Source: Sipunculus nudus
Taxonomy: Eukaryota; Annelida; Sipuncula; Golfingiida; Sipunculidae
Direction of reading: 5' to 3'
Length of the DNA stretch: 64,000 nt
NCBI GenBank assembly: GCA_026874595.1
Contig: CM049320.1
Span: 8,995,464-9,059,463 of the forward strand
Program-made: the position numbers and the translations under genes
Part shown: piece by piece, positions 1 through 64,000 of the stretch
Layout: the number at the start of each line of letters is the position of its first letter
How positions within the stretch are numbered: position 1 is the first letter of the stretch
Notes under the pieces: generated by a model
Told to the model about the DNA's origin: nothing
The model's input: only the letters and a program-made list of their open reading frames with translations
The model's database searches: none

Positions 1-354
1 AATTTAATGCAGGTTGAAATTTAGGATGTTATTTTACTGTTGTCATGTGAAAGAAACAGCCACTGTTCCTGACATCTGGTGGAGCAATTTGGTACTAAAT
101 GGAGAATGGGAAATAAATTTGTTATTTTGGTTAATAGACTTTAACTTTGATTTAATTTAATAAAATAGTTTGCACCCTCTACATATTGTCTTATATTGAA
201 ATGTGTTTTGTCAAATGTCATGTTGCTCATGATTTTTCTTGTTGATAAATTCAATTTTTATTTAACTGTCTTTTTGTTCATTAATTTATTTCTCAGCAGA
301 AAATTATAAAAAGTTTGCACATGAACTTATTTACATGTTTTTGGTATGTTTCAG

Positions 355-441
355 GTATGATTCCATGCATCGTCTTGACAACAGTGATATAGAAGACGAA
401 GACCTGCGGCATGCATCATGGTACCAGCCTGGGATACCCCG
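355..441 (+). CDS. SH2-domain gene, internal exon (N-terminal edge of SH2)
   Basis: This exon follows a TTTCAG acceptor and ends at a CG|GTCAGT donor. It encodes 28 full codons: an acidic linker (S-D-I-E-D-E-D) leading into H-A-S-W-Y-Q-P-G-I-P. The W-Y pair is the usual first strand of an SH2 domain. It starts in phase 1 and ends in phase 2. Its last two bases (CG) join the A of the exon at 10431 to make the Arg of I-P-R-E-I-A, and the spliced reading is smooth across a 10 kb intron. Upstream exons lie outside the window, so the protein's N-terminal part and full name are unknown. The identity rests on the splice-phase match and the continuity of the SH2 fold. Confidence 0.85.
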
Positions 442-796
442 GTCAGTCAAAGTTATGCTCAGTCTGACAAAAATTCTGTTATATTCAGATTATGCAGCCT
501 CCCCTTGAAGGGAAATAAAGCTAATATGGGGCTGATGAGTTGTTTTCTGCATTGATATATACACATATTGGGGAGGGGTGTGTCCTACCAGGCAGGGCTG
601 CTTTCTTAGTTTTCCTGAGTGCAAAACCATTGATAATTCTTGGTATCTTTTTTTGTTGACTTCCACCTGTATTCTTAATATGGCTAATTCTCTAAATATG
701 ACCTTTTATAAGAAAAAGTCACAAGTGACAGATACCATGAAAAATTTCTTATGATCATAGGGCAGTTACATACATAAAGTATTTTGTCAATTTTTA
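442..796 (+). other. Start of a ~10 kb intron of the SH2 gene
   Basis: The sequence runs from the donor at 442 toward the acceptor at 10430. Nothing coding is seen here. The rest of the intron is filled by the repeats listed separately. Confidence 0.7.
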
Positions 797-2340
797 CCTT
801 AGCTGACTGTAAGTCATCTGAGCTATATTGAATCGTCTTTGTCTGTTGTCCTGCCATCTGTTAACAGGGCACAAATTGTAACCGCTGGACCTGGAATCTT
901 CTCACTTGACATCCAGGGAAGTCCATGAAGAATCTCCTGGCAAACCCCCCCCCCCCCCCCAGAATAATGAAAAATTTGTTACAAAATCTCCAGTATCTGA
1001 ACAACTAATGCTTTGATCTGTATGATTCTTTGCATGCATATTGATCATGGAGTGTTTCATCAGTTTCTTTAGAATGGTGGCTTTCCTTGTATTTTTCAAT
1101 TTTTTTACACATTTTTTTCTCTATTTTTTTAGACCTTTAAAGATGTGGTTGTCAGTTAACAGGGCACATTTAGTAACCACTGGACCTAGAATCTTCAATC
1201 TTGACATGCAGGGAGGTCCATGAAAGGACTCCTAGTATATTTGAAATTAGGTCTCTGTTACCAATATCCTTCGAGCTATGGGGCTCAAAAGTACCCCCCC
1301 AGAATAATGAAAAATTTGAAACAAAAGCTCAAGTATCTGAACAACTAATGCAATGATCCCCATGATTCTTTGCATGCTTATTGATCATGGAGTTTTTCAT
1401 CAGTTTCTGCAGAGTGGTGGTGCCACCTGTATTTTTATGTTTTTTACACATTTTTTCTCTATTTTTTAGACTTTTAAAGATGTGGTCGTCTGTTAAGAGG
1501 GGACAAATCTTAACCACTTGACCTAGGATCTTCTTACTTGACATGCTGGGAGGTCCATAAAAAGTCTTTTTGGACACATGAAATTAGGTCTCTGATACCC
1601 ATATGGTTCTAATTATGGGGCTCAGATTTAGTCCCCAGAATAATGGAAAATTTGATACAAAAGCTGAAGTATCTGAACAACTAGCACATTGATCACCATG
1701 ATTCTTTGCATGCATATTGATCATGGGGTGTTTCATCAGTTCTCTAAAAGTGGTGGCACCACATGGATTTTTCGACTTTTAACACATTTTTTTCTCTATT
1801 TTTTAGACATTTAAAAAGTTGTCCGTTAACAGGACACAAATGATAACCATTGGTCTGAGAATCTTCTAACTTCACATCCAGGGAGGTCATTTAAACATCT
1901 CCATGATACATGAAATTAGGTTTCTGTTACCCATATTCTCTGGGCTATTGGGCTAGTAAACACCCCACAGAATAATTGAAAATTTGATACCAAAGCAGGG
2001 CTGAAATCATAACCATTGGAACTAGAATCTAACTTTACATCATGAGAGTTCCTTAAAAGTTCTTCTCAGAAACCTGGAGTAAGTTCACTTTGACCTATAT
2101 TCTTCAAATTACTTGGCATGTTTGATCACCCCAGAAATAATGCAAAATACACACAAATTGCCAGTTTCCTCCGGAACAGCTGGATGGACTGTCATCGATT
2201 TGGTTTACTTATGGGTCTTGATGAACTTAAATTAATATGCATGAACGATGATGCCACCTACATTTTCTTAATTAGTTGCCTTTGCCAGGTTATATTGTCA
2301 ACATGTCAGTCAGCTGAGCGTCATGACCTGTTGATCATTT
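797..2340 (+). repeat. Tandem-repeat element, about 300-340 bp units (copy 1)
   Basis: At least four diverged units are recognisable by recurring landmarks: a GTTAACAGGGCACAAAT-like block near 863, 1156, 1493 and 1826, a CAGGGAGGTCCATGAA-like block, and ATTGATCATGGAGTGTTTCA. The array opens with a hairpin (AGCTGACTGTAAGTCATCTGAGCTAT, shown here as AGCTGACTG-TAAGTCA-TCTGAGCTAT, 801-826). It closes with CAGCTGAGCGTCATGACC near 2311-2328. The final ~250 bases (from about 2070) match the end of the array at 54.5-56.55 kb, including a GATGATG-CACCTACATTTTCTT block. Short ORFs inside are chance. Confidence 0.8.
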
Positions 2341-5300
2341 TTAGCTCAGCTGACTATAAGTCATCTGAGCTATAGTCGTGGTCCTTTGTCCGTCGGCTGT
2401 CCGTCCGTCCATCGTCCGTTAAACTGGCACGTTTTGAAAACGTCAGACCTACGAATCCGAAATTTGGCATACAGTTAGATGTCCCCAAAATCTCCTACCA
2501 TACCGAAAATTGGGTCATTAGGACTTCCTTCCTTCGAGATATTAAGGAAAAACCTCCATTTTCCATAAAAAAAACATTGTTACACTATAAGACTGCCTAA
2601 TATCAAAACCACTGATCTGATTTTGATCATAGTGAACATAATGCACCTCATAAAAAAATCAGGAAATATATTAACTCACTTAACATAAGAATGGCTGAAG
2701 CTAGAGACTTCTTTTCAGGTATATAACTCCATGTAATCAAGATTCAATTGTATACTGAAAATTAGATCTGAATTTTTCAAATTTTATAAGTTATTCACAT
2801 AAATATCAAATCAGTACCTTAAATTTTGCCCAAATTTGGGCATGGCACAATTTTCCCTGTAAGTACTGTTGGTTTAATTTTCATATCATGAACACGTAAG
2901 GATTCCAGCTTCTAAATTCTGAAATTTGAAAGAAATTGACCAAAAACTGTAGCTTTTATTACATTTTTTATAAGACCATGTCACACCTAGGCTGTACTGA
3001 AGCCCCTCTATATGTCACCATATTGACCTTTCATGCTTGAAGCGAGGCAAGCAAGCTCTTGGGTGGCCTCAGCTGGATATAGCTTTTCAACCCCCCTCCT
3101 CTTGTAACTGTTTGGCCAAAAACATAACAATAAACAATAATTTTTAAAAAAATTATTGGTTTACAATAACAACTTTAAGAAAAATAAATGGAAAAGGAAT
3201 TTTATGGTGAATGAGTAACAGGGACCTTGCAATTACTGATGTTTTATGGATCTTTCATGGATTACTGAAAATATATTTCAAATGACACCATGCAGTCACC
3301 ATTGGGTATTTTTAGCTCAGCTGACTATAAGTTCCATTGTCTGTCATCCATCTGTCTGGATGTCCGTCCGTCTGGATGTCCGTCCGTAAGACTGGCACAT
3401 TTCGACACCGTTGGACCTACGAATCTGAAATTCGGCATACAGTTAGATGTCCCCAAAATCTCCTACCATGCCAAAAATTGGGTCAATAGGACTTCGTTCC
3501 TTCGAGATATTAAGGGAAAACCTTAATTTTTTATTAAAAATCTATTTTCACACTTCAGGACTGCGTAATATCAAAACCACTCATCTGGTTTTCTTCATAT
3601 TTACCATAAATATTCCTCCATATAGTTGTACATGCCAGATATTAAGTCAGTATTATATAATTTATAAAAGTTATAGGCCCAAACATAATGGACTTTGTAA
3701 AAAAATCAGGAAGATATTTGGTCACTTAAGACCAAAAGTGTTAAAGGTAGGGACTTTTTTCCAGTAATACAACTTATATTAATCAAAATTTAATTGTATA
3801 CCAAAAATTAGATCAAAATCTGCTAAATTTTTTTAAATATTGGCAAAAATATAAAATTGGTACCTTAAATTTTGCCCAACTTTGGCCACGGCACGTTTTT
3901 TTCCTGTAAGTACTGTAGATTTAATTTTCACAGCATGTATACATAAGGATTTAATCTGTTAAAATCTGAAATTTGAAAATAAAAGCTGCAAAATTCGGCT
4001 AGTTATTGAATTTTTTTGGAGGCTCTTGTTGTATTCCCTTACATTGTCAAGCAGTCCATTTTGATGACTGTAGGTCATTCAGTGCACATCTCTATGCTCC
4101 CCAGGCTGATGTCCCCAAAATCTCCTATCATACCGAATATTGGGTCATTAGGACTTCGTTCCTTCGAGAAATTAAGGAAAAGAAACTCCATTTTCCATAA
4201 AAAAAGCCATTGTTACACTTCAAGGCTGCCTAATATCAAAACCACTGATCTGTTTTTGATCGTATTTAGTATTCACTTTCTTTCATACATTTTCTATGAA
4301 CATACCAAAAATTAGGTCAGTATTGGGTATTATTTTGAAGTTATGGGCCAAAACATAATGCAATTTTTTTTAAAAATCAGGAAATATATTTCCTCACCTA
4401 ACATGAGAATTGCTGAACCTAGAGACTTTTTTTCAGGAATATAACTTTATTTAATCAAGATTCAGTTGTTTACCCAAAATTAGATCTGAATTTTGCAAAT
4501 TTTTCAAGTTATTAGCATAAATAAAAAATCAATACCTTAAATTTTGTTCAACTTTGGCACTGTTGATTTAATTTTCACAGCATATATACATAAGGATTTA
4601 ATCTTTTAAAATCTGAAATTTCAAAGAAATTGATTGGAAAGAATAGCTTTTATTCATGTTTTCATACACCATGTCAAGTGTTGTTTACATCTAGCCCACC
4701 TAGTAGTACAGCCATCACTTGCATTATGTAACCCACTCCAGGCAGCTTGCCTTGGCCCAGCTTGGCCACTACTAGCAGGCTTCCCCTCTGCCTTGCACTC
4801 ACTCCCCCCCCCCCCCCCAAGGCTGGTGCATAAACTAGATGAATGTTATAATTTTCTTTATTTTATTTTATTCTTGGACATGCTACATTTTACATTTTGT
4901 ATTGTACCACCAGGGTTACAATTATTAAAGTGTACATTTAATTGTGTCCACAAAGTGGTGTATTGCTTTGAAAGTGTGGATGTTCATGAGATAAGTAATT
5001 CCTTACTTCAGAAGAGTAAAAACTTCCCCAGGTGTGAAATTGACTATTAATTCCAGTAATAAATTAAAACTGGGATAGTAATTAGCACAATGATATTATT
5101 TGTCCCTCATTCAACCAACAGTGTGTATACTTTATTTGAAAAGATTATCAAATTTACTTTTATTTTATTTTGGTGAATAAAATTAAGCATGTACTAAAAA
5201 CTCCAATGTGCAAACTTTTTAATAGTGATTCAAGGAATATTCTTGTAGATGCCATGTTGTGGCATTATTTTCTTTTAAATTCAGTTTAAACATTTATGAT

Positions 5301-6445
5301 TTAAAAATAATAAAATATGTGTGTATACATAATATGACCCAATAGGAGCTACACTCTGGATATATGATGATTGCAACTTTTGCAACAATTCTAATATTTT
5401 AACTTATAGTTTCAGTTTTTTACTCTGTATATATAATGATTGCAACTTTTGCAACAATTCTAATATTTTAACTTATATTTTCAGGTTTTTTTATTAAAAA
5501 TTTATAAAACCTGTAAATAAAAAACTGATTCAGATAAAAACTTGCATTAAATGCATTATTCCAATGAAAGTGAAATAAAGGTATTAGTCCATTCTGTCCA
5601 CTTGCCTGTCCATCTGTAAATTTTCATATGCAACACAGTATCTCAAAACTTTTACTGTTTTTCTTCATGACAGTCTTGTCAGAGTATTAGTTTGCAATCA
5701 TATATTTAGAACTTTACTATAACCAAGTAGGAGGGCCCCTTTCCTCTTAGCTTTTCATATTCTTATATAAATGAAAAACATTACAATAGAATATTTCTTC
5801 ATCCACCTCATAGCTGCCCTCACTGTTCCCTTATCCGAACCCCATCCCAAAGTCAGCCTGAGTAAGCAAAAACAAGATGAATCAGATATATTCATACTCG
5901 GATATTTTGTATAACTATTCATCCATAGGTACCTATGTACATGCCAGAAATTATGTCAATATTGTGTAATATGTAGACATAGTGGGCATCACAATAAATG
6001 TACCTTGTCAAGACTAAAGAGATATTGTGTCATACAGTCACACATTCATAAATCACTTCATCAGCATAGTAAATCATAACATCATATCTGTCAAATTGAA
6101 ATCTTGCAGACTACCATACACTTTAGATCCTTCAACAAATAGCCTTATCATCATTCTACTACTGCTTATTACTGCTGTCATTGCATTCATATTTGCTCAA
6201 ATATATCACAATTTTCAACCCCTCCTAAATAAATAAAAAATAAACCACTATATTTGACTCTATTAATCCATCAGTCAGGTAATTTCATTTATCATTTACT
6301 CACATATTACATTACATTCCTTTATAATAGCCCAACATGTCCATTATATTCATAAGCTTTATCGACTCGATATAGTATCACAGTGGAGAAACATTTATAG
6401 TCAAATCACGATCAGCTGAGCGCCGTGACCCATGGGTCCCTTGTT
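2341..6445 (+). repeat. Second dispersed repeat family: two or three tandem 5' copies plus a 3' body
   Basis: A hairpin at 2342-2373 (TAGCTCAG-C-TGAC, loop TATAA, GTCA-T-CTGAGCTA) is followed by GTCCGTCC motifs and a long shared block that contains ATTTGGCATACAGTTAGATG. The block recurs from about 3310 (where the hairpin's right arm is lost) and in shortened form from about 4100. The 3' body runs to CAGCTGAGCGCCGTGACCC then ATGGGTCCCTTG at 6413-6443. The segment 5800-6445 is nearly identical to 9250-9894. No transposase-like ORF is seen, so it is non-autonomous. Confidence 0.75.
4806..4818. repeat. Poly-C tract in repeat body
   Basis: A run of C residues lies inside the repeat. Similar G/C homopolymers occur at about 945-960, 8871-8885, 29349-29364 and 55537-55548. 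Their lengths may be assembly-sensitive. Confidence 0.8.
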
Positions 6446-7092
6446 TAATTTCAATCATAAAAATGAAAAATAAATAATTAAATAAAATTGTTGTTTGCTA
6501 TTAGGGATTATGTGAAGCTAGTTAATGATAGACAAGGATGCATTTGATCATATTAAATATTCTAAATTTCCAGGTCTTTTCCAGGTGTTTAATTTGTTGG
6601 GGTTTTTTTATTACAAAATTTACAAAAAATGAAATATTTCAAAAATTAAAAAAATTACTCAGACAAGTGCTCATTAAAGATGTCAATATGTTTGAATAAT
6701 AACATTCAGACTCATGGCTGTATCAGCTGCTACATGATACTGGGTAAATAATCAAAATTAATATTTCTGATAACTTTATTTCAGTTAATAAAATTAAACA
6801 TTCCCAACTCCAGTTTGCTCCTTGTATAATATATTGGTTTGTTTTGATCCTTGGGTTATTTTAAACACATGTATTAGTTTCGTAGTAGAGATTATTTTCT
6901 TTTTTCTGATACAAATTAAAAAAAAATAAAATTTTTAAAATCTGATAAAAAAATCGGGTCTTAAAGACAAGTTCTCATTATGATGTCTGTTATGTTAATA
7001 ATTGTCATAAGTGTCTTGACAGTGATGTGAAAGTATTCAAAAGTGAATATAATATTTTTTTTTTAAATTTAAGCCATAAAACCAGGTAGTTA
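6446..7092. other. Intronic AT-rich sequence without recognised features
   Basis: I see no ORF or repeat structure here beyond A/T homopolymers. It lies within the large SH2-gene intron. Confidence 0.5.
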
Positions 7093-7429
7093 GGCCAAAA
7101 TAAAAAAAAGGTATGGTTCTGAGGCACTTTTTTTCAGAAATCAATGCGGGCGGGCGGGTTTTTTATATTTAATTTTTTGGTATGTTTCGCTAAAAATGTC
7201 AAATGATAAGAGAAAAGCATGATAATAACAGATTTATTTTGCTAAACAAGTAAAAGCACTACATAACAAAGGAAATTGTATGATTTTATCGTCTTGAAAG
7301 AAATGTCCGAGCGGCTGCAGCTCATAATTGGTAAGTTTCTATTAAAAATCAAAATAAAAATTTTTGATGTGGGGGTTTAAAATTGATGCGGGCGGTGCCT
7401 GAAAACCATACCTTTTAATTTTTTTGGCC
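7093..7429. mobile_element. PIF/Harbinger-like MITE (337 bp) with TTA target-site duplication
   Basis: The left end GGCCAAAATAAAAAAAAGG then TATGGTT is matched by the inverted right end AACCATACC-TTTTAATTTTTTTGGCC, roughly 30-35 bp with a few mismatches. TTA flanks both sides (7090-7092 and 7430-7432). A 3-bp TWA duplication is the hallmark of PIF/Harbinger insertions. GGGCGGGC-rich subterminal blocks lie just inside each end. There is no ORF, so it is non-autonomous. It sits in the SH2-gene intron. Confidence 0.75.
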
Positions 7430-8185
7430 TTACAATCATTATTTAAATTTGTGAAATTTGTATATTCTGGATTCTCAACAGTTTTGTTCGACTGAAACTG
7501 AATAAAAATGAGACCTTGAGTGAATACTTAATAATTGTATTCAAATATGATTAAAAAAATTCAATAGTTCAATAATGTAAATTAATACAAATACTAATAC
7601 AGGTAAAAAGAAAGAATCTGAGTGCAAATACTTTCAAAATGTATTCATTAACGCATTCATGAATATATTTTATAATTTTATTTTAATCATTTATTTCAAT
7701 TATATTATTAAAAGAAATCTTTTCAAATGTTACTGTTAATATTTTTTAATTAAAATTATATTTTGTCCAATAATTCCAATTAATTTTTAATGAATAGTTT
7801 AACTCTCATATCATTTGTGCTAGTGGTACTTTTGGCTATGGGCAACCTGAAATTACTGAATTACAGTTAACTCCTTTGTAAAAAGCATGCATGATAATTA
7901 ACATGAGTTACAGTGGACATTTATTTCCTGTTTCTAGTGTTAGTGCTGTGGATTTAATTTTCACAGCATGTACACATAAGCATTTCATCTGTTAAAATCT
8001 GAAATTTGAAACCAATTAATCAAAAACTGTAGATGTCATTCAAGTTTTCAAGCACCATGCCTTGATTGTTTTCATCTAGTCAGTGAAATGTGTGCTTGGG
8101 CAGTATTGCATAACTTTCAACTTCTGACCTAGCCACTGCCTCTGTGATTGTCTGGGTCAGGCTGGGTCAGGCAGTTATAACCAGA

Positions 8186-8345
8186 GAGCCTCTCTCTCTC
8201 TCTGGCAGTCTATATCTCTCTCTCTCTCATGCTTTATCTCTCCCTCTCTCTCCATGACGGTCTAGCTCACTCTCTCTTGCTCTTTCTCTTTCTCTCTCTA
8301 TTTCTCTCTCTCTTTCTCTCTCTCTCTCCCATTCTCTCTCACCCC
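8186..8345. repeat. CT-rich microsatellite tract
   Basis: Interrupted (CT)n/(TCTC)n runs. A shorter (CT)n run lies at about 9196-9247. Confidence 0.9.
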
Positions 8346-8451
8346 TAAGCCTCCCATTCTCCCTGCAACCCATTCGGTTGACAGGTACTATAAACCAGAT
8401 TAATTAGCTATGAATGTTGAAGCAATTTAGAAATGTGAATCAACTGAAATA

Positions 8452-8454
<3 letters not shown>

Positions 8455-8484
<30 letters not shown>
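8455..8484. repeat. (AT)n microsatellite
   Basis: About 15 AT dinucleotides, one of many in the window. Confidence 0.95.
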
Positions 8485-8487
<3 letters not shown>

Positions 8488-9202
8488 ATACTGTAAATGT
8501 GTAGTTACATTTTTAAACCTGGAAAAAATGATGTATTGAAAAAAAGGAATAAAGGTAAATATTGTTAATTTTTCCTGGCTCAGTAGAATGGGAACAAAAA
8601 TGATTTGCTTTGTTTCTCCACCTTTCTGCCTGCTTAAATATTTAATAATTATGAATAAACATTTTTCTCTGTAAGCACTTGAATTCAATTTAATATCCTG
8701 TATGAATATGCAAGGGTGCTGTAACTCCCACCATCCCCTTCCCCCACCTGATAGAGTCCTTGCTCTTTGGCACTGTGAACAATAGTTCTATTGCTTTTCC
8801 ATAAAATTTAATAATTAAAGATAATATATACAGAAAGACAGAGGCATTTTAACTCCCATCATAACCCCCTCCCCCCCCCCCCCCACCCTTCAATCCTTCC
8901 ACCTGTTAAGTGGGGACTTTATGGCTAATGTATACATATGATAAAATAGAAAATAGGTTTATTAAAATAATTGGAACTCATTAAACAAATCTGTAAACTG
9001 TTGAACTGTCAACAGCTTATCAAAAAGGTAACCAATGCAAACACATGGTCAGATCTCAAAATATTATTTGCAACAATTTCTTCAATCATATCAACCAACC
9101 ATGGCCAAGATTACCTTTTCCGATCAGACTTTATCTGCTTTTCATAATATTTTAACCTCCCAGGTGTTTAAGTACTGTTGTATGCTCCATCCCCTCTCTC
9201 TG

Positions 9203-9235
<33 letters not shown>

Positions 9236-9929
9236 ATCCTTTTCTCTCTACATCCACCTCATAGCTGCCCTCACTGTTCCCTTCTCTGAGCCCCATCCCA
9301 ATGTCAGCCTCAGTAAACAAGAACAAGATGAATCAGATATATTCCTACTTAAATATTTTGTATAACTATTCGTCCATAGGTACCTATGTACATGTCAGAA
9401 ATTATGTCAATATTGTGTAATATGTAGACATAGTGGGCATCACAATAATGTACCTTGTCAAGACTAAAGAGATATTGTGTCATACAGTCACAAATTCATA
9501 AATCACTTCATCAGCATAGTTAATCATAACATCATATCTGTCAAATTGAAATCTTGCAGACTACCATACACTTTAGATCCTTCAACAAATAGCCTTATCA
9601 TCATTCTACTACTGCTTATTACTGCTGTCATTGCATACATATTTGCTCAGATATATCGCAATTTTCAACCAACCTAAATAAATAAAAAATAAACCACTAT
9701 ATTTTAATCTATCAATCCATCAGTCAGGTTATTTCATTTATTATTTACTAACATATTACATTACATTCCTTTATAATAGCCCAACATGTCCATAATATTC
9801 ATAAGCTTTATCGACTCGATATAGTATCACAATGGAGAAACATTTATGGTCAAATCACAATCAGCTGAGTGCCGTGACCCATGGGTCCCTTGTTACAATA
9901 GTCTGCATCATATGTGTTTTTTTTTGGTT

Positions 9930-10100
9930 GATGAGAGTATACTGTGAAACCTGTGTTAAAGACCACCTTTCTATTAAGACCACCTGTTTATTAACACCAC
10001 CCTTGAGCGAACCAAAAGCATTCACATTGGTTTTAACTAACCTGATTAATAAGACCACCTGTGAATTATGACCACTTATTGCCAAACCCATCCAACTCCA
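9930..10100. repeat. Fragment of a GACCACCT-motif repeat
   Basis: AAAGACCACCT, AAGACCACCTG, ACACCACCC, AAGACCACCTG and TGACCACTT recur within 120 bases, next to a possible element end (TACTGTGAAACCTG). This looks like a terminal fragment of an interspersed DNA element. No second end was found. Confidence 0.4.
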
Positions 10101-10365
10101 AGTTTCAAATCCATGACACCTGGCCCTCATTGGTTTGAAATTCCATGCTCTAATTGGTCTGATAACAGTTCTTAGTCCTGTGCTAGCTTTGGTGTAGGAA
10201 CCCCAGAAAACTTGCTACACAAAGCAGTGGTTTGAGCAAAGGAGACCTTGAGTAACTTGTTTTACCGTGTATAACCATTGAGTTTGGAGTGTACATTACA
10301 ATGGCAGTTGTATTTTAAGGGTTTTGCATGTTCACAACATTTTCATTTAAACTCAGATTATGTTT

Positions 10366-10430
10366 GTCATTACAGAGAGACTGCATTTCATATTGTTTTA
10401 GAGATTTTAATTTTGTATTTGTCATTACAG
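10366..10430 (+). repeat. Tandem duplicate of the exon acceptor (55-bp unit)
   Basis: GTCATTACAGAGAGACTGC at 10367-10385 is a near copy of GTCATTACAGAGAGATTGC at 10422-10440, where the real exon starts. The duplicate acceptor would join exon 10376. The 55-bp offset is not a multiple of three, so using it would shift the SH2 frame and reach a stop at 10485-10487. It is either a decoy acceptor or a decayed duplication. Confidence 0.7.
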
Positions 10431-10608
10431 AGAGATTGCTTTGGAGATTTTGAGTCAGGAAGAGATAGGATCGTTTGTTGTTCGTGATAGCACTTCCCGC
10501 CCTGGCTGCTACGCCCTGTCAGTCAAAGTTCCCAAGTTTATACAGAATCAGTCTGGCATATGTCATTACCTGATACTGCGGACACAAAGGGGCGGAGTCA
10601 AATTGAAG
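10431..10608 (+). CDS. SH2-domain gene, central SH2 exon
   Basis: Bounded by a TCATTACAG acceptor and an AAG|GTAGGC donor. One base completes the Arg codon from the exon ending at 441, then 59 codons follow. The reading E-I-A-L-E-I-L-S-Q-E-E then I-G-S-F-V-V-R-D-S-T contains the FLVR-type motif (FVVRDS), whose Arg binds the phosphotyrosine phosphate in SH2 domains. G-C-Y-A-L-S-V-K-V and H-Y-L-I-L-R-T then G-G-V-K-L-K follow, matching the tensin SH2 pattern (G-AYGLA-KV, HFLIET-RGVKLKG). The protein probably binds tyrosine-phosphorylated partners in the cytoplasm or at adhesion sites; that role is inferred from the family. The exon ends in phase 0, matching the last exon. Confidence 0.9.
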
Positions 10609-11754
10609 GTAGGCACAAAACGATGTGTACGAGGTTTTCCAAAACCTGAATAATGCATGGAAAAAAAAACTGCACATTTTTAAAATAACACTTTATTTGG
10701 TTGTCTGTGATGGGGCACATTATTGTATGCCTACAGTCTGTCTGTCTGTTGGATTACTTTTAGTGTAGCTGTAGGGCTTCAAAGGATTTTCATTTAATTC
10801 AACATAACAACTTACCAATAGACTATCTTGTCTGAGATTTAATAAAGGCAAAACTCATGCATATTTAATGAGGTCAGAGATAACAAGGCTATTTTGTGGT
10901 GTCGGCACTAACATATGAGGAATATGATGGATTTTGATGAAACTCAACAGAAATATCAATCAATGTAATATCTTGACAATGTTCAATCTCTGGCAAAATC
11001 TATACATATTTGATGAGGGTCATTTGTCACCAGACTTTTGTGGCACTGTGATGCCTTACCAAAAATCTGATGGATATTCAGGAAACGAATTATAAATAAT
11101 TACCAATACAGTTTCTCACTTGAATATAATTCTCTGCAAAGTTCACACATATTTAATGAGGTGTGATTTACAAGTCACGCTGAATCTTTGCCAGTATTTT
11201 AAATGCACTTAATGCTGCAGATTTCATGATTATATTGAAGGTTCATTTATAAAATAAACAATTAATAATCGATCATCAGTCGTCTTATGTCTCTCGGTCA
11301 TCAAACATGATTTTGTAACTTATTCCTACTACTACTTGGTTCCTGGATTTGATTAATTTCCACTTGATGCTCTAGAACAGAGTTGAGGAGTATTACATGC
11401 AGTGAAATGTCTGTCCTCTCTGTGTGTATTCGCTAGACCTGTAAGCTGGTAGTCTGTAGTCTGGTAGCTGTAATTTGGCAGTCATCCTGTGAAGTCTGAT
11501 TTTAAAAATATGAGAAAAGAGTTTAATTAATGCAAAAATTTAAAAATTTGTATGTTAGGTCTTTAAAAAATGTTAATAAGTTAGTTTAAGTTAAAAGTGA
11601 AAGTACAGATGGCTCAGATGAATTAGGGAAAGTCTTACTCCTGCTGTTCAGATTAATTTTGTATTACATAATTAACAATTAAACATGATTTATATAAAAA
11701 AATAATCATTTAACACTGCCTCAATGAATCCTGTATCACATCTTTTATTGGCAG
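10609..11754 (+). other. Intron of the SH2 gene, unremarkable part
   Basis: Non-coding AT-rich sequence with no recognised element. A few lines recall diverged repeat text (TTTGATGA-GTCA, ATTTAATGAGGT) near 10860, 11010 and 11150, possibly an old tandem repeat. Confidence 0.5.
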
Positions 11755-12174
11755 GGATTGGATATAGAATGGACAAGTGTAACAGCTTATGTGACTGTGA
11801 GATGTGTTTGTGATATGTATCATATAATGTATTGTTATCATATAATGTATCGTTATTATATAATGTATCGTTATCATATAATGTATCATAACACCCCTTA
11901 TGAGCTGTGTATGGTATCATTCAGGGACAGGGATTGGATGTAGAATGGACAAAGTCTAACAGCTTATGTGACTGTAGAAAGTATTGTGATATATATCATA
12001 TAATGCTTTGTTATCAACTGTATATTTTCTTGACTGGGATAGGATAAGGAATAGCCAAGTCTTACAGCTTAAGTGACTGGGAAATTTTGTGATAAATTAG
12101 TATCGTTGTCAACTTATCATGTAATGTATTGTAATGAGCCCTAATAAACTATGTATCACATGTTGTGTTTGCAG
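11755..12174 (+). repeat. Three degenerate copies of the last exon's acceptor and start
   Basis: Sequences resembling the real junction CAG|GGATTGGATAAAGAATGG recur at 11755 (acceptor GGCAG intact), 11931 (GACAG) and 12037 (acceptor lost to CTG), before the real exon at 12175. Each keeps the following AAGTCTAACAGCTTATGTGA-like block and a TGATAT-CATATAATG spacer. From 11755 the frame stays open as G-L-D-I-E-W-T-S-V-T-A then diverges to Tyr/His/Met-rich codons, stopping at 11941-11943. These could be alternative terminal exons that truncate the SH2 domain, or just decayed duplicates. Confidence 0.7.
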
Positions 12175-12381
12175 GGATTGGATAAAGAATGGCCAAGTCT
12201 AACAGCGTTAGTGACCCACCACACCGTCATGCATGAACTCTTACCCTGCACCCTGCGGTTACCTAGAAACGCCAAAAACCCAATCTACAAAGACAGCGAA
12301 CAGAAAGAAAAAGAGGAAGACGAGGATTACCAGAAACTAACGGACTGTTCACAAATGATGCAAGACTTATCATCGTCTTGA
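12175..12381 (+). CDS. SH2-domain gene, terminal coding exon (tensin-type SH2 C-terminus)
   Basis: The TTTGCAG acceptor is in phase 0 with the exon ending at 10608. The reading G-L-D-K-E-W-P-S-L-T-A-L-V-T-H-H, then M-H-E-L-L-P-C-T-L-R-L-P, completes the SH2 domain. The pattern S-L-A-L-V--H then L-P-C-L-L-P is the tensin-type SH2 end. An acidic/lysine-rich tail (K-E-K-E-E-D-E-D) with a Tyr follows, ending at TGA (12379-12381). Tensins continue into a PTB domain after SH2; this protein does not. It is therefore either a tensin-like paralogue lacking PTB or a separate SH2 adaptor. The SH2 call is firm and the subfamily moderate. Confidence 0.9.
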   Translation, partial: GLDKEWPSLTALVTHHTVMHELLPCTLRLPRNAKNPIYKDSEQKEKEEDEDYQKLTDCSQMMQDLSSS

Positions 12382-14140
12382 TGAGTGCTGTTAATGTAAT
12401 TGTAATAATCTATATCCGATTGTGATTATCTATTATAATAAGTCTTATATGTGTGATGTCACAGTAAAGAATTACGCAAGCATATATGTATACATATTTA
12501 TTGGATACTGGACCTGGCAGAAATGTAATGTCAGAGAAATAATGTTCAGTTAATAACCGTCAGTAAATTTAGTGTGAAGGTGACCAAAAATTAAATCTTG
12601 ACTTTTTTAATTGAAATTTATACTAAACTTCAATTACAAAATATATGGTGAAGGTATTATGTTTACACAGTAGTATTTCATACAGTTACCATAGTGTACA
12701 TGCACTAATAAAAGGTGAGGAAAAGGTACAAGGACAGTAGGTAGATTTGACATTAAAGTGTATCTTAAAACCATTTTTTTTGTTTTTCCTCACTCATGTT
12801 TCTTTCACGTTTAAAAATGAAATTCAAATTTTTTTTTATTAAATCATAATTTCAATTTTAAGTTACAAAGAAAAGTGATAGAGTAAAAAAAACATGGTTT
12901 TGAGATATGGTCATGTAGTTTAATATAAGCCCACAAAAAAAACGGTGGTTCACTGTTACTGGTTGCTTAAAATTGTGTACTATTTGGAAATTTAAAAGTT
13001 TCAGAAATGTTAAAATTTCTTATGAAAATCAATGTGAATTTCAGAAATATATATACCATCAGAAAGGACCCTGTACCAGGTTTAAAACAATGTATATACA
13101 GTATGGGGTCTAATATAACAACTTTTCTATTAATTATGAATGGAAGAGTTTTTGCCAGGATACTACCTAAAGATGTACTTGGTTGGGATGTTTTCCTTCC
13201 AGTTCTGATACTATCTTACCTCGTAGGTAACAGGTTTGTATCATGCAGTTTTTCATCAGAGTGTATGCCTGTTATGCGTGTTCCTTTCATGTTTGAGGAC
13301 TACATTTTCACCATGAACCCCATTCAGCTCTAAAAACAATAGAATGTCACTGGCTCTTCCTTGAGAAACTGCACATGCCAAGAACAAACAAGCTCCCCTC
13401 TCTTCATCTTAGCTGTGAATGTATGACTCCATAGGCATTTATATTGGACTGATAGGGCCTACTCCAATGATAATCCGCATTATATTGGCCAGTCATCCTG
13501 TTAAAATGATAAAATTATAAACCCAAAAATTAATATGAACATCCAAACCTATGTATAAATCCCATCTGTTTGGTAATCACTGTCATTTCCTGCTTGTCAC
13601 ATGACCAGTTGGACATGTGCTTGTATGCAGTCAGTAATTCCACAGCCATACAGATTGATTTACCAGTATAATGAGTTATAATAGAATGTTTCTATCTTAC
13701 ATGGTAGAGAGTACCCAGAACACAGACATATTTGAGTGGTGACATACTTTGAGCTAGAGGCATTGTCAAGAATGAGGGTTATATTTGTATTATCTTCCTG
13801 ATTTTTAGTGCAATTCTCAAAAAAAGTTGTGCCACTCTGATGTTTTGATAGACTCTGTATAATGTAGATAATGCTATTTTGATTACCAGTAGTATATATC
13901 AGTTAAACTTTAATTTGTCAGAGTATTATTCTGGTCTCCGATGTCTCCCTCATCTTCATACTACCTAGTCTGTGGCTATGCTTTCACAGACCTTGATTCA
14001 GTGACCAGCTCTGGCGTCTATCTTAATGGAAAAAAACCCAATTGGACCAGTTAAAAAAATCACATATAATTGTTCTACACGGACATAAAGTGCGATTTTT
14101 TAGTCATGTTTAGCATCAAGAATCTGACCAATCAAATAAA
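12382..14140 (+). other. Probable 3' UTR and downstream flank of the SH2 gene
   Basis: No further exon is visible. AATAAA polyadenylation signals occur at 12707-12712 and 14135-14140; the sequence alone cannot show which is used. A 108-codon ATG-initiated frame at 13007-13333 has no recognisable domain and is taken as chance. Confidence 0.5.
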
Positions 14141-14352
14141 GCTTTGTACACCTGTACCATTTCTAGTATGTGTTCTTGTTCAGACAGTGTGTGAAGAGTG
14201 TATCATTTGCATTTTATTTATTGGATTTGACTGGCAGTTGTGATTTAGCCGGAACACTTGCATGTTTGTTCATTATTCATGAAATAGACGCCAGAGCTGA
14301 TTGATGAATCAAGGTCTGTAAAAATGTAGCCACAGACTTGGTAGTGTGAAGA
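13951..14352. repeat. Long imperfect inverted repeat, ~70-bp arms
   Basis: The arm at about 13951-14021 (landmarks TAGTCTGTGGCTA, CACAGACCTTGATTCA, GCTCTGGCGTCTAT) is matched in inverted orientation at about 14283-14352 (ATAGACGCCAGAGCTGA, TGAATCAAGGTCTGT, TAGCCACAGACT). The loop is about 260 bases. If transcribed as 3' UTR it would fold into a long duplex. No target-site duplication is obvious. Confidence 0.8.
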
Positions 14353-15403
14353 TAGTCCCCCTTTCATTGATAATTTGACCATCTTATTATATGATATCCA
14401 GGTCTTGGCTTTTTCTGCATATATTTGCAGCTTCTTGTGTGACCTGGGGTTGCTTGCTAATAAACACATATACACGTAGATATGTAACCCTGGTCAGCTG
14501 TGTATTTATATATTGTGTATGATAATATGGTGTATATATGTAAAAATGTAAATATGTACTTATGTATGCATGTATTTCTTAATTAGGTCAGCACTGGGCA
14601 CCCTCCGTTTTGTTTCATGTCCTGTATACAAGTCATCTTAGTAGCCCAGTTTCAAATAAGTTTGATTTGACAGAATGATTCTTCAAATATACAATAAACA
14701 TTTAAAAATACATTGTTTTCGTTATAACTCTGTGGATACTTTCCTTCATATGTCCTCGGTGAATCGCAAACAGCCTTCCCTTGGCCACACCCTATCAGAG
14801 TCGATACTTTATACCAAGTCTAACGAATGTGATCAAATTGTAGCAAACGCAGACTGACGTCGTAGGGTCACGTAAAAATATAGTACTACGGAATCTGAGA
14901 ATACAATAAAAACTGATGAAAACAAAATTATATATATATATATATATTTGTTTAAAAATACATGGCTGAGTACATCGTCTGAAATGACTATACATTAGTT
15001 TAAAGAAGACCAATATTAAATGTTAAAGTTAATTTTAATGTATTTTTGTGCTTCTGCTATAATAACCCATGCTTGTTATGAACCCATGACAAAGTATCAC
15101 TCATTTGATTCCTATATTATTTAACACTGTTGAATCATTTAACTCTAAAAATCTATTCGACCAAGAACACCCCTCAATAACGTCTCACTGATGTAGTGAC
15201 CTTGTCCTATTTCAAACCTGCACAAAGAAATTACACTCTCTTTTTTATGATTTAGTTATGATCAGGCCAGCATTAAGCCGTGAAATTATTCTACGAAAAA
15301 CCACCATGCAAAATCCTGCATATATACATTTATGTGATTAATCTGAATCTCATACCACCAGAAATGACCAGGCATATAAAACAAACCGACTCTCTGCTTT
15401 ATT
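14353..15403. other. Intergenic, no supported gene
   Basis: AT-rich sequence with an (AT)n tract at 14929-14947. No ORF with recognisable domains. Confidence 0.6.
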
Positions 15404-18289
15404 GTATCCCCAGACAAAGTCGGGGGATACTATGTTTTCATACCGGTACCGCCGCCGCCGCCGCATATAAATTTTGTTGGCACGATAACCCAAAAAATAT
15501 TTCACGGAACTTTACCAAACTTGGCATATGTATAGATATGGGTTAGAGGACGACGCCTATTTAAAATAAGGTCATGACCTTAACTAGGAGAGTGTCCTTG
15601 ACCTTGAATAGGTCCAATTTTGGGGAAAATCACACAAATTCTTTAATATCTCAAGAAATCTTGCATGGATTTATCCCAAAATCAAGTTGATGGAAGATCA
15701 TGGATAGGGTTGTCATGTTCCAGAAACTGGTGGCGCCACCTATTATTCTTTACTTGTTTTCGTGCCGTTTAATACCCCCAAAATTGCCACCTTACAGTAC
15801 TGTGAGCATTATAAGTCAAAAACTAATGGACAGATTTCTTTTATATTATGCATATACATAGGTATGGGTTATGGGATGATGTTTATTTAAATTGGGGTCA
15901 TGACCTTTCCTATGATAGTGGCCTTGACCTTGAATATTGCCATATATGGTGAAAATCACACACCTCTTATGATATCTCCAGTGTTGATAGCCATATGGAT
16001 TTCAAACATGACTTATGTATGGCCCACCACTAAAGTAAGAACCCTATAGGTTCTAGGGTCATGAGGTCAAAGGTCAAGGTCACTGGACTGGCATTTTAAA
16101 AGATACTGTGGATGCATTTTAAGCCAAACTTTCATCCCAGGTCTTCCATCTTGAATATATAGCTCACTTGCCAATAGTGGATGATCCATATAAATTTTGG
16201 GGTCACAAGGTCAAAGGTCAAGGCCACAGGAGCTATCTGTCAAAAAATTAGTTTCTGGATGATAATTCCTGCTTTTATGAATGTATTGATTTCAAATTTG
16301 ACTTATATATGTCCCATTGAAAAAGAAAAAAAAACTCCAATTGATTTTGGGGTCATGAGGTCAAAGGTCAAGGTCACAGGACACATCTTTAAAAAGATTG
16401 TGGATGCATTTTCAGCCAAACATTTCATCTCAGACCTTTCATCTTGCACATATAAGTCATCTGCCAATAGAGGAAGACCCCTATCAGTTTTTAGGTCACA
16501 AGGTCAAAGGTGAAGGTCACAGGAGCCATCTGTCCAAAAATTAGTTTCTGGATGATAATTCCTGCTTTTATTGATGTATGGATTTCAAACTTGACTTGTA
16601 TATGTCCCATTGGAAAAGCAAGACCCAAATTGATTTTGGGGTCATGAGGTCAAAGGTCAAGGTCACAGGACACATCTTTAAAAAGATGTGGATGCATTTT
16701 AAGCCAAACTTTCATCCCAGGTCTTCCATCTTGAATATATAGCTCACTTGCCAATAGTGGATAATCCATATAAATTTTGGGGTCACAAGGTCATGGCCAC
16801 AGGAGTTATCTGTCCAAAAATTAGTTTCTGGATGATAATTCCTTCTTTTATTGATGTATGGATTTCATACTTGACTTGTATTTGACCCATTGGAAAAGCA
16901 AGACCCGAATTGATTTTGGGGTCATGAGGTCAAAGGTCAAGGTCACAGGAAACCTCTTTAAAAAGGTTGTGGATGCAATTTCAGCCAAATAATTCATCTC
17001 AGATCTTTCATCTTGCACATATAGTTCACCTGCTAAGAGTGGAAGACCCCTATCAATTTTGTGGTCACAAGGTCAAAGGTGAAGGTCACAGGAGCCATCT
17101 GTCCAAAAATTAGTTTCTGGATGATAATTCCTGCTTTTATTGATGTATGGATTTCAAACTTGACTTGTATATGTCCCATTGGAAAAGCAAGACCTGAATT
17201 GATTTTGGGGTCATGAGGTCAAAGGTCAGGGTCACAGGACACATCTTTAAATAGATGTGGATGCATTTTCAGCCACACATTTCATCTCAGATCTTTCATC
17301 TTGCACATATAGCTCACCTGTCAAGATAGAAGGACCCTATCAATTTTGAGGTCACAAGGTCAAAGGTGAAGGCCACAGGAGCCATCTGTCCAAAAATTAG
17401 TTTCTGGATGATAATTCCTTCTTTTATTGATGTATGGATTTCAAACTTGACTTGTATTTGACCCATTGGAAAAGCAAGACCCGAATTGATTTTGGGGTCA
17501 TGAGGTCAAAGGTCAAGGTCACAGGACACATCTTTATAAAGATTGTGGATGCATTTTCAGCAAAACAATTCATCTCAGATCTTTCATCTTGCACATATAG
17601 TTCACCTGCCAAGAGTGAAAAACCCCTATCAATTTTGAGGTCACAAGGTCAAAGGTGAAGGTCACAGGAGCCATCTGTCCAAAAATTAGTTTCTGGATGA
17701 TAATTCCTGCTTTTATTGATGTATGGTTTTCAAACTTGACTTGTATATGTCCCATTGGAAAAGCAAGACCAAAATTGATTTTGGGGTCATGAGGTCAAAG
17801 GTCAAGATCACAGGACACATCTTTATAAAGATGTGGATGCATTTTCAGCCAAACATTTCATCTCAGATCTTCCATCTTGCACATATAGTTCTCCTGCCAA
17901 GAGAGGAAGAAAACTATCAATTCAAGGTCACAAGGTCAAAGGTGAAGGTCACAGGAGCCACCTGTAAAAAAAATTAGTTTCTGGATGATAATTCCTGCTT
18001 TTATTGATGTTTAGATTTCAAACTTGACTTGCATATGTCCCATTGGAAAAGCAAGGCCCAAATTGATTTTGGGGTCATGAGGTCAAAGATCAAGGTCACA
18101 GGACACATCTTTAAAAAGATCAAGGTCACAGGACCAACATCTTCAACAAGATTGTGGATTGTTAGATGGAAGAAACAATAAATATGCCAAGTGTCAGTAT
18201 ATGCTGCTAAAAATGGGGGTCTGTTCTTAAAGGGGGGGGGGCTACTATGTCTGGGGATACTCTGGCACCTGCGGTGCCAAGAAATGTCT
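15404..18289 (+). mobile_element. Helitron-like non-autonomous element built of 288-bp higher-order repeats
   Basis: The left part starts near a GTATCCCC...GGGGATAC hairpin (15404-15430) and a (GCC)n run. The core holds about seven dimeric units; AGGTCAAAGGTCAAGGTCA-like motifs start at 16064, 16358, 16647, 16927, 17216, 17503, 17792 and 18080, spacing about 280-294. Each dimer is two diverged ~145-bp monomers. The 3' end carries a perfect hairpin GGCACC-TGC-GGTGCC, then nine bases, then CTAG followed by T, resembling a Helitron 3' terminus. There is no Rep/helicase ORF. The same 3' end is repeated at 19349. Confidence 0.65.
16064..18098 (+). promoter_or_regulatory. Array of nuclear-receptor DR1 / TCAAGGTCA motifs
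   Basis: Monomers contain AGGTCAAAGGTCA, a perfect direct repeat with 1-bp spacing (DR1, the RXR/HNF4/COUP-TF type). It is immediately extended to TCAAGGTCA, the ERR/SF-1-type half-site. Full 19-base matches occur at 16064, 16358, 16647, 16927 and 17503, with one- or two-base variants at 17216, 17792 and 18080. Related AGGTCAAAGGTGAAGGTCA forms occur in the alternate monomers. Whether any is bound is unknown. Confidence 0.6.
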
Positions 18290-19165
18290 AGTTAGAATAA
18301 TTGGCAGAATGCTTAATGTAAATGGAGAGAATAACTTTCATGGATGTTTCTGTAACTGAAGAGTATTAACTGGAGATAAATGTTTTATACAGAAGTAATG
18401 TTTCCTTGTAACTCATATCAGATTAACAGGCTTGTTGTTGACACAGATTTTATCACAGTATCTAGCATTTATGCGTAATGTATTAATTGACATAGTCATT
18501 TGGGCTCCACCCAAATCGCAAGTCACTGGTCACTCAAGATCAGTATCACAGGGCATAGGTAAAGGTATTAGATTATAACAATAAGATCTGTATAAACCTG
18601 TATATTAAAAATGGGTGCATGTTCTGCAGATTTAACCTCTTGTATTAATTGCATTAATAGTCTAGAGATTGTAGGGTGATATCCAAGAAATCCTCATATC
18701 CTATAAACAAGGATGAAAGTTCAGCTTCAGTTATTGTACTTGAGCATTGTAATATAATAAATAGTTATAGGGTCTTAGTATTAAAGTAGTATTGGTTTAA
18801 ATCCTTCAAGCCCGGCTGTCTCCTGATATATGAGACCCCAATGGTACCATATGACATAACATGAGAGGGGTAGGGTTAGACTCCCAACTGTGCCTTACAG
18901 AGAGAAATCCAGCAGGGGAGGGGTTTCTATAGCCACTTGTGGCTTCCATTTTACAGTGTCCTTGACTGTTGGGGAGTAATGAATAGGGCCTAATTAACTC
19001 CTTAGTAAAACAAACGCTAGATGCTAAACTAGGCCTGCAGAGCTTCCTGGTTAACCCAGACTTCACGCTGTGTGGTTATGACTGTTGGTTGAGGGTAAGT
19101 AAGAGGATATATAAACAAGTTTGTTCTGCTTCTGTTGTTAATGGCCAGCTGGTGGAAGGTGTGCA
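18290..19165. other. Spacer between the two Helitron-like 3' ends
   Basis: No supported gene. The minus-strand open frame here is short, Pro/Ser-biased and without domain features. Confidence 0.5.
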
Positions 19166-19167
19166 CA

Positions 19168-19349
19168 CTCAAAGTCACAGGACCAACATCTTCAACAAGA
19201 TTGTGGATTGTTAGATGGAAGAAACAATAAATATGCCAAGTGTCAGTATATGCTGCTAAAAATGGGGGTCTGTTCTTAAAGGGGGGGGGGGGGGGGAGCC
19301 TACTATGTCTGGGGATACTCTGGCACCTGCGGTGCCAAGAAATGTCTAG
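19168..19349 (+). mobile_element. Second copy of the Helitron-like 3' end
   Basis: From AAGTCACAGGACCAACATC to GTGCCAAGAAATGTCTAG this duplicates about 18122-18289 with few differences, apart from a longer poly-G run (19280-19296). Both copies end at the same CTAG followed by TT. That supports CTAG as a true element boundary. Confidence 0.75.
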
Positions 19350-20856
19350 TTCAATATGTGCTTTCCTGCCTAAATAAAAATAACATTTGACACCTGCACA
19401 TAATATAGACACGCTCTGTATTTGCTCCCTTAGGCCTCACATGGTTGATAACAATGACTGCATCCCATATCTTTTGTAATATGATAAGCAGCTATTTTGG
19501 TGTCAAGTCCTATCAGCCAATGTAACACTTCGCTGGGCCCGGCATTTCCTGCAGAATTGAGGAAAACGAGTCTTTCTTTACATTTTAACCAAAAAAAAAA
19601 AAAATACTTTATGCGCACGGAATGTATTAACAATTATATACATATGGTTGTTGCCTTGCTATCGGACACGTGTTGCAATTAAGGTGGCAGGACTGGTCCC
19701 CCCAACTGACCTTACTTTGTTTCAGTTTTTCCTTTGCATGGAACAAACTTATTCTTTTATACCCCCTAAAGTATATATTTTCTGAAAGCTAAGAAAATTC
19801 TCTATAGTTTGTTGATAATAAACTTTGTTTTTGAGGAACAGGTTTGAATTTGTAAGAATTTTAATTTAATTTTAATTTTTAACAAAAAATCGTTTATTCC
19901 AGCACAACTAAAGCAGATACAGAAAATCTTCTTAAATAAATCGAGAATTTAGATAATAATCCCCAGGCGTTTTTTTTGTTTAGTGAGTTTAGTTTAAAAA
20001 TTACGATTTTACAGAGTATTTAATTTTGAAATCTTCACAAATCATTTCATTTTTTACTTTTACCTCAATAAAATCCTTCAAATTTAGTATAGGCGTAAAT
20101 TAAAAAAACGCTTTTTAGAAGACATTTACAGTTATATATCTCAAAGATGGTATGTTTCGAACAAGTGATTACTGAGAAATAACGCTCTAAAGATAAGGTG
20201 TTCAGGTGAAATGATGTTCCGAGAAAATGCCAAAAACTATATTCGTAGAGATCATTCGTCCTACACACGTAAATAACCACAACTACATGTTGACAGTCAC
20301 ATGGGTTTGGTCAAGACGGTGGTTCTTATCAAACCATGCTATAATAACATGGATTAATTGACTATTTTGCTTTAAAAACGTATTAAAACGATAAAAGTTT
20401 GTCCTGTCACACCAGCGACTTGTCAAACTCCACGTGCATGGATTTCAGTAGGCGGAGCTTACAGTTTTGGCCGAGTGCCAAGGTGCGCTGAGCACTCGAC
20501 AACCCGGACCCGCGGCTGAACAGGTGCATAGCCGGGCCTAATAGGTAACCGCGTGTTTACACAGGAACAAGAGGAGCGGGATCTATGGCCATTCAAGGAG
20601 AACGAAGATTGATTAACTTATCACGGTTTACATACATTATAGGTATTTGGGAGTTGACAATAGAGACGAGTTTATAACGATCATACAAATCTCGTATAAA
20701 ATAAATTATATATTTACCGACTACCGAGCGTCAACATCCGTGTCATGGAGAGGGCCTCGTATAAGTTATTATAAATTTTTGTACAATCCATGTATAATAT
20801 ATAAAGTTTATATTTAAATCTCGCTTACACATACAAGTCATATGTGAAATCTGGAC
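19350..20856. other. Intergenic, no supported gene
   Basis: A short segment at 19434-19475 is an inverted relative of 26165-26200 (CTCACATG-TTGATAACAATGA). A GC-richer stretch at about 20400-20620 resembles a promoter by composition only. Confidence 0.5.
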
Positions 20857-21060
20857 TTATTGTTTATTGGAGGAAAGTACAACAACGGCTGAAAATAGCG
20901 CGTTTAGTTGATAACACTGCCAGAGTCGATAGGTGTCGGCCTCCGGTTTTCCTTCATGCGTAAACGTAGAGATGCCGTCATCTGACGATTCATCGTCGCT
21001 AGCCATCAGTTTGATCACGGGAGTAGGTTCGGCCCGCTGAGACTTCTTGATATCATTCAA
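20857..21060 (-). CDS. Candidate minus-strand exon, unknown product
   Basis: An open frame with an acidic disordered-looking patch (A-S-D-D-E-S-S-D-D-G) that follows a possible acceptor (ACTGCAGCAG). Codon choice and composition look more gene-like than the surroundings, but no domain is recognised. A second short ATG frame lies upstream on the same strand (21335-21469). No splice chain between them can be established. It could be chance. Confidence 0.2.
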   Translation of the reverse strand: MNDIKKSQRAEPTPVIKLMASDDESSDDGISTFTHEGKPEADTYRLWQCYQLNALFSAVVVLSSNKQ

Positions 21061-22079
21061 CTGCTGCAGTTTTTAAGTGGCATTCGGGATTTGCGTCGTC
21101 GGCCCCTCGTAGTTTCGTTTGGTATTGGCGTAATATTAATTTGTTGCGGTGTTGACAGTATGAATATCATAGACGTTATGGTTGGGATATGAAGCAGCTT
21201 ATTATAAAGTAATTTTACGTATCTGTCCATAGGCTCAGGATATAGCAGAAATAACATGATGTCAAGTGAAAATTTGTGTTTCGGCGTAACATACCCGACA
21301 AAAGACAGTAAGGTCGATGACACTAACAGACCATTTACAAGGACGGGAAAGCCGTTTGTGTGTCGCACGAAACCAAGCTGTTTTGCGTCCGAACATGCTG
21401 ACGTAGATCCTTGTGGTAGATTTTGAACCCCTTTTCAGCTTTGTATGTAGGTATCGACATCAGGCCCATTTCGCAGCAGCTCTTATAATTTAAATTGCTT
21501 CTTTCACACAATTGTCATTCGAATTTATTTCTTACAATCTATTTATTTAAATGGGTAAATGAATTAATCAACAATAGTAATTGTTTCTCGTTACCAAAGT
21601 CTTTGAGACCATCTGCGTTCTTTAAACTAATCGCTCTGTGCACTCAAAATGTCTTTGAAATACGTGACTTGCCTTTAACGCCTTTAACGTCCAGTTTTGT
21701 CTTTATAATAAATAAGGCCACATATTCTAATATGCGCTCAATAATATCGAAATCTCTTTTCTTGTGATCAGCACTAATTGTCAGTATCTTCTTACTGTAT
21801 TTGCCATGGCATGGTTCCTATTACATTGTACTCACATCAAAGCAACGTGATATCCTATTTTGTCTCTCTAATTCCTGACAAACACCCACGGAAAAGTCCT
21901 GTATATAACCATTACCATTTGAATATTCATAATAAATGTCAAATATTAGCACTATTTCAATGCATTTAACAGAACCATGTATCCACATTTCCTATGTATA
22001 GCTTTGGAAAAAGATAGTTCGAGATACTGACACCCACAGACAGATTTCTGGCGTCCCAAGGGTTCACTGAATCACCCAA
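21061..22079. other. No supported gene
   Basis: Short frames only. The ATG frame at 21335-21469 (-) has an unusually gene-like composition (G-F-K-I-Y-H-K-D-L-R-Q-H) but only 44 codons. Confidence 0.4.
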
Positions 22080-23430
22080 GCCAGGATCTATGTGCTCCAT
22101 TCGTGTGAAGGCGCACTTTCTTAGACAGTTTTAGCACCTGATCCGCTATATATGTTATGTGGAATGCATCCTGTATGTCCAAGGTCTTTTTCCTAAAACG
22201 TTTGTGAAATCTCCGGTGTGAATATTTTCTGCTAGGGGTCGTTTTTACTTAAAATAAACATCTTCCAGTTTGGAATTGTGGGGATGGCCGGAACTACGTC
22301 TCAAATGTAAAACTTGAAAATCAAAATTAGTTACATTTCAAGGAAAACCCTGTTCATATTTATGTGCATCCTAACAAGATATTGATATATACCACAGAAA
22401 CACCAATTTTTAAATTTTGTAATTTGAACAAACTATATTATCCTTTAAACTACATTTATACCTTGGCCGATTGTGTATTTAGAAGCCCCGGTGCATTGTG
22501 GGGTTTAGATGTCAATGCCCACAAACTCTAATCAGCAGAGTCGTACTTTGTTGGACAGATTCTGCGCAATATGTATAAATATTGTGTACAGGATGACGTA
22601 CACGACAGGAGAAGAACAAAGACGGTCGTTTTATTAAACGTATGACCAAACTTTCCAAGAAATTTTTCAGCCCGCCCATCCATGAGGAATGATATTCTGA
22701 CTGAGGGTTTGAAAAATCCCAAAGACCACAGCAAGAGAAAGCCCGGCAGGTGACCGAGGTTCACGGGGGTGCCTAACAAAATTAGAAAAAAGATTTAGCA
22801 CTGTTTTTTTTATGTGACTGGAGTATTGCATCCAGAACAGAGACTGTGCCCTGATGTGGTTGGCTGATGTAAAGTGTAAACACCGAACAAAATGTGGAAA
22901 GGACTTAAATCTAGCAAAACATGTTGTTTTTATTCTATCCTAAAAATATTGGGACTGGCAGTGTCAGAAATAACAAGCTTTTGTTGAGATTTTGAAATTT
23001 AAGGGGTTTTCCTTGAGCTGACGTCATTGCCGAGTTGACAATTCTCATAGACGCCACGATAGCATTTTAATCGATCACACAACCTCGGGGATTTAAAATA
23101 AATAGAAAAGGAAAATAATTGTTTAATTGGGTTAAGTTATGCACAATCTATATTGATTATTTTTTTTTATAAAAAGAGTGTGTTAAATGATTATATGATT
23201 AGTTTTGGAATATGTCTACTTGAGTACAAACGAACTTGGTAACAAACCAGATTCCGCTGAACGTCTGAAAACCTCCGAACAACGTATACTTGCTTTAAGT
23301 CAGACCAGCGAATTAGCATATCTTTTCATATCAGTTTTGAGATGCAATCATTGTTGTCGTTCATGTGAGGTTTTATGGTATAATATATACATTTACAATC
23401 AGCAGATCTATACCAAACATTTGTGAACTA
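22080..23430 (-). pseudogene. Degenerate duplicated gene fragment, copy A
   Basis: Read on the minus strand, 22090-22200 gives D-I-Q-D-A-F-H-I-T-Y-I-A-D-Q-V, clearly related to I-Q-D-A-F-H-R-R-Y-T-G-D-Q-V in copy B near 25720-25790. Farther along, T-P-V-N-L-G at 22740-22760 and the non-coding block at 23290-23400 (GATGCAATCATTGTT, CATGTGAGG) also pair with copy B in the same order. The protein family is not recognised. Stops and frame changes suggest decay, or that these are exons split by short introns. Confidence 0.45.
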
Positions 23431-25625
23431 TTGTCATTTGGTGGTAAACTATTGTTATTTGAGAATACGAATTCTGGGTACTACATAGTATGTGATATAC
23501 ATGCCCATTCATATTATTAGGGGGATGTAAACTTAACTCTTTAGGATATAATAAATATAATTTACAAAATTATATATTTGAGGGTTAACTCTTACCCATT
23601 TTATTGTAAAATTCCTATCAGGATCTAAAGAGTTTCAAACCCTAAATACGGCTTTCCATACTAGACGTACATGTCATATATAATTAGGGGCCTCATGGAA
23701 AAACATAATTATGAAAACATCTAAAACAAAATACAAAAATTGTTCACATATTAAAAATGACAAGAATTCGATAATTTAACAGATAATAAATAAGGATAAG
23801 TAAAAGTCCGAATATATATATACTTAGTTCTGTCCAGATGGAGAATGCAAAGAATGTTACATCGGACTTTCACACCTGGTCGATGAAGAAAAAAATAGAT
23901 CGCTCTGTCTTAATTCAAAATAAATTTTCTAGACAAGTGCAACACTTACTGCATGTAAGCTGGTGGCTCAGGCGTTCATCGCGGAGTGGGCATGGTTACT
24001 GCTGCTCTGCTGGCTCCTCTGACTTCTGGAATTGACGTCGGTGCTGGGCGTTCTAAAGCTAACCTGGGAAGACGTCTTGGATACCTTTGTTTGTTTTAGA
24101 CTTCGCTTTGAATTTAACAAATCCATCATTACAAAAGATGGAGGCCAAATATCTGGTGAGACTAGTGTTATCAACTCTGACGCTGGATTGTTTCTGGGGG
24201 TTTTTCATAACTTAACTACGTATATTTACATCTGCAGAATTCCATTCCGGTTCCGGACTAAATGACAAGGCAGCATCACACAACTCCTCTCATTTTATAT
24301 CCTGGCGTTAATCAGGCCCCGTGACAACTGCACCTCCGGGCCCTGGGTGCGTATTCGTCTCCATTGCTGAGGAAAACACAATATATAACACCTGGAAACT
24401 ATCTATTTTGAACTTTTGTCGTTGGTGTGGGAGCGGATGAGGGCTTCGGCTTGCTTGAGTCAACGTGATCGTCACGAACCCCACAACTACACTTTTATGT
24501 TCGTTCGGTCGTACAGCTGACTGTGACACGCATATAACTTTGGATAGATAGCACTTCATAATTTACATGTAAATTTTTGCAGCCTCAGGAACATTTTGCC
24601 TAATCTTCAGGAAAAATGTGTCAATCATTAACTCTGACCAGTGATACTACATTCTTATTACCCGGGGTTAACATGAACGCCCAGGACGAGATAACCTACT
24701 AGCGGAATTATTAACTTATGTTCAGTCCCGTCCGGTCATGTAAGATGTGCCAAACGTCCTTTTTAAACAAAGAAAAAGAAACAAATAGACCACACACTTT
24801 TAACAGTTTTAATTTACTAAATTTTAAGAACGTGACATAGTCTTGTCTTCCTGCCGTGCATATGCAGTCTTATAGAATATTTATTTCAAGTACACTTTTT
24901 AGTGATCTATTTCTCTCAAAATCCTTAACTCCAAGTAATCAAGTTACGATTTCTTATTGGCCCTTTCGTGACATTATCCGTCTCAATCTTTTAACTTTAT
25001 CATCTTTTGGAGTTGTCTCTTATAAATCTAATGAATACTAAGTACTGATTTTTTTTTCAAGATCCGCAGCATCGTCTTTTATTAAATTATTTAATTATAA
25101 CCTAATTAAACATTTTAAATACAAATCAAAAACAGCTTATTTTAAATTAAACGACAAGGAAAATATGTCCATAATATCTAGGATATAAGTTTTTACCGGT
25201 CTATGACGCTTTCGAGAAATAAATTCTTTGACTTATTAGGTAATTGCAGTTCAAGCTCCACTGAAGGTTATATATTAACTTGTTTTAAACAACAGTAACA
25301 TCCAGTTTTATCATAAAGTTGAAACTACAGTTCCAATACACGTGGACAGTTTTTATAAAAATGCTCGGTGCAATTTTAACATTATTATAGTATTTAAAGT
25401 CTTTTGTGAAAATCTCGTCATAAACATTCCTTTCATTGCAAGGGTCTTTTATTGACATCACATGACCTTTTGCTATACTTCATGACAAATCTGGCTAATA
25501 TCCTAAGCATAGTCGTCTGTATAAATTTTTCCAGTTGAATGTTTCCAATAAATCTCCCGTCTGTGTTTAACTGTCAGTATTTCATCCTATCAATATAACC
25601 AAAAAAATACCTCTGGTTAAAGCTA
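23431..25625. other. Intergenic or intronic, no firmly supported gene
   Basis: A minus-strand frame at 23968-24174 begins with two Met codons and is Ser/Gln/Lys-rich, like a stem or linker region. No domain or splice partner is evident. Confidence 0.4.
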
Positions 25626-26205
25626 TCATGGGATACGTTGACATATACACGCAACATTTTCAATATCCAATATCCCATTGTTTCTAAAGCATGTTTTACT
25701 CGTGTAGAGGCGCCCTCTATCAGATGTGCTTGGAACCTGATCCCCCGTGTATCTCCTGTGGAATGCGTCCTGTATTTGCCGGGGTTTTATGATAAGAAGT
25801 ATATGATCTTTTCTCCAATATAAATGTTGTGTATATGTACACAATGGCGCATATGACTGCCAATATTGATACCGACAGAAATAAGAACGATTTGTTTCTC
25901 GGGCGCACTGCCATACTTTCCACGCAAAGGTTTCCGACTTGTGTATCTAAAAGAATTACCTTCTTCTGGAGCATTTGATGTTTGACGCCACAGTACAGTG
26001 TCGCACAACGGACAGAATATGAGACAATAGTCGCAAGGCCCAGGTTGACAGGCGTGGTTAACAAACTACTCACTGGACTAGCCTTCCACCAATGAACATC
26101 TGAACACTTCAAAACAGTGTTCACTGCCTGAAGTCAAACCAGCGTAATTGGATATCTTTCCAGATCAGAACCGAGATGCATTCATTGTTATCACCCATGT
26201 GAGGC

Positions 26206-26275
<70 letters not shown>

Positions 26276-26320
26276 ACAATATCAGAAGATCTGAGGCACT
26301 GCTGCACCAAGCATTTGGTT
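25626..26320 (-). pseudogene. Degenerate duplicated gene fragment, copy B (type II membrane anchor)
   Basis: An ATG at 25912-25914 opens a 64-codon frame: a basic start (M-A-V-R-P-R-N-K), then about 23 hydrophobic residues (F-L-F-L-S-V-S-I-L-A-V-I-C-A-I-V), the layout of a type II signal-anchor first exon as in Golgi enzymes. An overlapping frame (25626-25844) carries I-Q-D-A-F-H-R-R-Y-T-G-D-Q-V, shared with copy A. The two frames are not joined, so a frameshift or an unseen intron is needed. The product is unknown. Confidence 0.4.
26209..26275. repeat. (TA)n(TG)n microsatellite
   Basis: TA dinucleotides to about 26252, then TG to 26275. Confidence 0.95.
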
Positions 26321-27372
26321 AACTTTTAATAAATGAGAAAACGAGCCTTTGTCATACACAAACGTTTTGGGTATGTTATAAAATTTGCATTTGACATAAC
26401 GCATCTTGTCTTGTTGGTTTGAACAAAGTTACAAAAATGTTTTAAAGTTTGCAATAACTCCCAATGGTTACACCTCAAAATCATTTACTGAAGAGGAGCT
26501 CCCTGTTCACATGTAATGGAATATTCTGAGAAGCACATTTCTTGCTCTCTTCGCTGCAATTAAAAGGTAATATAATAACATACTAGAAAAAACCTAAAAT
26601 ATACTTGAATATACTAATTAATCAATCAATTAATTAAATATTATGAAACACACCTGCTGCAAATTTCAATGCAAATGTGATGATGTGAATATTATGATTT
26701 ATTGTATGGAAGATATTCCATTGTCCATTGGAATTGCTTCTGGAGAGACCAAACTTGTTTCCGTTTGATTTGTTGTGCACGCCTAGGAATATAGCAGGTC
26801 AGGGGTCTTTGTAAAAAAATGAAGATGCTATTATGATCAATTGGTTTTACGTCATGACCTAATATAAAGAAGCTTTAATTAGGGTTGTGCGTAAATTCGA
26901 GGAAGGCCCAGATATTGCTGACGGGGCGGATATCTGCAGGAACAACTCAAAGACCCCAGCACTATATGCTATGCTCTTTTGATGCTCTTTTTGGGCAACG
27001 CCCCATTCTAAAGGGGTGGGAAAGGGGGCTGGGGATAAGGATGTTACTACAGGAAAGGCTATGGTCAACTTTCATTACAGTGTTTACACCTTTAGGTGGT
27101 GTTATATGGGAAGCCAGTGTCACCCGAGAGCGCGACAGTATTTCAGGACGTTAGATGATACTCCTGATTGGCTTATCCATTTATATATGATCTACAGCAA
27201 AGTAGAACTATGCATTTTGGTGTCTCTAGACAGACGGACTTCTCCAAGACAGCAGGAGCGCCATTTCGGTCCTCCGACATTAGAGAGTTTGAGCTCAACA
27301 TACTGGCAAGTTCTGGCCAATTTACACAGGTGCGATTTTTTCCTAGCCTATAGCTTCCGTGTTGTCTCCTTA
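26321..27372. other. No supported gene
   Basis: Several short overlapping frames near 26860-27370 on both strands, none with recognisable domains. Confidence 0.5.
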
Positions 27373-27463
27373 AGCCCAAAACAGACTAACGCGCGCGTCA
27401 TGCTAGCGTAACGCGCGCGGCTCGGGACAAATTCAAACACACTGACGCGCACGACACGCGTAA

Positions 27464-28072
27464 TGGGGCTTTCCCACTTAGGCGACTCTACAGGCGACTA
27501 CAGGCGACCAGGCTGTCGCCTCATGGTTGCCGAAAAACAGGCGACAGGACCTCCGCTACGACAATAGTCTACGACAAGCCACGAATGGTTGGCGACTGTC
27601 TGACGACAAGCTACGACAAGCTGGCGACAACCGGCGACACAGTCGCCACGACAAGGACAATCACTTACGACAACCTACGACCACACTGGCGACAACCTTC
27701 GACACCAGAATTCTTCCTACGTTAACATGCGAAAAGCTTCGACGATTCTCTGCCATGTGCTATGTGAGGAGCCGGACACAAGGATGGGCCTTGTTTCAAG
27801 TAACAACAGGCCGCGACAACACACACAACCCGCGTCACCTGGCGACAGCCTACGACAGCACCTACGCCAGTAGAAGACAGGCTACGCTCACTGGCGACAA
27901 AAAGCTGCAGCCTGAGAATTTTGAACATGTTGAAAATCCAGAGGCGACAGCTTCGAGGTCGCGCGTCTTGGGGCGACTCCAGGCGACTACACGCGACCAT
28001 ACAGGCGACCACCCGACGACCATGAGGCGACAGCCTCGTTGCCTGTAGAGTCTCCTAAGGGGGACAGCCCCA
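27464..28072. mobile_element. Nested PIF/Harbinger-like MITE rich in GCGAC, TAA target duplication
   Basis: The left terminus TGGGGCTTTCCCACTTAGGC pairs with the right terminus CCTAAGGGGGACAGCCCCA. The inverted similarity extends about 65 bp through CTACAGGCGACCAGGCTGTC and CATGAGGCGACAGCC. TAA flanks both ends (27461-27463, 28073-28075). The interior is a dense set of GCGAC/GTCGC and TACGACA repeats. The 173-codon open frame inside is a by-product of that repeat composition, not a gene. Confidence 0.8.
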
Positions 28073-28274
28073 TAAGTTTGGATGTTTATACCAATCCCCC
28101 ACTGTATTTTTCGTTTATCTTTGTATAAGAAGGTAATTTTGATCATCAGCATAGCATTAATTGTATACAAATGTATATCTGTGACCAAACATTTTCTAAA
28201 TATGATAGAACTCAGTCACTATTCTTAACGATATTAATATATTTGTGTTGCTTTGTTGCACGTTTTCTATCCAG

Positions 28275-28566
28275 ATACAAATCAATAATTATAGTTCAAT
28301 GAATTATAACGAACGTTTCACCCGCGGTTTTATACAGAATGCGAGTGCTGGAGAGGGGAACCCTCTCTTTAGTTATGTCATTATCAGGAATCCCCGAAAG
28401 CGCTCGCTCCAGCAGTCTGTTTTGAAGCGTCATATTGACCCTCTGGCATTACGACCAGATTACTGGCGCCAGAGTGTCATGACATCTACGTCTGAGGATC
28501 GCATTATAAGGCCTTATGAAGATGCAAATATTTTCGTCATTTCTGACAATGCTTCATGGGCTACAG
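28275..28566 (+). CDS. Exon-like ORF of unknown function inside the TIR element
   Basis: Preceded by TTTTCTATCCAG and followed by ACAG|GTACAC, a good acceptor/donor pair. The intervening 292 bases stay open for 97 codons and end in phase 1. The translation is well mixed and unlike the surrounding low-complexity sequence: an ATG at 28299 (M-N-Y-N-E-R-F), then N-P-R-K-R-S-L-Q-Q-S-V, L-R-P-D-Y-W-R-Q-S-V-M-T and D-A-N-I-F-V-I-S-D-N-A-S-W-A. I do not recognise the family. It could be a host exon captured by the element, or part of the element's own protein. Confidence 0.4.
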
Positions 28567-29088
28567 GTACACTGTCAATCAACATTAACCAGACCATTCG
28601 TAAGCAGTTTTTGTGTACTTTCTTATAATACCAGATATGAGGGAGAAAAGTTCATGTTTAACCCATTGGTAAACCCCTCGGCATGTTTGTTGAATTTATG
28701 ACTCCATGAACATGCACAAGCATGGCTCGCACGGGTTACAGGACGCAGGCAACTTGCAGGCGACACAGGAAATGACCCTTGTCCATGAAGACGGTGTTTC
28801 AGTTTGGGTTGCGAGCTCACATATATACTATTGTGTTTATACACCATGCTAAGCATAATATTGAGATATGGTCCGTTTACCACAATATGAATGCAACCAG
28901 ATGCAAGACCCACTGCGATACATTCCTCCATATTACTAGTATCACGACTCGAGTAGGCTTACCAGCCCAATTATCCGATTGCCTACTGAGTCGGGTTGTC
29001 ACGGCTATCTGTTTTGTCACTGATAAAAAGAGTGGAGTGACTTTTTCCAGATTTGACGCTTGACGCGCGCGTTAGTATGTTTTGGGCT

Positions 29089-29936
29089 TACGCTTCGTTT
29101 CCCACCTCTGAGAGAACCCTAGTAAGAGGTGAAAATTGGAGACATTCTAGTGGACAATAAACAACAATATATCGGCTAAAATGTGTCAAATATAAGAATG
29201 AAAACATATTTGTATCATATGGTAACATAACTTACCACTTTAAAAATCTTAATCTTAATCTGTATATAATTGTTCCTTATACAGTTGAAGCAAGGTCTCC
29301 ATCTCAAGCGGTTAAAACAAATATGTATGGAGGGGATTTCCCCGGAGTCCCCCCCCCCCCCCCCAATTAAAACGTCATACCCGTTATCAACCACCAACGC
29401 AGAGTCAAGATATGTTGTGTTTACTCTTGACATTCGTGATAAAACATCTGTAAGAAGTATGATGCAATAAACGCGCCACTTGGTGATTGTCCAAACTTGC
29501 CAGGCCCAGAGAAGGTAAACTTTTAATTTTGGCACTTAAGCAGGAATTACAACTAAACTTCTTGTTCAGCGGAATACATTGACATTTTCTGTCCCCGAAT
29601 GCATGTTTCCCTGTCATACACACAATGTTTGATTATAAAGGAATTTAGTACGGTACAGAATTTACGTTCCCCAGTTAACTTGAAGCTTCACATGCGGCGA
29701 AAGTATCCATGTAGTGGATATATATACGTCGCATAATAATGCAATTAGATTTTTCCTTACAACTGTCGCATCCGTAAAATGGCGTTTCACACCAGATGAT
29801 ACAATTTTATATCCGAATGAAAAAAAAAAATAAAAACATTTATGTCATATTGATGCATACACATCAAATCAGAACGATCATATCCGAACAAAAAAGAACT
29901 GGAACAATTATAACCATTATGTTCAGACCTGGGAGC
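29089..29936. other. Intergenic, no supported gene
   Basis: Contains a poly-C run at 29349-29364. Nothing else recognised. Confidence 0.5.
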
Positions 29937-30062
29937 CGCCGCCGAATTGCGCCAGCCACCGCCGTTTATTTTAGAAGCAAGCCGTCGATAGTTTTCTTGA
30001 GCCGCCGAAATTGCGCCATGCAGCCGCCGCCGATTATAAAACTCTGGCTCGGCCGCCGTTGA
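29937..30062. repeat. GCCGCC-rich repeat fragment
   Basis: GCCGCCGAATTGCGCCA and GCCGCCGAAATTGCGCCATG recur about 70 bases apart, with further GCCGCCG blocks. The GC content contrasts sharply with the flanks. Probably a fragment of a dispersed element. Confidence 0.5.
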
Positions 30063-30570
30063 AATACTGATAAGCTGATGAAAAAAAATGACATTCGCTT
30101 ACATACTTCAGCTTTTAAATAGGTACTACAGTAACATGTTAACACAAATTCGTCTCCAGCAGATTTCACCGAGCTGCATGGCTTCGCAATGGTAATGCAT
30201 GGTTAATTTTGTGGAAGTTGATGGTCATTATGTTATACAGTTTACAAGGTTCACGCTAGCCCCTTTTTCAGACCGGATAACTGGCATATATTCCCGATTT
30301 GATCAAGGGCGTTTCTCTAACCGCGGTTGCTAAGAAATGAAGAGAAAGAGTGCCCGAATCCAGATCATTTCAAAGTTTATTTAGTCAGATACTGATGCTT
30401 GGTCATTTAAAATTATTGAGGTCAATGTGCAATGTTTAAAAACATGTTTACTGCTCGGTTAACAATCAAGATTAAATGAACGAAAACCATAGGGAAAAGC
30501 TGTTATATGTATGGAAAAAATATGCATGCATTTTTGTTATCATTGTTTCCAGCCAATATAAGTCATTTTA

Positions 30571-30571
<1 letters not shown>

Positions 30572-30617
<46 letters not shown>
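30572..30617. repeat. (TA)n microsatellite
   Basis: Uninterrupted TA dinucleotides. Confidence 0.95.
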
Positions 30618-30618
<1 letters not shown>

Positions 30619-30957
30619 GTAAAACCGTGAAAAATGTCGGCAGCAAGCGACCACTCCTACCTTATATTATAATCATGATACAAATGTCATTCGCGTAAAC
30701 ACCTATGGAAAAAAAATCATAAAACTCTTGAGTAACTAAACTTTTAAGCGAGTCTGATTGGTTTGCAATTTGAAGTTAAAAAGCGAGACCAGATCAGTGT
30801 AAAATAGCTGCAGACACCGGCTGTTTCAACCACTGACAAACATGTTGCCGCATGAACATATCAAGGGTCACAGAGGTCACGGTGATGATTGAGGCTGACA
30901 CCTGCTACAATTCACGACAGAATTCCTATTTCAGCACTCTTAGACATGCGCCGTAAG

Positions 30958-31140
30958 TGAACGGTAGTATACCGGCATCCGTCGCTGCCGGTAGTCTACC
31001 GTAGAAAAACGGTAGGCCGTAATCTGCAGGTTACGGTAGGACGTAAAATAACGGTAGACTACCGTACTTTGAGAACTACGTTATCGGGTAAAATTACGGT
31101 AGAATACCGTATTTTCACGGTATTCTCTGTAATAATATTG
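30958..31140. repeat. Cluster of CGGTAG/CTACCG palindromes
   Basis: ACGGTAGTATACCG, CCGGTAGTCTACCGT, ACGGTAGGCCGT, ACGGTAGACTACCGT and ACGGTAGAATACCGT occur within 180 bases. A related CACGGTAGTCTACTGT lies at about 32505-32520. This looks like the foldback end of a DNA element or a site array. The boundaries are not resolved. Confidence 0.65.
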
Positions 31141-31692
31141 TGGTTATTATTAATATTATGAAAATATTATATTTCAGGTAATATTATGATTATGTAGTAT
31201 TGTAATATTATATATGAATGTTTATGTATAGATGTGTGTGTTAGGGGGGGGGGCTTACACTTGATCCTGTGTCACTTTGAATTTGGATTTCACAAATGGC
31301 AGGTAGTTAGATCAGCTAAATACGAAGGTAAATTGAAGGAATGAGAATGATACAAACAGCAAAAAAGGTTATTTAAGGGAAAACTTTATTATAAAACACA
31401 AAATAACCAATACACATATTCACAATCAACAACTCTGAGAAAAACATGAATAAACATGCATAAACGTGTATATAAATGCATCTGTTCATACACACAAACA
31501 CATTTTGGCGAGAGGGAACACAAACTTGTAAAGAGTTAACAAGTGTTTTTACAAGTCGTGTACCACGGTATTGCATTTTGCAATCATACAGTCAGTGTGT
31601 TGATGAACTCACGTGTTTTTCACAATCAGCCTGTTCAAATTAGACGCGAAAATACAATAATATGTATATATCATATATATCATGATAATATA

Positions 31693-31745
<53 letters not shown>

Positions 31746-34398
31746 CGTCCAAGATGCCTATATTTGGTAAGAGGTAATTCCAAGTGGTAATTCATATACG
31801 TCTTATTCATCTGGTCGGTGATGACTGTTATTGTTGATTTCTCTGCTTTGGGTCAAACTCATAGTCTAAAACCGAGAAAATATAAAAAGTATCAGTTACA
31901 TAAGCATGATTTGTGTGTCTGAAATATATCATATATACATTATGTATTGAGATATAAATAAAAAGATTAACTTGGATATTTTCAATTAGAGACTCAAATA
32001 CTTAAACAAATATGCAGAGTGTATTTCTAAAATAATCTGAATATTCATTTAAATCACACGTGAATGGCACACGTATTTTCACATGGTATGAAGAATAATA
32101 GAAGTTAAAACAAGTATGTACAGCAGTGGTGTTATCATTATGATATAAAAAGGGCTGTATTTAAATTCGGAAATCATGTAAGCCAATATGTAATATACAC
32201 GCGGGTCCGTATATCTGAAATATATCAACACACCGTTTTACACACAATATACAAAATACACAGCACGAACAGTGATACCACCAAACCAGGGATGGTGTGA
32301 TTTGGAGTAGCCAGTTTTGGTAAAAAATCTAAATTTACCAAAGAAATATATATAATACGTGCCAATTAAAGATTCCTAAAGTAGTTTGCGAAACAAGGCA
32401 TAAAGGTAAACTCACCGAAAACATGGGATTATTCGAGATTGTACGCCTCTGGGGTGACCAGATGGTGACAAGGCATGATAAGACGCCAGTGCTGGCTCAA
32501 ATCACGGTAGTCTACTGTTAATCGAGTAAAGTTCTATTTCACCTTTCTGATTATTGGTTTGTAATGTGGAATGCTTTTGTATTACTTCTGTATTGACATT
32601 TTTGTATGTTGATCTTGGCTTTGTCGGAGGAAATAAAGGTTAACAACAACCATGCAATTCAGGTCATTGTTATTGCACGACTTATCTCATAAGTGGTATA
32701 ACAAGGACCGTAGACGGCCTTTGAACCCGCGTAAATCAGTAGTAAATTTGTAGAATAAGTCAGGTTTTTTAGTGTTTATAAATTAAAATACGTTCACTCA
32801 TGTTTTTTTCACGTTATATTTTTCATTTGAGGAAACACATTAACATATTTATGTGCAAAAAACAACAACAAAAAAAAAAAAAACAAGAAAATAACAGACA
32901 CACGTCTTTAGGTATAAAATAGTTTAATGTGAATTTTTCTAGCTTGTTTTTTTTGCCAGGGCACAAGTACAAAGATCTGTTAATTCTATACACAATCAGT
33001 AAACAAATAATCACACACCTGTATCTTCACGAACGTATATATGCAACGTCGTCAAGCCGAGATGTCGTCAAACCCGAAATCGTCCTGCTCGAATATAATC
33101 CTGTCATAATCAGGCATGTCAGTTTTAAGAGAAATCAATTATATTCTGTTTGTTTGGCATATTAAGGTGATTAATTTATAAAACTTAAAATATTCCCCCA
33201 TACGTGGATATATTGTAAGACCGCGCGTCTTTGTTTGAAATAACGGGTCAATGATGCATGTCTAGAAGAAACTGGCAAAGTCTCTGCGAGCTACGTCGTA
33301 ACGAGCAGTGGAATCAGCCATGCGTCCTATCGAGAAGCGTCGTACTGAGATGACACCACTGTGAGTATACAACTGTAGACGTGCGAACACTCTGAGAGCT
33401 TGTACACGACTGAATATCACGACCTTTACCGGTATAAGGTGACACTTTCGTAATTTTTGGCAGTGACACAGGCCCAAACAGAATTCTACGATCTGCGTAT
33501 TAGTTCAGGGAAGGAAGTGTAAGCAGTAATTAGTGTCAATTATCAAGTACCGGAATGAAGACAAGTACGATTCCGGCTGATTGACAGCGGTATTCTTATG
33601 CCTGTCAATTAAAGATGTGCATGTCTTGCGCCGCCGGTTTATTAAATACTCGGCTGGTTCTCGCCGAGCTGACGCGTAGTCCTGTTTACGCCACACGTTG
33701 GGTTGACATCTGAATTAAATTTTTTTTCCAACTGATACCTTAAATAGCCAGAAACCAGAAACGGGTTCTTTTGACAAGATACCAAACAAATATTGAATTT
33801 TATGGCTGCACGTACCCTTCCAGAGGAGGGGGAGGGGGGATGTTTGGAGAAATTGAAAGGAAAATGCTATTTTTGGTAATTAGTAAAAAGATGGAAAAAC
33901 ATCCATACTTGTTATTAAAATTTATGACAGCCATAAGTATAATAATTAATCATAAAGAAGTTTTATTGAACAATAAACAGATAAATAATATTCACTGACA
34001 ATATTTTTACACATGTTATGTACATTTCATTGAAATATTGTGAGAAATTGTTAAAAAATAAATTCACAATTAATTGAGGCTATAATAATACATTTTCTCG
34101 CAATACAATAGATACTTGTTAGTTGTAATTACGTAGAGGGAACGAAGTGTAAATGTGTGAACTTTCAAAAGAAAAAGGTAAAATAAATACTTACTTCATT
34201 AATCAGTAAAGGTAATTATGTTCATGAAGATAATATCTGGATGTATCACATTGCCTTTTAATACTAAAATCAAATACAACAATTATATCACCAATGGAGC
34301 ATCAGTTGTAATTAACAGTTCTCATAGACATATATACAATATTATTAAATTATCACAAACATAAATAATAGACTCTGAGTGTTAAAAAGAAAGATTAA

Positions 34399-34430
<32 letters not shown>

Positions 34431-34576
34431 ATATAGTAGCCACTGACAGAACAGCACATTTTTTGTAAAAAATGCACATGTATAAAGTAACACAGTTAAT
34501 TTGCACACACACAATATACATATATATTATACAGTATACATACAAACACACATATATATGCACTTTTCCAACCATG

Positions 34577-34578
<2 letters not shown>
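31141..34578. other. Intergenic, no supported gene
   Basis: AT-rich, with a (TA)n tract at about 31711-31742 and A/T homopolymers. Open frames are short and featureless. Confidence 0.5.
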
Positions 34579-34641
<63 letters not shown>

Positions 34642-34654
34642 AGTGTGTGTGTGT
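34579..34654. repeat. (AT)n(GT)n microsatellite
   Basis: AT dinucleotides to 34638, then a short GT run. Confidence 0.95.
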
Positions 34655-36770
34655 GCACTTGTCCAACAATGTACATCTTTTAACACAATACAATAGATTT
34701 AAGACTTCCATAAATAAAATCTATATCTTACACATGTTAAATTTCTTCTTGTACACACATTTTACTTTTTGTATATAAACAGGGTGGTTCCTAATAAAAA
34801 TCTTAATATAAATGCGATATTTGATAATTATTTTAATTTCAGGTTCAAGTCAATTTTAGGTTTTATTCAATAATTTTCTCAGTATATCACTTTTTTTAAT
34901 ATTCATGATATATGATAAACCATGTTGTGATGTCCACACGTCATCTTTGAATTTACTGCCCCTTTAATTATTTATTGTTTGAAAGCTGGTATATAAGCAC
35001 TAGTTAAATTATTATTGTTATTAATCTAAATGAATTAGATAATTTGACAAGACCAACTTTTAACAGTAACACAAACTCTGCTTGAGCATTATATAATTAG
35101 AAAGACTTCTTTTAATGTTTATCATAAAAAAATAACACCCTTTAATGTTCATAAAAAATAGTTATTTCTCCACCTACCCCCATGACAGTCTGTGTCGCTT
35201 AATTTAACATGTATGGAAGCAACACATTTACCTTGTCCTTTTTAATTCATGTTGAAACTGCACCATAGGTGTTAAACAGATATTTAAATAACTGTTACAC
35301 TTTTGTTTTTCAAATTTATTCAGCTAGACTTAAAATAGTTTTCAATTTTAACAAATCGCTGAAGTATTAGCTGATGCGAGGGGTCAGCTGATTTGTTCTC
35401 TGACACCGGCCGTATCGAGCAGAAATACGCACGAATTCATCAACCTTCTCAATTTTGTATTCAAGACAGCTCTGTCGCCTCCATGCGTACACTTTTAACC
35501 TAAGGATGCGTTTTTGATAAAATAAATACTGTTTGAAATATGGTGCTATGTACGGCTGTAGTGCCGGTTTCGCTGGTCGGCATCCGTTCTCATCGCCACC
35601 CGACCTGAACGCCACCTGTTGCGATCGCCCCCAGGTCCCGGTCGCGCCTGAGCTGCTTAGAATCGATATCATGAATTATATAGACTAACAGTTGTTTTAT
35701 TTGATATTAACAACGCTTTCTTTTGATATCTATGATCATGTGACGATTAACGGTTTATAGCCGAATTTGACACGATATTTCCGGAAACAATTTCAGCCAT
35801 TCGAATGGAAACATTATTTCTAGAAATCTATTTAATGATCGATTTAAATCTATTGAAATGTAAAGGCAGGTACTGTTAAGTTAAGATAAAATCATTTGAC
35901 AATATTAGTTTCATATTACTGAATATTTTTATTGTTTTATTATTATTATTTTTATAATTATTATTATTTGTAACTGTATTTTTTAAATTTTTGCATTTAA
36001 TCAAACGACGGAAATTAAGCTCAATAATGTTTTACAATGATCGAAAAGAAAACAGAAAGCTACACGTTTATGTTAAATAAAATTTAAAATGAAAACAAAT
36101 ATCAAGAGCACATGTTATACATAAAAGAATACATGGGCGAGGCGGTATTTACGACTTTTTTTTACAAAACATCAGGAAATGGTACGTGTACACACACACA
36201 CGCACACACATATATGTCATTATATATTATTTATACATATTAAATATAAAATAATTATAAATATTTATTGATAAAATATATAAATATACACTGTTTGTAA
36301 TAATAATAATAATAATCATTATTATTATAATGCTTTCAATACATATATTTATATCGAAAATAATATAATAATACATATTTATTAATATTTTATATAATTA
36401 TACACTGATTTTAATGTATAATACTAATAATAAATATAATAATAATTATTATTTTTATAATGGAGGTACTAAAAATAAAGTATAGTTTATATGGACTCAG
36501 GGTCCGTATGCTCACTTTGCTTAATATTTATACAAGGTATAACACAGTTGGGGGCGCTCAGTGATTGGAGGCGACCAGTCCGGTTCCCTGAACAGCACAC
36601 TTTCTTGGTTTTATGTCCTACCTAGCAACAGTATCCAAGGTGGGTGGAGCTTACTCGTCCGTGCCGTCACGTTAATTCAGAGCAACAAACTGCCTCCTGC
36701 GATCCATTAGGCGCATGGGTAGCTATGGTGACGAACTCGTCTGCACATGCACCAATTAGGCCTAAAGTGT
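34655..36770. other. Intergenic; one GC-richer open frame of doubtful coding value
   Basis: A 101-codon ATG frame on the minus strand (35367-35672) lies in a GC-richer island and contains no recognised domain. Otherwise AT-rich, with TAA/ATT runs near 35940 and 36299-36440. Confidence 0.35.
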
Positions 36771-36771
36771 T

Positions 36772-36941
36772 TTACTATATATACAAGGAGAACCATTAGC
36801 TATTCGACTGGTAAAAACATATTTGAGGAGTTTCAGTGTGAGTCAAACTTTGAATTGGAATCTCATAGAATGGGAGAAATGCGAAGAACGATCCGTGGTC
36901 TTTTTCTCCTGAACGACGTAAGCCTGCACTATCTGCTGCCG
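36772..36941 (+). promoter_or_regulatory. Candidate TATA promoter and first exon
   Basis: TATATATA at about 36776-36783 is followed after about 90 bases by an ATG (36871) with a 24-codon reading M-G-E-M-R-R-T-I-R-G, then L-F-L-L-N-D-V-S-L. It runs straight into a strong donor, CCG|GTAAGT (GT at about 36942). An inverted CCAAT (ATTGG) lies about 200 bases upstream. No downstream exon is identifiable within the following 5 kb, so this stays speculative. Confidence 0.25.
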
Positions 36942-39357
36942 GTAAGTTTTTCTAAAAACAACTGGGAAAGATAACTGCTCAAACGTTTACCGCCCTTCCC
37001 CAGGGCCGAAAGAAGTTCTGAGCATATTATAACTGCAAATTATGGGGCGTAGGTATTCGGTACCCCGGATACCCGCCGCTTAAAAAGTTTCAAGAGAACT
37101 AGAGAACGTTAATCCTAAACTAGTAAAAAAAAATCGTTTAAAATCAAATATTGTGTGTAAGACAGGGAGACATGCATTCGGGGTAAAAAAATGTTAATGT
37201 ATTCGATTGAACAAGATATTTCGCTGAAATTCCAGCTTCAGTGCCTAAACCGTACTCACTTTAATTAATTTGGCTTTCCTTTACATGACAGTTGTTACTA
37301 AAGTAGGGACAATCACCGCGCGCATGATGCATCATTCTCTATATAGAAGATTATCATGCATGTCTGTGATAAAGGCTAGACCGACCTATTCTGCAGCCCA
37401 CTTTGTGATGTTTAACACTCTGTCCATTTAAAAATATATCTACCCTGTTTCCGGCACAATTATGATATTTTCCTAGCTCCTAGGACAATACACTATTTAA
37501 TTCAACCCAGAAATACATATCATGTGTGATTGGTTTTCGCGTTATTAACTTGTTTTCATTGGGAGCTCCAGATGGCAGCACTGCGCTGAACAATTCATAG
37601 AATTTTAACATCATTTACTGGCCGTGTCACTGTCGCGCTAATAGTCGCTCTAAATTTACAAAACAGGTGTCATAAAATAGCTAAAAAGATTCATTACCAG
37701 ATACCATAATGGGTAACTGCCCTGTCGCATTCTGCAATATTTACGAGAGTCTTGAAGTGCGGTATTGCATTCGGCTCTGTCCTGTCAAACCCTACACAGA
37801 ATCTCCAGGCACGCCGCTACGTCAGTGTAACCTAAACTCAAGAACTTGACTCTGCGAAAGAGGTTGATGGCGGGCATGACGATTTATGGGGGGGGGGGGG
37901 GGGGAGGGGGCGTCAGTTTGAGAGACGAGTTTCACTGTAAAAATATATTTAATGATTTATTTTTACAGTTTCTTAAAACAAATCAAGAAAGACAGTCCAC
38001 CTTATCTTAATATAGAACACCCTTGTTGAATAATAGGTCATTCCACTTCCTCTTTGTTTCCGCTTCACAAACTGGACGTTATTTAATAAGGAAAAATGCA
38101 TTAGTGAATAATGAACAACTGGAGAATGATGTACAAATGGGTTTGGTGTTTGCAGAGTTAATGTCGACAGTGGATGTATTACATCACATGTAATCCCGCG
38201 GTAATCGGAAGCTTATGGCGCAGTATGAGCTTATGCGTGCGTGAACACGTTATACCAATTAATAATAGTATTTACGTGTAATCAACATTAAGATCAATAA
38301 AAGGCTAACCTGCAATATCCATATTACCCAGTAACTCACACCAACATTATGCAATATATACTTGAAGGTATATATACGCATGCAGGTAAACATAGACATA
38401 TAAAAGCCTATGAGGGATGTGAGTCCTATACAGGTTTGGATGTCATTTCGTGTTAAAATTTCTTTTTTTTTTCGTTATGACATCGAAACCAATTCAGATT
38501 GAGATATATAACGAAAATATACTACTGTCACTTGCAAACTTCCGCTGAAATCAAAATTTCTCTCCCCAACCATTTTTTTTTTCAATTTTCTCACAACAAC
38601 AATTCAACAGCACTGTCTTTGGCGCAATATTTCTCAAAAACCACTTGATATAGAGCTTTCAAATTTGGCATACAGGTATGCTGACGTATAATCTAAAATT
38701 GCTTTTTTTTTAAATTTTTCGATATCAGTTTTAGTTAAGAAGATATACATCAGTTTAAATTAATGGACATTGTTTGTGTCATACAGTTTTTTTTTCAATT
38801 AAAAATTCGTTTGAAAAAAAAAACTATAAATGTATAAAAAAAATGCTTAGAGATATTTGTATGTACTTTCATGTTTTACTCTTTTTACATACATACCATT
38901 GGCCAAATGTGAGATATATCGCGTTAAAAAATGTAAAATAAATTATTTAAAGTTTAAAATCTTTAAAGCAAAAGCTGAGACAATGTTCATATATATATCA
39001 TCTAACAGAAAATATTCCAAAGATTCCAAATATGTTTATATATCATTGTGGCTAAAATTAATTTTGATATGGATTTTAAAGATAAATTAAAGCAAGGTTG
39101 TTTGACGATCATAAGACCTTAAGGTAAAATAGAAAGCATACTAAACGCCGAGCAACAGAATCTGATTGGCTCAGCGAGAACATTAAAATGGGTACGGCGA
39201 TGCGGAGAAAGATGTGCAAAAGAGTTATACGGTTTAGTTTAATGTTGCATGTTACACGAACGTAGGCTTATAACTCCATCTTTCCCTGTTTTATTTTCTG
39301 CTTCTGTCAAACCTGGCACTTTATATACTTCACAGCAGTTGCGTTAATTTATCTTGC

Positions 39358-39389
<32 letters not shown>

Positions 39390-40380
39390 CGCAAGTACAC
39401 ACACATATGTAGTGTTGAAAAGTTGGCAATTTGCCAGACACGTGCTGGGCTGCCTCATATCATGAAATCAGATTCCATCAAAGGTTATCAGGTTATCACA
39501 AGGGGTAAAGTCCTGATTACAGCTTTGTATGCAGTTTAATCAACTGTCGATCACAGCTGCTTTATCCTTCATTGGCGGGGTCAACTTGAGGTCAAGCAAA
39601 CGTATTCCAAATCTCATCATATTATCATATAACATAATTGCCTAAGAAAAAAAATATTAATATAGATGTTACATAAAATAAGCCCAATTCCTGGAGGAAA
39701 AACATTTTTTCTCTCTATTTTCCACTAAAAACATGAGGTTGTGTGATTTGTTCAAAAACTATTGGCGCATCTATGAGCACTGTCAACTCGGCAGTGACGT
39801 CACACACTGGGACATCCCCTGTGACTAAAAATTCTAGATCTCAGTAAAAGTACAGTATTTCTGCCTCTGTCAGTCCAAAATTTTCAGCAGAGAATAAAAA
39901 CAACATGCATTACTAGATCTGAGTTGTTGATAAAATTCAGTCCATGATATCACATGTGTACCAGCCAATCAAATCAGGACAAAGTCTGGGATCTGGATGA
40001 AATCCACCCATCACACAACAAACGCACATGGAATAGGTTTACTTAACCTTCATAGCATCTCTTGCGGTCCACACTTGGTATTTGCCATGGTTGTTGTGTA
40101 GGGCGTGGCATTGGGCGTTGTGTGACCGTTAATATTTGTATGTGAATGTCTACTGGTCACCACAACAAGGCCCCGAGGGGGTGTCATGACGCTCCATATA
40201 CATGTTGGTTAATGCTGATATATATACAGCTGAGCTATCTTGTGAAATTCATGCGTTCGCGAGGGAACTGATGGCCAAATCTGACAGGCACCTGATGTTT
40301 CCAGCAGGGGTTACAACAGAAGGAAACCGATGGTCATATTCCGCGCGTAATAAACCAATATAAAGCACATCCACACCAAC
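36942..40380. other. Intergenic, no supported gene
   Basis: Poly-G tracts at about 37889-37911 and 39358-39384, otherwise AT-rich. A 46-codon ATG frame at 37709 is too short to support. Confidence 0.5.
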
Positions 40381-40385
40381 CCATA

Positions 40386-40510
40386 TACAGTAGAACCTCA
40401 AATTTCCGTATTTCGTTTTTCTGAAAATTTTACCGAAAAGTAGATATACGACATTCGGAAAATATTTTTTTTTGGCCAAATTACCGAATGTAATTCCGAG
40501 GATAACTGGC
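40386..40510. mobile_element. Possible pogo/Tigger-like element end
   Basis: TA followed by CAGTAGAACCTCAAATTTCC resembles the CAGT-GAACCTC terminal inverted repeats of pogo/Tigger DNA transposons. A short internal inverted similarity follows (TTCGGAAAATATT / AATTCCGAGG). No opposite end is found, so this is a fragment at best. Confidence 0.3.
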
Positions 40511-41938
40511 TGAGTGGCTTTCACTTGCCCTAGAAGAATAAAAAATGGTCCGATAAGCGCGTCGACTAAGCTTATACTTAATGGGTCATTGAGAGCGTTT
40601 TTCGCTAAGTCTATTACGGTGCATGCATTCATGTGAACACCTGTACGTGTACTGACGTAATACTGTCCCTTTTGTTTTGGTCTTTCTAAAAATTTTTTTC
40701 TTTGTGCTTTGCATTTTGGAAAACCAACATAAAGTTAGATAAGAGCTCATTTTGAGTTGACCGTGTCATCAAATGGAATCGATGCTACTAAACCAGGAAG
40801 GTTGCGTTGGAAGATTCTGGCGGGGGTTGAAGGCTGGGTCCACACAATCTAATTATCCTTTTTCTTGTAAATTAGCTTTTAGGAAAGGAATATTAAAATA
40901 TAAATGTTTGCAAGTGTATGTTTAATAAAGTTTTGATTTTTTTTGTAATTAATAAGAACTTTTACATATTTAGAAAGCACCAAACACTTTACACGTGCCT
41001 GGTCAACCATTCACAATCAACTCAGAGCTGAAAATGTATTTGATCGAGTTATCACTCAGGCCAAAAAGGCTTTGTTCTTTTATATTGTATATTTTGACAG
41101 TTTCTGTATTGGTGACAAAGGAATCTGTACTAACGGAAACAAGTAACTTCAGCACATAAGTCAACCATGTCCCGGCTTTCATTAATATCTACATATCCTA
41201 AGCTATTGTGCATGACAGTGAATGATAATGAAATAAATATTGAAATTAAAAATATCATTGCAGCAGTAAAAGTCCAACTTAGTTGATAACATCTTCAGCT
41301 TATATCTACTTTCCAGTCAAAAACATTTGTTGCGCCAGTTCTTTAGTTATTTGGTGCCAGTTACATTTTTATTTATGCAACAACATACAATTTTGTAAAC
41401 TTGTTGCTCATACACTTGCAGCTGGTCTACAGAATTGTTTTTGATATGTTATTAAGACCTCATTTGAAAAAAAAAATCGACCCATGATTTTTTTCTTGGA
41501 AAAAGAGGGAGAAAACTATTTAAGGTCAATATAGGGGTTGCCACCAAGATATTGTTTTTGCAAATTCAACACATGATCAAAACAAAATCAAAATGTCTTG
41601 GTCACAGTTGCAGCGTTTGTTGAGATATTAAGTATCAGACGGCGGAGAGGGAACAAGTAGAATTAGGACTATTCAGTCTCTCAACTTGTCGCAGTAACAT
41701 TGGATGTAGGGAAAATATTATGAAAAGGGGCTTTTGTTTGGCAATGATGATAGAAAAAAATATATAAAGTAACAATTAACTGCTGTCCGCTAAAATAACG
41801 AAAGCATGTCACTTTTGACTATCCAGGGCTACTGAGGTCAATAATGCGTTACTAAAAACACTACTAAATTTGCTCACCGACGAAATGTGTGCACGTGTAC
41901 AGTGAACATAAAATCTTTTATGTATCCAAAAGAACCGG
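40511..41938. other. Intergenic, upstream of the glycosyltransferase relic
   Basis: No supported gene. If the downstream sequence is a retrocopy, its 5' end probably lies in the last few hundred bases here. Confidence 0.4.
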
Positions 41939-43294
41939 GTGATTTTATGTCTTCTGGTTGGCAGTCAGATTGTGTGGTTACCGTTGGACACATGGAAGGC
42001 AGGGTCAAACAATACACATGTATCAGGAAACCTCCGGTGCGAAATTACGGACCTTCCGTGCCTCGTAAAGAAAGTGTCAACGAAGGTACTAGACGGAAAT
42101 GAATTGATTATAACGCTAGTTATTGTAGATGAATCATATATAGAAATGTTCCTGAATTTTGCCCTGACAGCGAAAGACAACGGAGTCATGAATGTTCTAC
42201 CTTTCGGGCTTAGTCTGAAAACCGTTGAGGAACTTATGAGCCGGGGGTTTGCCGCCTACTACGACCCATCCCTTGGAGAGTTAGGGACCATGGAGCATCC
42301 TTCTGGCAGCATTGGCTTTAAACGAAAGGGGAATCTTAAGTTTCTCTGCCACTTTGCGACTTCTCTCTCTTGGATACAATGTGCTTTTGATGGATCTGGA
42401 TGCAATTTTCATTAAAAATCCGTTTCCGTATTTCAGTTGTAAGGAATGTGATATTGAGATACAGCAAGCCATAAAGGGTATGTCGAACAAGCTTTGCATT
42501 GGAGTGGTACTTTTCCGGAAAACCGTGCCTACAGTAAGCATTGTAATAGAAATAAAGAGAATATTGAGCAAAAATCCACGTTTGTGGGACAACGCAGTTA
42601 TGGAAAAAACGATGATAAGCTGGAGAGAAATGAAGCGAATAAGATATAATATTTTACCATTCCAGCTTTTCCCTACAGGCCATGTCTTTAACAAGGAGAA
42701 CATGTACACATTCAACATATCAGAAACAGTGATATTTCACAATAACTACAATGTATGGTCTCGTATTAAGAAGTATCGATTTAAAGAACTGGGAGGTTGG
42801 TTCATGGATACTGACAATTATTATAGCAGTACCTCTAAGAAATACATAACCTACAACACCATGTTTCCTGTAGACCGAAGCAAAAATCTCGCAGACCTTA
42901 ATAATGGACTTAGATTAGCGAAATTACTAAACAGATCACTGATCCTGCCAATCTTTCATTGTCAAAACCTGCAAACGACAAAGCCCTGTCCATTGGACAC
43001 AGTTCTTGTGAAACATTTTGTGAAATGGGACACTGAGAACGAAAACTTGTACCGTGAACACGCGTTTCTACGAAACAAAAATGTTCCACAGTCAGTTAAA
43101 AATTCTATCACCGAACCTCTCATGGTTTTAACTGAAGAAACAAGAGGAAACAGTTCCTTGTTGGATTTATATGTATTCAAACAACACAAGATAAGTATGG
43201 TCCAACAGAAAGTGAACTCGTTGGATGGTTGAAGCAATATAATGATTTCTCTGTGATCCAGATGCATTCTATGAGATTTAAACTGAGATCCTGA
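41939..43294 (+). pseudogene. Nucleotide-diphospho-sugar glycosyltransferase, intronless with two frameshifts
   Basis: The first frame runs to about 42340 (K-V-L-D-G-N-E-L-I-I-T-L-V-I-V-D, then S-R-G-F-A-A-Y-Y-D-P-S-L). A one-base excess near 42340-42346 moves the reading to a second frame: L-R-L-L-S-L-G-Y-N-V-L-L-M-D-L-D-A-I-F, whose DLD (42393-42401) is the DxD metal/nucleotide-sugar motif of the Nucleotid_trans (PF03407) fold. L-P-F-Q-L-F-P-T-G-H-V-F and V-I-F-H-N-N-Y-N-V are further family landmarks. Near 43188 a one-base deficit returns the frame, ending D-K-Y-G-P-T-E then W-L-K-Q-Y-N-D-F-S-V-I to TGA (43292-43294). The family works in the Golgi, transferring sugars to glycans. No internal stops other than those after the frameshifts suggest recent inactivation or assembly indels. 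The N-terminal anchor was not found. Confidence 0.75.
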
Positions 43295-44050
43295 GCATGG
43301 TGTATGGAGGCATCAATTTCGATTTTAAGACTGCGTTAAGCGGATTTCTTCAAAAACATGTTTTTCTACTAAACTTTCACATTCTTAGATTACGTACTAT
43401 ATAAAAGACTGGGACCCCTTAGTCTAGTAATACAATTTCAATGGGTGAACACTAGAAGGGACAGCCATAGAAGTTTACAATCTTAAAAACCAACTTCGCA
43501 CGCAGCTGAAATGAGACCAAACTTTATATTAAAAAAAATAATAAAATAAAAAAATCGGACATGAGGTCTTTATAAACTTAAACAATTAAACACTGGGCAT
43601 CGGCGTCTTCCAATCACGGAAACGAATTATTGAGATGTTTAATAAATTGTTACCACATTAGGTAACTGAATTTATACCGAGGATAGCGCTCATCACGTTA
43701 ACAGTGAATGGATTAATTAAAGTTGTCTCTCCATTTTCTTTTCTCTTTTGTCTCTCATTTATGTTGATGTTGAGGCTATGAATAAAGGATATTACATTTT
43801 GAGATATATATACAGACCTATATTTTGTCAAGTAAGGTACACTGGAGAACCTTTACTAGAAATTATTATTTTTTTGCGCCTACATATTTGTATACTATTT
43901 TAGGACTATATTATGTGTATATGCCATGTATCCTTTTCAGGTGCACAAAGGAATATGTGTTTACTTTTTAAGGTGTGATTGCAATATAGGTTATTTAATG
44001 TAGACTTTGTAAGGACATTAAAATATATAGAAATCATGAGAATGTAATAG

Positions 44051-44112
<62 letters not shown>

Positions 44113-44434
44113 TGGCCTTAGTACTTGTAAACATATGTATTTTATATGGTCCACCATAATGTTGTGCGAATTACAAATCTTTAATGTTATTTTAAAAAGA
44201 TCCAAAATATGGGATTCCTAAATTTGTACACATCGATGTGATGTGATTTTGTACAAAATGTATTGTTGATAATTGTTATTAAATATTTTAAAGAAACATT
44301 TTGCACTCTACTTTTTTTAAAGTCAGTTATTGTCAAATAAATATCAGTCCAGTTTATCATAAATGATAAATTTAAAAAAAAAAAAAAACAAAAAACAAAA
44401 CAAAAAAAAAAAAAAACAACAACAACAAAAAAAC
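43295..44434 (+). other. 3' UTR-like sequence ending in an A-rich tract
   Basis: Downstream of the glycosyltransferase relic, AATAAA at about 44336-44341 precedes an A-rich tract (44371-44434, A runs broken by C) by some 30 bases. This is the arrangement of a processed-transcript tail. An (AT)n microsatellite interrupts the region at 44053-44108. No target-site duplication was found by eye. Confidence 0.45.
44053..44108. repeat. (AT)n microsatellite
   Basis: About 28 AT dinucleotides. Confidence 0.95.
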
Positions 44435-47059
44435 AATGTAAATGCCGGTAGACAGGTGTGAAACATTAAAGAGATACCAGTGATATTTCAAAGAAGTTTT
44501 ACAATGATTTCCTCAAATAAGTAATGTACTTCCTCTCCATTACATAGATGGAACTATATGTATAGTTCACAAGTCAAAACGGGTAGGCTAAACTTCCAAA
44601 AGCATCATAAAGCAGAGGCGTAGACAGATGTTCTCTAAGTCCATGATGGCCTCTCATATTGTTCAATTTTAATAAGGGAACTGGTGAACTCGAAGTTAAT
44701 TATCATAGAGACAAATAAATGATCACAGCGCGGGAGTAAGCATGGGGGAGTGTCGGGGCCTATTACCCTTTGGCGCTAAATTACATTCACGGAGTGAATG
44801 TTTACATAAAATAAATAAAATCATAGGATATGCCAAAGGCATAAACAATGCATGAACAAATGAGACACAACTTTAGCCAACCCGGCTATGTATCAGTTTT
44901 ACCAGAATATCAAGAAATACAATAATGGAGGGTATTATAATTATACTATACAGGGGAATGCGATTACTCTCTAGAACACTGAGGAGAGAAGGAAATGTAA
45001 ATACCTCCTACTTCTTGAATCGGAAAAAAAAGGAATTAAGGAAATTGCTTGTCTGAATAGAAAGAAATGTAGGTTTGGTGTTAATTTTAATTCATCGAAA
45101 AAGAAAGACGTGTAGAGAATGCATTCGTTACAATTTGTACATGTTACATTCCAATACAGCTAGGGACACGTCAAGGTGACCACAATAATGTTAAGTGCTT
45201 GATCGTGTGTAACATTAGCACGCCCAATTTGAACCAAGAGGGTGATTGTAGTAATACAAGTAACAAAATATGTGTAAAAACCGGGAATTCTGGAACATTT
45301 TTGTAAAGAGGATCTTTTGAACCTTTTAGGCATGATGGTCAAAATTTCAAAATGCATATGTTTAAAATCGTCAAAATATCCTAAAATAATACTAAGTATA
45401 TCATAAAATTATATCACAAAACATGTAGGATAAATAACCAAATTCCCCTCCAGTGTAATTGGTCTAACATCCTGATTATTTTCATGAAGATCTGGTCAGC
45501 CAATGCCGGGAAAAGTTTACGCCAGACGACACACTGAGGAAGGATAGCGCACCATAAAAGCCCATAATGTAAAAAATACATATTTTAATACATATTTAAA
45601 AGACAGGCTTATGGTCTGATATGTTTCACTATTGGCGTTTCAGCGGATCCGTTACATGCAGAATAATGATGAGAGGAAGATACGCAGATCTCCAAGAGTC
45701 CCGATATATTTTACGGCGGAGTTAAGCGGCATTCATTACTTTATATATTTACTTATTCGAAACATATTAAAACAGCCGTACATTGTCTAGCCTAAGGGGA
45801 TACCACTTTGGGGCTGCAACTTATAAGCTAAATAAAATTAATTAAGGAGATCGGTGATATATACTTTAACTTTTACGATGCAGGGTTGCGTAACTAGAGG
45901 TGGGACGAGAGTTCGGTTTATGCTTTTCTGCATGTCTCTTTTATGTCTGTAAGCTCTTCTATTTGGTTCCTGTCTCCTTGTGCGCTTGGTATCTTGCGTT
46001 ATAAACTGTTTTCTCCCTCGGTTTATATTGTATTGTTCCATGAATTGTTTTCCTTCATATGCTTAGGCTTGCTACATGTCACAAATGACTGATTACAAGA
46101 CAACTATGACACAGAGACATCGGTCACGAGTAACAAAACTTCAGGTTACACTGACAAATAAATATTACACTCTTTTGTATGTTTAATATATCCACTAATG
46201 TTTAGATACAGAAAAACATAATTGTGAATAAAATTGTAAATATGTGTTCTTGGTCACAATTCTTCCGCTCTATATATTATTATAAAAAAAATGCTACCAT
46301 GTTAATCTTGAGTTAATATTCAGTTCACGACGGCGTCACCAGGTGTCGCCACCCGCCGAAGCAAAGACCACCTTTAGGCCGTCTTCTACATCTGATAATG
46401 TGTTGTAAAATCCAGACCCTTTTCCTCAAATTGTATATTCAAATAGTATACTTTCCCTCCAAAAGTAATTGTATATGCTTTTTCATTAACTGCCCTCCCC
46501 CTCTTCGCCAGTTTTACTTCATGCGAGATGGAGTCCCGAAATTTTTATGTCTGAACTGGATGGCTGAAAGCTGGGCAATTATGGTTGAAGCCGGTAAGCA
46601 ATGTGTGATATTTTTGTAGCAGATGACCTGACGGAGGGTATCTTGGGAGCAGGGTAGTAACCTAAGATATTGGCAGAACTTAACAACCTGCAAGAAGGAT
46701 AACCGAGATTTGTTATAAGCTTTCCGACGAGATAGTTTAATGAAACCTTTCGTACTTGTCCATTGGGACAATTATTAGATTTATTATATTTTTTCCAATA
46801 TTAGGTTCTTTATTTCTAATTCATTAAAATACAATTATGATATGCTACATTGACTTATTTTTTTAATTTAATTCTGGTATATATAAATGAAATTGAAGTT
46901 CGATATAGGGTCCTGGGCAGTCGGCTGTTTTATCGATAATAACAATATACATGCTTATAACTACATATGTTCAATATACGGAATGTACCTACAGCATAAG
47001 GATCCTCAAGAATTTACTTTCTCACGCATAACTATTGATTCTTGAGGACTTAATTTAAA
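44435..47059. other. Intergenic, no supported gene
   Basis: Open frames are short. A minus-strand frame at 46514-46771 has a gene-like composition but no recognised domain. Confidence 0.45.
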
Positions 47060-47405
47060 GAAAAATGAAAGAAACATGAGTTGAACAGGTTCTTGATATT
47101 GCTTAACTGTTTGATATTCCAACTTTTTAATTAAAAAATGATGCAAAAGCTCCAGTATTTGAATAAGTAATGCATTGATCGCCATGATTATTCCATACAT
47201 TTTAACCTTGCAGTGTTTCATAATTTCTGGAAGACTGTTGGCGCCATCTGTACTTTTTCTAGTTTTTACGTACTTTTTCTCTATTTTTGATACCTTCAAA
47301 TGAAGTAGCTCGGACCATAATAGGGCAAAGACCGGTTCCTTTAGACCTAAAACATTTAATTGTACATCCTGGGAGGTCCTAAAAATCTAATCGGAAACTA
47401 AAATT

Positions 47406-48659
47406 AAGTCATTATGACCTTTTTTAAGCGAGCTAATGGCCGAAATCATGATTTGGAGAGTCAGACCGTGCACATATTGTATCCATTTTGCCTAAAACCT
47501 TCTATTGCTACATTCAGGGAGGTCCTGGATAAATGTCTTTGAAAACATGAAACAAGGTCACCGTGACTTCAAACGTGCGAGCTATAGGAAAAAACATGAT
47601 TTATGCACCATGAAAGTCAGATGGGCTTAATTTATATCCATTAGGCCAAGAATCTTCTAACGCTACATCCAGGGAGTTTTTTTGGTTTTGTTCAGAAACG
47701 TTTAACTAGGTCATGATGACCTATATTTTGCGGGTAATTGGCAAAAAACCCATGATTTTGAGCACCGTGACAGTTAAAAATGGCAAAAATGGTATCCGTT
47801 AGACATAGAAACTTAATTTCTAACCGTACTTTCAGAGAGCTCCTTGGCTAATCTCCTCAGAAACCTGAACTTAGGTCATGGAGACATATATTCTGCGTGT
47901 TACCGGCCGAAAACATGATTTCGAGCACCCAGAGAATCAGACAGGGCACAGCCTGTATCCATTTGTTGTACAATCTTCTGATGTGACATTCACAGAGGTC
48001 CTGGGTAGACGTCCCTAGAATGATGAAATAAGGTCACTGTGACCTATATTCTGTGAGCTATTGGATAAAATTATTTAAGCACCCTGATGATGTGCACAAA
48101 CTGAATCCGTTAGGACTAGAATCTCTCATGTAATATCCAGGGACGTTTTTGACAAATTTTCTTGGAAACCTGACATTAGGACATGATGACCTATATTCTC
48201 CAAGAGACTTGCCGGAAACTTGGTTTTGACCAACCAGACAGTCAGATAAGACACAAATTGTAACTGTTAGGCCTAAAATCTTTAAACACAACATCCAAGG
48301 AGGTTTTGTTCAAATATTTCTAACATGAAATTAGGCCATGGTGACCTATATTCAGCAAGCAACTGGCCAAAAATATGCTTCTGTGCACCTAGACAGGCAT
48401 GGCACCAAACGTTAATGTTTGACCTAGAACCTTCTAATATGACATCCAGGGAGGTCCTTGGCAAGTCTCTTTTGTAATCTGAAATTACTTTACTGTGACA
48501 TATATTTTCTGAGCTATGAACAGAAAACCTAATTATGAACACCCAGAAGGTCAGACAGGTCACAAATCTTAACCGTTGGCTCCAGAAAAGTCTTTCTTAA
48601 TATAAAGGGATGTAACTGTCATGTCTCTTTTGTCATCCAAAATAAGATCACTGTGACTC
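47406..48659. promoter_or_regulatory. Periodic ERE-like inverted repeats (AGGTCAnnnTGACCT)
   Basis: One IR3 palindrome per 155-bp unit. Perfect AGGTCACTGTGACCT is at 48031-48045 and symmetrical AGGTCATGATGACCT at 47708-47722. Partly decayed versions lie at 47406, 47555, 47873, 48178, 48333, 48487 and 48645. The motif is the steroid-receptor (ER-type) consensus. Binding is not shown. Confidence 0.6.
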
Positions 48660-48669
48660 AGAGAGAGAA

Positions 48670-48730
<61 letters not shown>

Positions 48731-48764
48731 GGGAGAGAGAAAAGAGAAGGAAAGGGAGAGAGAG
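48660..48764. repeat. (GA)n microsatellite
   Basis: GA/GGGA tract inside the array. Confidence 0.95.
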
Positions 48765-49359
48765 AGCTGTGTGTACCAACATGATGAGTATCCTACAAGT
48801 CAGATGGACATACGTCATAGCAAATTGAGGTAGAAACTTCTAACTTAGCATCTTTGAAGTTCCAAGTAATATCTTAGTGCTGTTACTTATTTTCTCAGGA
48901 CTATGGGAAAGAACATGATTTTGAACACTCTGGAAGTCATTCTCCTAATTATCCAAGGTTCCTTAACAAATATTTTTTACCAGATCATAACATAAATTAT
49001 TTATACATGTATCAACCGTATACATGTCAAATTCAGCTCAGCGTCATGGCCTATGGTTCACTTAATACTTTTTACTACACCTTTTACATCATTTAATCCT
49101 TTCTTTCGGTAACTTGATCACAATGGACGAATTATAACTGTTAAGCCTTGATGTTTTAATAACACATTCAATCATAATGTTTATGTGAAAGGTGTTTGCT
49201 TACTTTAGATTTATCATTAAACAAATGTAATCGATATTATGAGTAAATCATTCTACAAGGAAACGTAGAAGTCTTTATTACATTGATGTGCATGTGCGTA
49301 TACTGCCGTGAGAGATGCCAGTTGGATATTTTTTTAACAGAACAAGAGTGAAATTGTTT

Positions 49360-49498
49360 TACTGTATTTGACGTAATAAGCGCCCCTTCCGTAAAAAGCG
49401 CCCCCACACACTCTCTCACACACACGGATTCTGTAGATCACATTAAGAAAATGAAGGGATGAGCCATCCTTACCTCGCCTATTACGTCGAATACGGTA
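49360..49498. mobile_element. TA-flanked mini-MITE (~139 bp)
   Basis: The left end TACTGTATTTGACGTAATA is matched by the inverted right end TATTACGTCGAATACGGTA (2 mismatches over 19). TA at both borders is consistent with a Tc1/mariner-type target. Interior GCGCCCC blocks; no ORF. Confidence 0.7.
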
Positions 49499-49584
49499 CT
49501 TTTTTCTAAAGAAAAAATACCGCTTGATTTTTTATTTATTTTTTAATCATTATGGCTATACATTTGCTTTGATTTCATCAACCA

Positions 49585-49860
49585 GGTAAGCAGAACAGGA
49601 CTTGTGATCAAGAAGTCAAGGGTTCGAATCCCCTAGCCTGTCATGTCTTTTCTAATTCCCTCAAGCAAGGTCTCAACCACACGTGTGTTTATGTCTACCC
49701 AGCATTACAAATGGTTACAGGATTAAGTTTCATCTACGTATGGCGGGTCCTAGCGATCCAAAAACCGTGTGTGGGCTCTTTGGCGTCCCCAGGGAGCTAC
49801 CACCTGAAAGTTAATTGTAAAGTGTTCTTTGTCAGTAATAAGGAAGGGAACTTAAAACCT
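49585..49860 (+). repeat. tRNA-derived SINE-like sequence
   Basis: GGTTCGAATCC at 49621-49631 is a perfect RNA polymerase III B box. Upstream, GACTTGTGATCAAGAAGTC resembles an anticodon arm. The A box and acceptor stem do not pair well, so this is not a functional tRNA gene. The downstream ~220 bases are probably the SINE body. Confidence 0.45.
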
Positions 49861-49930
49861 GCAAATTAAATTTGTTGATGTTTTACACACACATATATGT
49901 ATGTAAAATATCCATCCTCATATCCTCTTC

Positions 49931-49933
<3 letters not shown>

Positions 49934-49986
<53 letters not shown>
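49934..49986. repeat. (TA)n microsatellite
   Basis: About 26 TA dinucleotides. A shorter one lies at about 50923-50967. Confidence 0.95.
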
Positions 49987-49988
<2 letters not shown>

Positions 49989-50918
49989 TACGGAGACTTA
50001 AGGAAACATTGTTTTTATTGCGGTCGCAAGAAACATCACACTTCTTACGCAATATACTATATCATTACCCTATATCATTATTGATAAGGGAAAAAGAAAG
50101 TTCACAAACACAATATTATTATAAAAGGTTCACATTGGAGACCTAATCTAGCGTCAAAAATTTGAGATTACTAGGCTATCTTGTAGGAACGGGATACCCG
50201 TTTCTAGGCTTCACCATTACGCATTCAATCTTCAGAGGAAGTGAGGTCAGAAGCTAGTGTTGCCACTTTAGATTAGGCAAATATCTTGTTACTTATTTTT
50301 CTGTATCCTGATTATAGGCTATTGTATAATGATCAACGACTAATGTGTATACTGTGACCAAATGTGAGCTGTATGTGTTGTGAAGGGGTCTGCCAATCGC
50401 CATGGACGCCATGTTAGGTGAAAGCTGTCATAAGATGTCAAGAGGAAGGGATACACATCAAAGAGCCGGGTTAAATATCGCGGGCTAAAGATGTTCGCAC
50501 GTGCAAATATTTCACGAAATTTGGATGTAGGCAGGCTTGATCAGTATTCGAACATGTGAATGACATGATATTTATGTTGGGATGTGAAATTTAGGTTGTA
50601 CACCGGGATGAATAAAAAAGGCGAGACGGAAAGCGGCAGCGTAGAACTAGCTGCGCTAGCTAACTAGCTTTGCTATTAAATGTGTTAAATAATAGTGATT
50701 CCATGTACCCACAGATGTACCTCAGTGCAAGCTCATATCGCTTAAGCCCTGTAAAGCAGCATGACAAAATTAATCGACTCCCGCTTAATTGCATATTAGA
50801 ACGTCATGGTTTATGAGAAAGACATCGTATCTATGGGAACGCAAAAAACAGTCCCGTAGGCAATCGACTGATCCAAACATTTGTTTATTAAGATATATGT
50901 CATCCCGAAAAGTTTGTG

Positions 50919-50966
<48 letters not shown>

Positions 50967-51700
50967 TTATAATTGTATCCAAAGGGTATTTAAATTGATT
51001 ATATGCTATTGTGCATATATGTTGTTGATATTTAAGAAGAACTGACCGCATGGATTGAAGAGAATTACAGAGTAACTAAGTTAATACTAACAACACAAAC
51101 GTGGCGATTTACTCCTGTAATAAGATCAAAATAATCGAAAAGTAAATCATTTCGAGGGAATGAGAATTCAGAATCAGAATAAAGAAGGTATCTTCAGACA
51201 CATTATACACCTATAGTATTTGTATATTTCGGCAAAGGATGACCACAGTTGCCCGAGTTTATTTTTTAATACATGGATTGATTACCCTTGGACGAGGCTG
51301 GTTTGCACTGGGTCAACAGACGCGAGGAAAAAATTCGTACTGAGTGAAATACATAACAGGCCTTAAAGCATCCTCATATTTTCATATTTTATTTGTTACC
51401 TGTGCAATATAACCCAATATATTAACAAATTCCATAAGGTTAAGAGAGGTGTATAGACTGTGCCATATGGAGAATTTCTTCTCTGGGCAAATTGTTTCAG
51501 TATTTGAGAACACCCTTAAATCGTGAGCACAAGCGTGCGGAAGTAACATTATTTAAAATAATTATTTATGGTCTAGTGCCTTCAATGTAAGCTAAAGTAG
51601 TTTTCATAATCCCTACCCCTGCGTTATTTCACCATTATCCTATTATTTATCAAAGGTTTGTCTGCTTGTCGTCACATTGGATGAGCCAAAGTGACACACC
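49987..51700. other. Intergenic; 3' flank of the FkbM gene
   Basis: No gene on either strand. TTTTATTTG near 51383-51391 is an AATAAA on the minus strand and could serve the FkbM gene. Confidence 0.5.
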
Positions 51701-52371
51701 TTAGGCTTTTTGGGCTAGTTTCACATTCTCGAAAACAGTGTTCCACCAACAACCTTCGCCTCTTCTTCGAGGAACTGGACGGAACCCTTTATTCTCTAGA
51801 AGTTTTCTTATTGAATTAATCCAAGTTGCTGCTCCTTGTGTTTCCACAATGAAGTATTTAACGGGTATGGTCCAGTCCATAGTTTCCAGGACCACCATTT
51901 CTCCACCTTCAACATCCAGACTGAATAAGTCTATGTGTTTGATTCCTGCCTCCTGAAGTATTTTCCCCATCGTCATACAAGGTACCTCCACCAAGATGTT
52001 CCTCTTAATATTCCACTGTCTAAGATGAGCTTGAGACATATGAACTAGAATGCCTCCTACAGCCGCCGTGTGAGAAGCTGTGAAGTTTACTTTAGTCTTG
52101 CCTTCTTTACATACCGCCATTTCTCTTGTTATTGATTTAGGACGATTTTTCTTTAACAACCGTGAAGTTTCCGGTTGTCCCTCGATTAAAACACCACTCC
52201 AGCCTAAAGAATCTTCAAAGAACTTTGTGTTTGTCAGCCCTAAGCCGTCATATGCTCCGATTTCTACGTACGTTCCATTACATAATATTGGGTTTGAAAA
52301 GAAACGTTCAAACAGTCGGTGGTCTTCACAACACTGACCGTAGCATTTGCCTTTGTTTTTTAACTCACATT
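51701..52371 (-). CDS. FkbM-type methyltransferase, exon 2 (catalytic domain)
   Basis: Minus strand, after acceptor TTTATTTCAG. Two bases complete the Lys codon begun in exon 1, then 222 codons to the stop, giving a 279-residue spliced protein. Landmarks of the FkbM family (Methyltransf_21, a Rossmann-fold SAM-dependent methyltransferase): Y-V-E-I-G-A-Y-D-G at residues 91-99 (SAM motif I), L-I-E-G at 118-121, and I-D-L-F-S-L-D-V-E-G-G-E at 203-214. A Cys-rich stretch (C-Y-G-Q-C-C) opens the domain. The C-terminus is G-C-W-W-N-T-V-F. With the N-terminal anchor it probably acts in the Golgi lumen; the substrate is unknown (FkbM proteins often methylate hydroxyl groups of sugars or small molecules). 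No stop or frameshift interrupts it. Confidence 0.85.
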
Positions 52372-52798
52372 CTGAAATAAAGACGTAATTCTATGTCAAA
52401 TAACTAATGTGTCAAACCATATTTTCCATATGCGACACCAACTTTCAATGTTGAATTTACTATGATTAGAACATGCGGTTTTCAATATATATATATATGT
52501 ATATATATATATATGGGTACAAATCTCCAGGAATCATTAATGTTCCATTATGGTGGTCATAAGATAATATAAAATTAGGTAGGAATTTACCAATATTTAA
52601 GTAATCATTTTCATGTGCTTTTCAATGTTTGACATTCTTTTGATAAAATTTAAATGCCACTGTAATATATCAAAGACCAATACGTAATTTCATAAGATGA
52701 CATCTGACTATTTCAAAACGCAATATCAATGGTGTTAACAGTTGTGGAAATGTTGAAATGCTATTAAGACGTTTGAAAAACTAAAGTAAAATACGTAC
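52372..52798 (-). other. Intron of the FkbM gene
   Basis: 427 bases with donor AAAA|GTACGT and acceptor TTTCAG on the minus strand. Contains an (AT)n run at about 52485-52514. Confidence 0.8.
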
Positions 52799-52967
52799 TT
52801 TTGATAATCTTGGGGATATCTGAATTGTTGCTTGCTTTCTTATTTTTGAAGGTTGTAGCCACGGTTGAGGGCTCTCGCAAGGCAGAGTGTTTCAGGATCA
52901 GAAGAAAAGCTGCGGCCACGAGGCAGAGGGCTATGATGCCTGTCTTGGTAAACTGTTTCCATGGCAT
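52799..52967 (-). CDS. FkbM-type methyltransferase, exon 1 (membrane anchor)
   Basis: ATG at 52965-52967 begins M-P-W-K-Q-F-T-K-T-G, then about 16 hydrophobic residues (I-I-A-L-C-L-V-A-A-A-F-L-L-I-L), then a Ser/Thr/Lys/Asn stem (K-N-K-K-A-S-N-N-S-D). This is the short-cytoplasmic-tail, signal-anchor layout of type II Golgi enzymes. The exon holds 56 codons plus one base, and the donor choice is fixed because only AAAA|GTACGT keeps exon 2 in frame; the alternative GT three codons on yields a stop. No upstream exon is required. Confidence 0.85.
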
Positions 52968-54509
52968 TGTTCAACACTTGTACCTGGACATCTAAGGAAT
53001 AAAACAGTATATGGATTGTTAAAAATTAAAGCCAGAAAATCAAGAAAGGCATCATATCTCGGTCAGAGAAGATTTCTTTGATGAATGTGGACGGCATGGC
53101 TTGTGTGTGTGTGTTTGTGTGTATTTATGTGAGTAATATCCCTAATCGCCCTCAATCAAATTCGAGGAATTTCTTTTGTTTTACGGAGGAATGACCCTGG
53201 GAATAATATGAACTATAATGTTAGACCAGTCCCAGCAACCGTTTGTCTGTTGAGATATAGATTTTTCCCGAGGGTTCCATAATATGAGCGATCGGTCGCA
53301 AGATTTAATTGTATCATGGAGTTTACAGGGAAGGAGTATCAAGTTAGAGTCTGACTGTGTCGAATGTTGCTGACGGGGGTCATAAAACTCGCTGCTTAAT
53401 GGCACACAGTGATGCCGCTGATAAGCCCGGCGCTAATTGATACACCGCGAGAGACACCCCTTCGGCGTGACTTCGGAACAGCTCGTTAGTTCCCGGAGAC
53501 CCCCAGGGTGAACTAACTAAATTTTATAAATTTTATGACAAGGATGAGTAAGTTTCTCCTTAAATTTATCTCCGGTAGTATTTGATATAACTTTTTAAAC
53601 AATCATAAGTTTGAACTACATATTTTCATATGTGTAGGAAACGTGTGTGAAGGTGTCGTTGGTAATGACACCTGAGCTACAGCTTGGCTGCGGTAAATAT
53701 GGGCGATAATACGAGAACAACGCCGTCAGTGACAGAGCTGGCGATGGCTCACTGTTATACATCAAATTAAAAGTCATCCGATCATAAGCGTCACATTTTT
53801 TTTATCGACTGAATACTATAATACATGGCTAATTATAAATATATGTCAGAAGTGTGGAAACTGATGGAATTTTTTATAATTCCGAAATTATTATGGGATA
53901 GTAAGGTTAACACTTAACAGTCGTCCGTCAAGAATCACGGCAGAAGTTGATGTAGAGTGACCGCATCTTTACCAAAATCGATCAAATGATTCCTCAACAC
54001 GAGACCTCTCTAGATATATTTGTTGCGCATAATTCTTGACAAAACAAACCATTTGCGCATTCACAGATCCGGTCAATGTTATTCCAGTGATTTACTGCTC
54101 AGTTACTGGATATATCGCTCACCGCTTCAGCGAGCTACAGCGGACCGCAGAAGTAACATCCAGCAGGCTCGCTTTATGAAAGTCCGTGCCGCCGCTGCGC
54201 CTGACACCGCGGCTCAATAGGCGCACAATAGAGTTAATGGGCTTATGATGTCTTAATTGCATTTAGCGCGCGACTGACACTCGCGACCTGGCAGGGCTTC
54301 TGACAGTTGTTACTCCAGTCTGTAATCTCCTTGATTGTATTAATAATTATAATCGATCACAAAAGAAAAAAAGTAGATTAACTATGATGGACAAGACAAA
54401 AGTTTTTAACAAATTTTACAACACATAAGTTTACATTTTATAATTCTAGAAATAGACAAATACAAAGAAAGAAAAACATTTACTTGATATAAAAATATAA
54501 AAATTTGAT
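52968..54509. other. 5' flank of the FkbM gene; no other gene seen
   Basis: Contains the presumed minus-strand promoter and 5' UTR, and a GC-richer stretch at about 53400-53510 and 54100-54230. No TATA box is convincingly placed. Confidence 0.5.
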
Positions 54510-56553
54510 ACAAAACTCATATCTAAACAAATAATTCATTGATCACCATGACTTTTTGCATGGATATTGACCAGAGAGTGTTTCATCAGTTTCTGCAGAC
54601 TCATGGTGCAATATGTATTTTTTTCGAATTTTTACGATTTTTTTTCTCTATTCTTGAGATTTTTAAGGATGTGTTTATCTGTTAACAAGGCACAAATCGT
54701 AATCACGGGACCTAGAATCTTTCAACTTGACATCCTTGGAGGTCCATGATAAGTCTCCTTGGAAACCCGAAATTGGGTATCTGTTACCGTTATCCTCCAA
54801 ACTATAGTAGCCCGCCTCCCCAAGATAATGCAAAATAATTACAAAAGCTCATTTATCCGAACAACTAATGCAATGATCACAAAAATTCTTTACATATCCT
54901 CAAAGCTATGGGGCACAGAATTAGCGGCCAATAAATTTAAAAGTTTGATACACAAGGTAAATTATCTGAACAACAAATGCATTGATCACCATTATTCTTT
55001 GTATGCATATTGTTCCTGGGGTGTTTCATCATCTTCTGCAGACTTGTGGTGCCATCTTGATTTAAAAAATATAACGCACTTTTTCCACTATTTTTGTGAC
55101 TTCTGAAGATGAGGTCATCTGTTAACAGAGCACATTTCGTAACCACTGGACCTAGAATCTTCTAACTTGACATGCAGATGGTCCATGAAAAATTTCCTTG
55201 GAAAGCTAAAATTAGGTCTCTGTTTCCCATATTCTCCGAGCGATGACAACTAATGCATTTATCGCCATGATTCTGTGCATGCATATTGGTCATGGAGTGT
55301 GTCATCAGTTCCTGCAGACTGGTGGCGCACTTGTACTTTTTTCAATTTTCTACATTTTTTGTCTATTTTTGAGACCTTTAAAAATGCAGTTATCTGTTAA
55401 CATTGCAAAATTAGTTACCACTGGACCTAGAATCTTCTATCTTGACATGCAAAGAGGATCATTAAAAGTCTCCTATAAAACCTGAAATAAGATCTGTGTT
55501 ACCCATATCCTCCGAGCTTTTGGGCTCAGAAGTACCCCCCCCCCCCCAGAGAACAATGGAAAATTTGACACAAAAGCACAAGTATCTGAACAATGAATGC
55601 ATTGATCAACATTATTTTTTATTGATCATGGAGAGTTTCATCAGTTCTTACAGACTGGTGGCGCTAACTGGATTTTTATAGTTTTTTCAGATTCTACCCT
55701 CTAAATTTGAGACCTTTTAAGATGTGGTCTTCTGTTAACAGAGCACAGATCCTTATCACTTAACCTCGAATTTTCCAATTTTTCATCAAGGTAGGTCCAT
55801 GAATAGTCTCCAAAGAAACCAGAAACTAGGTCTCTGCTACCCATATCCTCAAAGCTATGGGGCACAGACTTAGCGGCCAAAAATAAGAATTTTATACAAA
55901 GGTCAATAATCTGAACAACTTATGCATTGATCACCATAATTCTTTGTATACATATAGTTCATGGGATGTTTCATCATTTTCTGAAGATTTGTGGCGCCAA
56001 TTTGATTTTAAAAATTTTTTACGCATTTTCCTACTATTTTTGAGATAGTTGTAAATGGTAACCATTGTTCCTAGAAGCTTCTGACTTCCTGGGAGGTCCA
56101 CAAGGTGTTGTGGACCTAAATTAGGGTTCTGTTACCTATATTCTCTGAGCTATGGTGCTTATAATCACCCCCCAGAATAATTAAATAGTTTGATTCCAAA
56201 GCAGGGCACAAATCATTATCATTGGACTAAGAATCTTCTAATTTGACATCATGAGAGTTCTACAAAAGTTTACCTGAGAAACATGACTTTAGGTCACTGT
56301 GACCTATATTCTGCGAGTTACTGCGAGTTAGTGAGCACCCAAAAACATATGCAAAATACCCACAAATTGTCAGTTTCCTCAGGAACGGATCCATGGTATG
56401 TCATTTAATTTGGTGTGTTTATGGTTCTTGATGAACTTAAGCTAATATGCCTAAACGATGATGTCACCTACATTTTCTTGATTCTTTTCGTGTTCAAGGT
56501 AATATTGTCAACATGTCAGTCGACCGAGCGTAATGACCCATAGGTCACTTGTT
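54510..56553 (+). repeat. Third tandem array (300-440 bp units), closest relative of copy 1
   Basis: Units are marked by GTTAACA-GGCACA-like blocks near 54680, 55120, 55397 and 55735, and by TTGACATGCAG / GGTCCATGA text. The final 250 bases match 2070-2340, including AACATGTCAGTC then GACCGAGCGTAATGACCCAT at 56510-56542, and end in AGGTCACTTGTTC. A perfect AGGTCACTGTGACCT lies at 56291-56305. Confidence 0.85.
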
Positions 56554-57560
56554 CCAGTTACTGTCAACATATGAAGCCGGAACAGATGAAGAAAAATATA
56601 TCCCCAATATTTTTATCATTTTTATCAGGCTTTATTTTCCACTTAATTTTTCCAATTATTTCCTTGAATTCTGCTGCTTTCCTATCCTCATACGTTCCGT
56701 CTTACTGCGATTAACTGAAAGACAAGATATTTTCGAAAAATCATCGAAAATAGCAAGAGTGTTTATTATATCAACTTTATCCCTAAAGAAAACTGTTGTG
56801 TCGTCGGCGTACCGAGAACTTTTAAGAATGTTGCATTTGTATTGGTTATTTGGAAGAATTATGCCTTTTATACTTTTGGACTGTCTTATTTTATTTTAGC
56901 AAAATCTCTCCTGCTACAACAAAAAGCAAGCGGCGAGAATGAAGAGCCCTGTCTTACACTTCTTTCGATGGGACAACAATTTTGTTAACCGTTCATTATA
57001 TTGAACATAATCTCCGCTGTCGCATGTAAATACTCTGATCGAATTGGTAAAACTGTGGCCGAAACCTAAATGTTTAAAAGGGTATATCATGAATGATTTT
57101 TAAGTTGTGTCGAAAAACCAGCCTAAAATCTACTGTAGTAATCGCCCCCTCTTTTTTAGATACTCTTAAATATGTTACAACATCATGATATCATAATCTA
57201 CTAATCGCATATAAGTTGAAATGTTTTTGCCCTTCATAAATCCAACTTCACCAGGATTTACTATTGAACCAATAACTCTTAGCAGCCTTAACGCCATCGT
57301 TTTTGCTAATCCTCATAGTGAGTGTTAGTTAACGATATAGGCCTCCAATTAAAAAATATGTTTTTTGAAGGATCTTTCCCTTTTGGGATCAAAGATATAA
57401 TCCCCCTTCTCTTTTATAACAGGCTCTAAGCATCTCCGAAATATTTGACCCACATTTAAACATTTATAAAATTCGGTCGTTATTCGTCCATCCCGGGAGA
57501 TGATCGATCTTTCACAGACCTCTCTTTGTTTTCTGATAACTCTGGCAAAACTTTCAGGTC
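56554..57560 (-). pseudogene. L1/Tx1-like LINE reverse transcriptase remnant
   Basis: On the minus strand near 56815-56740 the reading Y-A-D-D-T-T-V-F contains the YADD catalytic motif. It is followed by F-S-K-I-S-C-L-S-V-N-R-S-K-T-E, typical of L1-clade reverse transcriptases. Farther 5' (57400-57320) N-W-R-P-I-S-L and, near 57480, T-E-F-Y-K-C fit the same clade. Stops and frame changes occur throughout, so it is a dead fragment. Clade assignment is by motif memory and approximate. Confidence 0.7.
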
Positions 57561-57572
57561 CTTAAAAAACGT

Positions 57573-57609
<37 letters not shown>

Positions 57610-57628
57610 TAATTATAATAATAATAAT
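57573..57628. repeat. (TAA)n microsatellite at a LINE 3' tail
   Basis: Runs of TAA/AAT next to TTTATTTTATAAAGCG. On the minus strand this is a CGCTTTATAAAATAAA tail followed by ATT repeats, as seen at CR1/L2-type LINE ends. Confidence 0.75.
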
Positions 57629-60430
57629 ATTTTATTTTATAAAGCGTAAAATCCACCAGAAATGGTGCTCTTAACGCTATACATGACTAAATTAGCAATG
57701 AATAAAATACATGAATAAAATCATTACAAAATGAAGTTTTAAAACAATAAAAAAAGTTTCAAGAATTCATATCACAGAAGTTCATGGACTACAATATCCG
57801 TAAAACTGTTTGAACAAATTAGACTTTTGAAAGCTGACAGACTGGATTATGATCGCAGGTACTGGCGTAATATATTCCAAAGTTTAGGACCAGCTATACC
57901 GAAAGCTCTCATGCATATAGTCGATGACCTTGTTAATGGCACAGTTAGAGGAAAAGCAAAGTTAACGACTCTGGTGATACGGCTGAATGAGCTCCTGCAG
58001 ATAGTAAGGCGCAAATTGGTTTGTGGACTTTAATACGAGGACTAGAACTTTAAAGTGTATCCTCTGACACACTGGCAACCGTTGAAGAACAATGACTAAA
58101 GTGTTAAGTGATCATATTTACTCCTAAAAGTTACAATGCCCGCCGCCATAATCTGTATCCGTTGCAATTTCTTTTTTAGAACAGAGGAGAGCCCACAAAG
58201 TAGTGAATTCAGTATTCCAGTTTAGAAGTGATGAATGCATGAACCAACTTTTTTGCAGCATCTTGAATGAGACACCTTCTGATCTTGCCGATGTCTTTAA
58301 TATGGAAAATACGCTGTAGGACATACACTATTGATATGAGACTCCATACCAGCATTTGAGTCCATAATAACACGGATGATCCTGACTACAGAACTTGCTG
58401 TAACGTAATGATCTCCACTTTATAACAGGACAGATGAGCATCTTCGAGATATGCTTAGAAGATATTAACAGGACCCTCTGTTTTTTATCATTTATTTTTA
58501 AACACTTCATCGATTGGCGAACTAAGAAGATACACTTTTCAACTTCTTGAATTTTCCTGTTCATGTCCTCGGGTTTGAACATGACATAGAGCTGAGCTCA
58601 TTCCATGCATGCGAAGCAGTTTCCCAAGAAATTCTGTATATAGTGGAAAAAGAATTGAGCCAAGGTCCGAGCCTTGGGGTACCCCACACTGCAGGGCCCT
58701 TGATTTTGACCGGTCATTTCAAATAGATACAAACTCATGACGATTTGTAACATACGAAATGAACAATTGTAGAGCTGTGCCATTAATACTAAAATTTTCA
58801 AGAAAGATAAGAGGCTGGGAATGCTCTGCAAGATCATTTTCTTCTTGATACACGTTGAGACGAGCTGCTCCTACCCTTTCCAGTACCTTGGACAAGAAGG
58901 GCAAGTTAGATACAGGCCTGTAGTTGCTAAGCACATCAAAGTCCAGAGTAGGTTTCTTTAAGAGTTGTGTGACTTGAGCCAACTTAAAGGAAGTTGGATT
59001 AAAACCTTCGGACAAGGTCTGGTTGATGATATTTGTGAAAACCGGCAGGTGCGGATCAAGGCAAGTTTACAGTTCTTAGTAGGTGAAGACATAGTTAACT
59101 TATAAAGTCCATCAGATGATACTTGAGAAAACTTCCTTAATGTACTTGCCGTCAACCGGGAGATTTCTTCAGAAGGACAGGGACTTGAGCTATTTTTGAG
59201 AGCAAAACGGATGTTGTCGGTCTATTCCTTGAATAAGCTGCTAAAGGTATTGACAAGGGTACTAGCAGGTTGATTTGTAGCAATGTAGCGACTTTTTTGC
59301 CTAGCAATGTATTGACTTTACTAAAGAGTTTCCTCTGATCATCACTATTTTCAGATATTACTAGGTTATAGTCCACTTTCTTAGCTAAACATATCTTGGT
59401 GTTTACAAGTTTGATCTTTTCTCTGATGGTATCCCTATAAACTGTATTACCAATCTGACGCCAGCGCTTTCAGCCTGTCTCCTGGACTGCTTTGCTTCCC
59501 GTATGTCGTCAGTTACCCCTCAGGCAGTCCCCGGGCTTGAATTCTTCTCTTCTTCGCTCATGTTTATACTTGATGACGCTATCATACAAAATGACACTGG
59601 AGTTAACAGAGATATTTCCAGGTATGGGTGACATCATCGACTCACTTAGGTCATGTTTAAACGCATCTATATTGATGGCTATCACATTTCTTTACGTCAC
59701 TTCGTGCAAAGTACGAGAGTTCATAGACAGAGAAACCTGTCTAAAGACAGGAAAATGGTCCGGAAAGCTTTTATCATTGCACCTTTTATCGGGCATATCC
59801 ATTAAGCCAGATATGATCACCTGGATGGTGACGTACTCGAACGATTTCTGAAAGGTCAGCCTGTGCAACGGCATAAAGCTGGAATTTTTTTAAATGGCAT
59901 ACGGACTGATATGATGATTGAAAGTACGTTCATGCGTTATGGCACTGAGTCTTCATATTAGCAGTCGTTTGATTAAAGGTGTTGCTGAACTGAGGAAAAA
60001 AACATTTCCACTGTCCTCTCACACAAGGAGGAGATGGCGTCGGGTAAAAAGTAGATAAAAACGACAGAGCAACCAGTTAGAGCAGTACATGTGCTCATTG
60101 AATGGTGTTAAGAACTCTTTTGATCTGGTCTACATTGTTACCCGTGGAGTCTACTCAGAAATAATAAATGTCGAGAATTCAGTGACCATTGGTACAAAGC
60201 AGTTGGGTGCATTTGAACCAGGTTAGCAAGAGAGTTTTCACCTAAAGATCCCTTGCCAGGTTGTTACGATGGCTTCTTCGAGAAAGCAAGCAATATATGT
60301 ACCTTCTTGACATTTAGACACTGGTCTATTATTTGCTAGAGTCACAGTGTTTGAGCTCTCACAAATTCCTACTTCCATGTTTGAAGTTAGGAATGGCCTT
60401 CTAAGTCTCAACGCAGCAAAGTCAAAATCC
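57629..60430 (-). pseudogene. CR1/L2-like LINE remnant (endonuclease-reverse transcriptase)
   Basis: Minus-strand frames in order: P-D-H-F-P-V-F near 59735-59760 (end of the endonuclease), V-T-Q-L-L-K-K-P then S-N-Y-R-P-V-S-N-L-P-F-L-S-K-V-L-E-R at about 58880-58970 (reverse transcriptase entry), G-V-P-(Q)-G-S near 58670-58680 in a shifted frame, L-K-I-N-D-K-K near 58480, and H-A-F-I-T-like then S-F-R-Y-S-W-S text toward 57870. The 3' tail is at 57573-57660. Multiple stops and shifts make it non-functional. The 5' limit is uncertain. Confidence 0.75.
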
Positions 60431-62139
60431 ACTTTGAAGAAATAAATGCGAGTTTATGTGTCTTCACGATTTTTAGGGAAAGCATCTGGTGTAATTTTGG
60501 ATGAGAGTGTCATATTATGGGTGATTCACTGGCCTGAAGGTTTCATTCAGCATGTCCTGCATATGATTTGTCACTGCAGTCATCTGCATGTGATTTTTTG
60601 TACCTTTATAATGACTTCAAAACTAAGGGGACGACTCGATCCGCTCGAACAGGAAACCCATCAAGGCAGTACCAGTTGATACCTGACACCCAACTCCCTC
60701 CACAGTCTGTTATGTTCTAAGAATGTCCAAGCTTGTTACCACCTAAGATCTGTGATTATCACAGGAAAATCACCAGTCCCAATTGAAATCACATGAGGGT
60801 CTTCGTTCTAGCGTCTAGATATAAAAACTTCACAGGAGGAGGCTGACGTAATTTTCCCCCAACAGTTGGTGAAGCTGGTTAATAACGGATGAAAATGCAT
60901 TAGAGTCATATGTGAGTGAATTACAACAATACGTATCTCAGGACATGATGAAACATATATCTGTGCAGAAATATCTTTACTATCCATACATAAGACAAAA
61001 GTTATACATAAAGGCAGTCTAATAAAATCAGTGGTTCTTGCTTACCCAATAATCCAAAATAAAAATGGTTCAGGTGAGCGTGACGAAAAATTCAAGAGAT
61101 TATCCAAATTTCCATTGCAGCAATTCGTGGATTTTTTTTCGGAATATTGAACATTTAAATAGCCTGCAAGTTAGACCAATTGTTGAGGAGTAAAAAGCTT
61201 ACATGCTTTCGAAGCATTGACAGTATGGTGAATAATGCACCAACCTTCGATTATCAATAAGCAGGACCGATTGTAGAGGAGAACAAAAGCAGCATACCTA
61301 TAGTGCTAGGGATCTTTTTTCATGTTTGGAGGCATGAGAGCCGATGGATATAGTCATTGCTTTACACAAATGTGCTCTTTGGTGGTTAATAATTGTAATA
61401 CTTAAATTTCGTGTCCGTGGAGAGTATCAATGTTTTGCCAATCTGTTGAATATTGAATCTATCTTCAATTATCAATAAGCGGGGTTTAATAACTTACGAG
61501 GTCAGTGTTTCTTATCAGGGACAGACCGTGCTAAATTTGTATTGTTATAAGTGTAATTACCAAAATCATAAAAAAAACATTACTCATGGATATCATTTTA
61601 GGCACTGGGAACGACATAAAAATTGGACCTCTATCAAAGAAGTATCCTATAGTTATCAGAAAAGAGAGAAGTTTAATTTGATACGAAAAAAATAACAATT
61701 GTTACATCTGAACAACCACGTTTCATTATTTTTTCGCTCTTTTGTTATCGCAGTTTTGACAGCTTGGATACAATTATACAGTAAATTTGTATATGAAAAT
61801 TGTCTTTATTATACGTGTTTGCATGCATCATATAATACAAATAGGTCTTTATTCACAAATCAATAGTTTGGGTTAGAATCCTCAATCCTTTAAAAGACGA
61901 AGACAATTAACATTATTTACAACCCAATTTGACCGCTTTGACCTCGCTGTTTCTAAGAAAAAAACTCGCTCACATATGTAAGTTCATTAAAATAAATGTA
62001 TTTGTGTCACAACCTGTATGTTTCGTGCACCCTCAACCTGCGAAATAGTGACAGTAATGCATTGATGTATTTTATGAATTTATAGCAGCTTTGTTTTTAT
62101 GTGTCAACACTTTAAACCTGGAAAGGCTTCAATTCCTTC

Positions 62140-62141
<2 letters not shown>
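60431..62141. other. No supported gene; possible LINE 5' debris and a local duplication
   Basis: ATTATCAATAAGC-GG text recurs at about 61250 and 61470, suggesting an old tandem duplication. No ORF is recognised. Confidence 0.4.

Positions 62142-62206
<65 letters not shown>
62142..62206. repeat. (AT)n microsatellite
   Basis: More than 30 AT dinucleotides. Confidence 0.95.
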
Positions 62207-62211
<5 letters not shown>

Positions 62212-64000
62212 CTATACTCCTGATACATAATATTGTAATAACTTCGGCTTTCCATTTCTCTTTATCCGCTTCTATTTGACTTGAAGCCTAAGGCTTAATA
62301 AAACATATTTGAATACCTTACTTTACATTGATGAAAAAAGATAACTTTTCCTCGCTAAGCATGTCGCATTTTTTGCTACTCTTATTTGTATCCCCGATCG
62401 GCCTTGTTTCACATGAAAGCTCCTAGAAATGTCTTCTAAATAAGTCAGCTACTTTAAAATATGCTTTAATTCTTATAGATCAAAACACTTAAAACTTTAT
62501 GAGTTAGTGAATAAACCTTTACCAGCGTTTTCTCTCTCCATTAATTTCCCTTAATACGTATAAAAGGTCAGATTATACACCCTGACAGGTTTTTTTTTTC
62601 AGGAACCCCCTAACACCCAATCACCGCACCTTAGCTGTGACATACAACATGCTTGATATCTATGTAAGCCTTCCATAATTGAGATTTAACGTGGTTGTCT
62701 TTCTATTAGATTTATTATACTTGTCATGAGTTGTTTTTCCAATAGGAACCAATAGAAACCTATATCTATCTTATTTTGGAAAAAATTGGTATAAAGAAAT
62801 AAAATTTAGGAAATAGATAAGAATTACCGAATTATTTTTAGTGAAAATAACTAGTTTACGCTTTGGTTATGCAACATTAAAATTTGCTATTTGACCCTGA
62901 GGGTTATTTCTTCAGAAGTCCGCCTTGTTTCTACATTGTTCCAACATAAAATTTCATAATCTAGCGACCATAGGAAACAAAATAAAATCAGTTTTCGAAG
63001 AATCACAAAATTTACGGGGTATAAACGTTTGGATAAAAAATTGCACGCATAAAAATGTAATGATGATACGTGAAACATTTAGAAAAAAAAACAAAACTGG
63101 ACAAAATTAGGTAATCAGGTGAACTTCCCGTCTTATCGTGAGATGGATTAAAATGTAGTAATAATATGTCCTCCTCCCCCTAAAAATAATAACTTACATA
63201 TAAAAATAAGGGGACAAATTTTAGAAAATGTCCGAATGAACAATGGCTACCACTCGCCTATAAACGTTCTTGGTCTGTCAGATCAAAATAAGAATGCCAA
63301 AGTTATTCACATAAGCACCCTTCTTTGAATAAATAGTTGATTGAATAAATGTTAGTACAGTCAGCAGTTATATATCCACCGACTGGTTACGCGCTATTTC
63401 AAAACAAACTGAACATGTTTTACTGTTCAGTGACATATTACATATTGCATTTGGGGGTTTCTCCCCGATACAGGCTGCTTTATAACTTATTACCTGTGTA
63501 AAGCAATGCGCTCACATTCTCCGCTTCTGAGCGGCGTTATTTGCTCTGCCTAATCCAAAGCCTAATCGATTTTGATTATCTTAACATTTTCGTGATTGCA
63601 CCATATAGTGCCATTATCTGGGACAAGTGAACGGTTTTGTCCCTTTTAACATCCATCGAACCCGTTCGGCTGTACAGAATTTAGATTTATCGTCGATTTC
63701 ATATGGTGGAGCACCTATTCACCCGTCACTTATTCATAGTTCATATTCATCACATCGTGCGGCGTGCCTAAAACGCAAGGTTTCAGCATTCTTGCTGAAT
63801 ACATATTCCGGAGAGACTGCACACCACGAAGAGGGCAATTGGGGCTACCTTGTCAGTGATGGGCGTAATTCCAGGCAATCAGTGTCACTCTGGAGTAAAT
63901 CAAGGGATAAATAGTGTGCTGCAGTCATTAGTGTGTTAGGCTGTGGTATTGGCCTTTGTGTTGTGATTTCAGTGATCTTTTCCAGTTGGTCATGTTTTCA
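62207..64000. other. No supported gene to the window end
   Basis: A plus-strand open frame at 63627-63914 has somewhat gene-like composition but starts at GTG, lacks a convincing acceptor and shows no known domain. Confidence 0.45.

Follow-up and report, generated by a model that had tools for sequence, protein, structure and literature searches.

The tandem array of putative nuclear-receptor sites in the 64-kb stretch of DNA analyzed here (C15:8995464-9059463, hereafter the window) is very probably the central repeat module of a HINE, i.e., a non-autonomous Helentron, and the short core of its monomers recurs in otherwise divergent element families. Our best overall explanation, to which we assign a probability of roughly 0.4, is that the core of this HINE array is kept in active lineages for candidate binding by host nuclear receptors.

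Anatomy of the carrier element and its array

The features of the element are as follows, in coordinates of the window.

15404-18291, plus strand: HINE (non-autonomous Helentron) bearing the array, with TT-flanked ends in its copies and no ORF of at least 150 aa inside
15404-15415, plus strand: 5' subterminal inverted repeat (subTIR) of 12 bp, GTATCCCCAGAC, pairing with 18249-18260
15419-15430, plus strand: internal inverted copy (IR) of the 5' subTIR, GTCGGGGGATAC, three bases past it
15449-15464, plus strand: CCG microsatellite of the left module, read from the sequence, with comparable runs in other copies
15524-15981, minus strand: two repeat copies (15524-15655 and 15850-15981), 326 bp apart, with minus-strand TCAAGGTCAAGG and GGTCATGACC
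15994-18120, plus strand: central tandem array of alternating A and B monomers in 289-bp dimers (TRF score 3166, 88% matches; monomer alignment)
16064-16082, plus strand: exact 19-mer AGGTCAAAGGTCAAGGTCA, one of five
16501-16519, plus strand: B-type variant AGGTCAAAGGTGAAGGTCA, also at 17070, 17646, and 17933, and at 17357 with a further change
18249-18260, plus strand: 3' subTIR, GTCTGGGGATAC, partner of the 5' subTIR at 15404-15415
18264-18278, plus strand: 15-bp 3' palindrome GGCACC-TGC-GGTGCC, conserved in other copies
18288-18291, plus strand: 3' terminus CTAG, followed by TT, read from the sequence and from other copies
19169-19349, plus strand: second, 5'-truncated copy of the HINE 3' end, matching at 94.5% overall

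Several hallmarks of HINEs are found at 15404-18291, namely a 5' subTIR with its internal inverted copy, a 3' subTIR with a short palindrome, and a CCG microsatellite together with central tandem repeats. HINEs also lack coding capacity, and none of the six window ORFs of at least 150 aa (stop to stop) lies inside the element. The insertion of HINEs at TT was judged from the flanks of copies: TT stands upstream of 13/13 matching 5' ends on contig C1 (11 distinct flanks, with three copies in locus L051 sharing one) and downstream of 9/9 close 3' tails (8 distinct flanks), which end in CTAG in eight cases and in GTAG in one. A more diverged 3' tail in L046 reads CTAGAT, i.e., it has AT after CTAG. 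Copies of this HINE thus sit between TT flanks and are spread through the genome. We rejected a canonical Helitron on account of the 5' end, which lies at or adjoins the subTIR GTATCC rather than TC, and of the TT on both sides, where insertion between A and T would be expected; the CTAG of the element is compatible with the canonical 3' CTRR, but the 5' TC is absent.

The truncated copy at 19169-19349 is identical to the HINE 3' end at 171 of 172 bases, plus one 9-base gap in a G run, and this near-identity suggests recent spread or duplication. HINE copies stand head to tail in L051 (C1:1404000-1413900), where the 3' palindrome is missing; tandem rolling-circle products or a local duplication might leave such an arrangement. 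Rfam gave no match in 14500-20000.

The array has a period of 289 bp and 7.4 dimers, each made of an A and a B monomer, and it comprises 14 full monomers of ~145 bp (139-150 bp) and one partial monomer. The perfect DR1 AGGTCAAAGGTCA occurs eight times in the window, always within the array, compared with a mean of 0.00 in 100 shuffles. The exact 19-mer (at 16064, 16358, 16647, 16927, and 17503) accounts for 5/8 A-type sites, five B copies read AGGTCAAAGGTGA, which is an imperfect DR1, and the B3 monomer has lost one half-site via a 7-bp deletion. A loose DR1 (RGKTSA) is matched by 13 sites between 15400 and 18300, and TNAAGGTCA by 12 sites on the plus strand. The half-sites of the array have the form of nuclear-receptor response elements, as DR1/DR0 or extended TNAAGGTCA, judged by the consensus sites of NR5A, ERR, HNF4, COUP-TF, and RXR. 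The sequence of the A monomers also has an upstream GGGTCA as an additional half-site, so that the half-sites are arranged as DR2, DR1, and DR0. In three A monomers, a palindrome of type CACATCTTTAAAAAGATGTG follows a few bases after the motif (16671-16690, 17240-17259, and 17816-17835).

These data bear out part of the original prediction, which had described a transposable-element array of ~288-bp dimers with perfect DR1 and ERR/SF-1-type sites, a slightly different version in the alternate monomer, and more than a dozen candidate sites in 2 kb. The element extends on both sides beyond the span of 16064-18098 given there. The motif or a near variant had been foreseen in each dimer; the motif is indeed exact in five of the A-type sites, but the B3 half-site is lost.

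Other boxes and reading frames were observed elsewhere in the window. A diverged ~155-bp array at 47404-48350 carries the palindromic GGTCANNNTGACC (IR3) at 47709 and 48032, and a single one lies at 56292. IR3 is the spacing of vertebrate estrogen-response elements. Genome-wide, TTAGGTCACNGTGACCTA gave 3,698 strand-hits vs 1 for the control, where both strands of one site can count. A repeat family at 954-2100 and 54900-56330 (337-bp period at 954-1996) has a degenerate form of the IR3 box, AGGTCTCTGTTACC. In addition, reading frames with a nucleotide-diphospho-sugar transferase domain and with an FkbM methyltransferase domain are located at 42285-43229 and 51704-52390, respectively.

A core common to divergent element families

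Counts over the 1.43-Gb genome (153 contigs) revealed 22,468 exact copies of the 19-mer vs 0 for a reversed control, and 59,602 vs 2 within one mismatch. Two other exact 19-mers from the same A monomer occur 5,333 and 7,881 times genome-wide, so the motif 19-mer is 2.9 to 4.2 times as frequent. This excess means that the motif is shared beyond the A monomer type, or better kept, or both, and it is as expected if several families share the motif. In 50 kb of arbitrary stretches (L052-L061), AGGTCA is ~2-fold over-represented (51 vs 25) and ranks 3 of 180 six-mers with equal composition, which indicates that GGTCA-rich repeats are common in this genome.

When all monomers of the window were aligned, the identity between A and B was 0.866 in the 19-bp core vs 0.461 outside it, the top of 158 sliding windows with one tie, in agreement with the earlier claim that the motif core is better conserved between monomers than the rest of the unit. 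We then sampled 20 stretches from the first 100 listed motif places, which were selected by the exact 19-mer, together with the window. The 206 motif-like instances in this sample fall into flank clusters of 165 and 40, plus one singleton. Cluster I is of the HINE type (15 loci, including the window), and cluster II, hereafter family II, is another element (6 loci). Their consensi have in common the core, CCTATTG[A/T]TTTTGG just upstream of it, and a GCTTT[C/G]AAA-like box (GCCTTCAAA in the refined consensus), all at equal offsets, and the two clusters are therefore probably old relatives. In L035 (C1:290500-300000), a tandem unit of ~1.26-1.34 kb holds one family II core per unit.

A scan of genome contigs with the 19-mer returned 11 loci, of which three were used: L002 and L003, filed under the Bacteroidetes MAG Glo_2, and L008, filed under a Bathymodiolus brooksi symbiont. 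These contigs, although filed in bacterial bins, are presumably host DNA, and they contain two HINE-like families (ends read by eye) with the core in repeated monomers. The A monomer of the window has 24 identical bases in common with L002/L003, and 23 in common with L008. Once the motif was masked, no match between families from different sources had an E below 0.2, making the core the sole match between them. Core identity is partly built in, since L002, L003, and L008 were found by the 19-mer search and the 20 sampled stretches were picked by its exact places; for the contigs, only the four or five additional bases and the repetition of the core inside each array count as independent evidence. 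Among monomers cut at motif-like anchors, the core scored 0.900 vs 0.444 in the L002 array (rank 5 of 196) and 0.897 vs 0.571 in the L003 array (rank 13 of 175). The bins of L002 and L008 yielded no arrays besides those of the three loci. L002 also has an IR3-type AGGTCAGTGTGACCT site at 223-237, and both box types thus co-occur on that contig.

The remaining eight loci (L004-L007 and L009-L012) have a single site or a few neighboring GGTCA repeats and were set aside; L004, L006, and L011 were read in part, and L005, L007, L009, L010, and L012 were judged from motif lists. L006, which might be animal DNA, was left out of the comparison. Viral contigs were also discarded: the 19-mer and its 18-base form match only L001 (61% GC, single site, no array), the IR3 pattern occurs in 8 contigs with one or two sites each, and the paired-DR1 pattern is found in 3 contigs, in other repeats.

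The match to receptor sites could be a by-product of a GGTCA-rich repeat whose core has no special status, and the excess of AGGTCA in arbitrary stretches is in line with this. We consider it very improbable, given the 22,468 exact 19-mers against none for the control and the identity, in other sources, of a further four or five bases outside the 19 used for the search.

For family II, 41 copies in 17 subfamilies were recruited by their flanks with the motif masked, from stretches chosen for the exact motif. The best conserved 13-mer among them is AAGGTCAAGGTCA (0.945), and the core is the best window at 9 and 13 bp among the 17 subfamilies. Two non-receptor boxes are nearly as conserved (GGCCACAATTTTG, 0.933; CTATTGTTTTTGG, 0.921), and conservation is lower in the first DR1 half-site (0.58-0.87 per position vs 0.94-1.00). 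In an unweighted ranking of 161 windows, the 19-bp core takes place 14, and place 44 in the 23 copies that do not have the exact core. An estimate of 0.956 vs 0.713 was discarded because the copies concerned had been chosen by the motif. As AAGGTCAAGGTCA, not the DR1, is kept best in family II, the old core is a DR0-like double extended half-site. That the core recurs in another element family of this genome, and also in two HINE-like families with otherwise unmatched monomers, indicates that it has been kept over deep divergence.

The core could alternatively serve the element itself, as an iteron-like site that is read by the Helentron Rep/helicase or used in replication, and that HINEs keep for their mobilization. 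Spaced direct repeats do resemble iterons, and HINE-like elements from three sources carry the core, the ends of two families being read by eye. The genome also holds at least 143 Helitron_like_N (Rep-domain) matches, several of them in open frames of >2,200 aa, and some autonomous rolling-circle elements may therefore have remained active. Against such a role, two 9.9-kb stretches around Rep matches (2 of at least 143 at that length), one of them with an ORF of 2,235 aa, have neither DR0 nor DR1, and the same is true of six Rep stretches of 3.4-3.6 kb, one of which overlaps a 9.9-kb stretch. The six were also scanned for an autonomous Helentron partner, and the HINE ends were not found in them. 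Because none of these stretches is established as a HINE partner, they are weak evidence against recognition by Rep. In addition, the core of L008 is reversed relative to its element (read by eye), and one study (PMC4067079) places the likely signals for transposition in the terminal sequences, namely the subTIRs and stem loops. Taken together, we judge recognition by the element's own machinery to be unlikely.

Drift among recent copies

The picture differs among recent copies. In the window, the core scores 0.970 vs 0.818 outside it among the 7 A monomers (rank 15 of 158), and 0.837 vs 0.839 among the 7 B monomers (rank 99 of 158). Recruitment by flanks only, in which 15/91 A hits and 8/79 B hits were dropped for coverage of <80%, left 76 A monomers with a core of 0.935 vs 0.886 (rank 8 of 143), most of them from stretches chosen for the exact motif; in the 29 A copies without the exact motif, the core scored 0.829 vs 0.877. 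The 71 B monomers recruited in this way, from 14 loci and none with the exact 19-mer, gave 0.933 vs 0.906 (rank 48 of 144). Ten random 5-kb stretches contained no such monomers at E 1e-6.

We also analyzed the co-occurrence of the motif with control 19-mers, using 80/100 listed motif places, 34/100 listed upstream-control places, and 50/100 listed downstream-control places (to 1.42 Mb). Nineteen motif places at 291422-350731 and one at 1611728 (C1) were omitted, as no used control place lies there. Some of the places in this analysis belong to head-to-tail copies and so do not count as independent. Among the 34 places with the exact upstream control, the exact motif is present at 23 and the exact downstream control at 22. 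At the 50 places with the exact downstream control, the motif was found in 29 and the upstream control in 22. The ratio of one-mismatch to exact sites is 1.65 for the motif, inflated in part by the B variant, which is one mismatch away, vs 1.17 for the control 19-mer. This even decay of motif and control sites suggests that copies drift after insertion, with no clear protection of the motif. The core thus stands out between divergent monomers and families, but the refuting test named in the original prediction, motif conservation over many copies, has a negative outcome for recent ones.

Substitutions within the core were assessed in 34 instances from three sources, within 5 mismatches, with one instance off register and with L2 and L3 counted apart. 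Even the least conserved of the 19 positions keep their commonest base in 29/34 instances. Half-site substitutions fall into 26 distinct types, 6 of which fit the tolerant RGKTSA, close to the one in six expected by chance. The DR1 spacer, A in 33/34 instances, is as fixed as the half-sites rather than free. Both results argue against a simple DR1 that is selected only through its half-sites. They cannot distinguish a receptor from another protein that recognizes the entire block.

Passive inheritance would account for a good part of these data. According to this explanation, the core is what remains of an old, shared repeat module, and its overlapping GGTCA units slip and homogenize in arrays, and there is no binder. 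The even decay of recent copies, the half-site deletion in B3, the conservation of other boxes, and substitutions that do not follow a receptor tolerance pattern are all in its favor. By itself, drift should not favor one stretch repeatedly, yet the core has the highest conservation of any window between A and B and, in windows of 9 and 13 bp, across the 17 family II subfamilies, and it alone matches between families of different sources. We therefore regard passive inheritance as possible, although somewhat improbable.

Proposed receptor binding and known systems

We tentatively predict, from sequence features, that binding by a host protein of the nuclear-receptor class is the reason why the core is kept. 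More specifically, active element lineages would keep the core (AAGGTCAAGGTCA, usually extended to AGGTCAAAGGTCAAGGTCAC) for such a protein. The likeliest candidate is a receptor of the NR5A/ERR type that would read TCAAGGTCA, as AAGGTCAAGGTCA, which contains the extended half-site, has been kept longest; HNF4, COUP-TF, or RXR may bind the DR1 in addition. Receptor occupancy of the array could then maintain open chromatin at the element, or its expression, in the germ line or the early embryo. Most copies would drift neutrally after insertion, and a few could become receptor-responsive enhancers.

A broader proposal is that an invertebrate rolling-circle superfamily has kept the nuclear-receptor platform AGGTCAAAGGTCAAGGTCAC as its monomer core over very deep divergence. 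It would thereby have sown tens of thousands of near-perfect NR5A/ERR/DR1 sites in one genome, wired the element to germ-line or embryonic receptors, and supplied ready-made enhancers. We regard this proposal as rather unlikely.

If receptors bind the core, a single transposon superfamily would account for a very large pool of receptor sites in the genome of an invertebrate. It would also offer a testable DNA transposon tied to host hormone-receptor biology, comparable with Alu/HNF4, B1/NR5A2, and Helitron/HSF-1. If no receptor binds it, HINE repeats would swamp genome-wide scans for DR1, ERR, or NR5A motifs in such genomes. In either case, it is directly testable why one short core persists in the central repeats of HINEs when most of the unit has diverged.

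A search of the open-access literature returned no description of a GGTCA core in HINE repeats and nothing on AGGTCAAAGGTCA combined with mollusc terms; GGTCA itself was absent from the main texts examined, GGTCAAAGGTCA was absent among the matches listed, and the matches for TGACCTTTGACC with "repeat" concern other subjects. Cg_HINE of Crassostrea gigas (PMC7492417) resembles the window element in having a 5' subTIR with IR, a microsatellite, a satDNA-like central array, and a 3' subTIR with palindrome, and it is likewise a non-autonomous Helentron. It differs in that GGTCA is absent from the main text of that study; the two were compared by description. The DINE-1/HINE elements of arthropods (PMC4067079) share the subTIRs, the 3' palindrome, the TT target, and optional tandem repeats, but they belong to another host group and no such core is described in the sections available. 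The bivalve satellites BIV160, Cg170, and pearl (PMC5139131), also compared by description, have divergent monomers with two conserved motifs and can sit in Helitron-type elements.

Other repeats are known to spread receptor sites. Alu elements carry HNF4 sites, for which binding was demonstrated by protein-binding microarray and ChIP (PMC3252374), and are reported to carry DR2 RAREs (PMC1785376); they represent a repeat family that distributes nuclear-receptor sites over a genome. They differ from the HINE array in being primate repeats with demonstrated HNF4 binding. Mouse B1 (PMC10709309) shares the repeat-borne NR5A-type motifs; it differs in being a SINE with no tandem array, and occupancy by NR5A2 was reported in embryos. 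The HSF-1 elements in Caenorhabditis Helitrons (PMC6927752) provide a case in which the Helitron superfamily carries many sites of one factor, although that factor is another one and both occupancy and gene effects were demonstrated. Collectively, HINE carriers, repeat-borne receptor sites (Alu and B1), and Helitron-borne HSF-1 sites are already known, and what is unusual here is the deeply kept core.
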